A stretch of DNA of 64,000 bases from NCBI RefSeq assembly GCF_000016905.1, contig NC_009616.1:682001-746000 (forward strand). Reading direction: 5' to 3'. How positions within the stretch are numbered: the first letter of the stretch is position 1; the number at the start of each line of letters is the position of its first letter. Shown here piece by piece: positions 1 through 64,000 of this stretch. The notes under the pieces are model-generated. The model searched no databases. It had not been told where the DNA came from and saw only the letters and a list, made by a program, of their open reading frames with translations. Origin of the DNA: Thermosipho melanesiensis BI429. GTDB lineage: Bacteria > Thermotogota > Thermotogae > Thermotogales > Fervidobacteriaceae. The position numbers and the translations under genes were made by a program.

Positions 1-783
1 TCATTCGTTTAATATTTTTTCAAGATACCTCGATAAAAAAGCACCAATAAGAAAATAAATATATGTTAACCATTTCTGAGTAATGGGAAATATAATTATT
101 GTTCCAGATATTGTTAAACCAATCAAAAAAGCTAATACTTTCTCCCTATATTTTTTTATCAATCTTTCCAGCAATTTAATTATAAGTACAAGCCCTATAA
201 TCACACCAATTCCTAATGGAATCAAAATTTTTAAATTCATAACAGATATAGCATCAATAACAGGTTTATATATTCCCATAATTAAAAGCATTGATGAACC
301 ACTTATACCAGGTAAAACCATAGTAGCCGCACTAATTATTCCTCCAAAAACTAAATACCATGTGGAAACATTTAAATTACTTATCTCAAAATTTTGAGCA
401 AATTTTAAAAGCATATAGGTAATTAAAAACGAAATGGTTATTATCGAAACATTTCCAATATTTTTTAAATTAACTCTTTTCACTAAATATATTAAACCAC
501 CAACGATTAAACCGGTAAACACACCATAAGAATACTCTGGATATTTTGAAAAGATCAAAGATAAAACCTTTGAAAGTAATACAATAGAAAAACCCATACC
601 CAATATTAACAATAAAATAGTTTTAACAGAATCTTTCTTCCAATTAAATGAAACAATATCAGAAGCAGATTTTAATATAACTTCATACCTTCCAGAAATA
701 ACCGCAATTGTTCCTCCACTTATTCCAGGTAAAAGATTAGCTATTCCCATAATAATCCCAAGTAGAAAATTATTCACGTTCAC
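1..783 (-). CDS. popT: DUF368 membrane protein, probable undecaprenyl-phosphate translocase
   Basis: A 260-aa polytopic membrane protein, complete, with its TGA stop exactly at the window edge. Two matching loops, LLPGISGGT (residues 17-25) and VLPGISGSS (156-164), show an internal duplication with the PGISG motif that marks DUF368; about eight hydrophobic segments surround them. DUF368 (PopT) proteins have been shown in other bacteria to flip undecaprenyl phosphate back to the cytoplasmic face of the membrane, recycling the carrier used for peptidoglycan and surface glycans. That role is transferred by family, not shown here. The gene lies downstream of the tRNA operon on the same strand, but a terminator at 827-850 separates them, so it probably has its own promoter in the short 784-826 gap. 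The family call is firm; the function is likely. Confidence 0.88.
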   Translation of the reverse strand: MNVNNFLLGIIMGIANLLPGISGGTIAVISGRYEVILKSASDIVSFNWKKDSVKTILLLILGMGFSIVLLSKVLSLIFSKYPEYSYGVFTGLIVGGLIYLVKRVNLKNIGNVSIITISFLITYMLLKFAQNFEISNLNVSTWYLVFGGIISAATMVLPGISGSSMLLIMGIYKPVIDAISVMNLKILIPLGIGVIIGLVLIIKLLERLIKKYREKVLAFLIGLTISGTIIIFPITQKWLTYIYFLIGAFLSRYLEKILNE

Positions 784-826
784 TCCTCCTTTATCTTCAC
801 AAACTATTATAATATAAATAAAAAAC

Positions 827-850
827 GCTCCGTAAAGGAGCTTTTTTTTT
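827..850 (-). terminator. Rho-independent terminator of the tRNA operon
   Basis: Stem GCTCC (827-831) and GGAGC (837-841) with loop GTAAA. T-rich flanks lie on both sides, so it can work in both directions. On the minus strand it lies 22 nt beyond the CCA end of tRNA-Gly and is followed by GTTTTTT, which fits an end for the three-tRNA transcript. Confidence 0.8.
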
Positions 851-871
851 AATCGGTTCTATTAATCATTT

Positions 872-946
872 TGGAGCGGGCGACGGGATTTGAACCCGCG
901 ACCTCCTGCTTGGCAAGCAGGCGCTCTACCACTGAGCTACACCCGC
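872..946 (-). tRNA. tRNA-Gly (anticodon GCC)
   Basis: The minus strand folds into a full cloverleaf of 75 nt including an encoded CCA. The acceptor pairs GCGGGTG with CGCCCGC, the D arm is GCTC/GAGC, the anticodon stem CCTGC/GCAGG holds loop TTGCCAA with anticodon GCC, and the T arm is GCGGG-TTCAAAT-CCCGT. It is the last gene of a Lys-Leu-Gly tRNA operon. Confidence 0.97.
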
Positions 947-956
947 ATTTCCATTT

Positions 957-1043
<87 letters not shown>

Positions 1044-1048
1044 CCCTC

Positions 1049-1124
1049 TGGTGACCCGGGCGGGATTCGAACCCGCGGCCCCCTGATTAAAAGTCAGGTG
1101 CTCTACCGGCTGAGCTACCAGGTC
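1049..1124 (-). tRNA. tRNA-Lys (anticodon TTT)
   Basis: A 76-nt tRNA with encoded CCA. The acceptor is GACCTGG paired with CCGGGTC, the anticodon loop CTTTTAA carries TTT, and the T arm loop is TTCGAAT. It is the first gene of the tRNA operon, with a near-consensus promoter starting about 22 nt upstream. Confidence 0.97.
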
Positions 1125-1145
1125 AACCAACACAAACCGATTAAA

Positions 1146-1174
1146 ATAATATCATATCATTCAAGCTCTGTCAA
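1146..1174 (-). promoter_or_regulatory. Promoter of the tRNA Lys-Leu-Gly operon
   Basis: On the minus strand a perfect -35 TTGACA (1174-1169) is followed after 17 nt by TATTAT (1151-1146). The predicted start near 1139 is about 15 nt before the mature tRNA-Lys 5' end. A strong sigma-70-type promoter is expected for a stable RNA operon. Confidence 0.8.
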
Positions 1175-1201
1175 GTTTCTTTGAGAAAATAAAAGTAAAA
1201 T

Positions 1202-2254
1202 CTACTTTAATTTTTTGTTTTTATCTTCATACATTTTCCTATCAGCTAAACTAATTATTTTCTCCAAACCTAATTCTTTTTCTATTTTTTGTATTCCAAC
1301 AGAGCAACCTATTTCAATATTCCTACCGTCAATATTTATCTTTCTTGACAAAACTTTCTTTAATCTCTCAGATATTTTTTCTATCCCTTCATCTGTAGAT
1401 TTAACAAACAATAAAAATTCATCCCCTCCAAATCTAATTAGCAAATCATCCTTTTTTGTAATCCTTTGCATTCTCTCAGTAACTATTTTCAAAACCTCAT
1501 CGCCAATAAGGTGGCCAAAATTATCGTTAACAGATTTGAAATTATCCAAATCAATAAATAACACATGGCTAAATCTTTCCCAAGACACCTCTTCTAAATA
1601 CTGCCTGTTATATAGGCCTGTTAAAATATCTTTATATACATTACCAAGTCTCTCGTATAACTTTAAATAATCGTACAAAATTTTCGATAATACATCTTTT
1701 GTCGTATCAAAAACAGCATCGTCTGTTTTTCTCTTTTTCCTCTTTCTATACCAATCAATATTCAAAATAGCATATACCTGTTCTTCATACACAAGTGGTA
1801 TACCAACCCAAGATTTTACAGGAATATCTTTTAGTTCAATCCAACAATCTGCTTTTGTTACATCTTCTATATAAAAACTAGAAGCTGTATATATTATCTT
1901 CCTTAAATTCTTTGGTGTTTGACTTTGAAAAAATTCTCCCAAATTCTCCAAAGGATTTTCATCCAGCGCATGAGACCAAATTAAAAATCTCCACATTTTA
2001 TTTTGAGGTACAAGAAGCAAAGACCATGAGTCTGCTTCCAAAATGTTTGTTATGTAATCAAAGGTTTTGTATAATCTCTTTAATTCCTCTTCTTTTCTTT
2101 CAAAAAAACGAGTAAAAATTTCAAATGACAATTTCTCATAAATCTTTCGTTTTAAGTCAAGAGAAAAACAAGAAAACTTTATACATAAATACACATATTC
2201 CCAAAATAACAGAACTAAGATAAAAATAACTAAAATAATAAAGAATATAATCAA
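1202..2254 (-). CDS. GAF-GGDEF diguanylate cyclase, membrane-anchored
   Basis: A 350-aa protein with a single N-terminal membrane helix (residues 1-25), a GAF-like sensor region (about 45-200, with VKSWVGIPLVYEEQVYAIL) and a C-terminal GGDEF domain. The active-site signature RFGGDEFLLF is intact (GGDEF at 276-280), so cyclic di-GMP synthesis from two GTP is expected. The inhibitory RxxD site that normally sits just upstream reads KKDD here, so product feedback may be weak. The start is a TTG at 2252-2254 with GAGGTGA four nt upstream. It appears monocistronic. The ligand of the GAF region cannot be told from sequence. The thermophile may use c-di-GMP to control its pili or flagella, both encoded in the window, but no direct link is visible. 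Confidence 0.88.
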   Translation of the reverse strand: MIIFFIILVIFILVLLFWEYVYLCIKFSCFSLDLKRKIYEKLSFEIFTRFFERKEEELKRLYKTFDYITNILEADSWSLLLVPQNKMWRFLIWSHALDENPLENLGEFFQSQTPKNLRKIIYTASSFYIEDVTKADCWIELKDIPVKSWVGIPLVYEEQVYAILNIDWYRKRKKRKTDDAVFDTTKDVLSKILYDYLKLYERLGNVYKDILTGLYNRQYLEEVSWERFSHVLFIDLDNFKSVNDNFGHLIGDEVLKIVTERMQRITKKDDLLIRFGGDEFLLFVKSTDEGIEKISERLKKVLSRKINIDGRNIEIGCSVGIQKIEKELGLEKIISLADRKMYEDKNKKLK

Positions 2255-2281
2255 AATCTCACCTCAAAATAAATTTCTCCT

Positions 2282-2310
2282 TTGTAATTTATCGTTTTAA
2301 GGTGTATAAT
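2282..2310 (+). promoter_or_regulatory. Promoter of the dihydrofolate reductase gene
   Basis: TTGTAA (2282-2287), 17 nt, TATAAT (2305-2310). The predicted start near 2317 leaves a leader of about 60 nt before a strong AAAGGAGGT ribosome site at 2366-2373 and the ATG at 2379. Confidence 0.65.
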
Positions 2311-2378
2311 TGTTTTGTCTTCCTTCATTATCTTAATTATATCACATTTATAAATAAAATTATCAAAGGAGGTAAACT

Positions 2379-2867
2379 ATGCACCTCATAATGGTGGTTG
2401 TTACAGATATATTTGGTGGCTTTACTATAAACGAATATGATCCTATAGATTGGGGATCAATAGAAGATAAAAAACACTTTAGAGATCTTACCACAAAAAT
2501 AGGAACAGTTATAATGGGGCGAAAAACTTTTGAAAGTATTGGAAAACCTTTAAAAGATAGATTAAATATTGTACTTACAAATAAAAATTTTAAAAATGAT
2601 AAAAACATTCTCTTTCTAAAAGGCAATCCCCAAGAAATTATATCATCCCTTGAAAAGAAAAACATAAAAAGTGCCGCGGTAATTGGCGGAAAAAAAGTCT
2701 TTGAAGAATTTTTTCCATACATAGATAAAATATTTATCACAATCGAACCTATCATATTGGAAAACTCACAAAAATTATCGTTTAAAAGAGAGAATTTTAA
2801 ATTAATAACCACAAATGTTCTAAATGAAAGAGGAACAATAGTTCTCGAATATGAAAAACTACCCTAA
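2379..2867 (+). CDS. folA: Dihydrofolate reductase
   Basis: A 162-aa enzyme of the DHFR fold that reduces dihydrofolate to tetrahydrofolate with NADPH. The sequence shows the DHFR landmarks VIMGRKTFESIG (cofactor-binding loop and helix), RLNIVLTNK, and AAVIGGKKVFEEFFPYIDKI (the GG loop that holds NADPH), ending in LNERGTIVLEYE. This arrangement is close to the very stable dimeric T. maritima DHFR as I recall it. The ATG is chosen because AAAGGAGGT precedes it by five nt. The gene has its own promoter and overlaps the convergent gene at 2859-3308 by nine nt at the stop codons. An alternative call as a RibD-like reductase is less likely because no RibD-specific region is present. Confidence 0.85.
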   Translation: MHLIMVVVTDIFGGFTINEYDPIDWGSIEDKKHFRDLTTKIGTVIMGRKTFESIGKPLKDRLNIVLTNKNFKNDKNILFLKGNPQEIISSLEKKNIKSAAVIGGKKVFEEFFPYIDKIFITIEPIILENSQKLSFKRENFKLITTNVLNERGTIVLEYEKLP

Positions 2868-3308
2868 AAATACCTTTTTTAATTTTTTAGGTTCCAATCG
2901 AAATTTTGCACCTTCTCCTTGCAAAAAATGATGTTTTTCAAGTAAATGTATGGAAAGTTCACTATACATTATTTTTTCCTTGTTTTCTAAATTCTCAATC
3001 GTAACCACCTTTTTTCTGAAAATTCCATCCTCAAATGGACAAGGAATAAATCCCCGAGCTTCGTAAACAAATATTTCAAAATTTCCATGTTTTATTGGCT
3101 CACCTAATCCCTTTTCTCCAATTCTTAAAAACTTCCTCATAATTTTGGCAATATATTCAAAATCCAAACCTAATTTAGCCATTTCCCTTTCATCATCCAT
3201 GATTATATCCATCAAACCTCTATCATCGTCACCTAAAAAACCCTCGGCAGTTATTACACCAGGTCTCATATTTTCTTGTGCTTTAATCATCTCCGGAGGC
3301 ATTTTCAT
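2859..3308 (-). CDS. Conserved protein of unknown function, last gene of the nqr operon
   Basis: 149 aa, soluble, no membrane segment or signal peptide. I do not know its function. It begins MPPEMIKAQENMRPGVIT and contains EARGFIPCPFEDG and IHLLEKHHFLQGEGAKFR, blocks that recall an uncharacterised family seen in anaerobic bacteria. A single Cys sits in the GFIPCPF segment and a pair of His in the EKHHF segment, so metal or cofactor binding is possible but unproven. It starts 12 nt downstream of the nqrF-like gene with an AAGGAG site, so it is very likely co-transcribed with the ion-pumping complex. A role in maturation, regulation or electron delivery to that complex is inferred from position only. 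Confidence 0.7.
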   Translation of the reverse strand: MKMPPEMIKAQENMRPGVITAEGFLGDDDRGLMDIIMDDEREMAKLGLDFEYIAKIMRKFLRIGEKGLGEPIKHGNFEIFVYEARGFIPCPFEDGIFRKKVVTIENLENKEKIMYSELSIHLLEKHHFLQGEGAKFRLEPKKLKKVFLG

Positions 3309-3320
3309 ATTTTCAACTCC

Positions 3321-4418
3321 TTATGCAAATTTATCATAATAAACCTCATTTATTCCATGTTTTCTCATCAAGGTTTCACAAGCATTTATCATACCAGGAC
3401 TCCCACATAAATATCCTTCTTTCTCATTTTCTTTGTCAATAACTGTTTCTATATACTTAACCATAACATCTGTTATTACCCCAACTTCCCCTTTCCAATC
3501 GCCATGTGGTTCAGAAAGAGCTGGAATAAAATGGAATTTATCCCATTTCTTTTCAAGTTCCTTAAACATATCTACATAAAATAAATCTTTTTCCGTTCTT
3601 GCACCAAAAAAGTACCAAACATTTCTATCAAGAATACCCCTTTCATACATGTCAAAAATTATAGATTTTATTGGAGCCATTCCAGAACCTCCTGCAACAC
3701 ATATCATATCTTTTTGAGTGTCTCTCATGTAAAATTCTCCAAAAGGTCCTATAACTTCAAGTTCATCACCAACTTTTAAATAATTGTGAACATAAGTTGT
3801 TGCAATACCACCAGGCACCAATCTTATAAGCAGTTCTATTTCATCCTTTTTACTAGGTGTAGATGCTATAGAGTACGCCCTTTGGGTAGGTTGTTTTATT
3901 TTTTCATACGGTGGAATAACTACTTGAACATATTGCCCCGCCTTAAAATTGATCTCTTCTGATAACTTCAATCTAACTTCTTTTATGTCATGTGTTACAT
4001 TATTTAATGATATAACCTTAACTTTAAATTTCTTTACGTTAAATAACTCTTCAGGAAGTTCTATCTTTATATCTTTTTTCACTTTTATTTGACAAGATAA
4101 TCTAATATTCTCAGATAATTCTTCCTTTGACATATAGGGTAGTTCTGTTGGTAAATAATCTCCTACATCACTTAACACTTTTACCTTACATGCTCCACAA
4201 CTTCCACGTCCACCACATGCAGATGGAATAAATATATTTTCCTCAGCAAGGGTAAATAAAAGGGGCTTTCCTCCTTGTACTTTTAATTTTCTTTTACCGT
4301 TATTGATATCTATCTCCACTTCACCGTAATTATTAACAATTGCATCAACAATTACAATAAAACTTGAAAGTACAGCAGATATTAATCCAACTATTAAAGG
4401 AGCAAAAAATACATCCAT
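3321..4418 (-). CDS. nqrF: NqrF-type NADH dehydrogenase subunit (2Fe-2S, FAD)
   Basis: A 365-aa entry subunit for electrons from NADH. One N-terminal helix (about 5-28) anchors it. A plant-type [2Fe-2S] ferredoxin domain follows with cysteines 68, 74, 77 and 109 (ACGGRGSCGACKV and LSCQI). A ferredoxin-NADP reductase module then has the FAD motif RAYSIAS, the pyridine nucleotide motif VAGGSGMAPIKS and GYLCGSPGM. This domain order is that of NqrF of Na+-NQR and is not that of RnfB or RnfC. The ATG at 4418 has GAGGTGAGAG just upstream. It follows nqrE by nine nt in a five-gene nqrBCDEF-like set. NADH as donor is expected from the family. The final acceptor is uncertain because nqrA is missing. 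Confidence 0.92.
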   Translation of the reverse strand: MDVFFAPLIVGLISAVLSSFIVIVDAIVNNYGEVEIDINNGKRKLKVQGGKPLLFTLAEENIFIPSACGGRGSCGACKVKVLSDVGDYLPTELPYMSKEELSENIRLSCQIKVKKDIKIELPEELFNVKKFKVKVISLNNVTHDIKEVRLKLSEEINFKAGQYVQVVIPPYEKIKQPTQRAYSIASTPSKKDEIELLIRLVPGGIATTYVHNYLKVGDELEVIGPFGEFYMRDTQKDMICVAGGSGMAPIKSIIFDMYERGILDRNVWYFFGARTEKDLFYVDMFKELEKKWDKFHFIPALSEPHGDWKGEVGVITDVMVKYIETVIDKENEKEGYLCGSPGMINACETLMRKHGINEVYYDKFA

Positions 4419-4427
4419 ACTCTCACC

Positions 4428-5018
4428 TCATTGCACATTAATCATACCAGCAAAACCTATAAAAGCCATAGCCATAATACCTATTGTTATCAACGTAATA
4501 CCAACACCTTTTAAAGGAGCAGGAACGGGTGCTTTATCAACTTTTATTCTTATTGCAGCAAGTAAAACTATTGCAAGCCACCAACCAATCCCTGAACCTA
4601 AACCAAAAAATACAGATTGAATTAAAGAATAATTTCTAAGTTGCATAAAGAGAACAACACCCAAAATTGCACAGTTAACAGTAATAAGTGGTAAAAATAT
4701 ACCAAGACTTATATACAAATTTGGTGAGACTCTGTCTATAACCATTTCAAGAATTTGGACCACCGAGGCTATAACCACAATGTAAACAATGTAACGCAAA
4801 TATTCTATATTAAAAGAAACAATTATATACTTTTCAACAATCCAGTTTAGAACTGTAGCTATTGTCATTACCATTGTCACAGCCATCCCAAGACCATTGG
4901 AAGATTTTAACGACTTTGAAATAGAAATAAACGAACACATACCAAGGAAATTGGAAAGAAGTATATTACTTGTAAAAATGGAAGCAAAAAATAAGACAAA
5001 AGGATTTATATTAGGCAT
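4428..5018 (-). CDS. nqrE: NqrE/RnfA-type membrane subunit
   Basis: 196 aa with about six transmembrane helices and the conserved stretch SNILLSNFLGMCSFI near the N-terminus, matching the NqrE/RnfA family. In Na+-NQR this subunit and its homologue NqrD form an inverted pair in the membrane that coordinates a [2Fe-2S] centre and helps carry Na+. The Cys in FLGMCSF and the Cys in ITVNCAILGV are in the places where that cluster is bound. The start was moved to the ATG at 5016-5018, since GGGAGTGG lies five nt upstream; an in-frame GTG nine nt earlier falls inside that ribosome site. It overlaps the end of nqrD by eight nt. Confidence 0.9.
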   Translation of the reverse strand: MPNINPFVLFFASIFTSNILLSNFLGMCSFISISKSLKSSNGLGMAVTMVMTIATVLNWIVEKYIIVSFNIEYLRYIVYIVVIASVVQILEMVIDRVSPNLYISLGIFLPLITVNCAILGVVLFMQLRNYSLIQSVFFGLGSGIGWWLAIVLLAAIRIKVDKAPVPAPLKGVGITLITIGIMAMAFIGFAGMINVQ

Positions 5019-5607
5019 TATCACCACTCCTTCCCTTTACAATCCAAATAAACAAGGCGAGCATAAAAAACGCACTTGGTGGCATTACCATTATCGTCCA
5101 ATTTACAAAACCCTCTGGCATAACTCTATATCCAAAGATCGTTCCAAATCCCAAAAGTTCTCTAAAAAACGCTATCACCATCAACACTAACATATATCCT
5201 AATCCACTAGTAACTCCATCCCAAAAAGAAAGTAACGGAGAATTAGACTGTGCAAATGCTTCCGCTCTCCCCATAATTATGCAGTTTGTTATAATTAAGC
5301 CTACATATGGTCCCAGGGCTTTACTTACATCTGGAAGATAAACCCTAAGAATTATATCTACTATTATCACATAAAAAGATATTATTAAAACCTGCGTAAT
5401 CATTCTTACTTTAGAGAGAATTAATGATTTAAGAAGGGACACGGTAAGATTCGAAAACCCCGTAACAAGTAAAACTCCTATTGTCATTATCAAAGTATTC
5501 TTCAAATTATTAGTAATAGCAAGCGTTGAACAGATTCCCAAAACAAGCACAAATACGGGGTTTTCATACCATACGTTTTTTAAAAATACCTCTTTGTACT
5601 TATTCAT
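5011..5607 (-). CDS. nqrD: NqrD/RnfE-type membrane subunit
   Basis: 198 aa with about six membrane helices, homologous to NqrE as expected for this subunit pair. LVLGICSTLAITNNLKN near residue 24 and YVGLIITNCIIMGRAEAFA near 104 are hallmark stretches of NqrD/RnfE, each with a Cys that would ligate the intramembrane [2Fe-2S] centre. The ATG at 5605-5607 follows GGGGGGACC. The gene overlaps nqrC by eight nt and nqrE by eight nt, which argues for translational coupling and equal production of the subunits. Confidence 0.92.
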   Translation of the reverse strand: MNKYKEVFLKNVWYENPVFVLVLGICSTLAITNNLKNTLIMTIGVLLVTGFSNLTVSLLKSLILSKVRMITQVLIISFYVIIVDIILRVYLPDVSKALGPYVGLIITNCIIMGRAEAFAQSNSPLLSFWDGVTSGLGYMLVLMVIAFFRELLGFGTIFGYRVMPEGFVNWTIMVMPPSAFFMLALFIWIVKGRSGDNA

Positions 5608-6211
5608 TTTGGTCCCCCCTTAAAATATCTCTAACTTCCTTTATCGTGTCATTTATTACCTTTACAAAAAATTTCGAAGTCAACGTAGCACCTGTTATTG
5701 CATCAACCTTGTAATCCTGTATCCCTCCATTCTTCCCAGATTTTTGTACAATTAAATCTTTGTCAATCTTTTTTCCCCTAAACTGTTCTTTAAACCAATC
5801 TTCCTCTATTCTTCCCCCAAGACCTGGTGTCTCATTTTGTGAAATAATATCAATTCCTACAATTTTTTCAACGTTTTCATCTAACGCAATTGCACCTGTT
5901 ATTGTCCCCCATAGACCATTGCCTGAAAAAATGTAAACATATACCTTCTTTTTACCATCTAAATTGACAACATAAAATTCATTCCCTGCTTTTCTTAATA
6001 TACTGACACTCTTTTCGTATCTTAAAATTGCTTCATCTTCATTATTGAAATTTATCCCCGCTGCATTTAAAATTGCCCTTACTTTTAAAAATTCTTCATT
6101 AGTTTTAACTTTACCTGTTGTGATGTAGTTAATATAAGATAACACCAAAACAAAAAGAAAAGTAACGGTAAATGTAAATAGAACAACATAAAATCTATTA
6201 TCCGTTTTCAT
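5600..6211 (-). CDS. nqrC: NqrC/RnfG-type flavoprotein subunit
   Basis: 203 aa: one N-terminal membrane helix (about 7-30), then an extracytoplasmic FMN-binding domain. NETPGLGGRI (126-135) and DAITGATLTSK (170-180) are present; by family, the threonine at 176 in TGAT should carry a covalent FMN attached by an ApbE transferase encoded elsewhere. It is shorter than many NqrC proteins (about 250 aa) and nearer RnfG in size. It overlaps nqrB by four nt and nqrD by eight. It passes electrons across the membrane between the two intramembrane subunits. Confidence 0.9.
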   Translation of the reverse strand: MKTDNRFYVVLFTFTVTFLFVLVLSYINYITTGKVKTNEEFLKVRAILNAAGINFNNEDEAILRYEKSVSILRKAGNEFYVVNLDGKKKVYVYIFSGNGLWGTITGAIALDENVEKIVGIDIISQNETPGLGGRIEEDWFKEQFRGKKIDKDLIVQKSGKNGGIQDYKVDAITGATLTSKFFVKVINDTIKEVRDILRGDQNE

Positions 6212-7095
6212 TTTTTCACCTTCTTTGTCAAAAAGTCAAGAAGGGGAGCAAATGTATTTCCAAGTAATATCGCAAAACTTGTACCTTCTGAAAACAAAGA
6301 AAAACTTCTTATCACCGCAATAGAAGTCCCTATTATTAATCCGTAAATTATCTGTGCCTTTTTGTTTTTTGGTGCAGTAATAGGATCTGTTGCTATAAAT
6401 ACAGAAACAAATATTAAACTTCCTGATAAAATTGCAAGTAAAAATGGCATTTTTCCTAAAAATAAATCAAATAATAAAATAAAGGCAGATGCAGAAAGAA
6501 AGGTAGAAAGCATTATTCTAAAACTTGCCGTTCTCGTAACAATAAGATATATTGCTCCTAATAATATCAGAAACATTGCACCTTCACCAAAAGAACCTGC
6601 CCTTAAACCAAGAAATAGCTTTGCTATATCAACACTACCTCCATAACGTAAAATAGCAAGTGGTGTTGCTGAAGTAATAGCATCTTTTCCAAATGATCCA
6701 AACTTTGCCACTAACCAACCACTTGTCATAAAAGTCGGAAATGTAACATATACAAATAGCCTTCCAGTAATAGCAGGATTAAATACATTCCTTCCAAATC
6801 CACCGTATGCTTCTTTTGCAATAGCTATTCCAAATACTATTCCTATAACCGCAATCCACCATGGAACATTAGGTGGCAAAGATAATGTATAAAGCATACA
6901 ACTTACTAGCACTGCTTCTGAAACCTTTTTATTCTTTCGTTTTTCAAACAAATATTCTGTTAAAATCCCTGCTGTAAATATCAAAATACTTAAAAAAACA
7001 AGCCTAAAACCATAGAATAAAAATGCATATATGTATATGGGAAATAAAGCATAAATAACCCTTCGCATCATAGGTTGCTTTTGAAAGAAATGCAT
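6208..7095 (-). CDS. nqrB: NqrB/RnfD-type membrane flavoprotein subunit
   Basis: 295 aa with about nine membrane helices. GGFGRNVFNPAITGRL (98-113) and DAITSATPLAI (138-148) are the NqrB/RnfD landmarks; the Thr at 144 in TSATP is the expected covalent FMN site. At 295 aa it lacks the long N-terminal extension of classical NqrB (about 410 aa), so it is closer in length to RnfD. It is the first gene of the operon, with a strong AGGAGGGGG site before the ATG and a plausible promoter at 7126-7155. No nqrA or rnfC precedes it; the next upstream gene is manC, separated by a terminator and this promoter. Confidence 0.9.
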   Translation of the reverse strand: MHFFQKQPMMRRVIYALFPIYIYAFLFYGFRLVFLSILIFTAGILTEYLFEKRKNKKVSEAVLVSCMLYTLSLPPNVPWWIAVIGIVFGIAIAKEAYGGFGRNVFNPAITGRLFVYVTFPTFMTSGWLVAKFGSFGKDAITSATPLAILRYGGSVDIAKLFLGLRAGSFGEGAMFLILLGAIYLIVTRTASFRIMLSTFLSASAFILLFDLFLGKMPFLLAILSGSLIFVSVFIATDPITAPKNKKAQIIYGLIIGTSIAVIRSFSLFSEGTSFAILLGNTFAPLLDFLTKKVKK

Positions 7096-7125
7096 TATCC
7101 CCCTCCTAAGATTTTTTTCAACTAT

Positions 7126-7155
7126 ATTTTAACATATAATTAACCAAAAACTCAA
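7126..7155 (-). promoter_or_regulatory. Likely promoter of the nqr operon
   Basis: On the minus strand TTGAGT (7155-7150), 18 nt, TAAAAT (7131-7126). It lies between the manC terminator and the nqrB ATG, which supports an independent transcript for the nqr genes. The spacing is one nt over the optimum. Confidence 0.5.
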
Positions 7156-7172
7156 CATTGTTAACTTTAAGC

Positions 7173-7200
7173 AAAAAAATATCCCCATCTACGATGGGGA
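7173..7200 (-). terminator. Rho-independent terminator after manC
   Basis: Minus-strand stem TCCCCATC/GATGGGGA with loop GTA, followed by TATTTTTTT. It begins one nt after the manC stop codon. Confidence 0.9.
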
Positions 7201-7201
7201 T

Positions 7202-8239
7202 TTACTCTATCTTATTTTTTATATCTTTTATTTTAGAAATACTATCTTTATGTGATACTATTAAATACTCATCTGTTTCTATTACTACTAGGTCATTTAC
7301 TCCGTTTAAAATTGTCTTTTTCTTGCTTTTCACAATATTTCTCTTTGAATCAAAATAATGTATGTTCTGAGAAATAACGTTTCCATCTTCATCTTTCTCA
7401 CTGTACCTTTCAACCGCTATCCAACTTCCCACATCATCCCAACCAAAATCTACAGGAATAACATAGATATTTTTTGCATGTTCCATTATTCCAAAATCCA
7501 CTGAAATCTTATCAACCTTTTTATATGCTATTTTTAACTCTTCATATAGGTCTTTTTTATCAAAAACATTTTTTAAAATACCATAGGTATTTGGTAAAAA
7601 TTCTTTAGTATTTTTCAATATCGTGTCAATTTTCCAGACAAAAATTCCCGCATTCCAAAGATACTTTCCTTCATTCACATACCTTTCAGCAGTTAATTTA
7701 TCCGGTTTTTCCACAAATCTTTCAACCTTTAAAATGGATTCGTTAATCTTTACATCTTCTCCCAAAAATTTTATATATCCATATCCAGTTTCCGGCCTAT
7801 CTGGCTTTATACCCAGTGTAACTATAACATCCTCTTTTGCCTCAACAAATTCAAAGGAAAGAGATAACGTTTTTCTAAAAACCTCAACATCTCTTACAAG
7901 ATGATCTGCTGGAAATACAGCAAGGTTAACATTACCGTATATTTTTTTTATATAAAACGCAGATAACGCAATACAAGGAGCGGTATTTCTCCCCTCAGGT
8001 TCTACTATTATATTTTTCTCTGGTAAATTCGGTAGTTGTTTTTTTACAAGATTTACATATTTTTCCCCTGTAACAATAAAAATATTTTCTATAGGAAGAA
8101 ATCCGTCTAAGCGATCAACAGTTTGTTGAATCATTGTCTTTTCGCCAAATAGATTGATAAATTGTTTTGGTTTTTCATCAGTAGAATAGGGCCAAAACCT
8201 TTCACCTTTCCCTCCTGCCATTATAAGGGCGCAATTCAA
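7202..8239 (-). CDS. manC: Mannose-1-phosphate guanylyltransferase (GDP-mannose pyrophosphorylase)
   Basis: A 345-aa enzyme that makes GDP-mannose from mannose-1-phosphate and GTP for surface glycans. The N-terminus ALIMAGGKGERFWPYS is the nucleotidyltransferase signature and RFVEKPDK is the sugar-phosphate binding motif. NVAVFPADH-like metal binding is seen as LAVFPADHLV, and DFGWDDVGSW is typical of the family. It lacks the C-terminal isomerase domain of bifunctional ManC/AlgA proteins, so it should be monofunctional, like the T. maritima enzyme. The start is a TTG (8237-8239) with GGAGGTGA seven nt upstream. It begins 18 nt after etfA on the same strand and may be read from the same transcript, though no functional link to the Etf genes is known. 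Confidence 0.93.
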   Translation of the reverse strand: MNCALIMAGGKGERFWPYSTDEKPKQFINLFGEKTMIQQTVDRLDGFLPIENIFIVTGEKYVNLVKKQLPNLPEKNIIVEPEGRNTAPCIALSAFYIKKIYGNVNLAVFPADHLVRDVEVFRKTLSLSFEFVEAKEDVIVTLGIKPDRPETGYGYIKFLGEDVKINESILKVERFVEKPDKLTAERYVNEGKYLWNAGIFVWKIDTILKNTKEFLPNTYGILKNVFDKKDLYEELKIAYKKVDKISVDFGIMEHAKNIYVIPVDFGWDDVGSWIAVERYSEKDEDGNVISQNIHYFDSKRNIVKSKKKTILNGVNDLVVIETDEYLIVSHKDSISKIKDIKNKIE

Positions 8240-8257
8240 TATTTATCACCTCCAAAA

Positions 8258-9217
8258 CTATTTTAACACACTAGCTTTTTCCTTTTCAATTTTTCTCTTT
8301 ATTAATCTGTCAATTACAGGTCCCCAATCACTTATAATTGCTAAATTAGCCATCTTAATTATAGGTGCATTTTTATCTTTATTAATCGCTATAATAAAAC
8401 TATTTTCATGAATACCTGCAAGGTGTTGTATTGTTCCAGATATTCCTATTGCAAAATAAATTTTGGGTCTTACAGTTTTTCCCGTTTGCCCCACTTGTTT
8501 TTCCTTTTCTATCCAGCCATTTTCCACTGCTACCCTTGAACCCGCAACCACTCCACCTATTAAATTAGCAAATTCCTTTAACTTTTCAAAACCTTCTTTA
8601 GAACCTACTCCTCTACCTCCACTAACTATTATTTCCGCTTTTGTAATATCCGTTTCTTTTAAACCTTTTTCAATCACTTCTTCTATTTTTATCCTAGATT
8701 CTTTGTAATCAATTTTAACTTTTTCAACCTTTCCCAACTTTTTATTTTCCCTTTTTTCAAAAACATTTGGTCTTACCGTAACCATTTGAGGTCTATGTTT
8801 TTCACAAATAATAGTAGCCATTAAATTTCCACCAAAAGCAGGTCGTGTCATATAAATTAAACCATCATTTACTTCAAGATTAGTACAATCCGCAGTTAAA
8901 CCTGTATTCAAACGAGCGGCAATACGTGGTGCAAGTTCCCTTCCAAGTTGTGTTGCTCCTAGTAAAAATATTTCCGGGCTTTCTTTTTTTACTATTTTAC
9001 ATATCACATCAGTATATACTTCAAGGTTATAACTTCCAACATTTTCAACCAAAATAACTCTATCTGCACCGTAATTAAAAAGCACTTCTGCATCCTCAGA
9101 ATTTCCAAGCACCAATGCCACGACTTCCATACCATGAAATTCTGAGGCCTTTGATATTAATTCATAACTTACAGGATGTAATTTTTCTTTATCGCTCTGG
9201 CAATAAACCATAACCAT
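8258..9217 (-). CDS. etfA: Electron transfer flavoprotein alpha subunit
   Basis: 319 aa. The C-terminal FAD domain is intact: VSGGRGVGSKEGFEKL, GGVVAGSRVAVENGWI, QVGQTGKTVRP, GISGTIQHLAGI and INKDKNAPI are the canonical EtfA blocks. With EtfB it forms the flavoprotein that moves electrons to or from the acyl-CoA dehydrogenase encoded upstream. The ATG at 9215-9217 follows GGGGGGATG. It starts one nt after the etfB stop. There is no extra N-terminal ferredoxin domain of the kind seen in some anaerobic EtfA proteins. Confidence 0.95.
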   Translation of the reverse strand: MVMVYCQSDKEKLHPVSYELISKASEFHGMEVVALVLGNSEDAEVLFNYGADRVILVENVGSYNLEVYTDVICKIVKKESPEIFLLGATQLGRELAPRIAARLNTGLTADCTNLEVNDGLIYMTRPAFGGNLMATIICEKHRPQMVTVRPNVFEKRENKKLGKVEKVKIDYKESRIKIEEVIEKGLKETDITKAEIIVSGGRGVGSKEGFEKLKEFANLIGGVVAGSRVAVENGWIEKEKQVGQTGKTVRPKIYFAIGISGTIQHLAGIHENSFIIAINKDKNAPIIKMANLAIISDWGPVIDRLIKRKIEKEKASVLK

Positions 9218-9218
9218 T

Positions 9219-9998
9219 TTACATCCCCCCTATACTAGATAAAATCTCCTCTATTTTTTCAATACCCTCATTTAAATCTGTTTCAACAATTTCACATTTT
9301 TTATTAACAATTTTGGTAAAAGTCTTTTTTACTTTAGTTGGAGAACCTAAAAGTCCCACTTCTTCCTTTTTAAATCCAAAAACTTTGTTATCCAAAACAA
9401 CTATCTTCTTAGAATAACAACTAAATATTCCACTTAAACTCATATATCTAGGAATATTAATCTCTTTTGAACAAGTAATCAAACACGGTAATTCCGTAGA
9501 TAAAATTTCTATCTTTTCATCCAATTCTCTTTTCACAAAAACCCTTTTTTCGTTTATAGAAATATCAATTACATATGCAATACTTGGTATCCCTAAATGT
9601 TCTGCTAATTCAACTCCCACTTGTGCTGTATCTCCATCTATTGCTTGCCTACCCGTTAAAATTAAATCAAAACCAATTAATCGTGCGGCTTTTGCAAGTA
9701 TCTTACTGGTAACTAACGTATCTGCTCCAGCAAACAACGGATCAGTTATTAAATAACACATATCGGCACCCATTGCATAACTTTCCCTTAAAATTTCTTC
9801 CGCAGAAGGTGGCCCCATAGTTATAACAATAACCTTTGCGCCTAATTGTTCCTTTAGCCTTAAAGCTACCTCCAATGCATTTTTATCCTCTGGATTCATT
9901 ATTGAACTAACGTTATCTCTTATCAGCGTACCTTTTTCTTTATCTATCTTTACCTCTGATGTATCGGGGACTTGTTTTGCAAAAACTATTACTTTCAT
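9219..9998 (-). CDS. etfB: Electron transfer flavoprotein beta subunit
   Basis: 259 aa, beginning MKVIVFAKQVPDTSEVKID. The blocks DPLFAGADTLVTSKILAKA and LTGRQAIDGDTAQVGVEL match the EtfB of anaerobes in which Etf-Bcd bifurcates electrons from NADH to ferredoxin and an enoyl-CoA; respiratory EtfB proteins differ here. That makes electron bifurcation plausible, but this is inference from motif style. The ATG has AGGAGGTAATT upstream. It sits four nt after the acyl-CoA dehydrogenase gene and one nt before etfA. Confidence 0.95.
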   Translation of the reverse strand: MKVIVFAKQVPDTSEVKIDKEKGTLIRDNVSSIMNPEDKNALEVALRLKEQLGAKVIVITMGPPSAEEILRESYAMGADMCYLITDPLFAGADTLVTSKILAKAARLIGFDLILTGRQAIDGDTAQVGVELAEHLGIPSIAYVIDISINEKRVFVKRELDEKIEILSTELPCLITCSKEINIPRYMSLSGIFSCYSKKIVVLDNKVFGFKKEEVGLLGSPTKVKKTFTKIVNKKCEIVETDLNEGIEKIEEILSSIGGM

Positions 9999-10002
9999 AC
10001 AA

Positions 10003-11145
10003 TTACCTCCTTAAATATTGATTTGCAATAACCATCTTTTGCACTTCATTTGTTCCTTCATAAATTTGAGTAATCTTTGCATCTCTCATCATTCTCTCAA
10101 TGGGATAATCTTTCATATATCCATAACCACCAAAAATTTGAACAGCTTGAGTTGTCACAAACATAGCATTATCAGATGCAAACTTCTTTGCCATAGAAGC
10201 ATCCGCACTCTTTAATAGTCCTTTATCTTTTTTTAACGCCGCATCGTATACTAATAATTTCGCAGCACGTGTATTTGTAATCATCTCAGCAATATACCAT
10301 TGCAAACCTTGAAAACTACTTAAAGGTCTATTAAATTGTTTTCGTTCTTTTACATATTTCAACACCTCATCAATCGCACCTTCCGCAATTCCCAATGCTT
10401 GTGCAGCAACACCTATTCTCCCACCATCTAGTGTTTTTAACGCAATCTTAAATCCTTCACCTTCTGCACCTAAAAGGTTTTCTTTTGGAACCATACAATT
10501 TTCTAAAACAATCTCCGTTGTCATAGAACCTCTTATTCCCATCTTTTCTTCAACCTTTCCTATTTTAAAACCTTCAAAATCCTTTTCCACAATAAATGCA
10601 CTAATATCCTTAGTTCCCAACTCTCTATTAGTCGTAGCAAAAACAATATATATATCTGCAACCCCTCCGTTTGTTACAAAAATCTTCGTACCATTTAATA
10701 TGTAATTTTCGCCCTGCAGCTTCGCAGTAGTTTGCTGATTTGCCGCATCGGTCCCTGCATTAGGCTCTGTCAAAGCAAAAGCACCAATTTTTGCACCCTT
10801 AACCAATGGAATTAGATATTTTCTTTTTTGAAAATCATTTCCAAATCTATATATAGGCTCACAACATAAAGATGTATGTGCTGATAAAATTATTGCAGTA
10901 GTTGCACATACCTTTGCAAGTTCTTCTACTGCCAAGATATAAGTTAGATAATCCCCTCCAGCTCCTCCTACTTCATTTGGAAAGGGAATTCCCATCATTC
11001 CAATTTGTCCCATTTTCTTTACTGTCTCAAAAGGAAAATATTCTTCTTCGTCTACTTGTTTAGCTATAGGTTTTACTTCTCTTTCGGCAAACTCTTTAAA
11101 AAGCTTTTGCGCAAGTTTTTGCTCTTTCGTCATTAAGTATTCCAT
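10003..11145 (-). CDS. Acyl-CoA dehydrogenase (butyryl-CoA dehydrogenase type)
   Basis: 380 aa with the complete acyl-CoA dehydrogenase architecture. ALTEPNAGTDAANQQT and IFVTNGGVADIYIVF are the FAD and substrate blocks, and QIFGGYGYMKDYPIERMMRDAKI followed by IYEGTNEVQKMVIA contains the catalytic-base Glu in YEGTNE, as in short-chain (butyryl) enzymes. The start was placed at the ATG 11143-11145 because GGGAGGGG lies six nt upstream; an in-frame TTG 30 nt earlier has no ribosome site. It leads a bcd-etfB-etfA set, but no thiolase, crotonase or hydroxyacyl-CoA dehydrogenase gene lies nearby, so the substrate could be butyryl-CoA or another short acyl-CoA. Confidence 0.93.
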   Translation of the reverse strand: MEYLMTKEQKLAQKLFKEFAEREVKPIAKQVDEEEYFPFETVKKMGQIGMMGIPFPNEVGGAGGDYLTYILAVEELAKVCATTAIILSAHTSLCCEPIYRFGNDFQKRKYLIPLVKGAKIGAFALTEPNAGTDAANQQTTAKLQGENYILNGTKIFVTNGGVADIYIVFATTNRELGTKDISAFIVEKDFEGFKIGKVEEKMGIRGSMTTEIVLENCMVPKENLLGAEGEGFKIALKTLDGGRIGVAAQALGIAEGAIDEVLKYVKERKQFNRPLSSFQGLQWYIAEMITNTRAAKLLVYDAALKKDKGLLKSADASMAKKFASDNAMFVTTQAVQIFGGYGYMKDYPIERMMRDAKITQIYEGTNEVQKMVIANQYLRR

Positions 11146-11407
11146 GCAACCCCTCCCATGAGAAAAAATTAACAAACAATTATTTTAGTATATTTCCACA
11201 TATTTACCATTCACATCTATTATTCTACATTTATATTTAAAACCATATGTTATATCGTGAATAAAATCACGTAAAAAATACATTTCGCTTGTCGACGAAC
11301 TGTTAACAAAATAAAAACATATCAATTAATACTAGAATCCTTATTTTTTACTTTTAAATTAAAATATTATAATGTATAATAATATAAAAATCCCCAGGGG
11401 TGGTTAT

Positions 11408-12937
11408 ATGTTTGAAATTATTCCATCTAATGAAAGGATAAAAATAAAAAAATCTCATGGTAAACTCTCTACAGAAGAAATTAAAAAACTATTAATGGAT
11501 TTAGCCTCTTATGGTGTTAAAGTAAATTTCAATTCCATAAGAAATTTTTCATTAAAAGAAGATGCAGATGAAATGACCTTAAAAATCGAAAAAATACAAA
11601 TTACAATTTCTGCCGATGAAATGGAAGCATATGTAAAGCTCAACTCAAAAGATATTACTTTTAATGAAATCATAGAATCAATTGAAAAAGAGGGAATTTG
11701 TTATGGAATTTTGGAAAACGAAATAAAAAGTGCATTAACTGAAGGAAAAGAAAAATTTCCAATAGCAAAAGGAAAAGAACCAAAAAATGGAAAAGATGGT
11801 TACCTTATTTTTCATGTAGAATTACCCAATAAAAAGGTAAGGGAAAACTCCAAAGAAGGAAAAATAGATTTTTACAATCTTGATATATTCAAATTTGTAA
11901 AAAAGGACCAAGTGCTTGCAGAAATCATTCCACCAACCCCTGGCGAAGATGGAATGACTGTACTAGGAAGAAAAATAAAAGCAACATTAGGAAAAAAGGC
12001 TACGTATACCTTGGATAAAAACACATTTATAGATGGTAATTACATTAAATCAAAAATAGATGGTGTTTTTAGTTTTGAAGAAGGAAAATTCACGGTTTCA
12101 CCTGTACTTTTAATAGATGGTGATGTTGATTTGAGTACAGGAAATATTAATTCAGATATAACAGTACAAATTATGGGATGGGTTAGAAATGGGTTTAAGA
12201 TTAGTTCTAAGAAAGACATAATAATTGAAGGTGGTGTAGAAAAAGACGTTGTTTTAAATGCTCAGGGAAGTATTGTAATTAAAGGTGGTGTATTTGGAGG
12301 ACCTAAGAGTGAAATTTTTTGTAAAAAAAATTTGTACTCAAAATTTCTCCAAGATTTAAAGGCAGTTGTTGAAGGAGACATATATGTAAATGATTACGTA
12401 ATTAACTGCAACATTCAAAGCAATGGTTCTTTATTTTTAAGTACAAACAACGGTAAATTAATAAACACAAACATTTCTCTTAAATATGCAGCATATGTAA
12501 AAGAATTAATAGGTGGAAAAAAGAAAATTAAAATAAAAGGTTTTTCAAGAAAAGAACTCTTAAAACTTATAAATTCATATATGAACGAAAAAACAAAACT
12601 AAAAAAGATAATGGTTGATTGGTCCCTAAAAATTAAAAATAACGTACTTGAAATTGCAAAATTAAAAGCAGAAGGAGATGATTTTACACATCTTGTTATT
12701 GAACAACAGCGTTTATCGAACGGATACAAAAGAATGTTAGAAACATATTCAAAACTAGAGGATAAAATAAACCAAATAAAGGAAATTTTGCTCCATGTCA
12801 AAGGAGAAGGTGCTATATATATCCTCAACAAAGCAGTTGATTTAAAAACCACGTTAAAAACTGTCCCCCTTGAAATAACAGAAATCAAAAACTCTGTAAT
12901 CTATATTGATGAAAATGAAGAGGTGAAAAAAGAATGA
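11408..12937 (+). CDS. FapA/DUF342 polymer-forming-like protein
   Basis: 509 aa. The middle (about residues 150-330) is a DUF342 (FapA) region: IPPTPGEDGMTVLGRKI is the signature, followed by short beta-helix-like repeats such as VQIMGWVRNGFKI, DIIIEGGVEKDVVL and GSIVIKGGVFGG. The C-terminal third is highly charged and helical, probably coiled coil. FapA proteins have been linked to polar flagellar assembly in Vibrio and to signalling in other bacteria, but their biochemical role is unclear. The start was moved to the ATG 11408-11410, preceded by AGGGGTGG, in place of an ATG 36 nt upstream that has none. It overlaps the next gene by four nt, so the two products probably act together. Confidence 0.8.
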   Translation: MFEIIPSNERIKIKKSHGKLSTEEIKKLLMDLASYGVKVNFNSIRNFSLKEDADEMTLKIEKIQITISADEMEAYVKLNSKDITFNEIIESIEKEGICYGILENEIKSALTEGKEKFPIAKGKEPKNGKDGYLIFHVELPNKKVRENSKEGKIDFYNLDIFKFVKKDQVLAEIIPPTPGEDGMTVLGRKIKATLGKKATYTLDKNTFIDGNYIKSKIDGVFSFEEGKFTVSPVLLIDGDVDLSTGNINSDITVQIMGWVRNGFKISSKKDIIIEGGVEKDVVLNAQGSIVIKGGVFGGPKSEIFCKKNLYSKFLQDLKAVVEGDIYVNDYVINCNIQSNGSLFLSTNNGKLINTNISLKYAAYVKELIGGKKKIKIKGFSRKELLKLINSYMNEKTKLKKIMVDWSLKIKNNVLEIAKLKAEGDDFTHLVIEQQRLSNGYKRMLETYSKLEDKINQIKEILLHVKGEGAIYILNKAVDLKTTLKTVPLEITEIKNSVIYIDENEEVKKE

Positions 12938-14595
12938 TTAAAAATCTACACAAGTTCTCAGAAGTTTTCGGTACCGTTCTTATAGATGAATTTTTAATGA
13001 ATTCTTTCAAATATACTGTTGTTTTAAGAAAAATCAACAACAATTGGAACATAAGTTATGTAAATGAAGTTTTAGTCGAAGATTTTGTATTCAACAGTTT
13101 AGAAGATGCAAAAAAGAACTTTTCCTTCTTACCATTAATATACGAAATTGGAAATGTTGTTATTTTTTCAAAAGAACCTTTACCTAAAGAGTTATTAGAG
13201 ATATACAAGAAATCCGAACAATTTGCCGCTCTTTTTAATATAGAAGAAAGACTAACAAAATTCTCTTATCAAATAAGCGGAATAGGAGCAATAATTTCGT
13301 CACTAACTGAACCCCTACCCATCGATTTAATGCTTCCACTTCTTGCAGAGACTGTAAGTGAGTTGTTTTTAACACCTGTTGGTGTATATAAATTAGTAAA
13401 AAATAAAGGAACACTTACCTACTACTCAGGCAAAAATATATTTGAAAAAGAAATCGAAATAAATCTAAACGCAAACTATTACTTTGGAAAATTTTTTAAC
13501 AACAAATATGGTTTTATCTTTAAAGAGAAAAATTATGACACTTTTTACGTTATTTTAGGAAGGGAAAAACTAGATTTAGAAGAACAAAGTATTTTAAATG
13601 CCATTGGAATTGTTTTTCAGAAAGGTAGAGAACTTTTAAACACTACTGAAGTTTACAATCAAACTGAACGACTACTGAATCAATATGAATTCATACTTAA
13701 ATCCTTATCTGAATTTTCTTTACACGTATTATCATCAACAAATTTTGAAGAACTAAAATCTAATATAACAGACTATATATCAGAAATATACCAAAGTAAG
13801 TATGTCCTCCTCTATGAAGGAAAAGAGAATTTCACACTAAAATTTTCAAAACAACTGGAAAAACTTAGTTTCCCAAAAATTGTAAATAAAAAAGAACTAG
13901 AAAATATAATTAAAAATTCTCTTGATTACTATAAATTTAAAATACTAGGCAACGAAATCTACATAATACTAGGCGAAGAAATTTTACCAGATTTTTTGGA
14001 TAAACAAATAAAAACTACACTTAAAGAAATAATATCAACAGAAATATTAAGGGCTATTGAAAATGTCTTAAGCCATCAACAGCTACTTAAAGAAAAAGCT
14101 AAAGTAGAATTTTACAACACCACAATTTCTTTCCTAATAGAAAATTTCCTTTCTTTAAAAGAAATGCAACCAGAAAAGATACTAGAAATCTTTGAATCTT
14201 ACAGTTCAAGCTTTTTTCCTTTTACCATCAAAGGAGTCTCATTATACAACAACTATTTCTTTGGAAAAACAAAAGCTCTCAAGGCAATTGAAATTAAAAA
14301 CCTAACAACGCCAATAGGAAAAGTTTTTTATGAATCAAAAAGAGATTTATCCTTTGAAGAAAAATCTTTGCTTGTATTTTCAAGCATAATTGTTTTAAGT
14401 GCGGTGGAAGATTCTTTTGTGTTTGGCAATAAGGAAATCAAGAAAGAAAATATACTTGAAATAGCAAAACTAAAGTACTTTAGATATTATCTTGAAAAAC
14501 CAAAAATAATTGAAGGTGAACATGAACTGAGTGTTATCACCATTAAATTTGAAGATAAAACATACAGTATTCTTCCTGAGATGTTCCTAATTTAA
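12934..14595 (+). CDS. Unknown 553-aa protein coupled to the FapA gene
   Basis: I do not recognise this protein. It is cytoplasmic by appearance (no signal peptide or membrane helix). It seems to be built from alternating alpha/beta segments that resemble two divergent GAF-type sensor folds separated by helices, but no motif confirms that. It is rich in Lys, Glu, Ile and Phe like the rest of the genome, so recent transfer is not indicated. Its ATG overlaps the stop of the FapA-like gene (ATGA), and a strong terminator follows at 14598, so the two genes form a closed bicistronic unit. A role in a FapA-linked signalling or assembly process is inferred from position. Confidence 0.75.
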   Translation: MIKNLHKFSEVFGTVLIDEFLMNSFKYTVVLRKINNNWNISYVNEVLVEDFVFNSLEDAKKNFSFLPLIYEIGNVVIFSKEPLPKELLEIYKKSEQFAALFNIEERLTKFSYQISGIGAIISSLTEPLPIDLMLPLLAETVSELFLTPVGVYKLVKNKGTLTYYSGKNIFEKEIEINLNANYYFGKFFNNKYGFIFKEKNYDTFYVILGREKLDLEEQSILNAIGIVFQKGRELLNTTEVYNQTERLLNQYEFILKSLSEFSLHVLSSTNFEELKSNITDYISEIYQSKYVLLYEGKENFTLKFSKQLEKLSFPKIVNKKELENIIKNSLDYYKFKILGNEIYIILGEEILPDFLDKQIKTTLKEIISTEILRAIENVLSHQQLLKEKAKVEFYNTTISFLIENFLSLKEMQPEKILEIFESYSSSFFPFTIKGVSLYNNYFFGKTKALKAIEIKNLTTPIGKVFYESKRDLSFEEKSLLVFSSIIVLSAVEDSFVFGNKEIKKENILEIAKLKYFRYYLEKPKIIEGEHELSVITIKFEDKTYSILPEMFLI

Positions 14596-14597
14596 AA

Positions 14598-14630
14598 AAG
14601 ATAAGCCCAAAGATGGGCTTATCTTTATTC
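14598..14630. terminator. Bidirectional terminator between convergent genes
   Basis: An 11-bp stem AAGATAAGCCC/GGGCTTATCTT with loop AAAGAT. Runs of A on the left and T on the right serve both the plus-strand FapA pair and the minus-strand polysaccharide genes. Confidence 0.9.
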
Positions 14631-16640
14631 GCTCAATACTATGTATCTTGTCTTTAGCTCCTCCATACTTTCAATAAACTTTTCCTTATCAGTAATTTTT
14701 TCTTTTACAACCAAAATTAACTCATCACAAAGCTTTTTTAAAAGTGGTATACTGGAAGAATCAGAACCTGGAAGATTTATTATCACATAGTTAAACTCTT
14801 CCTTAAATCTCCTCATCAACTCTTCAAAATCTTCTGAAATTAAAATATCGTTTACATTTTCTCTCCCTTTAATTATTAAATAAAGATTTTCTTCCACCTT
14901 TTGTATATCATTATTTTTCTTTAGCACTTCGACAAGAGTTTTTCCACCATTAACATCAAAGATTTTATACATACTATTCTCAAAATCTAAAAGCAAAGTT
15001 TTTTTACCACTTTTTGCAAAAAATCCCGCAAAATTTGCACTAAAAATCTCCTTTTCTCTAAAACTTCCAACAGATGTTATGCCTATAACATTTGGATTAC
15101 TATCACTAACAATCTTCATAGCAATTTTTTCAACTAAATTTGAATATCTTGAACCAGGCGCTTTAAAAATGGAAAGGTTCATATCTGGTTCAACTAAAAC
15201 AATAGGTTTTTTTCCAATTGTTTTTTCTACATCAAACCAATCTCTTATTTTTTTATCCCTTGCTTCTGCTACAAAAACAAATAAAATTCCAATAAATATT
15301 CCCAACACTCCACCAATTGCAAGTGTTAATTTCTTATTTGGTTTTGACGGCTTTTCAGGAATAAATGGTTCATCTACGATTATTGGTGCATTAAAATTAA
15401 AACCAGCTGTGGATAATTTCAACTCTTCCAATTTTGTCTTTAACAAAATGTAAGCATTTTGTTTTAACTGATAATCTCTTTCAAGATTTATATATTCCAT
15501 TTCTATATCAGGTAGCTCTTTCAATTTTTCTTCAAACTTTGCTCTTAATTTTACAAGTGATTCTAAATTTGCTTTTGAAATTTCCAACGCAGCTTGTGTT
15601 TCAACCAATTGAGTATAAATATTTGAAAGTACTGGATCATCCATATTAAAACTACTTTTTACAATGTTATCAATCTCTTCTTTTATCTTTTTTTCTATTT
15701 CATTTATCTTAACTTCAATCTCTTTTACCTCTATGGAATCTGGAGAATATTTTTGAAGAAGTCCTTGATATTCTATTTGATATTCTACAAGCTTTTCTCT
15801 TAACAAAGAAATCACAGGACTATTGGGAACGTAATCTAATTTACTTATAAGTTCTTTAAATTGAGAAATAGATGATTTAAGATTTTCAAATTTTATCTTT
15901 AAACCAGTAAGTTCAAGCTGAGCAGAATAGTATTTTTTATCAAACTCTGCTAAATTATCAACTAGCAGTTCAGCTTCTTTCGACGGTAATATAGATTTTT
16001 CCTTCTTAAATTTCTTCAACCTTTCTTCCACTTTCTCTAACTCTTTTTCTGTTTGAGGAAGTTGTTTTTCAATAAATTCAACCATATAGGTATTTTGATC
16101 TTTATTAAGTTCTTTTGAAACCTCTGTATACGCCTCTAATATTTTTTTAGAAAGTTTATATGCCATTTCTTTGTCATCCAGGCTTACTTTTATTTCTACA
16201 AAAGAAGTATCTTTTACTGTTTCAACCGAAATTACTTCTTCTTGCAATTTATCAATAACTGAATTTAAGGTTAATTTTTCTTTGCCTTCTTCATCTTTTA
16301 TCTTACTTTTAAAATAATCCATAAGATTAAGGTCTTTAATAACTTTTTGCAAAGTTCTTCTACTCTTTATCAATTCCATCTCATCTGAAACACCTAGTGA
16401 AGTCATTCCACCACCAAGCATCAAAGCTGCCGCTCCAGACAAAGAACTCAAAGATGGAGAAGAAGATTTAGATGGAATCTTTATCTTCACGCTAACTTCG
16501 TAAATAGGAGTTGCAAAAAATACAAGGTAAACACCCGTTGCAACTATTGTTAAAACAAAAACCATCCAAAACCACAATTGTCTTTTTTTAAATATATGTA
16601 AAATATCCGATAATGTAAGTTCTTCTACTTGATTTTCCAT
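14625..16640 (-). CDS. Wzz-type polysaccharide co-polymerase with a degenerate BY-kinase domain
   Basis: 671 aa. An N-terminal helix (about 20-42), a long periplasmic coiled coil, and a second helix (TLAIGGVLGIFIGILFVFVA) give the Wzz topology of chain-length regulators. The cytoplasmic end (515-671) has the fold of bacterial tyrosine kinases such as Wzc, but its nucleotide motifs are damaged. The Walker A position reads TSVGSFREKEIF with no GKS/GKT, the Walker B position reads YVIINLPG instead of IIDTP, and no C-terminal tyrosine cluster is present. It is therefore probably a pseudokinase. It starts 15 nt after the export gene upstream. Together they should control surface glycan length and export. 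The 3' end is at the shared terminator. Confidence 0.88.
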   Translation of the reverse strand: MENQVEELTLSDILHIFKKRQLWFWMVFVLTIVATGVYLVFFATPIYEVSVKIKIPSKSSSPSLSSLSGAAALMLGGGMTSLGVSDEMELIKSRRTLQKVIKDLNLMDYFKSKIKDEEGKEKLTLNSVIDKLQEEVISVETVKDTSFVEIKVSLDDKEMAYKLSKKILEAYTEVSKELNKDQNTYMVEFIEKQLPQTEKELEKVEERLKKFKKEKSILPSKEAELLVDNLAEFDKKYYSAQLELTGLKIKFENLKSSISQFKELISKLDYVPNSPVISLLREKLVEYQIEYQGLLQKYSPDSIEVKEIEVKINEIEKKIKEEIDNIVKSSFNMDDPVLSNIYTQLVETQAALEISKANLESLVKLRAKFEEKLKELPDIEMEYINLERDYQLKQNAYILLKTKLEELKLSTAGFNFNAPIIVDEPFIPEKPSKPNKKLTLAIGGVLGIFIGILFVFVAEARDKKIRDWFDVEKTIGKKPIVLVEPDMNLSIFKAPGSRYSNLVEKIAMKIVSDSNPNVIGITSVGSFREKEIFSANFAGFFAKSGKKTLLLDFENSMYKIFDVNGGKTLVEVLKKNNDIQKVEENLYLIIKGRENVNDILISEDFEELMRRFKEEFNYVIINLPGSDSSSIPLLKKLCDELILVVKEKITDKEKFIESMEELKTRYIVLSE

Positions 16641-16655
16641 AATTTTAATCCTCCT

Positions 16656-19127
16656 TTATTTTACTGCAGTACTTATATTGTTATATAAACTTAGTATATT
16701 ATTTATGACAGGTATCCAATCAAGTGCACTTTTGAAAGGATCAGAAGGCACATAAACTATATCCCCAGGTTCGACAACTAAATCTTTTGTTTTATTTTTA
16801 ATTACATCGTTTAAATTTATCTTTATTGCTTTTCCGTTTAACCCTCCTTTATACAGATAAACGGAAGAAAGTGATGCGTTTTGATTGATATACCCCGCCT
16901 GTATTACCGCTTCTAAAACTGTTGTACCTTTATTCAGAGAAATTATTCCAGGTTTATTCACTTCTCCTAAAACATACGCTACATTTTGCGGAACATCCAA
17001 TATTTTTACAACATCTCCAGGTTTTATGATATATCCTAATGTCTTTTCCACATCTGATACATCAATCGAAATTTTAGTACCATCACTCAATACTTCCAAT
17101 TTTTTGTAATTTTTGTTAACATCAAAGTTTGTTATTAATTCAAACAAGCTAATTGGCTCATCTAAATAAAAGGTATTTGCTTTCCCGTCTTTATCCACTA
17201 CATAAACGTAATTTTTTCTGTCTCTTTCAAACAAAACCGTTGCACCGTTTTCCAAAGCTACATTTTCATTCCAATCTACAGTTTTTTTACCATCTTTTGT
17301 TAGAATCGTTATTTTCTTACTAATTCCCTTCTTTATACCTCCTAATTTTGCTATTAAAGTTTTTAGGTCAAAAGTTTCTCCTCTAGTAAATTTAATCAAA
17401 CTATATTTTCTTTCTTCGCCATCATAACCAAAAACATATACATGTCCTACTTCTCTACTTGTTACATAAACAAAATCTCCATCTTTTAATTCCATATTTT
17501 TCTTTCCTTCAAGAATATCTTCGACGTTTATTTTAGAAATTACTTTGTTATTTCTAATTACATATACAAAATCAGATATAAAATATAGTTTTGGACCTAA
17601 ATAAAATCCTCCTGATTTTCCAAAAAGTGTGATTAAATCACTTTTTTCTGTATAATTAAATGCAAATGTACCTTCTTTTTTTACATATCCCATAACGGTA
17701 ACATGAATAGGTTTCTTTAAAGTTATTCTTAAAATTGTTCCGCTATCAATATCTGTATCTTTTGTTACATCTAATTTCTTTCCATTTACTTCTACTCTTT
17801 CAATTCTTTTTAAATCTGAAATTCTTGCCCTTGAAAGAACTTTATAAAGTGTTATTTTTTCGTTAAATGGAAATTTCACATAACTTGAAAAATCACCTAC
17901 TATATATACCACATTTTCACCTAGGTATCTTATTACAACTGTTTCTCCTTTTTCTAATTCTCTGTCTGTTCTGCCAAACACTAAATCCTCTATTTTATAG
18001 CTTTTTCCGCTAACATAAACATCTAACATACTTTCTATATCATCAACTCCCAATTTTTTTATCAAATACGATAAAGTTCTAGGCTCTTTGGAAGTTAAAT
18101 TAACAACTCCTCCCTTATATCCCACGACATTAACCGTAAACGGAGCGTAAATAATATCTACAACATCTCCAGAATCCAATTTCAAATTTTCGTTACCTTT
18201 AATTGGTATCTTCTTGTTTCCATTTATAATCGCAAACCCATCATTTAAAATTTCTTGTTTATCAACATCAACCAGCACCTTAGCGACAAGCATTCCCAAC
18301 GTTTTAGGTTCATCTGGATAAAACTCTATTTTCATTCCATTTGAATACACGTAAAACTCTGAATGTGTTTTTATATTAACAATTGCTCCTCTCTTAAGTT
18401 GTATATCCTTTTCCAATATATCAGAAGAATACACTTTTGAAACATTATCTTCTACAATCTCTACTTCTTTTATATATCTTCTCTTTTCATCTAAAATACC
18501 TCCCGCTTTTGCAAGTAAAAGAGACAGAGTAATATTTTCTGCTTCTGAAAAAGAAAATTCTCCAGGATTTTTCACAGGTCCTGTAATGTATGCTACTTTA
18601 TCTTTTTGTATCGGAATATATATTATATCCCCTTCTTCTAACACCACATCTTCATCAAATTTTCCGTTATAGTAATCTTCAAGATTTACATAAAAAACTT
18701 TATTGTTTCTTTTTAACTTAATATTTGAAAAATCAAATGTTGTTTTTGTTGAGAGATTTAAAAATGAAACTAGTTTTGAAAGCGTCATGTTATTATCCAC
18801 AGAAATATCAAATGAAGTATTAATTGCTCCTTGTATATACACATACATAGGAGCATATTTGGAAATGTATACTGTAACTATTGGATCTTTAATAACTTTT
18901 TTTACATATTCCCTAATTATTTCTTCCAATTCCTTAGTAGTTTTTCCCTTTACATATATTTCTCCTGCAAAGGGATATGAAATTGTACCATCAACTGATA
19001 CAACTACTTGTAAGGACAATTCTGGTTGCCCAAAAACGTATATACTAACCTCATCGCCAGGTCTAAGTGTATAGGAAAATAAAAAGATACTGGCTGTAAC
19101 CATGAGCATAATCAAAAATTTCTTCAT
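16656..19127 (-). CDS. Large SLBB-domain polysaccharide export protein
   Basis: 823 aa with a signal peptide (MKKFLIMLMVTASIFLFSYT). The mature N-terminus is a poly_export (Wza D1) domain: LRPGDEVSIYVFGQPELS and VVSVDGTISYPFAGEIYVKG. It is followed by a long series of SLBB-like beta-grasp units with recurring endings such as LEEGDIIYIP, IKPGDVVKILDVP and VEPGDIVYVPSD. At about twice the length of Wza (about 380 aa) it carries more SLBB units than usual. No lipobox Cys is present, so anchoring differs from E. coli Wza. It lies directly upstream of the Wzz-type gene and likely forms the envelope conduit for the same glycan. ATG with GGAGGGTAAATT upstream. Confidence 0.88.
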   Translation of the reverse strand: MKKFLIMLMVTASIFLFSYTLRPGDEVSIYVFGQPELSLQVVVSVDGTISYPFAGEIYVKGKTTKELEEIIREYVKKVIKDPIVTVYISKYAPMYVYIQGAINTSFDISVDNNMTLSKLVSFLNLSTKTTFDFSNIKLKRNNKVFYVNLEDYYNGKFDEDVVLEEGDIIYIPIQKDKVAYITGPVKNPGEFSFSEAENITLSLLLAKAGGILDEKRRYIKEVEIVEDNVSKVYSSDILEKDIQLKRGAIVNIKTHSEFYVYSNGMKIEFYPDEPKTLGMLVAKVLVDVDKQEILNDGFAIINGNKKIPIKGNENLKLDSGDVVDIIYAPFTVNVVGYKGGVVNLTSKEPRTLSYLIKKLGVDDIESMLDVYVSGKSYKIEDLVFGRTDRELEKGETVVIRYLGENVVYIVGDFSSYVKFPFNEKITLYKVLSRARISDLKRIERVEVNGKKLDVTKDTDIDSGTILRITLKKPIHVTVMGYVKKEGTFAFNYTEKSDLITLFGKSGGFYLGPKLYFISDFVYVIRNNKVISKINVEDILEGKKNMELKDGDFVYVTSREVGHVYVFGYDGEERKYSLIKFTRGETFDLKTLIAKLGGIKKGISKKITILTKDGKKTVDWNENVALENGATVLFERDRKNYVYVVDKDGKANTFYLDEPISLFELITNFDVNKNYKKLEVLSDGTKISIDVSDVEKTLGYIIKPGDVVKILDVPQNVAYVLGEVNKPGIISLNKGTTVLEAVIQAGYINQNASLSSVYLYKGGLNGKAIKINLNDVIKNKTKDLVVEPGDIVYVPSDPFKSALDWIPVINNILSLYNNISTAVK

Positions 19128-19200
19128 AATTTACCCTCCTATTCTATTTTCAAGTATTATTTTAACATAAGTGATATAATTTTTTTAGGGGGTGGAGCAT

Positions 19201-20076
19201 TTGGATTTAGAAAAATTTAAAACAAAAAAGATATTGCACACAACACATAAAATGGCTGATTGCGATGGAATTGCATCAGTTTATTGGGGATTAAAGGTAT
19301 TTGGAGGAGAATATTATATACCATCTTGTGAATTAAGAAGTGCACATGGACTTAAAAATTTTCTAGACTTATCCGAAAAAACTCACATAAAAGAATGCGA
19401 TTACATATTCATTTATGACACGGATAAAAGTGAAGATATTGAAATCCCTTTTTCAAAACCATATGTAATCTTTGACCATCATCATAAAAGAGACGAAAAA
19501 TTCTTCGAAAATGCTATATTTAGTTACTCGATCACTTCAAGTGCCAATGTAATAAATTTATATAACTTATCTCAAGAAATGGGGATAGAATTAGATGAAA
19601 AAATGCTATTTTCATTTGCCATTGCACTTTACACAGATACTGGTATGTTCAGAACAGCAAGAAAAAATGAATTTTCATACTTTTCAAAATTTCTGGGCTC
19701 AAAAAAATTTGAAGATATATACGAAATAATATATCAAAAAAAGTTATCAAAAAATAGCTTTTTAAACGCCATAACAAATGCAAGATTTATTTCAAAAAAC
19801 AGTTTGGAAATATGCATAACTGAATTTAAAACCCATGATGAATTCTACGCTTTTATAGATGGATTGTTTAATGTGTTAAACCTAGACATACTAATTGCAA
19901 CATTACCCGAAGGTCTGCGAATACATATGAAAAAAAAGTACGTACAAAAAATTTATCACATTCTTTTCGTCCCTATTCAAAGGGCGTATAATATAAAAAG
20001 ATACCAAGGTATTTGGTTGGGTTTTTACAACTACAACATACTTCTAAATGCACTTGATAAATATAAAGGAGAGTGA
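19201..20076 (+). CDS. DHH-family phosphoesterase
   Basis: 291 aa. Metal-binding motifs of the DHH superfamily are in order: HKMADCDGIAS (His and two Asp), YIFIYDTD, and VIFDHHHKRDE, with ALYTDTGMF later giving a further metal-binding Asp. Members cleave phosphodiester bonds in oligonucleotides, cyclic dinucleotides or polyphosphate. The C-terminal part is not a clear DHHA1 domain, so the substrate is open. The TTG at 19201 is preferred since AGGGGGTGG lies six nt before it; an in-frame GTG at 19192 lies inside that ribosome site. An extended -10 TGATATAAT is at 19172-19180. The PHP phosphoesterase follows by four nt, so two phosphoesterases are coupled. Confidence 0.85.
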   Translation: MDLEKFKTKKILHTTHKMADCDGIASVYWGLKVFGGEYYIPSCELRSAHGLKNFLDLSEKTHIKECDYIFIYDTDKSEDIEIPFSKPYVIFDHHHKRDEKFFENAIFSYSITSSANVINLYNLSQEMGIELDEKMLFSFAIALYTDTGMFRTARKNEFSYFSKFLGSKKFEDIYEIIYQKKLSKNSFLNAITNARFISKNSLEICITEFKTHDEFYAFIDGLFNVLNLDILIATLPEGLRIHMKKKYVQKIYHILFVPIQRAYNIKRYQGIWLGFYNYNILLNALDKYKGE

Positions 20077-20080
20077 AAAA

Positions 20081-20884
20081 GTGTTAGTTGATTTCCACCT
20101 ACACACTACTGCATCAGACGGAACTTTTTCACCTGAAGATTTAATAAACCTTTTAAAAGAAAAAAACATAGAGTATTTTTCAATAACCGATCACGATACA
20201 GTTGATGGTATTAAAAATATAAGGGAAAAAAACTTTATCCCCGGTGTTGAGATTAGTGTGGAATATCCTTCAACACTGCATATACTAGGATACGGAATAG
20301 ATTTAAACAATAAAAAATTACTTGAAACCCTTGAAATGCTTAAACAATATCGATTAAACAGAAATAAATTAATAATTGAAAAAATGCAAAAGATGGGCTT
20401 TGATATTACGTTTGAAGAAGCTCTAAAAGAGGCAAACAGAACAATAATTGGAAGACCTCATTTTGCAAGTTTAATGGTTAAAAAAGGATATGTAAATAGT
20501 ATAAAAGAAGCATTTGAAAAATATCTAAAAAAAGGTAAACCGCTTTACGAGGATAAAAAAAGATTAAACATGGATAAAGCTATAAAATTGATAAAAGAGG
20601 CAAATGGTTTATCTTTTCTTGCACATCCGTATCAAACTACTACCAATAAAGACGAACTTGAAACATTAATTAAAAAATTAGTATCTTTAGGATTAGACGG
20701 GTTAGAAGTCTACTATTCAAAACATACGAAAGAAATGATAAGTACATACGAGAAAATTGCAAAAAAATTCAATCTCTTAAAAAGCGCAGGTTCTGACTTT
20801 CATGGAACAAATACCCCCGATATTCAACCTGGAATAAATATAGACAAAAAAGACATTAATGATTTTATCAAGATATTCTTTTAA
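20081..20884 (+). CDS. PHP-domain phosphoesterase
   Basis: 267 aa. The four PHP metal motifs are clear: VDFHLHTTASDGT, ITDHDTVDGI, PGVEISVEY, and FLAHPYQT with SAGSDFHGTN near the end. It matches the YciV/TrpH-like subgroup, whose studied members are 5'-3' exonucleases or nucleoside 3',5'-bisphosphate phosphatases. The GTG at 20081 was chosen because AAGGAGAG lies seven nt before it. It follows the DHH gene with four nt between stop and start, so a shared role in RNA or nucleotide-phosphate turnover is reasonable. Confidence 0.87.
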   Translation: MLVDFHLHTTASDGTFSPEDLINLLKEKNIEYFSITDHDTVDGIKNIREKNFIPGVEISVEYPSTLHILGYGIDLNNKKLLETLEMLKQYRLNRNKLIIEKMQKMGFDITFEEALKEANRTIIGRPHFASLMVKKGYVNSIKEAFEKYLKKGKPLYEDKKRLNMDKAIKLIKEANGLSFLAHPYQTTTNKDELETLIKKLVSLGLDGLEVYYSKHTKEMISTYEKIAKKFNLLKSAGSDFHGTNTPDIQPGINIDKKDINDFIKIFF

Positions 20885-20893
20885 AAATTAACA

Positions 20894-20922
20894 TTGAAAT
20901 TTTTAAAAATTTGTTATATAAT
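20894..20922 (+). promoter_or_regulatory. Promoter of the murE-mraY operon
   Basis: TTGAAA (20894-20899), 17 nt, TATAAT (20917-20922). Just downstream is a small inverted repeat CCCTTG-T-CAAGGG (20934-20946) that reaches into the murE ribosome site and could weakly mask it. Confidence 0.7.
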
Positions 20923-20957
20923 CTTTACAAAGACCCTTGTCAAGGGAGTGGTTTTTT

Positions 20958-22433
20958 TTGAAAATAAAGGAAATTTTAAAAGCTTTAAACTCAGTGATAT
21001 TGAAAGTTAATTGCGATGAAAACATGGAGTTTGACTACATTTCCTCAAATTCAAAAGATATAAAAGAAAATACGCTATTTATATGCAGAAAAGGATTCAA
21101 TTTTGATTCTCATAAAATAGTAGACGATGTGGCAAGAAATGGCGCGGAAATTTTTATTGTAGAAGAAGAGATTGAAGATTACCCTTATATACTAGTCGTC
21201 GATTCTAGAATAGCAGAATCTATAATTGCAGATGTTTTTTTTCAAAAACCTTATGAAAAACTAATAACCTTTGGCGTTACAGGCACAAATGGAAAAACAA
21301 CCAGTGTACATCTTTTTCACCACATAATGCATCAATTTGGTATTAAAGGAAGCATAAGTGGTACCGTATTGAATGATATAATGGGTGACAAATTTTATCA
21401 CCACAACACAACACCAAGTGCTATTGAAATTACCAAAAATATGTTTAAAACAGTCATAGAAGATGGTAAATATTATGCCATGGAAGTATCGTCACATGCA
21501 CTTTCGCAATACCGTGTAGAAAGCATTCGTTACGACATTGTAGGTATAACAAATATCACTAGGGATCATTTGGATTTTCACCAAACTTTTGAAAACTACA
21601 AAAGGGCAAAATTACATATTTTAAATCTTCTAAAACCAAATGGTATTGCTATTGTTAACCACGAATTAATACACGATATCCCAAAGAAAAACATACGAGT
21701 TGTAACCTTCGGTACAGATAACAATTCTGATTATGTTATCCATGAAATAATATCCAACTGGTCAGGAATTTTCTTTAAACTAAAAACGCCATTTGGTGAA
21801 AAAAAGGTTGTTTCCCAACTTTTAGGTGATTTTAATGCGTTTAACGTAACTTTGGTAATAGCCGCACTTGTAGAAATTGGTTATGATATTGATGATGTTA
21901 TTTCCGCTATCTCTACATTTAGAGGAGTAGATGGCAGGCTTGAAATTATCTCAGAAGCAAAAAAGCTGGGAATCGAAATAGTAATAGACTTTGCTCACAC
22001 ACCAGATGCTTTGGAAAAGGCTATTCTGTCCATTAGGAAACTTACAAAAGGAAGAATTATAACTGTATTTGGCGCAGGTGGTCAATCAGATGTGGGAAAA
22101 CGACCAATGATGGGAGAAATAGCATCGAAATATTCGGATATTTGTATAATTACAACTGATGATCCAAGGGGAGAAGATCCAGTAAAAATAATAAAAGACA
22201 TAGAGGAAGGTGTGGTCTCAGGAAGTTTAAGTTTATCAATAATTGATAGAAGAGAAGCCATTGATACTGCAATAACCCTCGCAAATAGAGGAGATATTAT
22301 TTTAATTGCAGGTAGAGGCCATGAACCATACCAGGTGTTTGATGAAAATTATAAAGTGCCATTTAAGGATAGAGATGTTGCAATAGATATCATCTACAAA
22401 AAAATTAACAAAGGAGAAAAAACATTCAAATGA
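20958..22433 (+). CDS. murE: UDP-N-acetylmuramoyl-tripeptide synthetase
   Basis: 491 aa. MurE adds the third residue to the peptidoglycan stem peptide using ATP. GVTGTNGKTTSVHLF is the P-loop, AMEVSSHALSQYRVE and GITNITRDHLDFHQTFENY are Mur ligase blocks, and FAHTPDALEKAI and IITTDDPRGEDPVKI are in the C-terminal domain. The amino-acid specificity motif reads DDPR, not the DNPR of meso-diaminopimelate enzymes. T. maritima MurE, which adds lysine, has the same DDPRGEDP motif as I recall, so lysine is the likely substrate. The TTG at 20958 follows GGGAGTGG by eight nt. An ATGA overlap links it to the next gene. Confidence 0.95.
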   Translation: MKIKEILKALNSVILKVNCDENMEFDYISSNSKDIKENTLFICRKGFNFDSHKIVDDVARNGAEIFIVEEEIEDYPYILVVDSRIAESIIADVFFQKPYEKLITFGVTGTNGKTTSVHLFHHIMHQFGIKGSISGTVLNDIMGDKFYHHNTTPSAIEITKNMFKTVIEDGKYYAMEVSSHALSQYRVESIRYDIVGITNITRDHLDFHQTFENYKRAKLHILNLLKPNGIAIVNHELIHDIPKKNIRVVTFGTDNNSDYVIHEIISNWSGIFFKLKTPFGEKKVVSQLLGDFNAFNVTLVIAALVEIGYDIDDVISAISTFRGVDGRLEIISEAKKLGIEIVIDFAHTPDALEKAILSIRKLTKGRIITVFGAGGQSDVGKRPMMGEIASKYSDICIITTDDPRGEDPVKIIKDIEEGVVSGSLSLSIIDRREAIDTAITLANRGDIILIAGRGHEPYQVFDENYKVPFKDRDVAIDIIYKKINKGEKTFK

Positions 22434-22777
22434 TATGCACAAAAAACATAAATATTGCTCTTCTAAAAAATTTTTTAGGCCTAGAACTTGAAACATTTCA
22501 AAAAGAAGATAAGATTTTCATAAAAGCACCTATCAGTTGTACTATAGAAAAAAACAACGAAATCATTAAAATACACTTAGATAAAGATTATATAATCTCC
22601 ATCAACGATGGAGATTATTATGTATTAGACTATAAATATTCAAAAAATTTTCATAGATATATTTTCTTTCTAAACGGAGAAAAAGGAATTTTCATATTCA
22701 AAAAACAACTTAAAAATGAAGAAGTATTACATTTTTTACTTTCCATTTTTTTTGTAGAAAAGATAATCAAGGAGTGA
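22430..22777 (+). CDS. Small unknown protein between murE and mraY
   Basis: 115 aa, no recognised domain, no signal peptide, basic and rich in Ile, Lys and Phe. It starts with an ATGA overlap on murE and its stop overlaps the upstream region of mraY, so it is translated within the peptidoglycan operon. MurF would be expected in this position in many dcw clusters, but the protein is far too short and lacks an ATP-binding motif. The sequence has beta-rich segments (IFIKAPISCTIEK, IKIHLDKDYIISI). Function unknown; a cell-wall accessory role is suggested by position alone. Confidence 0.65.
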   Translation: MICTKNINIALLKNFLGLELETFQKEDKIFIKAPISCTIEKNNEIIKIHLDKDYIISINDGDYYVLDYKYSKNFHRYIFFLNGEKGIFIFKKQLKNEEVLHFLLSIFFVEKIIKE

Positions 22778-23646
22778 TAACACTGTATTTACTTTCATTT
22801 TTCTCATCGGCCATTCTAACTTTCTTCTATATTAATTTTATGAGAAAGCTTAAATTGGGACAATACATAAGGGAAGAAGGTCCTGACCTTCACAACTATA
22901 AAACAGGGACTCCTACTGCAGGTGGTGTAGTCTTCATAATTGTTGCTTTGATATTTGGAATAAACAAAATGCAATTCCCTCTTGTGCTTTCCCTTTTGTT
23001 ATTTGGAGGAATTGGATTTTTAGATGATATATCAAGCATACTAAAAAAACAAGCTCTGGGTCTTAGAGCTTACCAAAAATTTTTCCTACAAATAATTTTT
23101 TCCATTTTAATAATATCATACTCAAATTCTTACACTATTTTTGGTACAAATGTCTCAAAAATAACGTATTATATATTTTGGACCTTCGTAATTACAGGTG
23201 CGTCAAATGCTGTTAATCTCACAGATGGTCTTGATGGACTTGCAGGTTGGGTATGGATAACATCTATACTTCCTCTTTCCATTTCTACAAAAGATTTTTC
23301 AACTTTTTTCCTAATTTCCTCTGTCCTTGCATTTTTACTTTTTAACACTAGACCAGCAAGCTTATTTATGGGTGATACTGGTTCACTTGCACTTGGAGCA
23401 TTCCTTTCAACATATGCTATGATCCATAGCGTGGAAACTCAGCTAATATTTTCATCAAGTATATTTATCGTGGAAACCTTAAGTGTAATTTTACAAGTAA
23501 TATCCTTTAAATTATTTAAAAAGAGAATATTCAAAATGTCACCTATTCATCATCATTTTGAGCTTCTTGGATGGAAAGAAGAAAAAATAGTAGGAGTTTT
23601 TTCTGCAATTAATCTAATCGTATCTTTATCTATTATAGGTTGGTGA
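22774..23646 (+). CDS. mraY: Phospho-N-acetylmuramoyl-pentapeptide transferase
   Basis: 290 aa, about ten membrane helices. MraY attaches the UDP-MurNAc-pentapeptide to undecaprenyl phosphate, forming lipid I. The defining motifs are present: KTGTPTAGGVVF, FLDDISSI, NAVNLTDGLDGLAG, FMGDTGSLALGA and the MraY-specific PIHHHFELLGWKE. It is shorter than E. coli MraY (360 aa). The start is uncertain: GTG at 22774 overlaps the previous stop but lies against the AAGGAG site; CTG at 22783 would be better spaced. A WecA-like relative follows five nt downstream. Confidence 0.95.
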   Translation: MITLYLLSFFSSAILTFFYINFMRKLKLGQYIREEGPDLHNYKTGTPTAGGVVFIIVALIFGINKMQFPLVLSLLLFGGIGFLDDISSILKKQALGLRAYQKFFLQIIFSILIISYSNSYTIFGTNVSKITYYIFWTFVITGASNAVNLTDGLDGLAGWVWITSILPLSISTKDFSTFFLISSVLAFLLFNTRPASLFMGDTGSLALGAFLSTYAMIHSVETQLIFSSSIFIVETLSVILQVISFKLFKKRIFKMSPIHHHFELLGWKEEKIVGVFSAINLIVSLSIIGW

Positions 23647-23650
23647 AAAG

Positions 23651-24487
23651 TTGAGAATAATAATCTACTTTTTGATAACTATACTAATTCTACTAATAGC
23701 CAAAAAATACAAAATATTACTTGACTATCCAAACAAAAGAAAAAACCATAACATTCCCACCCCTCAAATAGGTGGTGTTATTCTTTTTACAATACTTTCT
23801 ATATACTTTAATTTCCCCTTTCTCATCCTCTTGTCCCTTCTCATATTTGGCATCTTAGATGATATGTTTAAACTTTCATATAAACAAAAATTCACATTCG
23901 AAGTACTTATCGCGATTTATCTTGTATGGAAATATCCATTTACGTTATTTGGCTATAAAAATATATTTACAGATATTTTTGCTATATTCTGGGTTGTTGC
24001 ATTTTTTAATGGATTTAACATGATAGACGGATTTAACGGTCTTTCAACTGGTATTTCAATTATATATCTTTCTACTCTTAAAAATTACAACTTAGCTTTG
24101 GCTTATTTGCCTATTTTTATTTTTAATTTTTTCGGAAAGTTATTTATCGGTGAAAGTGGGGTTCTAATAACAAGTTATCTGCTATTATTATCTGCACTAA
24201 GGTTGGAAAGCGATATGGTTTTCTTAACAATATTCTTTGGGTATCCTTTTTACGAAGTAGTTGCAAGCTTTTTAAGAAGGACATTTTCGAAAGAAAATCC
24301 CTTTCTTGCCGACAGAAAACACCTTCATCATGTACTTTACCAAAAATTGCAAATGGCATTTCTTCCTATATCATATATAATTGCATATACCTTTACACTT
24401 TTTCCAAAAAGTTATATTAGCATCTTTTTTTATCTCTCAATTTCATTACCTTTATTTATCATACATTTAAAACTTGCAAAAAAATAA
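23651..24487 (+). CDS. WecA/TagO-like polyprenyl-phosphate sugar-1-phosphate transferase
   Basis: 278 aa, about ten membrane helices, in the same superfamily as MraY but without its HHHFE motif. It has PTPQIGGVILF, FGILDDMFKL, the catalytic block GFNMIDGFNGLS, GESGVLITS and DRKHLHHVLYQ (HIHH-like), which put it with WecA/TagO enzymes that transfer GlcNAc-1-P or a similar sugar-1-P to undecaprenyl phosphate. It starts with TTG seven nt after the mraY stop codon begins. A MraY and a WecA-like gene in tandem let peptidoglycan and a surface polymer draw on the same lipid carrier. It is convergent with the flagellar genes and no terminator is evident. Confidence 0.88.
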   Translation: MRIIIYFLITILILLIAKKYKILLDYPNKRKNHNIPTPQIGGVILFTILSIYFNFPFLILLSLLIFGILDDMFKLSYKQKFTFEVLIAIYLVWKYPFTLFGYKNIFTDIFAIFWVVAFFNGFNMIDGFNGLSTGISIIYLSTLKNYNLALAYLPIFIFNFFGKLFIGESGVLITSYLLLLSALRLESDMVFLTIFFGYPFYEVVASFLRRTFSKENPFLADRKHLHHVLYQKLQMAFLPISYIIAYTFTLFPKSYISIFFYLSISLPLFIIHLKLAKK

Positions 24488-24488
24488 A

Positions 24489-24755
24489 TTATTTTTTCTG
24501 GTAAACTTTCCCTCCTAAAGCTTTGTAAACACTATCGGTTAAATCTCTTAAATCTGATTTTACAGCGTTTTTTGAATACTCATAAAGTAAATTTTCTCTA
24601 AACCACTTTTCCCCAAAACTCTCTGGAATTAAAGATGATTTTGGAACGGTATCGTACATCTTTCTGAATATTTGAAAGAAAAAATTTGCAACAAATTCTT
24701 CTGAAACCTTTTTCAATTTATCAACTTTTATTTGATTTACAGATTCTACTTTCAC
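24489..24755 (-). CDS. FlgJ-like rod-binding protein (N-terminal domain only)
   Basis: 88 aa. The segment VANFFFQIFRKMYDTVPKSS and FRENLLYEYSKNAVKS resembles the rod-binding domain of FlgJ (the FExxFLxxMLKxM...YExML pattern). The peptidoglycan hydrolase half of FlgJ is absent, as in many bacteria where a separate enzyme does that job. It should act as the cap that assembles the flagellar rod. It is last in flgA-flgH-flgI-flgJ', ten nt after flgI. The GTG at 24753-24755 is chosen because GAGGTGG lies five nt upstream; an earlier GTG is inside the ribosome site. Confidence 0.78.
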   Translation of the reverse strand: MKVESVNQIKVDKLKKVSEEFVANFFFQIFRKMYDTVPKSSLIPESFGEKWFRENLLYEYSKNAVKSDLRDLTDSVYKALGGKVYQKK

Positions 24756-24765
24756 ACAAACCACC

Positions 24766-25755
24766 TCACATCACTTTTATTTCAGCGTATATAGCACCTG
24801 CTTTATGTAATTCTTGGATAATGCCTATTATGTCTTGAGGGGTTGCACCAAGGGCTTTTAAAGCGGAAATTAAATTCGATATTGTTGCTTCTTGGCCATC
24901 TATTTCTCCATTTTGTATATTAACCACAAAATTTCCATAACTTAGTGTAAAATCGGAAATTTTTATGTTTCCACCAAAAATAACCGTACCAGTTCTTTCG
25001 TTAATAACTACTTTTGCAGTTTGATCAGGAATTACTTCAAGTTCTTCAATAATAGACAAAAACGTTATTATATCATCAGAAAATGCATCTGGCACCTTTA
25101 CAACAATTGAAGCAGGATCCTTTGCTTTTGCAAGGTTTGTATCAAATTTTTGATTTATAGCCACAGCTACCCTTGCAGCAGTAGTTATATCAGGATGCTG
25201 AAGCAGTATTGTAATACTGTTTTCAGAAACTATATTAGAAGGTATTTCCCTTTCTATCAAAGCTCCGTTAGGAATATATCCTGTGGCTTTAAATCTACTT
25301 TGCAAATTTACAGATGATTTTACCTCCACTCCACCTATTGAAACAGGTCCTTGTGCCACTGCATATACATTACCATCTGCCCCATACAAAGGCGTTTGAA
25401 TTAAAACACCATTTTCAAGGCTTTTTGCACTCCCAAGTGATGCTACAACAACATCAAGTCTCATTCCCTCCTTGTAAAAAGGGGGGATATCTGCTATCAC
25501 CATAACAAGTGCAGTGTTATTAGATTTTATATCACTTTCTGAAATAGGAATTCCAAAGTTTTTAAACATATTAGCAAGCAGAGGGGAATTTAAAGTTCCA
25601 CCATCACCCGTTCCGTTTAAACCTACTACAACACCAACACCAAATAACTGATTGTCCCTTGCCCCTCTAAATTTTGCTATATCTTTTATCCTAACAACAG
25701 CAGTAAAAGAAAAGAATGCTACTAACAACAAAAGAACTATTACCTTCTTTTTCAC
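24766..25755 (-). CDS. flgI: Flagellar P-ring protein FlgI
   Basis: 329 aa with signal peptide (KKKVIVLLLLVAFFSFTAVV). FlgI forms the bushing around the rod in the peptidoglycan layer. RIKDIAKFRGARDNQLFGVG, GLNGTGDGGTL, SNNTALVMVIADIPPF, YGADGNVYAVAQGP and VVINERTGTVIFGGNIKI are diagnostic blocks. The GTG start at 25753-25755 follows GAGGTGAAAGC; an upstream in-frame ATG lacks a ribosome site. P-ring and L-ring genes together show that the flagellum crosses a cell wall and an outer envelope, as expected for a toga-bearing bacterium. Confidence 0.95.
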   Translation of the reverse strand: MKKKVIVLLLLVAFFSFTAVVRIKDIAKFRGARDNQLFGVGVVVGLNGTGDGGTLNSPLLANMFKNFGIPISESDIKSNNTALVMVIADIPPFYKEGMRLDVVVASLGSAKSLENGVLIQTPLYGADGNVYAVAQGPVSIGGVEVKSSVNLQSRFKATGYIPNGALIEREIPSNIVSENSITILLQHPDITTAARVAVAINQKFDTNLAKAKDPASIVVKVPDAFSDDIITFLSIIEELEVIPDQTAKVVINERTGTVIFGGNIKISDFTLSYGNFVVNIQNGEIDGQEATISNLISALKALGATPQDIIGIIQELHKAGAIYAEIKVM

Positions 25756-25765
25756 CGCTTTCACC

Positions 25766-26350
25766 TCATCTAAATAAATCTGCAATAGTTGAAAGAATTA
25801 ATCCAAGCCAGCTTCCCTCATTAGGATCATCCTCAAAAATTACCTTTCCATTTTCCCAAATCTGTGCTTCCATTAAATCTGTAGAATTTACGGTATTTTT
25901 TGGAGATATAACCTCGGGATTTACCCATCCAGTTATTATTATCTCTCTTAAATCATTTCCCACCTTTATATTTTTTCTACCTTCTACATACAAATTTCCA
26001 TATTCATCTACATTTTTAACTATTGCTGTTATTTGCAAAATAACACTTGTTTGACTTTTGTTTGAATTTTTCAACTTATCAGAATCTTTAACGGGCAAAA
26101 AACCTGATAAATCCGCCCCCAAAATTTTAGCTCCACTATTTATAGCACCTAATATAGTGTTTTTAAAAGAATCCATTTCGGAACTCGTAGAAAACCTTGG
26201 AGTCTCATAAACCAGTATATTTACAATATCACCAACTTTTGAAGCCCTTTTACTTGCTATTATATTTCCAAACTTACTATTTGGATTATATATAGAATTT
26301 GAAAAAATAACCGTTGATAAAATTAACAAATAGAGAATTAACTTCTTCAC
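25766..26350 (-). CDS. flgH: Flagellar L-ring protein FlgH
   Basis: 194 aa with a signal peptide (KLILYLLILSTVIFSNS). ASKVGDIVNILVYETPRFSTS, AIVKNVDEYGNLYVEGRKNI and REIIITGWVNPEVIS are FlgH blocks, where VGDIxxI and NLxVEGxK are near-universal. Proteobacterial FlgH is a lipoprotein anchored in the outer membrane; this protein has no cysteine at all, so it cannot be lipidated in that way. It overlaps flgA by four nt and precedes flgI by ten nt. Confidence 0.93.
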   Translation of the reverse strand: MKKLILYLLILSTVIFSNSIYNPNSKFGNIIASKRASKVGDIVNILVYETPRFSTSSEMDSFKNTILGAINSGAKILGADLSGFLPVKDSDKLKNSNKSQTSVILQITAIVKNVDEYGNLYVEGRKNIKVGNDLREIIITGWVNPEVISPKNTVNSTDLMEAQIWENGKVIFEDDPNEGSWLGLILSTIADLFR

Positions 26351-27279
26351 TTTGACACCTCCACGACCTTCAACATAGGCCCTTCAACAATTACACCATA
26401 TACAATCTTTCCAGAATCTACGTTTCGCGCCTTAATTACATCTCCTACATTCCCGCTTTCCATAGCCCTAAGCAGTGCATGTACCTTCACTCCTGGTAAT
26501 TCCACATAACCAAATATGAGCTGTCCTACGACTACATCCGGTACTTTTTCTAAAAATTCTTCAAAGATAGGTTCCCCAACCTTAAAATATTTTTTCGCAA
26601 CCATAGGAAGCCTTGAAACATCAACTGGTGTACCATGTAATGATAATACATTAACATCGCTAAAAACTACATCATCCCTTTTTATTTGTTCTCCGTAATT
26701 AATATTTCTTGCGGCAACTGGTATTTTCCTAATGTATTCAGCAATTAGATTAACGTTAAAGTATCCCCTTATCTTTCCTTCTTTTATTAAAGAAAATCGC
26801 ACAAGAAAACTTCCACCTGGGGACTCGATTACATCATATTTAAAATCATCGTGTGGAACAATAAAGCCATATAAAGAACTTATTTCTACTTTTGCGCCCT
26901 TGGGCAATTTTGACAGAACAATTTTTAAAGATAAATCTTTTGCAATATCTTCGGTTAATGTTGCCTTAGTACTTTCATTAGTTAAAATTGTTGGAAAATA
27001 AACTTTTATGTAACCAAAAGTAGGGGTAGCTTCAATCTGAGTAGCCACCCTTGATAACCTTTGTAATACATACTTTATATTTACATCAATAGACGTATTT
27101 TCCGGAATATAGGCAAGAGTAATGTTCTTTAATGAAGTTGCATCAATACCTGTAAAAGTTGCAGTCACATCGTAAATAGTAACGGTATTAGTAGTTACAG
27201 TAGAAACATCTAAAAATTGTATGTACACCGCACCTACAAAGATTGGAATAAAAAGTAAAAAGAAAACTATGGTTTTCAC
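26347..27279 (-). CDS. flgA: Flagellar P-ring assembly chaperone FlgA
   Basis: 310 aa with an N-terminal membrane or signal segment (VKTIVFFLLFIPIFVGAVYI). The C-terminal half is a SAF domain: VPVAARNINYGEQIKRDDVVFSDVNV, VAKKYFKVGEPI and GDVIKARNVDSGKIVYG-like endings match FlgA. The protein is longer than E. coli FlgA (219 aa), the extra part being N-terminal and of unknown role. It helps FlgI assemble into the P-ring. The start is taken as GTG 27277-27279, just after the gyrB stop, although its AAGGAG site is 13 nt away, so the exact start is not certain. Confidence 0.86.
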   Translation of the reverse strand: MKTIVFFLLFIPIFVGAVYIQFLDVSTVTTNTVTIYDVTATFTGIDATSLKNITLAYIPENTSIDVNIKYVLQRLSRVATQIEATPTFGYIKVYFPTILTNESTKATLTEDIAKDLSLKIVLSKLPKGAKVEISSLYGFIVPHDDFKYDVIESPGGSFLVRFSLIKEGKIRGYFNVNLIAEYIRKIPVAARNINYGEQIKRDDVVFSDVNVLSLHGTPVDVSRLPMVAKKYFKVGEPIFEEFLEKVPDVVVGQLIFGYVELPGVKVHALLRAMESGNVGDVIKARNVDSGKIVYGVIVEGPMLKVVEVSK

Positions 27280-27280
27280 T

Positions 27281-29164
27281 TTATATATCAATCTCCTTAA
27301 CCTGGAGTGCATGTCTAAAGATAAATTCCTTTCTACTCTCAGTATCACTACCCATAAGCATTTCAAATAACTCATCTGCTTCTTCAGCATCTTCTATTTC
27401 AACCTTTAAAAGTTTTCTTTTTTCTGGATCCATTGTAGTTTCCCATAACTGCTGTGGATTCATTTCACCTAATCCTTTATACCTTTGAATTTCAAACTTT
27501 TTGTCTTTCAAATTCTCCTTAAATTCTTCAAGTTCTTCATCACTATAAAAATAATATATTTTTTTATTTACATTAACTTTATATAAAGGAGGTTGAGCTA
27601 TATATATCCTTCCCTCATCTATTAATTCTTTCATATACCTATAAAATAACGTTAAAAGCAACGTTCTAATGTGTGCCCCATCCACATCTGCATCTGTCAT
27701 AATTATTATCTTTCCATACCTGAGTTTTGAAATATCAAAATCATCTCCAATTCCGGTTCCAAGCGCTGTAATAATATCTCTTATTTGTTCGTTTTTTAGA
27801 AGTTTAAGCCAACTGCTCTTTTCAACATTCAAAATCTTACCTCTCAAAGGCAAAATTGCCTGAAAGTTTCTATCTCTTGCCTGCTTTGCAGAACCACCTG
27901 CAGAATCACCCTCGACTATGAACAGCTCAGATTCTTCCATCTTTTTCGTTATACAATCTGCTAATTTCCCAGGTAAAGAAGAACTTCCAAAGACACTCTT
28001 TCTTTTTATCATTTCTCTAGCATGTTTTGCTGCTTCTCTAGCTTTCTTTGCCTCTAAAGCTTTCTGAATTATTATCTTCAAAGTGTTTTCATTAGATTCA
28101 AAATATTCAAGAAGTTTTTCTCTAACAACCTTTGCAACCGCTTCTTGAACTTCTTCATTTCCAAGTTTTGATTTTGTTTGTCCTTCAAACTCTGGAGTTT
28201 TTGACATTAAAACGCTAACTATTGCAACTATACCTTCCCTGATATCTTCTCCTCTTAAAGTATCTTTCTTTAATTGCCCTGTTTTTTTTCCAAGTTCATT
28301 AACAACACGTGTAAAAGCCGTCTTAAAACCCGTTACATGTGTTCCACCATCAACAGTTCTAATATTGTTAACAAAAGAATAAATTTTTTCAAAATCAGAA
28401 GCGGTGTATTGAAAACAAACATCCACCTTTATACTATTATACTCTCCAGAAACTAAAATAGGTTCATGTAAACTTCTAGTACCTTTACTCAAATGTACCA
28501 CAAATTCTTTTAATCCTCCAGTAAAATGAAACGTTTTTTCTATGTTTTCCCTTTCATCTTTAAACACAACAGTTATATTTGGATTTAAAAATGCAAGTTC
28601 TCTTAATCTAATTAAAATGGTATCACTATCAAATTCCACTGTAGAAAAAATCTCAGTATCAGGTTTAAACCTTACAATAGTCCCTCGGTAATCTGTTTCA
28701 CCTATTATCCTAACTTCCGTTAAAGGTGTACCTCTCTGGTACTTTTGATAGTATATTTTTCCATCCCTGTGAACTTCCACTTCTAACCACTCAGATAATG
28801 CATTTACAACCGATGCTCCAACTCCGTGTAATCCTCCACTAACTTTGTAAGAATCTTTTGAAAACTTTCCCCCAGCATGTAAAGTAGTCATAACAACTTC
28901 AAGTGCACTTTTACCCGTTTCTGGGTGAATATCAACTGGGATACCCCTACCATTGTCTTTTATTTCTACACTTCCATCTTTAAAAATAGTTACGTAAATT
29001 TTATCACAATATCCCTGCAACGCTTCATCTACACTGTTATCCACTATTTCATATACAAGATGATGGAGCCCTGCCTTTCCTGTAGAACCTATGTACATTC
29101 CCGGTCTTTGTCTAACAGGCTCAAGACCTTTCAAAACTTTTATATTCTGTGCATTATAATCCAT
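27281..29164 (-). CDS. gyrB: DNA gyrase subunit B
   Basis: 627 aa. GHKL ATPase blocks: RPGMYIGSTGKAGLHHL, YEIVDNSVDEALQGY, DNGRGIPVDIHPETGKSALE and GVGASVVNALSEWLEV. TOPRIM blocks: LFIVEGDSAGGSAKQARDR and IIMTDADVDGAHIRTLLL. The C-terminal QRYKGLGEMNPQQLWETTMD is typical of GyrB/ParE. With GyrA (elsewhere) it introduces negative supercoils with ATP. GyrB is preferred over ParE because of the DciA-type gene directly upstream, a common gyrB neighbour; no separate parE is seen. It overlaps dciA by 11 nt and is followed by the flagellar genes after one nt. Confidence 0.95.
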   Translation of the reverse strand: MDYNAQNIKVLKGLEPVRQRPGMYIGSTGKAGLHHLVYEIVDNSVDEALQGYCDKIYVTIFKDGSVEIKDNGRGIPVDIHPETGKSALEVVMTTLHAGGKFSKDSYKVSGGLHGVGASVVNALSEWLEVEVHRDGKIYYQKYQRGTPLTEVRIIGETDYRGTIVRFKPDTEIFSTVEFDSDTILIRLRELAFLNPNITVVFKDERENIEKTFHFTGGLKEFVVHLSKGTRSLHEPILVSGEYNSIKVDVCFQYTASDFEKIYSFVNNIRTVDGGTHVTGFKTAFTRVVNELGKKTGQLKKDTLRGEDIREGIVAIVSVLMSKTPEFEGQTKSKLGNEEVQEAVAKVVREKLLEYFESNENTLKIIIQKALEAKKAREAAKHAREMIKRKSVFGSSSLPGKLADCITKKMEESELFIVEGDSAGGSAKQARDRNFQAILPLRGKILNVEKSSWLKLLKNEQIRDIITALGTGIGDDFDISKLRYGKIIIMTDADVDGAHIRTLLLTLFYRYMKELIDEGRIYIAQPPLYKVNVNKKIYYFYSDEELEEFKENLKDKKFEIQRYKGLGEMNPQQLWETTMDPEKRKLLKVEIEDAEEADELFEMLMGSDTESRKEFIFRHALQVKEIDI

Positions 29165-29456
29165 TCCAATGCCTCCTCTTTCCTTTTATTATTACTCTTT
29201 TTACCATATCTTCTCCTAATTTTTCATTTATCCTATCACGAATCTTTTCTTTAAAAAACTGGAGCTCTGTTGCATAAATACTTTCACATTCAACGTATAT
29301 ATTTCCCTTACTAAAGCCTACCACGTCACAATGGTTTTTAAATGGTTCACCAATAACCTCTTTAAAATACTCGCTTGATACAGTACTTATATACAATTTT
29401 CTAAAAAGTGGGTTTTTTTTGGAAAGTTCTTTAAAAACTTCCGCTAATTTTTTCAT
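29154..29456 (-). CDS. dciA: DciA-like (DUF721) replication protein
   Basis: 100 aa. The pattern LFRKLYISTVSSEYFKEVIGEPFKNH followed by FSKGNIYVECESIYATELQFFKEKI fits DUF721: helix, W/F-containing segment, then a beta strand LxVxVxSxxWAxEL-like unit. DciA is the predicted ancestral loader of the replicative helicase. The gene sits immediately upstream of gyrB, with an 11-nt overlap, a frequent arrangement for this family. The ATG 29454-29456 is preferred because GAGGAG lies seven nt upstream. Confidence 0.8.
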   Translation of the reverse strand: MKKLAEVFKELSKKNPLFRKLYISTVSSEYFKEVIGEPFKNHCDVVGFSKGNIYVECESIYATELQFFKEKIRDRINEKLGEDMVKRVIIKGKRRHWNGL

Positions 29457-30174
29457 TGACAAACTCCTCAAACTTTTTGGAAAGAAGTTTGGAAATCCTC
29501 GTCTCTAATCTATACTTTCCCAGAAATTCTACAGAGACAATCCCCCTACTTGTGTGGGTTAAAAATATCTCATCTGCATAAAATAACTCTTTTAATTCAA
29601 CCATCTTTTCTTCAACCTTATACCCCATATTCTTTAGCATTTCTATTACATTTTTTCTGGTAATTCCATCTAACACACCTGTTTCCAAGGAAGGAGTATA
29701 AATAACGTTGTTTTTTATAAAGAAAACGTTTGAAAAACTACCTTCGCACACAAAACCTTTTTCGTTCAACAATATTACATCGTAATTTTCTCCTTTATTT
29801 TTCCTTGCAAGAAAAAGATCAGCTCTACCTAAAGCCTTAAAACTTGGTGGTATTGAAAAAGGATCGGCATGTCTTATGTCTGAAATATCTACTCTCACAC
29901 TGAAAGTGCTACTTTTTTCTATATTTTCACCAATCGAATACAACTTTACACCATTATTCACAATCCCATATATTTTTATTCTATCAAAATCCAAATGCCT
30001 TTCTATTTCATCCAAAAACTCTTTATACGATACTTTCTCGCCAACATAAGATAGGGATTTTGAAAATCTTTTAAAGTGCTCATCCAATGCAAAAGGTCTT
30101 CCGTTATATACCCTTAACGTCTCATACACAACTATTCCATTTAAAATATCATTGATTAGAGATCTTTCTATCAT
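29431..30174 (-). CDS. Class IV aminotransferase / aminodeoxychorismate lyase-like PLP enzyme
   Basis: 247 aa of the fold-type IV PLP family. Near the N-terminus is VVYETLRVYNGRPFALDEHFKRF; the catalytic Lys is in PPSFKALGRADL; NEKGFVCEGSFSNVFFI and TGVLDGITRKNVIEM bind the cofactor phosphate. These features are shared by branched-chain aminotransferases, D-amino-acid aminotransferases and aminodeoxychorismate lyase (PabC), and the sequence does not decide among them; the length is close to PabC. It overlaps mtaB by 26 nt and the dciA gene by 26 nt. Confidence 0.8.
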   Translation of the reverse strand: MIERSLINDILNGIVVYETLRVYNGRPFALDEHFKRFSKSLSYVGEKVSYKEFLDEIERHLDFDRIKIYGIVNNGVKLYSIGENIEKSSTFSVRVDISDIRHADPFSIPPSFKALGRADLFLARKNKGENYDVILLNEKGFVCEGSFSNVFFIKNNVIYTPSLETGVLDGITRKNVIEMLKNMGYKVEEKMVELKELFYADEIFLTHTSRGIVSVEFLGKYRLETRISKLLSKKFEEFVNEKISGSF

Positions 30175-31438
30175 ACGATTTCGAAATCACTCCTTCATCA
30201 GTTACAGCCATTATATTAACATAGGCAAAATTTCCAAAATTACCCCTTGATGTTTCATGGAGAACATAATACTCATCGTATCCTTTATATATTTTATTTT
30301 TACAACTTTCAATAATAACCTTTGTGCTTTTCCCAACTAATCTCTTTCTATATTCCTTTGCAACCTCTTTGCTAAATTTATCAAGTTCTATTGCTCTTTC
30401 CTTTTTTACATTACCTGGCACTTTATTTTCCATTTTATAAGCAAGTGTATTAGGTCTATCGGAATACCTAAACGTATGAACCTTGGAAAACATAACTTCT
30501 TTTACAACTTTTAATGTCTCTTCAAAATCTTCCTGCGTTTCTCCGGGAAAGCCTACCATTATATCCGTGGTAATTGAAAAGTTTATATCTTCTTTTCTCA
30601 ACTTATACGCTAGGTTAAGAAAATCACTTTGAGTATAATTTCGCCTCATTTTTTCCAAAATTTTTGTACTACCACTCTGCAAAGGTACATGTAAGTGATT
30701 ACAAACCTTTTCCTCGTTTACTATAAATTTAATAAGTTCATCATTTATATCCTCTGGGTTTATTGAACTAAGCCTTATTCTAAAATCTCCCTTTATTTTT
30801 ACTACATTCTTTAACAAATTCAATAAAGATGTTTCTTTATCCTTTCCATATTTCCCAAGGTTCAAACCTGTAATCACTATTTCTTTATAATCCTTATTTA
30901 CCATTCTTAATATCTCACTTACAACAAGCTCAATTGGTTTACTTCTTATTCTCATTCCACGTGCATACCTGATTGTGCAATAACTACACACATTAGTACA
31001 ACCATCCTGAACCTTTATAAACGCACGTGTTCTTTCAGAAAGAGATGAAAAAACATATTCTTCATCCAAATCATCTGAATTCCAGTATGTTCTGTCAACA
31101 AATACTCCGACATTTTCAATAATACTTTCTATCCTTTTCTTCTCTTTATTTCCTAAAATAAGGTCTACCTCTTCTTCCAATAATTCTCTTGCAAATAACT
31201 GTGAATAACATCCTGTAACAACTATTTTTGAATCTGGAAATCTCTTTTTTAATCGTCTTATTTGTTGTTTTACCTTTCTTGTAGCTTCATTTGTAACCAC
31301 ACAACTATTTATAACATATATATCAGATTCGACCTCTCCATTTACGACCACATAACCCTCATTTTCAAGCCTTTCGGTCATCAACTCTGATTCATATTGA
31401 TTCAACTTACATCCATACGTTATTATACTAACCCTCAT
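30149..31438 (-). CDS. mtaB: tRNA N6-threonylcarbamoyladenosine methylthiotransferase
   Basis: 429 aa, a radical SAM enzyme that adds a methylthio group to t6A37 of tRNAs that read ANN codons. The N-terminal domain starts ITYGCKLNQYESELM, the form typical of MtaB and distinct from MiaB and RimO, and VVTGCYSQLFA supplies another cluster ligand. The radical SAM cysteines are in DGCTNVCSYCTIRYARG, and HVPLQSGSTKIL and MVGFPGETQEDF are family blocks. A C-terminal TRAM-like region is suggested by VGKSTKVIIESC. It lies two nt upstream... of the aminotransferase overlap region and just after the CBS gene in a long minus-strand operon. Confidence 0.93.
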   Translation of the reverse strand: MRVSIITYGCKLNQYESELMTERLENEGYVVVNGEVESDIYVINSCVVTNEATRKVKQQIRRLKKRFPDSKIVVTGCYSQLFARELLEEEVDLILGNKEKKRIESIIENVGVFVDRTYWNSDDLDEEYVFSSLSERTRAFIKVQDGCTNVCSYCTIRYARGMRIRSKPIELVVSEILRMVNKDYKEIVITGLNLGKYGKDKETSLLNLLKNVVKIKGDFRIRLSSINPEDINDELIKFIVNEEKVCNHLHVPLQSGSTKILEKMRRNYTQSDFLNLAYKLRKEDINFSITTDIMVGFPGETQEDFEETLKVVKEVMFSKVHTFRYSDRPNTLAYKMENKVPGNVKKERAIELDKFSKEVAKEYRKRLVGKSTKVIIESCKNKIYKGYDEYYVLHETSRGNFGNFAYVNIMAVTDEGVISKSYDRKISNQ

Positions 31439-31439
31439 C

Positions 31440-31883
31440 TTAATCCTCCCTACTTACAGTATCTAAAATTCTCATTCTTGTAATTACCCCAACCAATCTC
31501 TCGCCATCATCAACAACAGGAAGGATCTTTAAGCTATGTCTTATCATTAAATCTGCAGCATGTAAAAGTGGAGTATCTTCTTTTATCACAATTGCAGGTT
31601 TTGTCATAATTTCAGATACAGACTTATTTGAAATTTTTTTCAAACTCCTAACAAATTGGTTTAAGTCAGGTATAAAAGAGGCAGTTTGTAAAAGTGAAAA
31701 ATAACTTGGCAACGCTGCTCTTATTATATCGTTTTCACTTATAAATCCAACAACTTTGTAATCCTCATTAACTACAGGTACTCCTGTTATTTCTTGTCTG
31801 GAAAGAATCTTTAATACCCTAGAAACAGATTCATCTTCCAATACGGCTGTTATGTCTCTAATATAGAAATCTTTAACCTTCAT
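31440..31883 (-). CDS. CBS-pair domain protein
   Basis: 147 aa made only of two CBS motifs: DITAVLEDESVSRVLKIL...GVPVVNEDYKVVGFISENDI and PAIVIKEDTPLLHAADLM...LPVVDDGERLVGVITRMRIL. CBS pairs bind adenine nucleotides or related ligands and act as regulatory modules. There is no fused catalytic domain. The ATG at 31881-31883 follows GGTGGAG by five nt. It lies one nt after the sugar-kinase gene and one nt before mtaB, so it may sense energy state for a product of the same operon, which is inference. Confidence 0.9.
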   Translation of the reverse strand: MKVKDFYIRDITAVLEDESVSRVLKILSRQEITGVPVVNEDYKVVGFISENDIIRAALPSYFSLLQTASFIPDLNQFVRSLKKISNKSVSEIMTKPAIVIKEDTPLLHAADLMIRHSLKILPVVDDGERLVGVITRMRILDTVSRED

Positions 31884-31884
31884 C

Positions 31885-32838
31885 TTACTCCACCCTCTCA
31901 ATTTTAAACATTGTTAATGCCTTTTCAATGTCTTCATACTTTGGTGGAACCTTCGCCCTGTACCACGTTTTTGCAAGGGCAGCTGCATAACCAAACTTGG
32001 CTATCTCAATTAAATTTTCTGTTTCAAAATATTTATATATCATAGCAGCCATATAAGTATCACCTGTTCCCAAAAGATGCGAATGATCTACCTCAACAAG
32101 AGGTCGTATAAACCAAACCCCATCAGAAGTTACAACAATATCGTAATCAATTTTATAGGAAAGTACAGCCATTTTTACCCCATATCTTATTAATTCTTTT
32201 CCCGCATCTATATAATCTTGTTCAGAATTTAGCTCTCTACCGAAAATTACTTGTTCTTTTCTAAAATCCGGCCTGAGAATACACGGCGAATCTATCTTTA
32301 AAGATTCCCTTAGTATATTATCCCTTGTTTCCCAGAAAACCTTTTTCCCATATTTTTTTGCAATTTTAGTTAAATCCCCGTATATCTGAGCGGGAATTCC
32401 CTGTGAAATGCTTCCTGAAATTACAACAGCATCAGCAGATGGTACAATCAATTTGTACCTTCTTAAAAAATGCTCTATGTCTTCAATGGGAATCCTCGGG
32501 CCTGAAGAATTTATCTCAGTAATTGTATGATTGACCTCATCAATAATAACTATATTCTCCCTTGTTTCACCTTCTATGTGAACAAAATTAGTTGTTATCA
32601 AATTTGAAATTTCCCTCAATTCCGACAAAACAATATCTCCCACATAACCACCTATAAAACCAGTAACAATTGATTTTATACGAAATGATGCCAAATCTAT
32701 AGCAACATTAATAGCCTTACCACCAGGAGACATTCGCGAATATTCAGGATCTAATCTATGTAATTTATCAACTGAAAAATTGTTAATATAAAACTCCCTG
32801 TCTAAAGCAGGATTCATACAAACAGAAAGAACTGGCAA
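31885..32838 (-). CDS. PfkB-family sugar kinase (1-phosphofructokinase-like)
   Basis: 317 aa. PfkB signatures: MNPALDREFYINNF, RMSPGGKAINVAIDLA (substrate GGK/N motif), TGFIGGYVGDIV and the C-terminal HLLGTGDTYMAAMI, where the catalytic Asp is present but the usual GAGD reads GTGD. Overall it resembles 1-phosphofructokinase/tagatose-6-phosphate kinase (FruK/LacC), but with several unusual substitutions, so the sugar phosphate used is uncertain. No PTS or sugar transport gene is near. The TTG at 32836-32838 is used since GAGGTGA is five nt upstream; the earlier in-frame GTG lies in that site. Confidence 0.83.
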   Translation of the reverse strand: MPVLSVCMNPALDREFYINNFSVDKLHRLDPEYSRMSPGGKAINVAIDLASFRIKSIVTGFIGGYVGDIVLSELREISNLITTNFVHIEGETRENIVIIDEVNHTITEINSSGPRIPIEDIEHFLRRYKLIVPSADAVVISGSISQGIPAQIYGDLTKIAKKYGKKVFWETRDNILRESLKIDSPCILRPDFRKEQVIFGRELNSEQDYIDAGKELIRYGVKMAVLSYKIDYDIVVTSDGVWFIRPLVEVDHSHLLGTGDTYMAAMIYKYFETENLIEIAKFGYAAALAKTWYRAKVPPKYEDIEKALTMFKIERVE

Positions 32839-32843
32839 AATAA

Positions 32844-33563
32844 TCACCTCACAATTGTATAATCTTTAGGCTCACCTACAAATTCAATTTTACCACTTTT
32901 TAGAGAAATAAACAAATCTGCAATAGGAAGGAAGCGCTTAAAAAAGCGTGTGGCAACTATTAGGGTTTTTCTGGCGGAAACCATGTTTTTTTTCAAGATT
33001 TTGGAAACAACTTTTAAGTGGTCATCATCTAAGTGATCTAAAATACAATCTAAAATAACTATTTTTGAATTTTTTAAATAACCAACAAAAAGAAGTGTTA
33101 ATATCTTCTCTAAAACGTAAAAATCTGAAAGTTTAGTTTCAAATCCTTTCGAAAGAGTCTTTAAAACACCAAAATCATCTAATATGGAAATATAATTCTC
33201 AAAAGAAAGCAACTCCTCATTGGTTGCAAGCTCCAAAAATTCCCCAAACTTCAAATAATCTAAAGCTTCAAAAAAGTTTGTATCTATATATAAAACATCA
33301 TTTCTCAATTCTTTAACGTCGTAATCAAATAAATTCTTTCCACATACATTTACAGTTCCATCGTATTTTATATCATCGTATACCTCTTCATTTAGGCGAG
33401 AAAATGAACGAAGAAGCGCAGATTTGGAGGAACCACGCGGGCCGTAAATTACAAGTATCTTACCTACATCCAATGAAAAACTGATATTTTCAAAAAGCGG
33501 GATATTGTTAGAATATCCAGAGAAATCTATCACTTCAAGATTTTTCTTTTTTGCTTTTTCCAT
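32844..33563 (-). CDS. Degenerate ABC-type ATPase
   Basis: 239 aa with the frame of an ABC nucleotide-binding domain, nearest in layout to PstB-type transport ATPases. The Walker A is GPRGSSKSALL, short of consensus at one Gly. The Walker B reads IVILDCILDHLD without the catalytic Glu. The signature motif position reads LSDFYVLEKI instead of LSGGQ, and the switch His is replaced (IVATRFFKR). ATP may still be bound, but normal transport hydrolysis is unlikely. No permease gene is near. The gene overlaps a 47-aa ORF upstream by 29 nt and is followed after five nt by the sugar kinase. A regulatory or structural role is more plausible than transport. Confidence 0.75.
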   Translation of the reverse strand: MEKAKKKNLEVIDFSGYSNNIPLFENISFSLDVGKILVIYGPRGSSKSALLRSFSRLNEEVYDDIKYDGTVNVCGKNLFDYDVKELRNDVLYIDTNFFEALDYLKFGEFLELATNEELLSFENYISILDDFGVLKTLSKGFETKLSDFYVLEKILTLLFVGYLKNSKIVILDCILDHLDDDHLKVVSKILKKNMVSARKTLIVATRFFKRFLPIADLFISLKSGKIEFVGEPKDYTIVR

Positions 33564-33678
33564 CGCTGTTCACCATATCTTTCAATCTTTTTTCCAATTC
33601 CTTTTTCGCCTCTTTATTTCCAGAGGAGGTTAATTTTATAAGCTCTATCTGGGATAATATCTTAACGTTCTTCGACAA
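33535..33678 (-). CDS. Putative 47-aa protein upstream of the degenerate ABC ATPase
   Basis: A TTG at 33676-33678 with a very strong GGAGGTGG five nt upstream opens a 47-codon frame ending at 33535. The product begins MSKNVKILSQIELIKLTSSG and is then mostly charged (Lys, Glu), probably helical. It overlaps the ATPase gene by 29 nt. The strong ribosome site and the coupling are the main evidence that it is translated; no homologue is recalled. It may also serve as a leader that couples translation of the ATPase. Confidence 0.55.
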   Translation of the reverse strand: MSKNVKILSQIELIKLTSSGNKEAKKELEKRLKDMVNSDGKSKKEKS

Positions 33679-33891
33679 ATCTACCACCTCCACTATCATA
33701 TCTCAATTTTATTCTACACTTTTTTTATTAATTTTACTTTTAAGTGTTTTTACAATTTTTCAAAAAAAGTTACGGATTTGTGTGAAATTTTTCTCTTCAA
33801 CTAAAAAATCCCGTTGAAAACAAATCATTTAAACACAATTATTTAGATAAACTTTATGTTTTTATATTTATTTTCACATATAAATTTAATC

Positions 33892-33920
33892 AAAAACAAA
33901 GGAGTGCCCATGGCACTCCT
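33892..33920 (-). terminator. Terminator after the exported-protein cluster
   Basis: A nine-bp stem AGGAGTGCC/GGCACTCCT with a three-nt loop, overlapping the last bases of the lipoprotein stop codon. On the minus strand it is followed by TTGTTTTTG, a broken T tract. It would end transcripts of the 33919-38822 gene set. Confidence 0.7.
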
Positions 33921-34494
33921 ATTTTAATTGTATCCTTTTCACTTTCACATTGCCAGATGCTCCCGTTTTAAAATACGTTGTACCAGGAGGGGTTTTTCTT
34001 ATAAACGAAATAAGGTAATTACCAGCAATAATGTTTTCTTCACTAGACAAAATATTTCTATTTTCAATCCAGCCCTTCTCTAACATATTATCCAACCAGA
34101 TATTAAATTTTGTAGCATTAATATTATACGTATACACAATTATATTTCCCGCTAAATCCTTTTGAACCTCCGCTATATTCTTTGGCAACCCCGATTTCAT
34201 TCTAAGGTTAATATTTATCTTACCATCAACCAAAGCGTAATCATAATCAAATATATTAGTATCAAGAGAAATAGACTTTATTTCCGTAATTTTTTCTCCA
34301 ATTCCCGTAGAACCATCTTTTAAAATTATATCAAAACCATTTACTTTCCCTTTCACAAAAACTTTATTTCCATACGGATCTGTTATCTCAACAGGTGTTT
34401 TTATTAAAACATAAGGAGTATTATTTTTTGTAAAGATACCACAACCACTTAAAATTATCAGTATAACAGCAAACATAAAAATCGCTTTTTTCAT
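33919..34494 (-). CDS. Small lipoprotein of unknown function
   Basis: 191 aa with a lipoprotein signal peptide: hydrophobic FMFAVILIILSGC with the lipobox LSGC, so the Cys at residue 18 should be lipidated. The mature part is beta-rich (VLIKTPVEITDPYGNKVFVKG, KININLRMKSG) and contains no motif I recognise. It is the third gene of a minus-strand exported set, 11 nt after the beta-propeller/dockerin gene, with a TAAGGAGGG site before its ATG, and it ends at a terminator. Likely to act outside the cell membrane with its neighbours. Confidence 0.75.
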   Translation of the reverse strand: MKKAIFMFAVILIILSGCGIFTKNNTPYVLIKTPVEITDPYGNKVFVKGKVNGFDIILKDGSTGIGEKITEIKSISLDTNIFDYDYALVDGKININLRMKSGLPKNIAEVQKDLAGNIIVYTYNINATKFNIWLDNMLEKGWIENRNILSSEENIIAGNYLISFIRKTPPGTTYFKTGASGNVKVKRIQLK

Positions 34495-34505
34495 AATATC
34501 CCTCC

Positions 34506-37274
34506 TTAATTACCCGAATACTCAATGTTAGTTGATGGTGGTGTATAACCATACATTACTAAGAATACATTTAAATCGTATTCATCAATCTTTCCATCCT
34601 TTTCAGAAAATCCCGGAATATATCCTCTGTTTGGAGGTGAAAAGTCAGTTCTAGGACCAATATCGTATAACGAATCGTAAATACCATTTACTTGATAATT
34701 ATATAACGCATTTCTAAACATTATGTAATCATCAATATCAATAACACCATCTAGGTTAAAATCTCCGGGAAGTGTTAAATATTTATTTGCAATAAATCTA
34801 TTTTTGGATAAAAGCCCTTTTTCAACTGGATTGTTCTTAAGCTGGGTGTAAAGTTCTATATCAAATAATTCAAAATATCTTGCCTGATTGTTAAAATACA
34901 AAAACGTATTTGTAGCAAAATCTAACCATAAACTTATTGTTGCAACCCTTGTATCTTGTGAAATACCACTCTTAGAGGTTTCTTCAAATACAAATTTCAA
35001 ATAATCATTATTCATAATCCTCAAATCTGTGTTTTCAACAAATGATGGGTTTATATCTATAGAAGTAACTGTAGCAAGGCTCATTGAAATTTCAGAATTT
35101 GTAAGAGTTGCATACAAAGTACTAGATAATGCACCTTTAGCAGCATCAATTAGTATAAATGCCCTTGCTTTATTTTCTGCATACATTGGAACAACAAATG
35201 TTACAGTACCAGTAAGTTCTGTATAGAAGATTTCTATATAAGTTGGTGCCCTGCCTGTATCATCAATTCCAAGGTCTAAACTATCTATTGATCTATAATC
35301 AAACGATTTATACCCTGTTAAATTATTAGAACTATAATCCCATTGGTATACCTTCCATCTATACGCAAATGCGGTACTTGGAATAGTAATACTAGGAGTA
35401 AATGGATTATAAGCATCTATTGTCTTTGATGTTTCATCTTTTCCAAATGAAATTAATTCAGAGGCAACACTATCAGGTAAATTATACTTTATCAAAATAG
35501 CATATGTAGAATCTACCAATACTTCCGCATCCTTGTCTTCATACCCAAACAAAATAGTTGCAAGTGGACTTTCAATATAGGGTACGTCCAAACCTGGTAT
35601 TCCAGAATCAAATTGCCTAAAAGAAAATGTAGCATCCACAAGAGGTGCACTTGTTACATCGTTTGTTACATTGGTTATAAAGGAATCATTAAATAGCAAT
35701 GTCATTGTGGTTTCGGTAGCAAACCTTATCAAAAGTTTATCAAGACCTGCACGTCCAATTGGTATGGGATCATTGGCAGAACTATCAGAATTATCCACAT
35801 TTGGATTTGTTTTATATTCATACGTACTAAACGACGATATATCTCCACTATCCGATATTGAAACAACTGTTGCATCAAATAATACTCCATATTTACCATT
35901 TGTTTCATTAAGTACATCTTTTGAAATTTCTATACCAGAATACCAATCTTTAGCTTTTAAAGTTATACTCGTTTGAAAAGTAGGAGCATTCGAATCCACA
36001 AAACCCGTCCTATAAGAATTTTGTGCCTCCATCGCCCAAAATCCATAAGGTCCTTTTGCATCTACAGTATATGCATAAACCTTATCCTGATTTGTCGTAA
36101 AAGCAATTATATATCTTTCATCGTTTACAGATGAAAGAGGAACCATGGCTGGAGAACCAATTGTTGGTATATTTTCACCTAAGTCTTTTTCCCATTCTAC
36201 GTCAAAAGTATAATCGTTATAATCCATAGAATACACTACAGCTTTTCCAAAAGTTTCACCATTAAGCAACGTGAAAATATAAATCTTATCTTCCGTAGTT
36301 TTTTTAAATAAAAGCGGTGTAGTTGCAAATCTGAAACCTTCCTTAAATTCATCATATATTGAATGAGAGGCTACCTTAAACAAGTCATCAGAAACCCTAA
36401 TAATGTGTATGGTACCAAGATCATCAAAAACATACACATAACCTTTTGAGTCAACCAAAACCCCTGCAGCCATACTAGAAGAGCCTAGTTGTATCACATC
36501 AACATCGGAATTAGTCCCCTCAGGAGGAATCTTGTATAACGTACCATTTCTACTTACTGCGTATATGAAACCTTCACTATACGCCATTGGTGTTTCAAAC
36601 TCTCCACCTAATTGTATTTTATTAACACTTGAACTATCAAAATTATATGAATTATCCAATGCTATTTGATAAAAATTTCCTCTATAATCAAGAACAAATA
36701 ACGCATCTTTTTTAGGTGATAAAATAGGAGTTATTTCCACTGGAGCATCTGTAGCATAAAAATCATTTGTAACGGTAAATGTATCTGTACCAACATCATA
36801 CACTAAATGATATACCCCATGCCCACCATCTACTCCTATACCCACATAAATATGTATATTCCCAGTTGAAGAATCATAAAAAGCAACTGCAGCCCTTGAG
36901 ACATTACCAATAAGTTCTGCTCTTTTACTTGTACTAGATGTTCTAACATTCACATAACTTTTTCCATCATAGTTTGAAGTAACATAAACAATATAATTTC
37001 CTCCCACTATTATTGGATAGCTTATATGTTTCCAACCTATTCCCCCATCTGGAGAACCGTAATTTCCAACAATATTTCCCAATCTATTTATAACGTAATA
37101 ATATGCATCTTTAGTTATAACATGAACATCTCCCGTTTGTTTTAAAGCAACTGCTCCACCCTTAACATAACCAGTTGGACTAAGTGTAATGTAGTCGTTT
37201 TCCCATAGGGGAGATATATCAAGTGCAAATAAAAAAACGGAAAATACCAAAATTAAAATAACTAACTTTTTCAT
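34506..37274 (-). CDS. Large exported beta-propeller protein with a C-terminal dockerin-like module
   Basis: 922 aa with a signal peptide (KKLVILILVFSVFLFALDI). Residues about 25-430 form a PQQ-like or YVTN-like beta propeller, with repeated strands such as GFIYAVSRNGTLYKIP, GYVYVFDDLGTIHII and ALFVLDYRGNFYQIA. A long beta-sandwich middle follows. The end (837-908) has dockerin-type calcium loops: GDFNLDGVIDIDDYIMFRNAL fits DxNxDGxIDxxD exactly in 12 positions, and EKDGKIDEYDLNVFL gives a second, partly degenerate loop. Dockerins bind cohesins in cellulosomes, but related modules with other partners occur widely. No cohesin gene was recognised in the window. It is flanked by two lipoprotein genes in one unit. 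Function unknown; surface display or glycan binding is possible. Confidence 0.78.
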   Translation of the reverse strand: MKKLVILILVFSVFLFALDISPLWENDYITLSPTGYVKGGAVALKQTGDVHVITKDAYYYVINRLGNIVGNYGSPDGGIGWKHISYPIIVGGNYIVYVTSNYDGKSYVNVRTSSTSKRAELIGNVSRAAVAFYDSSTGNIHIYVGIGVDGGHGVYHLVYDVGTDTFTVTNDFYATDAPVEITPILSPKKDALFVLDYRGNFYQIALDNSYNFDSSSVNKIQLGGEFETPMAYSEGFIYAVSRNGTLYKIPPEGTNSDVDVIQLGSSSMAAGVLVDSKGYVYVFDDLGTIHIIRVSDDLFKVASHSIYDEFKEGFRFATTPLLFKKTTEDKIYIFTLLNGETFGKAVVYSMDYNDYTFDVEWEKDLGENIPTIGSPAMVPLSSVNDERYIIAFTTNQDKVYAYTVDAKGPYGFWAMEAQNSYRTGFVDSNAPTFQTSITLKAKDWYSGIEISKDVLNETNGKYGVLFDATVVSISDSGDISSFSTYEYKTNPNVDNSDSSANDPIPIGRAGLDKLLIRFATETTMTLLFNDSFITNVTNDVTSAPLVDATFSFRQFDSGIPGLDVPYIESPLATILFGYEDKDAEVLVDSTYAILIKYNLPDSVASELISFGKDETSKTIDAYNPFTPSITIPSTAFAYRWKVYQWDYSSNNLTGYKSFDYRSIDSLDLGIDDTGRAPTYIEIFYTELTGTVTFVVPMYAENKARAFILIDAAKGALSSTLYATLTNSEISMSLATVTSIDINPSFVENTDLRIMNNDYLKFVFEETSKSGISQDTRVATISLWLDFATNTFLYFNNQARYFELFDIELYTQLKNNPVEKGLLSKNRFIANKYLTLPGDFNLDGVIDIDDYIMFRNALYNYQVNGIYDSLYDIGPRTDFSPPNRGYIPGFSEKDGKIDEYDLNVFLVMYGYTPPSTNIEYSGN

Positions 37275-37289
37275 TTTAACACCTCCAAA

Positions 37290-38822
37290 TCAATAACCTG
37301 TTATAACTGTAAATACATCTTCTCCCATGTATTCATTTCCTTCTTTGTCTTTTAACCCTTTTACAAACAGATAAAAGTAGCCATAACCTATTGAAGTATT
37401 AACTGTAAAAGTAGCCTGTTTTTCATCAGCGGAAATTTCACTTAATTTCATTTCTAAAACGTTGTAATATTCTGAGTAATGGTCTTCTTTTATATATAAA
37501 ACAGGAGTAGAAGTTTTAGATATACCTCCTGCATCTTCAAATAATACACTTATTACATTATTCCCAACAGGTATTCTGCTGCTTTCCGTTTTACTTATAA
37601 CCTTTCCATTTATAGACATTGCCATCAATTTCGGTGCGTTATTATCCTCAACAGTTATATATCTTTCGTTTATACCTGCCCGTCCATTTTCATCTTCCGC
37701 ATACACAGTTATATAATGCTGCCCTTCTTCCACAGTCCACTGGACAAATGTTTGATTTGTAGTCTCGAAAAATTCCTCCCCATCTATAAAGTACACTATT
37801 TTCCTAAAGTTAATATTTTCCTCAGTTGGAACTACTGCAATTATCGTGGAATGTCCTGGTATTAAACTATTTTCATTTGAAATGGCTATTTCAAAATTCA
37901 AATAAGTATCTCCTATAAGTATTCTTTTTCCTATCATAGATTTTTTTCCAAGCCAATCAGTTGCTTTTACTATTAAAGAATGGTCACCAGGTTCAAGTTT
38001 ATTTAATTGCACAGGTATGCCCTTTAACTCTTTTTGTTCAACTGTATCTTTTAATTTCGACTCTCCATCTAAATATACTTCATAACTTGAAAGTTTCACA
38101 TCATCTGATATATTAACTTTAATCAAAATATTAGAATTTGTTGGATAAGAAAATTTACTTTCTATAGTAATAAGGGGTGCTTCGTTATCTATAGGCAAAA
38201 CATTCAAAGTCACCTTTGTTGAATAATTAGAATCTAATAAGTTATCGACCTTGATATAAAATTCTTTATCTCCCGGTTCATTAAAGCTTCCTAAGTCCAA
38301 AAATACTTCTCCTGGATTCACGGTTTTAGATATTTCAGAAATTCCATATCTTTCCAACCCTTCTGTTTTAACATTTATTTTCGAATTTGAAGAATTAACT
38401 TTAAGATAAAGAATAACATCATCACCTACAAATATTTCTTTTGGTATAACCCAAATATCACTTATTAACGGGGCAGATGGATCTACCACAAACAAATTTG
38501 TCTTATAAACCTCATATTTTTTTCCATCTAAAAGGGAAATAGCACTTGCCTTTAAAGAATAATCTCCTGGTTTTTCAAAGTTAATATCTATGGTTTCAGG
38601 AACTTTTCCAAATGTTTTTATAATCCTTTCGTTATACTCATTTACCAATTCTAACGTTCCACTTCTCACACCTATCAAATTCCCCGTTATAACTATTTTT
38701 GCACTTTCGGTGTTTTCTATCACATCTGGTGCTATAATTTCCAAATCAAAATTTTTATCCCCTGTTGTACAGGACATAAAGACAAAAAGTATTAAAAAAA
38801 GCAAATATATTATTTTCTTCAA
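37290..38822 (-). CDS. Lipoprotein with Ig-like repeats
   Basis: 510 aa. The TTG at 38820-38822 has GGGGGTG five nt upstream and gives KKIIYLLFLILFVFMSC, a lipoprotein signal with the Cys at residue 17. The rest is a chain of about five Ig-like or fibronectin-like beta-sandwich units with repeated phrases: APLISDIWVIPKEIFVGDDV, APLITIESKFSYPTNSN, PGDHSLIVKATDWLGKKS, EGQHYITVYAEDENGRAGI. Such arrays act as rods or adhesion modules at the cell surface. It is first in the three-gene exported set and could anchor or scaffold the dockerin-bearing protein, though this is speculation. Confidence 0.78.
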   Translation of the reverse strand: MKKIIYLLFLILFVFMSCTTGDKNFDLEIIAPDVIENTESAKIVITGNLIGVRSGTLELVNEYNERIIKTFGKVPETIDINFEKPGDYSLKASAISLLDGKKYEVYKTNLFVVDPSAPLISDIWVIPKEIFVGDDVILYLKVNSSNSKINVKTEGLERYGISEISKTVNPGEVFLDLGSFNEPGDKEFYIKVDNLLDSNYSTKVTLNVLPIDNEAPLITIESKFSYPTNSNILIKVNISDDVKLSSYEVYLDGESKLKDTVEQKELKGIPVQLNKLEPGDHSLIVKATDWLGKKSMIGKRILIGDTYLNFEIAISNENSLIPGHSTIIAVVPTEENINFRKIVYFIDGEEFFETTNQTFVQWTVEEGQHYITVYAEDENGRAGINERYITVEDNNAPKLMAMSINGKVISKTESSRIPVGNNVISVLFEDAGGISKTSTPVLYIKEDHYSEYYNVLEMKLSEISADEKQATFTVNTSIGYGYFYLFVKGLKDKEGNEYMGEDVFTVITGY

Positions 38823-38891
38823 GTTTTCACCCCCAACATGTCTTTTACATAATACTTCTATATAATACTTCTGCAATCAAATTTTTTTGTC

Positions 38892-40004
38892 CTAAAAATT
38901 AAATAATGGAGCTGATACACGTTTCCCTTTCAACACAATAAAATCATTGTTAATAAAAACTCCTATCTTTCTCAACGTTTCAAAGCTTAATCTTCCCTCT
39001 TTTCTCAGTAAAATTATTTTCTTTGCCTTATTAATTCCCACACCAGGTATTCTTATTAGCTCATCAAAAGATGCTTTTGAAATATCTATGGGAAAGAATT
39101 CAGGATGGTTTAGTGCCCACCTTAATTTTGGATCTAAATTTAAATCCAAATTTTCAGAATCTTCGAATATTTCGTCTAAAGTAAAATTGTAAAACCTCAG
39201 TAGAAAATCTGCTTGATAAAGTCTATGCTCTCTCATAATACTTTCGCTAGTATTCGGTAGGCGCTTATCTTTATTTATAGCAACATATCCAGAATAATAC
39301 ACCCTTTTTAATTTGTAATTTCTGTAAAGTTTTGAAGCAAAAGATAATATCTTTTTATCACTTTGTTTTGATATTCCAACTATTAACTGTGTGGTTTGAC
39401 CATCTGGTGAAAATGGTTGTATTTTGTATTTTCTTCTTTGATGAAAATACTCTTCGTATTTTTCTGCAGCTATTGAAAGTGGTTTTTGAATATCTTCAGG
39501 TTTTTTTTCCGGTGTTAAAAGATAAAAATCATTTTTTCTTAAAAACTCTACATTAATACTTATTCTATCGGCAAAAACTCCCGCCTCATTCACAAGCTTT
39601 TCATCTGCACCTGGAATTATTTTCAGATGAATATACCCTGGAAAATTTTCCTTTACTCTCAATTGTTTAACCACTTTCAACATCTGTTTCATAGTATAGT
39701 TTGGATCTTTAATAACCGCCGAACTTAAAAACAAGCCAACAACATAGTTTTTTTTGTAAAGAGTGGTAGTTATTTCAACAAGTTCATCAACGGTAAAAGT
39801 TGCCCTTTCAATATTGTTAGATCTCCTATTAATACAATATGCACAATCATACACACATGCATTTGAAAATAACACTTTCAATATGGGCCTTAGCTTTTTT
39901 ACACTTTTACTATAGTAAACATACCTTTCGTTGGTTCCAAAAGAACACGAAACATCATATTTTGCGTGCTCTGTTAATAATTTTAATTTTCTTTCTAAAA
40001 CCAT
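38892..40004 (-). CDS. UDG-linked radical SAM protein (putative DNA modification/repair)
   Basis: 370 aa. Radical SAM cluster cysteines are in SNACVYDCAYCINRRSN (CxxxCxxC). The C-terminus has a helix-hairpin-helix unit, LIRIPGVGINKAKKIILLR. This pair of features and motifs such as HLKIIPGADEKLV and QTTQLIVGISKQSD identify the family annotated as a putative DNA modification/repair radical SAM protein linked to uracil-DNA glycosylase (TIGR03916). Its usual partner with a UDG-like domain is not adjacent here. The ATG 40002-40004 follows AGGGGTGG; longer frames upstream run antisense into the copper operon. Its promoter shares its -35 element with that of copA on the other strand. Confidence 0.88.
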   Translation of the reverse strand: MVLERKLKLLTEHAKYDVSCSFGTNERYVYYSKSVKKLRPILKVLFSNACVYDCAYCINRRSNNIERATFTVDELVEITTTLYKKNYVVGLFLSSAVIKDPNYTMKQMLKVVKQLRVKENFPGYIHLKIIPGADEKLVNEAGVFADRISINVEFLRKNDFYLLTPEKKPEDIQKPLSIAAEKYEEYFHQRRKYKIQPFSPDGQTTQLIVGISKQSDKKILSFASKLYRNYKLKRVYYSGYVAINKDKRLPNTSESIMREHRLYQADFLLRFYNFTLDEIFEDSENLDLNLDPKLRWALNHPEFFPIDISKASFDELIRIPGVGINKAKKIILLRKEGRLSFETLRKIGVFINNDFIVLKGKRVSAPLFNF

Positions 40005-40017
40005 ATAACCACCCCTT

Positions 40018-40037
40018 ATATATACATTTGTATATAT
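40018..40037. promoter_or_regulatory. CopY/BlaI-like palindrome overlapping the radical SAM promoter
   Basis: TATATACA-TT-TGTATATA with nine-bp arms. The core TACATTTGTA (40023-40032) fits the TACAnnTGTA operator bound by CopY and BlaI/MecI-type repressors. It overlaps the start region and the edge of the -10 element of the minus-strand promoter and lies about 57-66 nt upstream of the predicted copA start. AT-rich palindromes can occur by chance. Confidence 0.5.
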
Positions 40038-40063
40038 TATATCACACTTTTCACTTGACTCAA
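40036..40063 (-). promoter_or_regulatory. Promoter of the radical SAM gene
   Basis: On the minus strand TTGAGT (40063-40058), 16 nt, TATAAT (40041-40036). The -35 overlaps the -35 of the divergent copA promoter: together they read TTGACTCAA, which is palindromic, so the two polymerases would compete for the site. Confidence 0.65.
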
Positions 40064-40082
40064 AAAAGAACGGTGATATAAT
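40055..40082 (+). promoter_or_regulatory. Promoter of the copper operon
   Basis: TTGACT (40055-40060), 16 nt, TATAAT (40077-40082) with an extended TGA before it. Predicted start near 40089, directly before the CCCATATGGG palindrome. Confidence 0.75.
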
Positions 40083-40090
40083 TTTAATGG

Positions 40091-40104
40091 TACCCATATG
40101 GGGA
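40091..40104. promoter_or_regulatory. CsoR-like palindrome at the copA transcription start
   Basis: TACCC-ATAT-GGGGA with the perfect core CCCATATGGG (40093-40102). CsoR copper repressors bind C/G-rich palindromes of the TACCC...GGGGTA kind located at the promoters of copA operons. The place, immediately after the predicted start, fits repression. No csoR gene is in the window. Confidence 0.5.
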
Positions 40105-40125
40105 GGGATAAGCGAGGTGAAGAAA

Positions 40126-42312
40126 ATGGAAGAAAAAACATCATTTACCATAACGGGAATGACTTGTGCAAACTGTGCCAGAACCATAGAAAAGGCATTA
40201 CTTAAATCTGAAGATATAGAATTTGCCGCAGTAAATCTTGCAACAAATACAGGTTTTGTTGTGGGCAAAAACATTGATATGGAAAAAATCAAAAAAATTG
40301 TTGAAAGTGTTGGATATGGAATATCCGATAAACCAGCTGAAAAAATTGAAGAAGAAAGATACAAGCGTATAAAGAAAAACCTTATAGTTTCTCTTATATT
40401 CACAATTCCAATATCTATATTGATGATCATAAACATGTTTTTCCAAAAAATCTCATATTTTACATTCTTAGAGACTGTGTTTGGAGCAATTGTTACTTTC
40501 TACGCAGGTCGAGATACTATAAAAGGTGCATGGATTGCCCTTACACACAAACACACCAATATGGATACATTAATATTCTTCGGATCAATTGCCGCATGGT
40601 CAACTTCTGTTTTATCTTTACTTGGAATTGAAATTGGTTCATTTGGTGCAATTGGAACTATGATTATTTCATTCCATTTACTTGGAAGATTCATAGAATC
40701 ATATCTTAGGGATAAAGCAGCAAAAGAAATTAAAAGTCTTATAAACCTACAAGCAAAAGAAGCCAGAGTTATTTCAGAGAATAAAGAACTAATGCTACCT
40801 ATTGAAGCTGTAAAAGAAGGAATGATTGTTTTAGTAAAACCGGGAGAGAGAATTCCGATAGATGGTGAAATAATTGATGGAAAATCTGGCATTGACGAAT
40901 CAATGATTTCCGGTGAATCATTACCTGTGGAAAAAGGAATTGGTGATGAAGTAATCGGTGGTTCATTAAATTTAACAGGAGTGTTAAAAATCAAAGCAAC
41001 AAAAATAGGTAAAGACTCTTTTCTTTCACAAATGATCAATCTAATAAAAGAAGCACAAGGAGCTAAAGTCCCAATCCAAGCACTTGCAGATAAAATAACC
41101 AATTGGTTTGTTCCTGTAATAATATCACTTGCAATATTTAGTGGTCTTTTCTGGTACTTTGGTTTTGAAAACTTTTATCCTCTCATAGAAAAAGCAAGTA
41201 ATTATCTTCCGTGGATACTAAAAACCAATAATCCAGTTTCTTTCGGTATATTTGTATTCGTTGCAACAATCGTCATAGCATGTCCATGTGCACTCGGACT
41301 TGCTACACCTATGGCATTGATTACCGGTACAGGGCTTTCTGCAAAAAGAGGTCTTTTAATTAGAAATGCAGAATCAATACAAACAATGAAAGACATAAAG
41401 TACGTTTTAATGGATAAAACGGGAACAATTACCGAAGGACATCCAAGTGTCGTTGAACACAACTTAGATGAAATGACTTTAAAAATTGCTGCATCTATAG
41501 AAAAAAACTCAAATCATCCATTGGCAAAGGCTATTTCGGACCTTACAAATGAATATATACAAGTAGACAATATAAATGAAATTTCCGGTGAAGGAATAGT
41601 AGCCAATGTCAACGATATAGAATATTTTGTCGGAAAACCTCTTGATTATTCAAAATACTCAGAACTAACTGAAAAAGGATACACAGTAGTTGAAGTAAGG
41701 GAAAACAAAATTATAAAAGGGTATATAGTCATCGTAGATCCCATAAGACCTGATACAAAAAACTCAGTAAAAATTTTGAAGAATATTGGTATAACACCTA
41801 TTATGGTAACAGGTGATAATGAAGAAACAGCAAGACAAGTTGCAAAGCAAGTGGACATCGAAACATATTATGCACAAGTAAAACCAAATGAAAAATTGGA
41901 TATTATAAGAAAATACCAAGCTAAAGGACAAAAGGTCTTAATGGTTGGTGATGGAATGAACGATGCCGCAGCATTAAAAGGGGCAGATGTAGGTATAGCA
42001 ATTGGAACTGGAACAGATCTTGCTATAGAAAACGCAGACATAATAATTACCAAAGAAGGGATTTCTAAAATAGTGGATGCAATAAAAATTTCACAACTTA
42101 CTTTTAAAGTTATAAAACAAAATCTCTTTTGGGCATTCTTTTACAACATAATAGCAATCCCCATGGCTATGATGGGGTTATTACATCCTGCAATAGCAGA
42201 AGCTGCAATGGCTTTTAGTTCAATTACCGTTATACTCAACTCATCTAAAATAAACGAAAAAAGATACGTTAAAACACTTTTGGATAACGAAAAAAAAGCT
42301 TGTTGTATGTAA
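40126..42312 (+). CDS. copA: Copper-translocating P-type ATPase
   Basis: 728 aa. One N-terminal heavy-metal domain with TGMTCANCARTIEKAL, then eight membrane helices, the metal-transport CPC motif in IACPCALGLATP, the phosphorylation site MDKTGTITEGH, the HP motif NSNHPLAKAI, the TGDNEETA loop and VGDGMNDAAALKGADVGIA. CPC with one HMA domain marks a P1B-1 type exporter for Cu(I) or Ag(I). The C-terminus ends in KKACCM, a possible extra metal site. The ATG 40126-40128 is chosen because GCGAGGTG lies six nt upstream; an ATG 39 nt earlier sits at the predicted transcription start. First gene of a four-gene copper set. Confidence 0.95.
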   Translation: MEEKTSFTITGMTCANCARTIEKALLKSEDIEFAAVNLATNTGFVVGKNIDMEKIKKIVESVGYGISDKPAEKIEEERYKRIKKNLIVSLIFTIPISILMIINMFFQKISYFTFLETVFGAIVTFYAGRDTIKGAWIALTHKHTNMDTLIFFGSIAAWSTSVLSLLGIEIGSFGAIGTMIISFHLLGRFIESYLRDKAAKEIKSLINLQAKEARVISENKELMLPIEAVKEGMIVLVKPGERIPIDGEIIDGKSGIDESMISGESLPVEKGIGDEVIGGSLNLTGVLKIKATKIGKDSFLSQMINLIKEAQGAKVPIQALADKITNWFVPVIISLAIFSGLFWYFGFENFYPLIEKASNYLPWILKTNNPVSFGIFVFVATIVIACPCALGLATPMALITGTGLSAKRGLLIRNAESIQTMKDIKYVLMDKTGTITEGHPSVVEHNLDEMTLKIAASIEKNSNHPLAKAISDLTNEYIQVDNINEISGEGIVANVNDIEYFVGKPLDYSKYSELTEKGYTVVEVRENKIIKGYIVIVDPIRPDTKNSVKILKNIGITPIMVTGDNEETARQVAKQVDIETYYAQVKPNEKLDIIRKYQAKGQKVLMVGDGMNDAAALKGADVGIAIGTGTDLAIENADIIITKEGISKIVDAIKISQLTFKVIKQNLFWAFFYNIIAIPMAMMGLLHPAIAEAAMAFSSITVILNSSKINEKRYVKTLLDNEKKACCM

Positions 42313-42323
42313 GGAGGTGATAT

Positions 42324-42545
42324 ATGTGTTATTTCTTTTGGCCTACAGGTTGGATAGGCGGAATAATCCAAATGATTCTCGGAATTATACTTCTTGAATT
42401 TTTAATATTCATTGGGTACAAAATAATAAACAATGTATTTTTAACAAACAATAATCCATTAAAAATTTTAAACGAAAAACTTGCAAAAGATGAAATTACA
42501 GAAGATGAATACTTAAAAATGAAAAAAATATTAAAAGAGAGATAA
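42324..42545 (+). CDS. SHOCT-domain membrane peptide
   Basis: 73 aa: a hydrophobic helix (about 10-40, IIQMILGIILLEFLIFIGY) followed by a SHOCT motif (NPLKILNEKLAKDEITEDEY). SHOCT domains are short C-terminal oligomerisation modules found in many small membrane proteins. It begins 11 nt after copA with AAGGAGG before its ATG, so it belongs to the copper operon; a role near the pump is inferred from position. A Cys at residue 2 and a Met-containing helix could bind copper, which is not shown. Confidence 0.85.
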   Translation: MCYFFWPTGWIGGIIQMILGIILLEFLIFIGYKIINNVFLTNNNPLKILNEKLAKDEITEDEYLKMKKILKER

Positions 42546-42549
42546 GATT

Positions 42550-42744
42550 ATGATTAGAGTCTGTAAACATGTCATAGATTTTGAAAAAATTCTGGAGATT
42601 ATTAAAGAACAAGAATACAATGTAGAAAATTGTGTGGATAGATGTGATATTTGTCGTGGAGAGAAAAAACCTTTTGTTATAAAAGACGAAGAAGTCTTAG
42701 TGGCGGATTCCTTTGAAGAATTTGAAAAATTAATGAAAGAATAG
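42550..42744 (+). CDS. DUF1450-like small cysteine protein
   Basis: 64 aa. CVDRCDICRGEKKPFVIKD carries a CxxxCxxC cluster followed by a PF(V/A)xxx strand and a terminal helix DSFEEFEKLM, the layout of the DUF1450/YuzB family, in which the motif is GCxxxCxxC-PFA. These are thioredoxin-like in outline and of unknown function; a metal or Fe-S ligand role for the three Cys is plausible. Within the copper operon it could bind or deliver Cu(I). Four nt separate it from the previous gene. Confidence 0.65.
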   Translation: MIRVCKHVIDFEKILEIIKEQEYNVENCVDRCDICRGEKKPFVIKDEEVLVADSFEEFEKLMKE

Positions 42745-42756
42745 GAGTAGATTAAA

Positions 42757-42963
42757 ATGGAAAAGTTCGAATTGAAAGTTCCAAATATGTCCTGTCATCA
42801 CTGTGTTATGAGAATCACAAAGGCTTTAGAAGAATTGGGAGAAAAAAATTTCAAAGTAAAGTTAGAAGAAAAAACTGTTATAATTGAAACCTCAAATTTG
42901 GAGAAGGTAAAAGAAAAACTTTCAGAAATAGATTATCCCGTTTCAGAGATTAATAAAATATAA
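42757..42963 (+). CDS. copZ: Copper chaperone CopZ (HMA domain)
   Basis: 68 aa consisting of one heavy-metal-associated domain with PNMSCHHCVMRITKAL, the MxCxxC copper-binding motif. Between the two Cys are two His, a combination seen in some CopZ proteins. It should pass Cu(I) to the HMA domain of CopA. Last gene of the copper operon, directly followed by a terminator that overlaps its stop codon. Confidence 0.9.
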   Translation: MEKFELKVPNMSCHHCVMRITKALEELGEKNFKVKLEEKTVIIETSNLEKVKEKLSEIDYPVSEINKI

Positions 42964-42993
42964 ATAGCCCCAAAGGTGGGGCTATTTTTTATA
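42962..42993. terminator. Bidirectional terminator between copZ and glyA
   Basis: Ten-bp stem AAATAGCCCC/GGGGCTATTT with loop AAAGGT, followed on the plus strand by TTT. It serves the convergent copper operon and glyA. Confidence 0.9.
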
Positions 42994-44263
42994 ACCTTAT
43001 CTTTCCTTCGTACAATGGAAATCTTTCACACAAATCTCTTACCTTTTTCTGTACATCTTCTACTATACTATCATCTACATTCCCCTCTTCATCTTTCACA
43101 TTTTCTAGTACTTTTACTATTAGTTCTGCTATTTCTTCCATTTCACTTTCTTTCATACCTCTTGTTGTAAGTGCAGGAGTACCAAGCCTTATTCCACTTG
43201 CAACAAATGGTGATCTTGTTTCATTTGGAATTGTGTTTTTATTAACGGTAACATGACATTTACCCAATGCTATTTCTGCTGCCTTTCCAGTAACATTAAG
43301 AGGATTTAAATCAACCAACATTAAATGCGTATCTGTACCACCAGAAACAATTCTTAATCCTCTTTTTTCCAATTCTTCTGCCAATTTCTTTGCGTTCTTT
43401 ACAACTTGATTTTGATATGCTTTAAACTCATCGGTCAACGCTTCTTTGAAACAAACAGCTTTTGCAGCAATAACATGCATCAAAGGACCACCTTGAATAC
43501 CAGGAAAGATAGATTTATTTATTGCCTTGTAAAGTTCTTTATCGTTTGTAAGAATCATACCACCTCTTGGTCCCCTTAAGGTTTTATGCGTGGTACTTGT
43601 AACAATATGTGCATACTCTGCGGGGTTTGGATAAATACCTGCAGCAACAAGTCCAGCAAAATGTGCCATATCCACAATTAAATAAGCTCCAACCTCATCA
43701 GCTATTTCCCTAAATCTCTTAAAATCTATTATTTTAGAATATGCACTTCCACCTGCTATAATGATTTTTGGTTTGTGCTTTAAAGCAAGTTCTCTTACTT
43801 CATCATAATTAATTACTTCTGTCTCAGAATCAACTCCATAAGATACCACGTTATATATCCTTCCAGAAAAGTTAACAGGCGCACCATGGGTAAGATGTCC
43901 TCCGTGACTCAAAGACATCCCCATTATTGTGTCACCAGGTTCTGAAACAGCAAAATACGCACCCATGTTTGCCTGTGAACCAGAGTGTGGTTGTACATTT
44001 GCATACTTCACATTGAACAATTCTTTTGCCCTATCTCTTGCTAATTTTTCTGCAACGTCAACCCATTCACATCCTCCGTAATACCTTCTACCTGGGTAAC
44101 CCTCTGCATATTTATTTGTTAAAACACTACCCATGGCTTCTATTACCGCAAGAGATGCAAAATTTTCAGATGCAATAAGTTCTAGTCCATATTCCTGTCT
44201 ATCCCATTCTTTTAATATAACTTCGTATATCTCAGGATCAACTTTTTTTACATTTTCCCACAC
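42989..44263 (-). CDS. glyA: Serine hydroxymethyltransferase
   Basis: 424 aa PLP enzyme that interconverts serine and glycine with tetrahydrofolate. The PLP lysine is in [26 protein letters not shown] is the N-terminal substrate block, [18 protein letters not shown] and [16 protein letters not shown] are family-typical. The start was set at GTG 44261-44263, six nt after AGGAGGG; an earlier TTG in frame lies before the ribosome site. It sits alone between the copper operon and the pilin gene and, with folA, belongs to folate one-carbon metabolism. Confidence 0.96.
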
Positions 44264-44565
44264 ACTTATCCCTCCTATCAAAGTTGTTCAGTTATATTCT
44301 AACATTAATAACAACGTTTAAAAGCTCCAAAATTACCATTTATTCTCAATTTTCAACAAAATTCAACAACAAACTCCATTTTTTTTTTATTCTGTTAGCT
44401 ATGAAAACTAATATAAAAATCAATCAAAATTTTAAAAAATACGTTTAGCGTTTATTTCATATGAATTTACTCCCGATCAAAAAAATCTCACAAACAAAGC
44501 ATTCAATAACATTCCACACTCATAAATTAAAATAAATCACATTTAAAATTAACACAAAAACAAAA
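44264..44565. other. AT-rich intergenic region upstream of glyA and the pilin gene
   Basis: About 300 nt without a convincing gene between divergent glyA and the pilin. It is extremely A/T-rich with tracts of A and T and a small TTCATATGAA palindrome near 44456-44465. No riboswitch, tRNA or repeat was recognised. It probably holds the glyA promoter and may be a curved upstream region for the strong pilin promoter. Confidence 0.5.
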
Positions 44566-44594
44566 TTGACGAAATACAATTTTGTTGGTATAAT
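44566..44594 (+). promoter_or_regulatory. Strong promoter of the pilin gene
   Basis: TTGACG (44566-44571), exactly 17 nt, TATAAT (44589-44594), within five-of-six and six-of-six of consensus. The predicted start near 44601 gives a leader of about 29 nt with AGGAGGGATAGGT before the ATG. Confidence 0.85.
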
Positions 44595-44629
44595 AAAGGC
44601 ACAAAATCAAAGATTTAGGAGGGATAGGT

Positions 44630-45046
44630 ATGAAGTTGAAAAAAGGTTTTACTTTGGTTGAACTTTTGATAGTTTTGGCAGTTATTGCTGCATTGTTATC
44701 TGTTGCAACACCTCTTGCAATTAACGCAGTTAAAAGCGCAAAAGCAAGTCAAGTAGCACAGAACTTCAGATCAATAAAATCCGCTATTGAAAATTATTTC
44801 AACACAGAAACTCCTAGCGATCCCACAAATATTCAAAACAGCGATTTGGAAAACGGTTATATAAACAGTTTTCCAGCAAACTTTTCATTTACAATTTCAG
44901 ATTCCGGAAATGGTGTTTATACGGTAACCATCACGTACACAGGAAAAGACGTAGCACTTGATAAGGTTCAAAAAGCAGGATTAAAAGAAGTAGCTCAAAA
45001 CGGAGACAATTTAGAGCTTACATTCGATCTCCAAAAATGGTGGTAA
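44630..45046 (+). CDS. Type IV pilin-like prepilin
   Basis: 138 aa. The N-terminus MKLKKG-FTLVELLIVLAVIAALL is a class III signal: cleavage after Gly-6 and methylation of Phe by prepilin peptidase, with Glu-5 of the mature protein present. The hydrophobic helix is followed by a short globular domain without cysteines that ends QKWW. The gene has a near-consensus promoter, a strong ribosome site and its own terminator, so it is a highly expressed single gene, consistent with a major pilin or pseudopilin. The assembly genes are not in the window. Whether it builds pili or a DNA-uptake pseudopilus is not decided by the sequence. Confidence 0.9.
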   Translation: MKLKKGFTLVELLIVLAVIAALLSVATPLAINAVKSAKASQVAQNFRSIKSAIENYFNTETPSDPTNIQNSDLENGYINSFPANFSFTISDSGNGVYTVTITYTGKDVALDKVQKAGLKEVAQNGDNLELTFDLQKWW

Positions 45047-45110
45047 TTTAAGAAAAAGGTCATAATACTAAGAAAAAAGAAAATAACATTTCATAAATAT
45101 GTATAAACCA

Positions 45111-45145
45111 AAAAAATGGCCCTTTACATTACAGGGCCATTTTTT
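45111..45145 (+). terminator. Terminator of the pilin gene
   Basis: Stem AATGGCCCT/AGGGCCATT with loop TTACATTAC, preceded by A6 and followed by T4. The loop and its left edge also supply TTTACA, a likely -35 of the ROK gene promoter. Confidence 0.9.
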
Positions 45146-45153
45146 GATATAAT
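45123..45153 (+). promoter_or_regulatory. Promoter of the nag operon
   Basis: TTTACA (45123-45128) within the loop of the pilin terminator, 19 nt, TATAAT (45148-45153) with TGA before it. The spacing is long, but an extended -10 compensates. The operator palindrome begins one nt after the -10. Confidence 0.6.
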
Positions 45154-45186
45154 CATGTTAGTTGATTGAAGCAATCAACTAACATG
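45154..45186. promoter_or_regulatory. Perfect inverted repeat, probable ROK operator
   Basis: CATGTTAGTTGATTG-AAG-CAATCAACTAACATG, 15-bp perfect arms and a three-nt centre. It lies between the -10 element and the ribosome site of the ROK repressor gene, where a bound dimer would block initiation. AT-rich palindromes of this type are known targets of Thermotoga ROK regulators. In RNA it would also form a hairpin next to the GGAGGG site. Confidence 0.8.
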
Positions 45187-45196
45187 GAGGGATAAA

Positions 45197-46225
45197 ATGC
45201 TAACAACGTCGCTGGAAAAGATCCTTAAATTTTCCTGGAAACAAAAGACAATTACCGCAAAACAAATTACAAATTCCTTGGGACTTGAAAAATCCACTGT
45301 ATCAAGAAATATTTCAAAACTAAGAGAAAAGGAAATACTTTTAAAAGTTAACGAAATATCTCCGTCTTCACTTGGCGGAAGAAAAACTATTGTTTATTCA
45401 TTCAACAAGGAAAAAGCATACGTTCTTGGAATTTCCATAGAACAAGATGGGATTGAAGTTGTAAAAACCAATCTCTTTTCTGAAATAATATATAAAAAAA
45501 AGTTAAACAAAAAAATATCAAAAGAAAATATAACAGAAGAAATTGATAAGATTTTAAAAACTCATCAAGATGTAATAGGTGTTGGAATTTCTATTCCAGG
45601 CATTGTTAAAAACAACACAGTAATTTTTTCTGAAGCTTTAAATCTTAAAAACTTCAACATTGTAAATAATTTAAACGCCTCAATTCCCATGTTTGTTGAA
45701 AAAGATTCGTTATGTGGAGCTATAAGGTATTCCTTAAAAAATAAAAACATTATTTATTTTCAATTTTCCATACCATATTACGTCAACGAACCAGTGGGAT
45801 TTGGCGTGGGACTTGTCTTAAATGGAAAACCATATTATGGAAACAGCTTTTTTGCTGGTGAATACAAATTAAACAAATGTATATACAATCAAAAAATCCC
45901 TTTAGAAAAATTTTTCGACTTAGAAGTAAATATAGACAATTATCTTCAGAAAGTTTCCGAAAAAATAGGTGTCATTTCAAGTGTATTTGATCCAGAAATC
46001 ATGGTTATAGGAGGAAATATCACTTTACTTCCACAAATTTCACATATAAAAGAATATCTAATGTCTGAAATATACATGATTAACAATAGAAATATTGAAA
46101 TTAAGATAGAAGATGGTAGGGAATTTGTAAACGCAGAAGGAGCAGCCATAAACGTTTTAAACACAATATTTTCCAACAAAAAATGGCTAGAATATTTTTA
46201 CAAGAAGGTGATTTACGGTGCTTGA
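45197..46225 (+). CDS. nagR: ROK-family transcriptional repressor of GlcNAc utilisation
   Basis: 342 aa. N-terminal winged helix-turn-helix (about 1-65; ITAKQITNSLGLEKSTVSRNISKL is the recognition unit), then a ROK sugar-binding domain with VIGVGISIPGIVKN and GAIRYSL. The zinc-binding CxCGxxGC cluster usual in ROK proteins is missing and the kinase motifs are weak, so it should be a regulator only. It heads an operon for N-acetylglucosamine use and has a perfect palindrome at its own promoter, so autoregulation is likely. The order matches the T. maritima TM0808-TM0814 nag region as I recall it. The effector is probably a GlcNAc derivative. Confidence 0.88.
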   Translation: MLTTSLEKILKFSWKQKTITAKQITNSLGLEKSTVSRNISKLREKEILLKVNEISPSSLGGRKTIVYSFNKEKAYVLGISIEQDGIEVVKTNLFSEIIYKKKLNKKISKENITEEIDKILKTHQDVIGVGISIPGIVKNNTVIFSEALNLKNFNIVNNLNASIPMFVEKDSLCGAIRYSLKNKNIIYFQFSIPYYVNEPVGFGVGLVLNGKPYYGNSFFAGEYKLNKCIYNQKIPLEKFFDLEVNIDNYLQKVSEKIGVISSVFDPEIMVIGGNITLLPQISHIKEYLMSEIYMINNRNIEIKIEDGREFVNAEGAAINVLNTIFSNKKWLEYFYKKVIYGA

Positions 46226-47549
46226 TGACTTTGGAAATTTACTATTTATAGGATTTCAACAATCATTAAACACAGAAATAATAAAAAAGTACAATCCCAC
46301 AGGTGTAATTTTATATCCCAAAAATATGGAAGATGTTTATTTATTACAAATAATTATGGAAAAACTCTATACTCTAATGGACCATGGGTATAGATTTCTC
46401 ATATCCTCAGACCACGAAGGAGGTCAACTTGAAACCATACCTAACATTTTTCCCTCACCTGGAAATCTCGCAATAGGAAAAGTGGGCAGAGCATACAGTT
46501 ACGGTGAATACCTTGGCAAAATGTTGAAGATGCATGGATTTAACATGGTATTTGCTCCTGTTGTCGATGTAAAACACCCCAATTCAAGTCATGTCACTGG
46601 TTTTAGAGCTTATTCAAGCGACCACAAGATTGTCGAAAAAAGCGCAAAAGAATTTATCCTTGGCCTAAAAAAACACAAAATTGCAGCAACATTAAAACAT
46701 TTCCCAGGACATGGAAAAGCAATAGAAGATTCCCACTTTACACTTCCTGTAGTTAAAGACTTTGTTGAAAATGATAACGATATATTAATATTCAAAAACT
46801 TGTCAAAAGAAGTAGATTTCATTATGACTGCACATATACTTTATCCCAAAATCGATAATGTAATCGCTACACTATCAAAAAAATTCCTAACAAATATCTT
46901 GAAAGAAAAGTATAAATACAACGGATTAATAATCTCAGATGCACTAGAAATGAAAGCGTTATATGACAATTACTCTCCCAAAGAAATTATCAAAAAATTC
47001 TTTGAATCAGGTGGAGATATCTTATTAATAGGCGATATAGAAAAGCATTTTGAAATTGTAAATACATTTTACTCGATGATTAAAAACAAAGAACTTGATG
47101 TTGATTTTCTAAAAGAAAAAATTTCCAAAATAAAAAAAATAAAGGAAAAATATATAGAACCCACATATTATGCAAGATTTCTTTCAGATATTGCAAAAAA
47201 AGCCATAGAATACAACCTTAAATCACCTACAAAAAACCCCGACTTTTTAATCCCCACTCCAAAAAATCTAAGCCTTGCAGACACCTCAGAAAAAGATTTA
47301 AAACATTTAAAACTCTTAATTAAAACAGAATTTCCAAAATCAAAAATTTTTGAAAAAAAATACGAATTTGAAGACACGGTAGTTTATTTTGTCTTAGACA
47401 AAGTAAAAAAAATACGTGCAAAAAGGGTTGTCTACGTATTTTTAAGAAAATTTTTTAACACAACAAATGAATATATTCTTCCATATTCTTCTAAATTAAT
47501 ATCCATATACCATGTCTTACAACTTCTAAAAGGGGAGGGATTAACATGA
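46218..47549 (+). CDS. nagZ: GH3 beta-N-acetylhexosaminidase, cytoplasmic
   Basis: 443 aa, glycoside hydrolase family 3. LKHFPGHGKAIEDSHFTL is the NagZ-type signature with the His/Asp general acid pair, and GLIISDALEMKAL contains the nucleophile Asp. There is no signal peptide, so it works on imported chitooligosaccharides or cell-wall disaccharides and releases GlcNAc. A C-terminal extension of about 120 residues after the catalytic domain is poorly conserved. GTG start with an eight-nt overlap on the ROK gene; it is coupled by ATGA to the binding-protein gene. Confidence 0.92.
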   Translation: MLDDFGNLLFIGFQQSLNTEIIKKYNPTGVILYPKNMEDVYLLQIIMEKLYTLMDHGYRFLISSDHEGGQLETIPNIFPSPGNLAIGKVGRAYSYGEYLGKMLKMHGFNMVFAPVVDVKHPNSSHVTGFRAYSSDHKIVEKSAKEFILGLKKHKIAATLKHFPGHGKAIEDSHFTLPVVKDFVENDNDILIFKNLSKEVDFIMTAHILYPKIDNVIATLSKKFLTNILKEKYKYNGLIISDALEMKALYDNYSPKEIIKKFFESGGDILLIGDIEKHFEIVNTFYSMIKNKELDVDFLKEKISKIKKIKEKYIEPTYYARFLSDIAKKAIEYNLKSPTKNPDFLIPTPKNLSLADTSEKDLKHLKLLIKTEFPKSKIFEKKYEFEDTVVYFVLDKVKKIRAKRVVYVFLRKFFNTTNEYILPYSSKLISIYHVLQLLKGEGLT

Positions 47550-48754
47550 GAAAATTTTTAGTGATTTTTTTAGCTTTGATTGTCATATTTAGTTTTGCAA
47601 AAACCAAACTCACATTTTGGGGATTTATGATGAACGATGAACACGCAAAAAAGGTGTTAGAAAAGTTCATGGCAGAAAACCCTGATATTGAAGTAGAGTA
47701 CGTACAACTTTCTTGGTCAAACGGTTTTGACAAAATAGTAACAGCAATAGCAGGTGGAGAAGATTTAGACGTTGTTGAACTAGGAAATACTTGGGTTGCA
47801 AACTTTGCTGAAAGAAAAGCACTTGAAAACATGGATAATTTCTACAAAACATATGGAAACAACTATGTAGGTTGGGATACAGTATACTATGAGGGTAGTT
47901 ATTGGGCAGTTCCTTGGTTACTTGGAACAAGGGCACTATTCTACAATCTAGATCTTTTTGACAAGGCTGGGTTAGATCCAGAAAATCCACCAAAAACTTG
48001 GGAAGAACTTTACAATGCTGCAAAAGATATAGATTCACTTGGAGAAGATATATACGGCTTTGGTATGCCCGCAGGTGAAAATTACAGTCCTTGGCAACAA
48101 TGGTTCTTACCCGCTGTTTGGGGAACAGGCGGAGATATTATCTCAGAAGATGGAAAAAGAGCACTTCTTACCTCATGCAAGGTAAATGAAACGGCAAAGT
48201 TCTATAAAGCACTTTCAAAGTACTCTCTTAAAACCAAACAAGCAGATCTTGCAAAAGCATTTGGAGAAGGGAAAATTGGTATGTATGTAAGTGGAGCATG
48301 GGATATTGATTATCTTGAAACAAATTATCCAGAATTACCATTTAACGTCGTATTTATCCCCAAACCTGCATCATGGTATGGAACACACGCATCTTTTGCC
48401 GGCGCAGAAGTACTCGCTATTATGAAACACTCAAAACATAAAAAAGAGGCACAAAAACTAGTAGAGTTTCTGATAAAACCTGACATTGCTATGGAAGTTG
48501 CGATGATTTGGCCAGCAATATTCCCATCTCACGTTGATGCGGGAAAAGATCCTTGGTTTGAAGATCATCCAATGCACAAAGTATTTTATGAACAAAATGC
48601 ATATGCAAAACCTGTTCCGCCTATTCCTGCGTGGCCAAAAGTGCAGGCAGTACTAACAGAAGCTATAGAAAAAATAATATTGGAAGATGCAGACGTTGAT
48701 TCTGTGTTATTCGAATACAACATGAAAATTCAAAAGATATTAGATGGTGAATAA
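47546..48754 (+). CDS. nagE: Sugar ABC transporter substrate-binding protein
   Basis: 402 aa with a signal peptide (RKFLVIFLALIVIFSFA) and the layout of family 1 extracellular solute-binding proteins: TAIAGGEDLDVVELGNTW, YWAVPWLLGTRALFYNLDLF, KTWEELYNAAKDID, GKIGMYVSGAWDI. No lipobox Cys, so it may be anchored by an uncleaved signal or be free in the periplasm. Substrate by context: N-acetylglucosamine, chitobiose or longer oligomers. A strong hairpin follows, which could raise the level of this message relative to the permeases. Confidence 0.92.
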   Translation: MRKFLVIFLALIVIFSFAKTKLTFWGFMMNDEHAKKVLEKFMAENPDIEVEYVQLSWSNGFDKIVTAIAGGEDLDVVELGNTWVANFAERKALENMDNFYKTYGNNYVGWDTVYYEGSYWAVPWLLGTRALFYNLDLFDKAGLDPENPPKTWEELYNAAKDIDSLGEDIYGFGMPAGENYSPWQQWFLPAVWGTGGDIISEDGKRALLTSCKVNETAKFYKALSKYSLKTKQADLAKAFGEGKIGMYVSGAWDIDYLETNYPELPFNVVFIPKPASWYGTHASFAGAEVLAIMKHSKHKKEAQKLVEFLIKPDIAMEVAMIWPAIFPSHVDAGKDPWFEDHPMHKVFYEQNAYAKPVPPIPAWPKVQAVLTEAIEKIILEDADVDSVLFEYNMKIQKILDGE

Positions 48755-48760
48755 AAAGGT

Positions 48761-48782
48761 TCCCCTGCCATATGGCAGGGGA
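48761..48782 (+). repeat. Intercistronic hairpin after the binding-protein gene
   Basis: Perfect 22-nt palindrome with half site TCCCCTGCCAT, six nt after the binding-protein stop. It is not followed by a T tract, so it is more likely an mRNA-stabilising or 3'-end-protecting hairpin than a terminator, a common device to make more binding protein than permease. Confidence 0.75.
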
Positions 48783-48799
48783 TTATTGGGGTGGTTAGT

Positions 48800-49678
48800 T
48801 TGAAAAAAAAGGTAAGATATAATTTGGAAACTTTTCTTCTTCTTTCACCTTTTTTAATATTATTTGCGGTATTTGGGATATTTCCCATAGTATACTCATT
48901 TTTTATGAGTTTCACTGATTACTCTGCTCTAAGTCCAGAATTTAACTTTGTCGGCTTAAAAAACTACATAAAAGCATTCCAAGATGAAGTCTTTTTAGTC
49001 GCATTGAAAAACACGGTAATTTTTGTAGTGGGAACTATTCCATTTACCACTGTATTTTCACTATTACTTGCCGTACTTATAAACAGCAAATTTCTTCCAC
49101 TAAAAGATTTATTTAAAGCAGGTTTTTTCTTACCATCTGTTATTTCCATGGTTGTTATATCCACAACATGGATGTATCTTTACAGTGCTGATGGTTTTTT
49201 CAACAAAATGTTAGAATTCTTTGGACAAAATCCTATTCCAACAAGTTGGCTTGCTAACACAAAAACAGCCCTTTTATCTATAATGATAATGGATATTTGG
49301 GCTGCTATTGGATATTATACCATCTTATTTCTTGCGGGGCTCCAAAGTATACCTCAGCAGCTATACGAAGCCGCAGCAATAGATGGTGCAAATAAAACAA
49401 AAATGTTTTTTAAAATCACCCTTCCACTTTTAAAACCAACTATGTATTTCGTTATAGCATTAAATACTATAAGATCTTTTCAAATATTTTCGGAAATATT
49501 CACAATGACAGGTGGAGGACCTATGAACGCAACACAAACTATTGTACACTATCTATACATAGTAGGTTTTAGAAACTTTGAGATGGGTTATGCTTCTGCA
49601 ATAGCGTACATACTTGTATTAATCATCTTAACTATAACATTATTACAGGGAAAACTTCTTAGGAGTGAAAATTTATGA
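48800..49678 (+). CDS. nagF: Sugar ABC transporter permease (MalF-like)
   Basis: 292 aa with six membrane helices. The EAA loop that contacts the ATPase reads LYEAAAIDGANKTKMFFKI. Family CUT1. TTG at 48800 is preferred: GGGGTGG lies five nt upstream, and the earlier in-frame GTG falls inside it. The stop overlaps the next permease by ATGA. No ATPase gene is in the operon, so a shared MsmX-type ATPase encoded elsewhere probably energises it. Confidence 0.93.
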   Translation: MKKKVRYNLETFLLLSPFLILFAVFGIFPIVYSFFMSFTDYSALSPEFNFVGLKNYIKAFQDEVFLVALKNTVIFVVGTIPFTTVFSLLLAVLINSKFLPLKDLFKAGFFLPSVISMVVISTTWMYLYSADGFFNKMLEFFGQNPIPTSWLANTKTALLSIMIMDIWAAIGYYTILFLAGLQSIPQQLYEAAAIDGANKTKMFFKITLPLLKPTMYFVIALNTIRSFQIFSEIFTMTGGGPMNATQTIVHYLYIVGFRNFEMGYASAIAYILVLIILTITLLQGKLLRSENL

Positions 49679-50847
49679 AAAAGTACCTACTCTTAATCTT
49701 AATGTTTGTACTATTAATCTTATCTCTTTTTCCAATGATTTCTATGTTTTACACCGCAGTAATTCCTAGCGGTAATTTGACTAAGGTTATTAAAGAACGG
49801 TATATAAACGATTTTGAAACAAAATACGCTATATATTTAAAAAGAAAAGTAAAGGGAAACTTTAAACTGATAAATGATTCTTCCCAAAGTACAAAATCAA
49901 TTCTTGCAAATGGTGATATAACACTTTTAACGGATAAACTCGACATAAGAGTAGCAAAACATATCGAATTTTGGGCAAAAGGTAATGAAAATTTTTCCGT
50001 TGAAATCATTGATGCGTTTGGAAAAAACACAATAAAAAAATTTAATGGTAGTAATGATTGGTATAAATATACCATAAGTGATATAAAAGGAATTGATTTA
50101 AGATATATTTCAAAAATAATATTTCACTTTAATGATAAACATTACCTAGATGATGTAAAACTTATTTATAAATTTCCAACTCTTTTAAATTTCGTTAACG
50201 TTTTAAAAGAAGATTTATTTGGAAGGTATATATTTAACAGTTTTCTTGTTTCTACAATTGTCGTTATTGGAAATATTATCTTCTCCACTATGGTCGCATA
50301 TGCTTTTGCAAGGAGAAAATTCTTTGGAAAAAATCTACTTTTTTCCATAATTCTCGCAACTATGATGATTCCACCTCAAGTAACCATTATTCCCATATTC
50401 ATTTTAATGAAAAAATTTGGATGGATAGATACCTACTTTGCACTTACAGTTCCCATGCTTGTAACACCTTTTAGCATCTTTTTATTAAAACAATACATCG
50501 AACAACTACCAGTTGAATTAGAACAAGCGGCATACGTAGATGGTGCAAATACCTTTCAAATACTTTTTAAAATTGTATTCCCATTATCAAAACCAGCTAT
50601 TGCAGTTATGGCTATAAACACCTTTATTGCAACTTGGAATGACCTTTTCTATCCCCTTGTTATGACAAATTCAAGGGAGATGAGAACAGTGCAAGTAGGA
50701 CTTGCCATGTACCAAAAACTAAATCAAATAGATTGGCCAAGGTTAATGGCCGCTTCTTCTATAATTGGTATTCCAGTAATTATTGTATTCTTAGTTTTCC
50801 AAAAACAGATTATTTCAGGGATTACAAAGGGGGCTTTAAAAGGATGA
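49675..50847 (+). CDS. nagG: Sugar ABC transporter permease (MalG-like) with an inserted extracytoplasmic beta-sandwich domain
   Basis: 390 aa, about 110 longer than usual MalG-type permeases. After the first helix (about 4-30) comes an extra domain (about 61-167) placed outside the membrane. It contains HIEFWAKGNENFSVEIIDAF and ends HYLDDVKLIYK, features of galactose-binding-like/CBM jelly-roll domains. The rest is a normal permease with five more helices and EAA loop LEQAAYVDGANTFQILFKI. The domain might help hand over the sugar from the binding protein. Overlaps both neighbours by four nt. Confidence 0.9.
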   Translation: MKKYLLLILMFVLLILSLFPMISMFYTAVIPSGNLTKVIKERYINDFETKYAIYLKRKVKGNFKLINDSSQSTKSILANGDITLLTDKLDIRVAKHIEFWAKGNENFSVEIIDAFGKNTIKKFNGSNDWYKYTISDIKGIDLRYISKIIFHFNDKHYLDDVKLIYKFPTLLNFVNVLKEDLFGRYIFNSFLVSTIVVIGNIIFSTMVAYAFARRKFFGKNLLFSIILATMMIPPQVTIIPIFILMKKFGWIDTYFALTVPMLVTPFSIFLLKQYIEQLPVELEQAAYVDGANTFQILFKIVFPLSKPAIAVMAINTFIATWNDLFYPLVMTNSREMRTVQVGLAMYQKLNQIDWPRLMAASSIIGIPVIIVFLVFQKQIISGITKGALKG

Positions 50848-51752
50848 ATTACACATATTTAGAAATCACACGTATTCCAAAACTTTTAAAAATGATAGGA
50901 AATTACTCTCTTGAATTTTCCAATTCAAAAATGTATACATTTGTTGGTTGTGGTTCTTCGTACAACCTTGCGTATACTGCTTCAAATGTCTTAAAAAATT
51001 TTGGGATAAAATCAAATGTGATGACAGGTGGAAAAGTGGTAGCCTTTAATTACGCTCCAAAGACAGATGTGGGGATATTTATCTCAAGAACAGGTGAATC
51101 AACGGAAACAGTTAAAGCCGCTGAAATTTTTAAGGAACACGGGATACACACAATAGGTATTACCTGCGAAAAAGGCACATCTCTTGAAAAAGTCTGCTCG
51201 CAAACATTTTCATTTGATTTTTTACACGAAGAAAGTATTGTAATGACTGGTTCTTTTGTATCAATATTACATTTCCTAATAAAAAAAGAAAACATTGACG
51301 AAATTTCTTCAAAAATAATCTACGATTCTGAAGTGATACTTGATAAAATAAACTTAAAAGGGTACAACCATTTTGTGTTTTTGGGATTTGATGAAGAATA
51401 CGGTATCTCAAAAGAAGGAGCACTAAAAATTCAAGAAATGGCTAAACAATTTGTAGAGTTTCATGAACCTTTAGAATATAGACATGGTCCTATTTCAAGA
51501 TTAACTGAAAATTCCCTTGTTGTAATTAATTCCAAAGATACCAAGTATGAATTTCAATTGAAAAAAGAGCTTGAAAAACATACAAAAGTAATTTATTTGG
51601 GAAAAAACGGAGATTTAGATATAGAATACAACAAAGGGCTTGAAACTCCTTTAAAAATTATTTTTTCACAAATTCTTGCATACAAAAAGGCAATAATTTC
51701 CGGTTTAAACCCAGATAAACCGGATAAGTTATCAAAAAGTGTGATACTTTAG
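50844..51752 (+). CDS. nagB: Glucosamine-6-phosphate deaminase, SIS type (NagB-II)
   Basis: 302 aa with two SIS domains: FVGCGSSYNLAYTASNVLKN, GIFISRTGESTETVKAAE, then LEYRHGPISRL and GLNPDKPDKLSKSVIL, the C-terminal sequence shared with GlmS isomerase domains. GlmS-like proteins without the glutaminase domain next to nagA act as deaminases that turn glucosamine-6-phosphate into fructose-6-phosphate and ammonia, as shown for the T. maritima and Shewanella NagB-II type. The ATG 50844 overlaps the permease stop (ATGA). A ketosamine isomerase such as AgaS is the alternative, less likely given the nag context. Confidence 0.9.
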   Translation: MNYTYLEITRIPKLLKMIGNYSLEFSNSKMYTFVGCGSSYNLAYTASNVLKNFGIKSNVMTGGKVVAFNYAPKTDVGIFISRTGESTETVKAAEIFKEHGIHTIGITCEKGTSLEKVCSQTFSFDFLHEESIVMTGSFVSILHFLIKKENIDEISSKIIYDSEVILDKINLKGYNHFVFLGFDEEYGISKEGALKIQEMAKQFVEFHEPLEYRHGPISRLTENSLVVINSKDTKYEFQLKKELEKHTKVIYLGKNGDLDIEYNKGLETPLKIIFSQILAYKKAIISGLNPDKPDKLSKSVIL

Positions 51753-51762
51753 GAGGAAAAAT

Positions 51763-52812
51763 ATGGTTGTGGAAAAAGCGCTTATTGTAGACCCCATTGA
51801 AGGTGAATATACAGGGGATGTGGAGTTTGAAGAAGAGATTATAAATATAAAAAGATATGATTGCACTCCTAAATACGTTTTAATGCCGGGTTTTGTTGAT
51901 ACACATACACATGGATATATGGGAATAGATTGTATGAACGCAAACAAGGAGGATTTTGAAAAATGGGCAGAATACGTATCAAAAGATGGCGTAACATATC
52001 TATTTCCAACAACTGTTTCTCACAACTTTGAAAAATTAAATAAAGTAACAGAAAACTTTTCAAGCGCTAATCATCACTCTCTTATTGGACTTCACTTTGA
52101 AGGTCCATTTATCAATCCCAAAAAATCCGGGGCTCAAAATATTGGATATATAAAAGATTATGAAGGGAAATTGCCATCTTTAAAAAATGTGAAGATTATA
52201 ACCTTTGCCCCCGAAATAAATGGTGCAGAAAGGCTGTTAAAATCTCTTCCAAATAATATAGTTCCATCAATTGGTCATTCAGATGCACCGTACGAATTAT
52301 TTAAAAAATTCTTAGAAACAGGCGTAAACAGAATTACCCACTTTCCAAATGCTTTGTCTTCTATGCACCATAGAAACATAGGAATAGTAGGTGGTGTTTT
52401 TCTTCATAAACCTTATGTAGAATTAATCGTTGACTTTATCCATTCTTCCCCTGAATTTATAAAGCTGGTATACGACATAATAGGTCCCCCAAAAATTATA
52501 CTTATAACCGATAGCATATCCGCAACTGGTTTAAAAGATGGAATATACGAGCTTGGAGACCTTCTTGTAAAAGTAAAGGATAAAACAGCAAAACTTGAAG
52601 ATGGAACACTTGCGGGAAGTACATTAAGATATATAGAGGGAGTTAAAAATTTCAAAAAAATTACAAACTGCTCTTTACAGGAGCTTTCTCTTGTATCATC
52701 TTTCAATGCTTTACAAAATTTAAATTTTAATATGGGAAGAATAAAAAAGGGATATATAGCAAAATTCGTGCTTTTAAACGAAAATTTAGATATTTTGAAA
52801 ATATTCCAATGA
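51763..52812 (+). CDS. nagA: N-acetylglucosamine-6-phosphate deacetylase
   Basis: 349 aa, amidohydrolase fold. Metal and catalytic sites: FVDTHTHGYMGID (HxH), LHFEGPFINPKKSG (Glu), SIGHSDAPYELF, ITHFPNALSSMHH and LITDSISATGLKDG (catalytic Asp). It removes acetate from GlcNAc-6-P to give glucosamine-6-P for the deaminase encoded just upstream. In most NagA proteins the fourth block reads HLFNAM; here it is HFPNAL. It closes the nag operon and no terminator follows, so some read-through into the cobalamin leader is possible. Confidence 0.95.
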   Translation: MVVEKALIVDPIEGEYTGDVEFEEEIINIKRYDCTPKYVLMPGFVDTHTHGYMGIDCMNANKEDFEKWAEYVSKDGVTYLFPTTVSHNFEKLNKVTENFSSANHHSLIGLHFEGPFINPKKSGAQNIGYIKDYEGKLPSLKNVKIITFAPEINGAERLLKSLPNNIVPSIGHSDAPYELFKKFLETGVNRITHFPNALSSMHHRNIGIVGGVFLHKPYVELIVDFIHSSPEFIKLVYDIIGPPKIILITDSISATGLKDGIYELGDLLVKVKDKTAKLEDGTLAGSTLRYIEGVKNFKKITNCSLQELSLVSSFNALQNLNFNMGRIKKGYIAKFVLLNENLDILKIFQ

Positions 52813-52821
52813 AATAAATAA

Positions 52822-52850
52822 TTGCATCAATAAAGATATGGTGATATAAT
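52822..52850 (+). promoter_or_regulatory. Promoter of the cobalamin operon
   Basis: TTGCAT (52822-52827), 17 nt, TATAAT (52845-52850) with TGA just before. Predicted start near 52857, about 20 nt before the riboswitch P1 stem. Confidence 0.8.
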
Positions 52851-52876
52851 CTTAACGAAAAAATCAAAATAATAAA

Positions 52877-53039
52877 ACATCTAGGGTACCAAGCGGTTTA
52901 AAAGGGAACTCCGGTGAAAGTCCGGGGCTGCCCAGCAACCGTAACCGGGGACGAAATCCACAAAATGCCACTGGGAATTTTTCCTGGGAAGGCGTGGAGA
53001 GTAGGTTGATCCGGGAGCCGGGAGACCTGCCTTAGATGT
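52877..53039 (+). ncRNA. Cobalamin riboswitch aptamer
   Basis: A cobalamin element of about 163 nt. ACATCTA (52877-52883) pairs with TAGATGT (53033-53039) to close it. The core has AAAAGGGAACTCCGGTGAAA, GGGGCTGCCCAGCAACCGTA, GCCACTGGG, and the B12 box AGCCGGGAGACCTGCC (53016-53031). It senses adenosylcobalamin or a related corrinoid and should turn off the cob/cbi operon when B12 is present. Confidence 0.95.
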
Positions 53040-53045
53040 ATGGAC

Positions 53046-53079
53046 TCCACAAAAGCTAGGGGCTTTTTGTGGGATTTTT
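53046..53079 (+). terminator. Riboswitch expression-platform terminator
   Basis: Stem TCCACAAAAGC (53046-53056) with GCTTTTTGTGGGA (53062-53074), containing one bulged T, then five T. It lies between the aptamer and the cobT ribosome site at 53088-53096, so the switch probably works at transcription. The 3' arm can also pair with CCACAAAA at 52958-52965 inside the aptamer. Confidence 0.75.
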
Positions 53080-53100
53080 CGTTTATAAAGGAGGGAGATT

Positions 53101-54129
53101 GTGACATTAAGGGAAAAAGTTATTCACAGATTAAACAACCTTACAAAACCTGTCGGAAGTTTAGGATATCTCGAAGAAATAGCACTTAAAATAGCCTTAA
53201 TACAAGAAAAAGAAATTCCGGAACTTTTTAAAGACAAAAGAGTGTATGTGTTTGTGTCGGACCATGGTATTGTCGAAGAAAATGTTTCGGCTTATCCAAA
53301 AGAGGTTACGTATCAAATGGTTTTTAACTTTTTAAACAAAGGAGCTGCAATTAACGTCTTCTCTAATCACGTTGATGCAAATGTATATGTGGTAGACGCC
53401 GGAGTGGACTATGATTTTGAAGACCATCCCTTCCTCATTAAAAAGAAAGTGGGGTACGGTACAAAAAATTTTTCCAAAGGTCCTGCCATGACCAAAGATG
53501 AGGCACTCCTTTCTATTAACTACGGAAGACAAATTGCAAATGATGCCATTGAAAGTGGCGCTGATTTACTCGCCATAGGGGATATGGGAATAGGTAACAC
53601 AACAACGGCAACGGCAATGGCAGCTGCATTTGGATATAACATAGATGACATTCTGGATATAGGAACTCCCATAGATAATGAAAGGTTAAAAAATAAGAAA
53701 AAAGCGGTAGAAAGGGCAATAGAGATAAACAAACCGGATAAAAATGATGCGCTAGATGTACTGGCAAAGGTGGGAAGTTACTGTATAGGTGAGATGGCAG
53801 GATTTATATTACAGGCAGCGGAAAAGAGGGTTCCGGTGGTAATAGATGGATTTCCAACGACAGCGGGATTTTTACTAGCATACAAGATGGATGAAAAAGT
53901 AAAGGAATATGCGTTATTTGGACACAAATCAAAGGTAAAAGGACATAAGGTGATAATGGATAGTTTAGGGGTAAGACCGATATTAGATCTTGATATGAGA
54001 CTTGGAGAAGGTACTGGTGCGGTTTTATCAATGCCCATTATAGAAGCTGCAATTAAGATGATAAGGGAAATGGCTACTTTTGAATCTGCAAATGTTTCAA
54101 AGGGAGTGGATCAGGAGGTTGCAAGATGA
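53101..54129 (+). CDS. cobT: Nicotinate-nucleotide--dimethylbenzimidazole phosphoribosyltransferase
   Basis: 342 aa. CobT activates the lower-ligand base (as alpha-ribazole phosphate or an analogue). Family blocks: LNNLTKPVGSLGYLEEIA, FVSDHGIVEENVSAYP, YVVDAGVDYDF, ADLLAIGDMGIGNTTTATA, VVIDGFPTTAGFLLA and MRLGEGTGAVLSMPI; the catalytic Glu is in RLGEGTGA. GTG start with GGAGGGAGATT upstream. First gene of the cobalamin operon. A stretch in its second half (53701-53940) is richer in G+C than the neighbours. Confidence 0.96.
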   Translation: MTLREKVIHRLNNLTKPVGSLGYLEEIALKIALIQEKEIPELFKDKRVYVFVSDHGIVEENVSAYPKEVTYQMVFNFLNKGAAINVFSNHVDANVYVVDAGVDYDFEDHPFLIKKKVGYGTKNFSKGPAMTKDEALLSINYGRQIANDAIESGADLLAIGDMGIGNTTTATAMAAAFGYNIDDILDIGTPIDNERLKNKKKAVERAIEINKPDKNDALDVLAKVGSYCIGEMAGFILQAAEKRVPVVIDGFPTTAGFLLAYKMDEKVKEYALFGHKSKVKGHKVIMDSLGVRPILDLDMRLGEGTGAVLSMPIIEAAIKMIREMATFESANVSKGVDQEVAR

Positions 54130-54464
54130 AAAATATATTACTTGTAGCACATGGAAGTAAAGTTGAAGAAACAAAACAAATTGTCTTCAAATACTTCGAA
54201 GATATTAAAAGAAAATACCCAAATACAAAGTTAGGCTTTATGGAATTTAACACCCCAAGTATAGATGACGCATTGAAAGAATTCTTGAATGAAAATGTAA
54301 CTAAAATATACGTGTTACCACTTTTTCTCTATGAAGGCAACCACATAAAAAAAGATATCCCAGAAATTATATCTAAATACAAAATAAACGCAACTATTCT
54401 TCCACCTCTATTGTACGACAAAAGAATATCAGAAATTTTGTTTGAAAGGATTGAAAATTTATGA
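54126..54464 (+). CDS. cbiX: Small sirohydrochlorin cobaltochelatase CbiX
   Basis: 112 aa, the short single-domain CbiX form (CbiXS) that works as a homodimer, best known from archaea. ILLVAHGSKVEETKQ gives the catalytic His and KIYVLPLFLYEGNHIKKDI the second His-bearing segment that binds cobalt. It puts Co(II) into sirohydrochlorin and commits the precursor to the anaerobic pathway. ATGA overlap with cobT and with cbiC. Confidence 0.93.
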   Translation: MKNILLVAHGSKVEETKQIVFKYFEDIKRKYPNTKLGFMEFNTPSIDDALKEFLNENVTKIYVLPLFLYEGNHIKKDIPEIISKYKINATILPPLLYDKRISEILFERIENL

Positions 54465-55078
54465 AATTTTCAAATCCTATGGAAATAGAAAAAAGAAGCT
54501 TTTTTCTCATACAAAAAGAGCTTAAAAAAGAACATCCAAAAGAAATATTAGATATCGTAACACGTGTTATACATGCAACAGCAGATTTTGAATACGAAGA
54601 ACTACTTATATTTTCAAACAATCCTATTGATGCCTTCAAAAACGCTATTAAAAACGGAGAGAATATAGTAACAGATACAAACATGATAAAGGCAGGAATA
54701 AATAAAAGTATATTGGAAAAATACAATGTAAAAATTAATTGTTACGTCGAGGATGAAGATGTAAAAGAAATTGCACAAAAAAGACAAATTACCCGTTCTA
54801 TTGCCGCAATGGAAAAGGCTTTAAATAAAAATAATTCAATATTTGTAATTGGCAACGCACCTACAGCCCTTTTTACACTATGTAACTACATAGAAAAGGG
54901 AACATTTTACCCAAATGTGGTTATTGGTGTACCTGTAGGATTTGTTGGTGCAAAAGAGTCAAAAGAACTTTTGTTAAAACAAAATGTACCTTCAATAACC
55001 ACAAAAGGGAGAAAAGGTGGAAGCACCGTTGCAGTTGCAATAGTTAACGCTCTGTTAAAGATGGTGGAAAATGAATAG
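54461..55078 (+). CDS. cbiC: Cobalt-precorrin-8 methylmutase
   Basis: 205 aa. CbiC/CobH moves a methyl group from C11 to C12 to give cobyrinate. VTRVIHATADFEYEELL carries the catalytic His. TDTNMIKAGINKSIL, ITRSIAAMEKAL, VIGNAPTALFTL and GVPVGFVGAKESKELLL are family blocks. It overlaps cbiX by four nt and cbiD by eight nt. Confidence 0.95.
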   Translation: MKFSNPMEIEKRSFFLIQKELKKEHPKEILDIVTRVIHATADFEYEELLIFSNNPIDAFKNAIKNGENIVTDTNMIKAGINKSILEKYNVKINCYVEDEDVKEIAQKRQITRSIAAMEKALNKNNSIFVIGNAPTALFTLCNYIEKGTFYPNVVIGVPVGFVGAKESKELLLKQNVPSITTKGRKGGSTVAVAIVNALLKMVENE

Positions 55079-56129
55079 ATATGGATACACAACTGGCTCA
55101 TGTGCAGCTGCAGCTGCTAAAGCAGCAACTTATATACTCTTCAACAAAAAAATAATTAAAACAATAGAAATTGATACACCAGCGAAAATCAAACTTGAAT
55201 TAAACATATTCTACATCGAAAAGGGAAATAATTACGTAATATGCGGTATAAAAAAAGATGCCGGTGATGATCCAGATGTTACACATAATATGATTATTTA
55301 TGCAAAAGTTGAAGAATCAGAAAAATTTTTGATAACAGGCGGTGAAGGTATTGGAATTGTCACAAAAAAAGGTCTCCCTGTAGATGTAGGAAATTATGCA
55401 ATAAATCCTGTTCCTAGAAAAATGATTGAAAGAGAAGTAAAAAAGGTACTTCCCAAAGAAAAAAATGTAAAAATAACTATATTTGCACCTGAAGGTGTAA
55501 AAATAGCAAAAAATACTTTAAACGAAAAATTGGGGATAATAAACGGGATATCAATTTTAGGTACCACTGGTATAGTGGAGCCTTTGTCAAAAAGCGCATA
55601 TAAAAAAACTATCGAACTTGAAATAAAAATGGCAAGTGCAGAAAGTAAAGAACTATGTTTGGTATTTGGAAACTACAGTAAAAAATACGCAAAAAAGAAT
55701 ATTCCAATGGTCACCATGGGAAATTTTGTGGGATTTTCCCTGGAATGTGCTGTAAAATACGAAATAAAAAAAGTTTATCTAATTGGACAAATAGGAAAAA
55801 TGATAAAGGTGGCAGGAGGAATATTTAACACACATAGTCACATAGCTGATGCTAGAAATGAGATATTCACTGCATATCTTTCGGTAAACGGCTATAACTC
55901 AGATATACTAAAACAAACTTTGCAAGCAAATACCACAGAAGAAATTTTAGAAATAGTTAACGATAAAAAAATTTTTAAATTTATATCTCAAAAGATAAAA
56001 AAAAGGTGCAAAGAATATATAAAAGGGCAATTGGATGTAGAAGTATTAATCTTTTCACTTAAAAAAGGAATACTATTCAAAACTTGGAGTGATTCAATTG
56101 ATAACCATTGTGGGAATAGGACCCGGTAA
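55071..56129 (+). CDS. cbiD: Cobalt-precorrin-5B C1-methyltransferase
   Basis: 352 aa. CbiD methylates C1 in the anaerobic route and is a marker of that route. It starts RYGYTTGSCAAAAAKAA; KKDAGDDPDVTHNM, ITGGEGIGIVTKKGLPVDVG, AINPVPRKMI and FVGFSLECAVKYEIKKVYLIGQIGKMIKVA are diagnostic. The C-terminus overlaps the cbiE start by about 32 nt. Confidence 0.96.
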   Translation: MNRYGYTTGSCAAAAAKAATYILFNKKIIKTIEIDTPAKIKLELNIFYIEKGNNYVICGIKKDAGDDPDVTHNMIIYAKVEESEKFLITGGEGIGIVTKKGLPVDVGNYAINPVPRKMIEREVKKVLPKEKNVKITIFAPEGVKIAKNTLNEKLGIINGISILGTTGIVEPLSKSAYKKTIELEIKMASAESKELCLVFGNYSKKYAKKNIPMVTMGNFVGFSLECAVKYEIKKVYLIGQIGKMIKVAGGIFNTHSHIADARNEIFTAYLSVNGYNSDILKQTLQANTTEEILEIVNDKKIFKFISQKIKKRCKEYIKGQLDVEVLIFSLKKGILFKTWSDSIDNHCGNRTR

Positions 56130-56685
56130 TCCAAAATATATTACCCTTGAAGGTTTAGAAAAAATCAAACAAGCAAAAGTATTAGTTGGTGGGAAAAGAC
56201 ACCTAGACTTGTTTGATTGTGAGAAGAAAATAATTATAGATAAAAACTTTGACATCTCAACACTTTATAGCTATGAAAACGTTGTTATTCTTGCATCAGG
56301 AGAACCAAGCTTGTACGGTATCGCAAATACTATATTAAAACACATTAAAAATGTGGAAATTATTCCTGGAATAAGTTGTGTTCAATATATGGCAAGTAAA
56401 ATAAAAATAAGCCTAAATAATCTAAGGGTTATAAGTCTTCATGGAAAAGAAGAAGATTTCATATCAACATTAAAAAAAGAAAACGTCTTTTTATTTACCG
56501 ATAAAATTAGAACGCCACAATACATAGCCAAAAAATTAGTTGAAAACGAAATGTTAAACTACTCCATATTCGTTGGTGAAAATTTATCTTATGAAAATGA
56601 AAAGATATACAAATTTCCAACAAAAAAACTTTTAAATTTTGAAAAAAATTTTGAGATAAACTCCGTAATCATATTAAAGGAGTAA
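56098..56685 (+). CDS. cbiE: Cobalt-precorrin-7 C5-methyltransferase
   Basis: 195 aa. CbiE, the N-terminal half of CobL in the aerobic pathway, methylates C5. The SAM-binding loop is TIVGIGPGNPKYITLEG, and VVILASGEPSLYGIANTIL and VEIIPGISCVQYMASKI are the tetrapyrrole methylase blocks. The TTG at 56098 was chosen because TTGGAG lies eight nt upstream; GTG at 56089 directly abuts that site. CbiT follows after four nt, so the two CobL activities are separate proteins. Confidence 0.92.
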   Translation: MITIVGIGPGNPKYITLEGLEKIKQAKVLVGGKRHLDLFDCEKKIIIDKNFDISTLYSYENVVILASGEPSLYGIANTILKHIKNVEIIPGISCVQYMASKIKISLNNLRVISLHGKEEDFISTLKKENVFLFTDKIRTPQYIAKKLVENEMLNYSIFVGENLSYENEKIYKFPTKKLLNFEKNFEINSVIILKE

Positions 56686-56689
56686 AGAT

Positions 56690-57229
56690 ATGTTCTTAGA
56701 TGATGAATTTTTCCATCACGAAAATACACCTATGACAAAACAAGAAATTAGGGCAATAATACTATCAAAACTAAAGTTAAAAGAAACTGAAATCTTTTGG
56801 GATATTGGTGCAGGAAGTGGTGCAATATCAATAGAAGCATCTTACTTTTGTAAAAAAGTGTATGCTATTGAAAAGGAAAAAGAACGTATTAATACAATCA
56901 AAATAAACATACAAAAGGCGGATAGAAAAAACATCGAAATAATTCACGGTATTGCACCCGATGCTTTAAAATTTCTTTCTAAACCGGATAAAGTATTTGT
57001 AGGTGGAAGTGATAACAACACTGAAAGTGTTTTAGAATGCATAGAAAATATCTTGCCAAAAAGAATAACAATAAGTGCCATAACACTCGAAACTCTATAT
57101 ACCACAATAAAATTTTTTAAACATTACAACAGCGAAATTATACAAGTGGGAATAACAAAGATAAAAAAAGGAAAAAAGCACATGTTTTTATCAAACAATC
57201 CTATTTTTCTCATAACATTTTGGAGGTGA
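56690..57229 (+). CDS. cbiT: Cobalt-precorrin-6B C15-methyltransferase (decarboxylating)
   Basis: 179 aa, a Rossmann-type SAM methyltransferase. IFWDIGAGSGAISIEASYF binds SAM; FVGGSDNNTESVLE is the CbiT block (FIGGS). It methylates C15 and decarboxylates the acetate side chain at C12. The N-terminus DEFFHHENTPMTKQEIRAII is typical. The stop overlaps the cbiL start (GTGA). Confidence 0.94.
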   Translation: MFLDDEFFHHENTPMTKQEIRAIILSKLKLKETEIFWDIGAGSGAISIEASYFCKKVYAIEKEKERINTIKINIQKADRKNIEIIHGIAPDALKFLSKPDKVFVGGSDNNTESVLECIENILPKRITISAITLETLYTTIKFFKHYNSEIIQVGITKIKKGKKHMFLSNNPIFLITFWR

Positions 57230-57861
57230 AGCTTATACTATTTGGAATAGGCGTTTTGCCAGAAAACCTAATTACAAAAAAAGCACAAGAAATATTACAA
57301 TCTACTAACTACATTTTCTGTCCTAAAACAGAAAGTGGAAGCATTGCATATGATATTGTTAAAAAATATACAAACGAAAAAATCGAATTTTTAGAAATAT
57401 CCATGAAGGAAAGAAAAAAAGTTGATATATCCAAAATCGTAGAACAATTAAAAGAAGAAAAAGATGTTGCATTTGTAACCATTGGAGATCCAAATCTATA
57501 CAGTACCTACATATACATAGCAAGAGAAGTTGAAAAGATAGGATTTAAAACACAAACCATACCAGCGGTAAACTCTATATCTTATGCCGCTTCAAAATTA
57601 AACATTCCAATTTCAATAAAAAACGAAGGCGTAGCAATAGTTCCTGGAACAAATCTTGAACTTTTAAAAAAAGCATCGAAAATTTTTGACAATATCGTTA
57701 TCTTAAAACCCAAAAATTTGGAAAAAATAAAAGATGTACTAGTTGATTTCAACACATTTGTCGCTGAAAAACTCGGCACCTTAGAAGAGAAAACATATAA
57801 TTTTCTTCCGGAAAAATTACCATACATGTCAATAATCATGGCAAAAAGGAGAGAAAAATAA
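57226..57861 (+). CDS. cbiL: Cobalt-factor II C20-methyltransferase
   Basis: 211 aa, tetrapyrrole methylase. The family position of GVGPGDPEL reads FGIGVLPENLITKKA, an unusual glycine-rich loop. IFCPKTESGSIAYDIVKKY and VAFVTIGDPNLYSTYIYIA place it with CbiL/CobI, which methylates C20. The start is taken as GTG 57226 (giving MKLILFGIG) coupled to the cbiT stop; the GGAGG lies against this codon, so initiation depends on coupling or on another codon downstream. Confidence 0.88.
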   Translation: MKLILFGIGVLPENLITKKAQEILQSTNYIFCPKTESGSIAYDIVKKYTNEKIEFLEISMKERKKVDISKIVEQLKEEKDVAFVTIGDPNLYSTYIYIAREVEKIGFKTQTIPAVNSISYAASKLNIPISIKNEGVAIVPGTNLELLKKASKIFDNIVILKPKNLEKIKDVLVDFNTFVAEKLGTLEEKTYNFLPEKLPYMSIIMAKRREK

Positions 57862-58596
57862 ATGGTTTATTTCATTGGTGCAGGGCCGGGCGATCCTGAA
57901 CTTATCACCCTTAAAGCATACAAAATTCTTCAAAAATGCGATGTAGTAATATACGCAGGCTCTTTAGTCAACAAAGAAATCTTAAATTTCACAAAAAAAG
58001 ATGCAAAAATATTTGACAGCTCTAAATTAACTCTTGAAGAGATTATTGATATATACAAAAAATACAAAGAAAAAGATATTGCAAGACTACACACAGGAGA
58101 TCCTTCCATATATGGTGCAATAAACGAACAAATTTATTTTTTAGAAGAGATGAATATTCCATATGAAATTATTCCAGGGGTAAGTTCTGCTTTTGCAGCG
58201 GCCGCAAAGATTAAAAGTGAACTTACAGCTCCAGATATCTCACAAACAGTTATATTCACAAGGTATGGAAAAAATATACCAACCCCGGAAAACATTAAAG
58301 AGCTTGCAAAACATAAGTCAACGCTTATTATCTTTTTGAGTGTCAATTATCTCAGTGAAATAGTTGAAACATTAAAAACAGAGTATCCGATAGATACACC
58401 TGTAAAAGTTGTTTACAAAGCAACTTGGAAAGATGAAAAAATAATACATGGAACACTTGAAAACATAACAGAAAAAGCAAAAGAAATCAAAAACACCGCC
58501 CTTATATTCGTAGGTGAAGTATTCAAGAAAAAAGATACATTTTCAAAACTATACGACAAAAATTTTTCACATAAATTTAGGAAGGTAAAACCATGA
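57862..58596 (+). CDS. cbiF: Cobalt-precorrin-4 C11-methyltransferase
   Basis: 244 aa. FIGAGPGDPELITLKAYKIL is the SAM loop; VVIYAGSLVNKEIL, ARLHTGDPSIYGAINEQI and EIIPGVSSAFAAAAKIKSEL are the CbiF/CobM blocks. It methylates C11. It begins directly after cbiL (no gap) and overlaps cbiG by four nt. Confidence 0.96.
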   Translation: MVYFIGAGPGDPELITLKAYKILQKCDVVIYAGSLVNKEILNFTKKDAKIFDSSKLTLEEIIDIYKKYKEKDIARLHTGDPSIYGAINEQIYFLEEMNIPYEIIPGVSSAFAAAAKIKSELTAPDISQTVIFTRYGKNIPTPENIKELAKHKSTLIIFLSVNYLSEIVETLKTEYPIDTPVKVVYKATWKDEKIIHGTLENITEKAKEIKNTALIFVGEVFKKKDTFSKLYDKNFSHKFRKVKP

Positions 58597-59555
58597 AGAT
58601 AGCAACTATTACACTAACAAACAACGGAAAATGTGTTGCTGAAAAGATTAGAAAATACATAAAAACAGATATATTTACTAAAAAAGATAATATATTACCT
58701 CTTAAAGATTTCGTCAAAAGGATCTTTCACAAATATGATGCACTCATACTTATTATGGCAACTGGTATAGTAGTAAGAACTATTTGTGGATTTATAAAGG
58801 ACAAATACACAGATCCTGCAATTGTTGTTATAGACGAAAAAGGAAAAAATGTAATAAGTCTTTTATCTGGACACGTCGGTGGTGCAAACGAACTTACACT
58901 AAAAATCGCAAAAATCTTAAATGCAAATCCTGTAATAACCACAGCAACTGATTTAAACAACGTTCCTGCGATAGATTTAATTGCAAAAAAATACAACTTT
59001 GAAATTGAAAATAAAGAAAATATAAAAGTTATATCTTCTATGCTCGTTAATAATGAAAAGGTTGATTTCATTGTCGATGATTACTTAAACATAGATATAA
59101 AGAGTACTGTATACAAAAATTCCAAAGCACAGGTATACATAACAAACAAAATAGTAAATAGTGAAAAAACACATGTAATATTAAGGCCAAAAAATATAGT
59201 AGTAGGTATAGGTTGTAAAAAAGATATTCCCTTTAAGCAATTATTATCCGAATTAGAATTTTGTTTCAAAAAACTAAATTTATCACTAAAAAGTATATGC
59301 ACCATTACATCGGCAGAAATAAAGAAAGATGAAAAAGCGATAATAGAATTATCAAAATACCTAAAAGTTCCAATAAAATTCTATACTTTACAAGAAATAA
59401 AAAAAATAGAACACTTATTTGAATGTTCTAGTTTTGTAAAAAAAACATTTGGAATATGTGGCGTTTCAAGACACAGCGCTTATCTTGAAAGTAAAGGAAA
59501 AGAAATGCTATTCCACAAAAAAAATGGGATTACCATATCAGTTTGGAGGAAGTAA
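58593..59555 (+). CDS. cbiG: Cobalt-precorrin-5A hydrolase
   Basis: 320 aa. CbiG opens the delta-lactone of precorrin-5A and releases acetaldehyde. Blocks: LILIMATGIVVRTICGFIKDK, DEKGKNVISLLSGHVGGANELT, NPVITTATDLNNVPAID (N-terminal domain) and VGIGCKKDIPFKQLLSE, GICGVSRHSAYLESKG (C-terminal domain). One nt separates it from cbiH. Confidence 0.95.
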   Translation: MKIATITLTNNGKCVAEKIRKYIKTDIFTKKDNILPLKDFVKRIFHKYDALILIMATGIVVRTICGFIKDKYTDPAIVVIDEKGKNVISLLSGHVGGANELTLKIAKILNANPVITTATDLNNVPAIDLIAKKYNFEIENKENIKVISSMLVNNEKVDFIVDDYLNIDIKSTVYKNSKAQVYITNKIVNSEKTHVILRPKNIVVGIGCKKDIPFKQLLSELEFCFKKLNLSLKSICTITSAEIKKDEKAIIELSKYLKVPIKFYTLQEIKKIEHLFECSSFVKKTFGICGVSRHSAYLESKGKEMLFHKKNGITISVWRK

Positions 59556-59556
59556 A

Positions 59557-60264
59557 ATGATAAAACTTGTAGGAATTGGTCCGGGAAATATTGATAACAT
59601 GACACTAAAGGCTATTAACTCTATAAAAGAAGCAGATGTTGTCTTGGGATATTCTACATATATAAACCAAATAAGGTCATTGCTTGAGAATCAAAATGTT
59701 ATTGAGTATGCCATGGGTGAAGAAGAAAAACGATGTAAAGATGCTATTAAGTTAAGCAAAGAAGGGTATAATGTTGCATTAATTTGTGGAGGAGATCCTA
59801 ATATATACAGTCTTTCAAACATTTTACTCAACTTAACAGATGAAATAGAGATAATACCCGGTGTAACCGCATTAAGCTCTTGTGCTAGCTTAATAGGTGC
59901 TCCTTTAAACGATTTTGCAGTTATTAGTTTATCAGATTATAACATTTCCTTAGAAAATATAACTAAAAGAATTGAATATGCGGCAAAAGCAGATTTGGTA
60001 ATGATCTTGTACAATCCAACAAGCAAAGTAAGAAAAAAGAAAACAAAAAGGATTTTAGAAACTATTATCTCTATAAAACCACCAAAAACCAAAGTAGCAC
60101 TTGTTAAAAATTGCTACAGAAAAAATTTCACTTACAAAATTATTAACCTTTCAAATATACTAAATAACTTAGATTTTATAGATATGAATACAACTATAAT
60201 CATTGGCAACAAATATTCTTTCGAAAAAAATAAAAAACTTATTACCCCAAGGTGGTACAAGTGA
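59557..60264 (+). CDS. cbiH: Cobalt-precorrin-3 C17-methyltransferase
   Basis: 235 aa. KLVGIGPGNIDNMTLKAINS is the SAM loop, VVLGYSTYINQIRSLL and NVALICGGDPNIYSLSNIL the methylase blocks, and LVMILYNPTSKVRKKK is typical of CbiH/CobJ. It methylates C17 with ring contraction. ATG 59557 follows GGAGGAAGTAAA. The stop overlaps the next gene by GTGA. Confidence 0.95.
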   Translation: MIKLVGIGPGNIDNMTLKAINSIKEADVVLGYSTYINQIRSLLENQNVIEYAMGEEEKRCKDAIKLSKEGYNVALICGGDPNIYSLSNILLNLTDEIEIIPGVTALSSCASLIGAPLNDFAVISLSDYNISLENITKRIEYAAKADLVMILYNPTSKVRKKKTKRILETIISIKPPKTKVALVKNCYRKNFTYKIINLSNILNNLDFIDMNTTIIIGNKYSFEKNKKLITPRWYK

Positions 60265-61001
60265 TTCTTGTACTTTCAGGAACATCTATGGGAAATAAAA
60301 TTGCAAAAATTTTATCAAAAGAATATAATGTCATAATCTCATCAAAAACAAAATATGGAGTAGTAGAAAATATTAAAAGTATATATGGAGCTTTGAACAA
60401 TAGGAAACTTGAAAATCTTGTCAAAGATAATAACGTAAAAATCATTATCGATGCCACACATGATTTTGCTCAAGAAATTAGCAAAATAGCAATTAACGTT
60501 GCAGATGCATTGGGAATAAAATACTTAAGATACACTGAAAAAGAAAATATTGAAAAATACGAAAAAATTATTTATGTAAATTCTCATAATGAAGCACAAA
60601 AAATTTGTGAAAAATTTAAAAGAATATTTTTCACCATAGGAAGTAAAAATTTACATATATACAAAGAATTAATAAAAAAAAAGATAGTTTTTGTAAGGAT
60701 ATTACCCATTTTGGAATCTATCGAAATTTGTGAAAAACTAAATATACCACCAAAGAACATCATTGCTATGCAAGGTCCCTTTTCTAAAAATTTGAATTAC
60801 ATTTTGTTTAAAGAAAAACAAGTGGATGTTGTAGTAAGTAAGGAAAGTAATCTAAACGAAAAGATCAAAGCAGTTAAAATGTTAAACATACCAATTATAG
60901 TTATTAAAAAACCAAATATAAATTATCCAAACACAATATATTCTATGGATAAACTTATCCAGGAGGTAGAAAATGAAATTAAATCTAGTGGGATTAGGTA
61001 G
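60261..61001 (+). CDS. cbiJ: Cobalt-precorrin-6A reductase
   Basis: 246 aa. ILVLSGTSMGNKIAKIL is the nucleotide-binding start, IIIDATHDFAQEISK and RILPILESIEICEKLNIPP with IIAMQGPFSKNLNYI are CbiJ/CobK blocks; the enzyme reduces the C18-C19 double bond with NAD(P)H. GTG 60261 is preferred since AAGGTGG lies five nt upstream. It overlaps hemA by 29 nt. Confidence 0.92.
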   Translation: MILVLSGTSMGNKIAKILSKEYNVIISSKTKYGVVENIKSIYGALNNRKLENLVKDNNVKIIIDATHDFAQEISKIAINVADALGIKYLRYTEKENIEKYEKIIYVNSHNEAQKICEKFKRIFFTIGSKNLHIYKELIKKKIVFVRILPILESIEICEKLNIPPKNIIAMQGPFSKNLNYILFKEKQVDVVVSKESNLNEKIKAVKMLNIPIIVIKKPNINYPNTIYSMDKLIQEVENEIKSSGIR

Positions 61002-62079
61002 AAACACACCTATATACATTTTAGAAAAATTCGACTTTGATGAACAAGAATTTTTTAGTTCTCTCAAAGTAAAAACCACGGAAGTAGCTGTCTTAAAAAC
61101 TTGCCACAGAAGGGAAATATACTATATTGGTGACAAAGAACCTTTGACAATTAACGAAATAATTGAACCGTATATTATACGAAAAAGCGGTATAGATGTT
61201 GTTAGACACCTATTTAAGGTTTCATGTGGATTAGACTCAATGGTGCTTGGTGAACATCAAATACTCTCACAAGTTAAAAACACCCATAAAAATTTCTGTC
61301 ATGGAAAAATCCTAAATAAACTTTTTAATGAAGCTGTCTCTCTTGGTAAAGAGGCTAGAACAAAAACAGGGATAAATAAATATCCTCTATCGATAAGCTA
61401 TATAGCGGTAAAGTTAATAGAGGAACAAATAAATATAGAAGGAAAAAAAATATTTGTAATTGGTACTGGTATGATGGGACAAAAGGTAATTAAATATCTT
61501 GTTTCACGAGGAGCTGATATCTATATATCAAACAGAACCATAAAAAAAGCATATGAGATAAAAAAAATGTTTTCCGAAGTTAACATAGTAGATTTTGAGG
61601 AAAAGTACAAACACATCTCTTCCTCCGATGTTGTTATTAGTGCTACAAATGCTCCGCATTATGTAGTAGAAGAAAAAAAAGTTAATTCACAAAAAAACAT
61701 TATCTTCATTGATCTTTCCATGCCTAGAAATATAGAACCAAGTATTAAAGAATATCACACACTCTACACACTTGAGGACCTCAACGAAATTTCAAAAAAA
61801 TACAACAAACTAAGACAGGAAAAAATAAGCACAATCCAAAATTTAATAGAAACTAGAATAAAAAAATTCCTAACATGGTACAAATTGCAAACAGTAAAAG
61901 ATGATATTTTATACATTCAAAATCTTGCAGAAAAACTTGTGTATGAAGAAATTGAAAAACTTTCAAAAAAAATACTGCTTGATGATAATTCATTAAAACA
62001 AATACAAAAAAGCCTCAAAAGTTGTACTAAGAAAATTGTAAGCTACCACATCAACTATATAAAGGAGAAGGTTATATGA
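60973..62079 (+). CDS. hemA: Glutamyl-tRNA reductase
   Basis: 368 aa. HemA reduces Glu-tRNA(Glu) to glutamate-1-semialdehyde. The catalytic Cys is in AVLKTCHRREIYYIG, where the usual Asn of TCNR is His. LFKVSCGLDSMVLGEHQIL, VIGTGMMGQKVIKYLVSRGA and ISNRTIKKA follow. It is somewhat shorter than E. coli HemA (418 aa). AGGAGGTAGAAA before the ATG. Its place in a B12 operon under a riboswitch suggests that tetrapyrrole is made for cobalamin only. Confidence 0.95.
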   Translation: MKLNLVGLGRNTPIYILEKFDFDEQEFFSSLKVKTTEVAVLKTCHRREIYYIGDKEPLTINEIIEPYIIRKSGIDVVRHLFKVSCGLDSMVLGEHQILSQVKNTHKNFCHGKILNKLFNEAVSLGKEARTKTGINKYPLSISYIAVKLIEEQINIEGKKIFVIGTGMMGQKVIKYLVSRGADIYISNRTIKKAYEIKKMFSEVNIVDFEEKYKHISSSDVVISATNAPHYVVEEKKVNSQKNIIFIDLSMPRNIEPSIKEYHTLYTLEDLNEISKKYNKLRQEKISTIQNLIETRIKKFLTWYKLQTVKDDILYIQNLAEKLVYEEIEKLSKKILLDDNSLKQIQKSLKSCTKKIVSYHINYIKEKVI

Positions 62080-62915
62080 AAATAAGGGTAGGAACAAGAA
62101 AAAGTAAACTTGCATTAATCCAAACACAGTTAGTTGTAAACAAACTAAAAGAATTACTACCCAATATAGATTTTGAAATAACCCCTGTTGTTACAAAAGG
62201 AGATAGATTAAAAACACCCATAGATAAAATTGGCGGAAAAGGTGTTTTTGTAAGTGATATTGAAAAATTAATTCTAGACGATAAGTTAGATATCGCTATC
62301 CACAGTATGAAAGATCTTCCAAGCAAAATACCTGATAAACTGTTTTTAACTTCCGTTCTAAAAAGAGAATGCCCAAATGATGTATTCATTGGAAAAGAGA
62401 ACTTTTTCAATCTAAAAAAAGGGGCAAAAATTGGTACATCTAGCAAAAGAAGAGCATTACAAATCAACATGTTAAGACCTGATATAGAAATAGTCCCTAT
62501 CCGTGGAAATGTAGATACACGCATAAAAAAAATAGGAGAATTAGACGGTATTGTAATTGCGGCAGCGGGAGTAATCAGGTTGGGACTAAAAGATAAAATA
62601 ACAAATCTTTTTGAATTTGAAAAAATTGTCCCCGCTCCATGTCAAGGAATTTTGGCACTTGAATTTTCAGAAAAATTTCTCAAACCTTTTGAAGAAATAA
62701 AAGATGTAATTGTTGATCCCAAAACAGAAGTAGAAACTCAAATTGAAAGAAAAATACTTTCGCTACTGAACTTTGATTGTAATACACCTTTTGGTTTCTA
62801 CTGCGATGCTAGCAAAAAAGTCACATGCTATATGTTCAAAAATAACGAAAGAAAAAAATTTACATTTGAATCACCCGAAATTGAAAAGATTTTAGGAGAG
62901 ATAATATGGGAATAG
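62076..62915 (+). CDS. hemC: Hydroxymethylbilane synthase
   Basis: 279 aa. KIRVGTRKSKLALIQTQLV, FVSDIEKLILDDKLDIAIHSMKDLP, TSSKRRALQINMLRPDIEIVPIRGN and GIVIAAAGVIRLGL are HemC blocks. The dipyrromethane cofactor Cys is in LLNFDCNTPFG. The C-terminal domain is short, so the protein is about 30 residues below the usual size. It polymerises four porphobilinogens. Overlaps hemA by four nt and the next gene by ten nt. Confidence 0.95.
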   Translation: MKIRVGTRKSKLALIQTQLVVNKLKELLPNIDFEITPVVTKGDRLKTPIDKIGGKGVFVSDIEKLILDDKLDIAIHSMKDLPSKIPDKLFLTSVLKRECPNDVFIGKENFFNLKKGAKIGTSSKRRALQINMLRPDIEIVPIRGNVDTRIKKIGELDGIVIAAAGVIRLGLKDKITNLFEFEKIVPAPCQGILALEFSEKFLKPFEEIKDVIVDPKTEVETQIERKILSLLNFDCNTPFGFYCDASKKVTCYMFKNNERKKFTFESPEIEKILGEIIWE

Positions 62916-64000
62916 TTTACCTTGTAGGTGCTGGACCAGGTGACTTAAAGTTAGTTACTGTAAAAGGTCTAGAAATAATTAAAAATGCTGACACAATCGT
63001 CTACGATAGATTGATAAATAAAAAACTACTCTCTCTTGCGAAAAAAGGAGCAAAACTTATATACGTTGGAAAAAAGGCAGGAAGACACTATAAAACACAA
63101 GAAGAGATAAACAAAATATTAGAAGAAGAGGCAAAGAATGTTGAAATAGTCGTAAGACTAAAAGGAGGAGATCCCATACTCTTTGGTAGGGGAGCAGAAG
63201 AATTCGAATATTTAAAAAGCAAAAACATAGAAGTAAAAATAATTCCAGGAATTACATCTGCAATAGCTGTACCAACCTATGCAGGTATCCCAATAACTCA
63301 CAGGGAGGTTTCTTCAAGTGTCCATATATATACCGGGCACAAAGAAATAGACTTAAGAAAAAACCGTGGAACATCTATTTTTCTAATGGCAGGGAAAAAT
63401 CTTAATAATTTAAAAAAACAATTAATGAAAACATATGGCAAAGACACGCCATGTGCAATTATTTCAAATGGTACGTATAACACACAAAAAACAATAAGAA
63501 CCACAATTTCAAATCTACCAAAAAACATTCCATCACCTTCTCTCTTGATAATTGGCAGTGTTGTAAATAAAAACATAAATTGGTTTGAAAATCAAAAACT
63601 ATTTGGAAAAAAGATACTCATAACCAGAGAATATAGTAGTGAATTTGACTTATTAGAAGAACAAGGTGCTATTGTTTACTGTATTCCTACGTTTAAGATA
63701 ATACCAAAGTATGAAAATATAAAGGATTTCATGAAAAAAATAGATAATTACAAAAGCATTGTTTTCACAAGCAAAAATGGAGTAATTTTCTTTTTTGAAA
63801 CGTTAAAGATGATAAAAATGGATGTACGCAAAATAAAAGCAGATATAGCAGTAGTGGGAGAAAAAACCTCAAAATTATTGGAAAATTATGGTATATATCC
63901 AACTTTAGTTGGAAAAACAGCAAAGGATATATACGACAAAATAACTCTTCCCTGTGCAACGTTAACCTCAAATATTTCAACTGTTCCTACACACATATAT
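62906..64000 (+). CDS. cobA-hemD: CobA-HemD fusion: uroporphyrinogen-III methyltransferase/synthase (3' end outside window)
   Basis: At least 365 codons; the frame is still open at the right edge. ATG 62906-62908 follows AGGAGAG by five nt. Residues about 1-240 are CobA/SUMT: VYLVGAGPGDLKLVTVKGL, TIVYDRLINKK, RLKGGDPILFGRGAEEF, IIPGITSAIAVPTYAGIPIT. From about residue 230 (FGKKILITREYSSEF) begins a HemD uroporphyrinogen-III synthase domain with SIVFTSKNGVIFFF. The fusion makes uroporphyrinogen III from the HemC product and then methylates it to precorrin-2. Such fusions are common in Clostridia-type B12 operons. Confidence 0.93.
   Translation, partial: MGIVYLVGAGPGDLKLVTVKGLEIIKNADTIVYDRLINKKLLSLAKKGAKLIYVGKKAGRHYKTQEEINKILEEEAKNVEIVVRLKGGDPILFGRGAEEFEYLKSKNIEVKIIPGITSAIAVPTYAGIPITHREVSSSVHIYTGHKEIDLRKNRGTSIFLMAGKNLNNLKKQLMKTYGKDTPCAIISNGTYNTQKTIRTTISNLPKNIPSPSLLIIGSVVNKNINWFENQKLFGKKILITREYSSEFDLLEEQGAIVYCIPTFKIIPKYENIKDFMKKIDNYKSIVFTSKNGVIFFFETLKMIKMDVRKIKADIAVVGEKTSKLLENYGIYPTLVGKTAKDIYDKITLPCATLTSNISTVPTHIY

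Follow-up and report, generated by a model that had tools for sequence, protein, structure and literature searches.

The three-gene unit at positions 33919-38822 of the window, the 64,000-nucleotide stretch of the Thermosipho melanesiensis BI429 genome (a single contig of 1,915,238 bases) analysed here, may encode an envelope-associated, calcium-stabilised assembly in which two lipoproteins flank an exported scaffold with a C-terminal connector. We give this reading a probability of about 0.45. The two lipoproteins would be anchored, probably in the outer membrane, on either side of the scaffold, whose N-terminal BamB-type propeller would act as a binding head and whose C-terminal tandem of a cohesin-like module and a dockerin would act as the connector. 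Most simply, the tandem would bind the same tandem of a neighbouring molecule head-to-tail, and one gene product could in this way give dimers or chains tied to the lipoproteins. We infer here a cohesin-dockerin contact, between or within molecules, as well as the contact with the lipoproteins and the outer-membrane location.

A closed operon with two lipoproteins

Three ORFs on the minus strand, separated in the ORF list by gaps of 15 nt and 11 nt, make up the unit, and each is preceded by a good ribosome-binding site. The stem of a strong intrinsic terminator lies directly 3' of the gene 3 stop codon, and the three-gene unit is therefore closed at its 3' end; the genes are presumably co-transcribed. 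The features are as follows.

37290..38822, minus strand: gene 1, Ig-like lipoprotein of ~510 aa, with SD sequence GGGGGTG, lipobox FMSC and a Big_7 match
34506..37274, minus strand: gene 2, exported 922-aa protein with propeller, beta-rich middle, cohesin-like module and dockerin
36030..37157, minus strand: PQQ/BamB-type beta-propeller, ~aa 40-415, from sequence and fold matches
35310..36002, minus strand: beta-rich middle, ~aa 425-655, of low pLDDT in the model
34839..35219, minus strand: cohesin-like beta-sandwich, ~aa 686-812, a predicted fold with sequence tests not significant
34542..34766, minus strand: dockerin with a long insert (YDIxPxxD subtype), aa 837-911, from the matches of relatives and alignment
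34728..34763, minus strand: Ca loop 1, D838-x-N840-x-D842-x3-D846-x2-D849, from the orthologue alignment
34575..34610, minus strand: Ca loop 2, degenerate, with F/L/V at position 1, from the orthologue alignment
33919..34494, minus strand: gene 3, small lipoprotein of 191 aa
33900..33920, minus strand: intrinsic terminator, 9-bp GC-rich stem and T-rich tail

The gene 1 ORF is open to 38876 (37290-38876) and would then encode 528 aa. The most likely start is the TTG at 38822, directly behind GGGGGTG, which yields 510 aa and agrees with the end coordinate of the first-pass annotation. That annotation had described an exported three-gene set in one closed unit, a description borne out by the tightly spaced ORFs, the export and lipidation signals and the terminator. 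Lipoprotein signals were present in the products of genes 1 and 3 in all family members checked, and the lipobox of the gene 1 product was found in 12 of 12 members. The Ig-like assignment of the latter comes from a Big_7 match of 25.9 bits, above the Pfam cut-off. The possibility that the 528-aa or the 191-aa lipoprotein itself contains a cohesin was rejected, profile comparisons being not significant. Homologues of the Ig-like lipoprotein in family f2 usually adjoin a lipoprotein of 1,400-1,600 aa rich in Ig-like domains (L074:9382-15674, L075, L076 and L085), and several genomes carry ribosomal-protein-like and ssb-like genes nearby.

An exported scaffold with a propeller and a C-terminal dockerin

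The 922-aa protein carries a signal sequence, and the window copy contains neither a lipobox nor any cysteine. In an AlphaFold2 model of the full-length protein the propeller was the sole usable part. Its relatives, by sequence as well as by fold, are BamB and the designed Cake/Scone propellers: sequence searches matched the designed Cake9 (6.4e-44) and 3hxj (1.7e-13), and structure searches matched Cake8 (E 1.6e-12) and several BamB chains with target-normalised TM-scores of 0.60-0.70. 

Pfam applied directly to the window protein did not report a significant dockerin (E 0.47). However, in a whole-protein phmmer search the dockerin residues matched distant Thermotogota regions with E-values of 8e-7 to 6.5e-4, and two of these regions (G050:C3 and G045:C17) overlap Dockerin_1 matches above the Pfam cut-off, indicating that the window dockerin is more than a chance motif. 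Homology to recognised, type I-like dockerins is thus found via relatives and not via Pfam directly. The alignment of the window dockerin with the distant Thermotogota dockerins has the YDIxPxxD-type insert in common, and in nearly every comparison the dockerin was conserved at least as well as the rest of the 922-aa protein.

The first-pass annotation had proposed a C-terminal calcium loop, and conservation of the calcium site among orthologues bears this out for one of two loops. Loop 1 has D or N at positions 1, 3, 5, 9 and 12 in 17 of 18 orthologues, the remaining one having S at position 5. Loop 2 is degenerate, lacking the position-1 ligand. The conserved residues suggest that the dockerin binds calcium.

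A predicted cohesin-like fold precedes the dockerin

The beta-sandwich in front of the dockerin had been guessed to be cohesin-like, and we modelled aa 664-922 with AlphaFold2 from a shallow alignment of four sequences. The mean pLDDT of the model was 59.9, with values of 80-90 over most of the beta core and ~35-57 in the dockerin. When the model was compared by Foldseek with 350,542 solved chains, 34 of the best 50 matches were cohesins. These 50 had E-values of 1.7e-4 to 3.8e-3 and target-normalised TM-scores mostly of 0.3-0.55, with a maximum of 0.55. The cohesins among them come from clostridia, Bacteroides/Pseudobacteroides, Ruminococcus, Clostridium perfringens and the archaeon Archaeoglobus fulgidus, whose non-cellulosomal cohesin 2xdh matched with an E-value of 2.4e-4; the non-cohesin matches among the best 50 were mostly CBM-type modules of related fold, including CBM3. 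The viral structure library yielded no meaningful match.

By sequence, aa 660-834 were not significant as a cohesin in Pfam, in a PDB profile search or in hhalign. The hhalign score of the pre-dockerin module against cohesins (22.7) exceeded the maximum of a column-shuffle null (17.6), but we consider this excess weak, because the Ig-like lipoprotein family scores alike against the same module (22.3) and genuine cohesin sets reach just 23.5 among themselves. With sequence tests not significant and a model of moderate quality, we refer to the module as cohesin-like only. In 18 of 18 orthologues it occurs solely in front of the dockerin of the unit. Elsewhere in the phylum, a Thermotogota cohesin profile picked out cohesins directly ahead of a dockerin of the same subtype in four genomes, G045, G057, G056 and G052. 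Taken together, the fold match and these tandems suggest that the earlier guess is probably right as to the fold of the module, although no significant match was obtained by sequence.

Conservation of the unit

Of 20 genomes of the Fervidobacteriaceae, the toga-forming thermophiles related to Thermosipho and Fervidobacterium, 16 encode both the 922-aa protein and the Ig-like lipoprotein; the other four, which form one genus, have neither. The small lipoprotein is present in 15 of the 20, and the sixteenth assembly ends, at a contig end, before gene 3. Gene maps revealed a constant order of the three genes amid varying neighbours, so that these three are what is conserved together. A further family of the order has copies that are more divergent but arranged alike (G039 and G041), and G055, which belongs to a family of a different order, has a related unit. 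In several other genera of the order to which Thermosipho belongs, the genomes contain no dockerin of the unit's type. A role in the toga or in a lattice, as the first-pass annotation envisaged, is possible; it gained no support, as no evidence places the proteins in the toga, which has structural proteins such as OmpA1/OmpB, and the toga paper (PMC3387000) mentions neither dockerin nor cohesin.

The partner of the dockerin

A lineage-specific dockerin profile recognised two dockerins in the window genome, and the cohesin profile recognised a single cohesin there, which is not part of the unit. The second cohesin/dockerin gene pair lies ~0.6 Mb from the unit (G000:C1:1325318-1328115; L086:7319-10116), where the gene for a lipoprotein of 439 aa that ends in a cohesin shares one base with that of a papain-family protease with a dockerin at its C-terminus. 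Of 61 Thermotogota genomes, at least 8 encode a cohesin lipoprotein of this type beside a dockerin gene (contig ends separate the two in G055), and the pair looks like a surface-anchored protease. The view that the unit carries a dockerin module outside any cellulosome holds in that the unit encodes neither a scaffoldin nor a glycoside hydrolase, but this is not the only dockerin of the genome. A cellulosome was rejected: genome-wide there are one profile-level cohesin and two dockerins, the other dockerin sitting on the papain-family protease.

The unit is present in 15 further genomes of the family, and 13 of these encode this dockerin alone and give no other match to the cohesin profile; of the remaining two, G002 also has the second pair, and in G018 a contig end truncates the unit. 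Since no other cohesin is detectable in these 13, the partner would most simply be found within the unit itself, which favours self-association. On the simplest reading of the gene content, the dockerin would pair with the cohesin-like module of the same protein species, either in another copy or in its own molecule; a partner elsewhere in the genome that is unlike any known cohesin is possible.

Alternative explanations

The same modules could also make the scaffold a self-polymerising surface fibre or tether, whose own cohesin-like socket and dockerin plug would form calcium-dependent chains anchored by the two dedicated lipoproteins; we regard this as doubtful. We consider it fairly unlikely that the two modules bind each other in one molecule, as an intramolecular clamp that stabilises or masks the C-terminus and forms no chains. 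Their adjacent positions, ~25 residues apart, and the fact that neither is seen without the other would suit a clamp; however, so short a linker may keep the dockerin from the binding face, and their relative placement is not settled by the model, given the low pLDDT of the dockerin. Docking on the cohesin of another protein, such as the 439-aa lipoprotein, would make the propeller protein a cargo. Such a lipoprotein is present in the window genome and in G002, but it is missing from every other unit-bearing genome of the family, including the congeneric G001 and G003; these genomes keep the dockerin wherever the contig reaches that far, and the 439-aa lipoprotein has its own adjacent dockerin protease. 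The cargo reading is distinctly unlikely.

The propeller opens a further possibility, that the unit is mainly a BamB-like accessory of outer-membrane assembly or quality control and the dockerin a vestigial, calcium-stabilised end cap. The propeller resembles in fold that of BamB, the outer-membrane beta-barrel assembly factor with an eight-bladed propeller, and shares its PQQ type; an f8 relative reached 89 bits against the PQQ_2/BamB family, and the degeneracy of loop 2 is in keeping with such a cap. Yet BamB is a lone lipoprotein with neither cohesin nor dockerin, whereas the 922-aa protein is non-lipidated and carries extra C-terminal modules, and a dockerin conserved as much as the propeller or more is not what a vestige would lead one to expect; we judge this explanation unlikely. 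We think it quite improbable that the unit serves the attachment of cells, to a substrate or among themselves, as a surface adhesin or glycan-binding complex. Ig-like lipoproteins and propellers are common in adhesion systems, and the export signals fit, but no adhesin, CBM or glycoside-hydrolase family matched the proteins of the unit above the cut-off. An anchored assembly with a C-terminal connector remains our preferred reading.

Relation to known systems

Non-cellulosomal cohesins and dockerins are known, mostly without a function. The kind of system is thus familiar, and we found no description of the present arrangement in the literature. No literature on cohesins in Thermotogota under that name was found, and the papers that join Thermotogae and dockerin concern, judging from title and abstract, either communities of biomass or biogas or the hydrolysis of biomass. 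The unit, conserved and single-copy, is a compact example from culturable thermophiles, and three small proteins would suffice to test its clear partner hypothesis. If its tandem self-associates, it would provide a heat-stable, calcium-controlled connector and a mechanism of envelope-protein assembly in Thermotogota.

Related modules occur in other arrangements in the phylum. G045 (L091:8242-13806) has an arrangement of anchor plus tandem: a small cohesin-ended lipoprotein comes first, and behind it lies a lipoprotein of 1580 aa that combines cohesin and dockerin with FN3 and a caspase-like domain. Three neighbouring genes at L095 (G059:C64) end in the same dockerin-like segment, LAILGAHYGE, and one of them has a NosD-type beta-helix. 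Kosmotoga pacifica (G056, L082:3958-16105) encodes two neighbouring lipoproteins that have a cohesin-dockerin tandem in the N-terminal part and a family-5 solute-binding domain (SBP_bac_5) in the C-terminal part; one of them also contains leucine-rich repeats, and a cohesin-ended, Ig-rich protein adjoins the pair.

With the clostridial cellulosome the unit has the module types in common, a cohesin-like fold and a dockerin, but it lacks a multi-cohesin scaffoldin, a CBM and a glycoside hydrolase, and its single dockerin is of the insert subtype. Archaeoglobus fulgidus, which supplied the cohesin-type fold match 2xdh, likewise lacks a cellulosome and yet possesses both cohesin and dockerin, in a protein context that differs from that of the unit. 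The archaeal system comprises ORFs 2375/2376, one protein carrying both modules, and we know of no BamB-like propeller or flanking lipoproteins in it. ANME archaea possess non-cellulosomal dockerin/cohesin systems with dockerins on solute-binding proteins, and the function suggested for these systems is to fasten proteins to the outer layer (PMC9012536). K. pacifica resembles them in joining cohesin-dockerin to a solute-binding domain. Unlike the Fervidobacteriaceae genomes examined, in which we saw none, ANME have multi-cohesin scaffoldin-like proteins (PMC9012536). The A. fulgidus modules and the systems of these methane-oxidising archaea (PMC9012536) are the nearest described relatives, and by analogy the unit would work like a non-cellulosomal cohesin-dockerin system, as an anchored, calcium-stabilised protein assembly.
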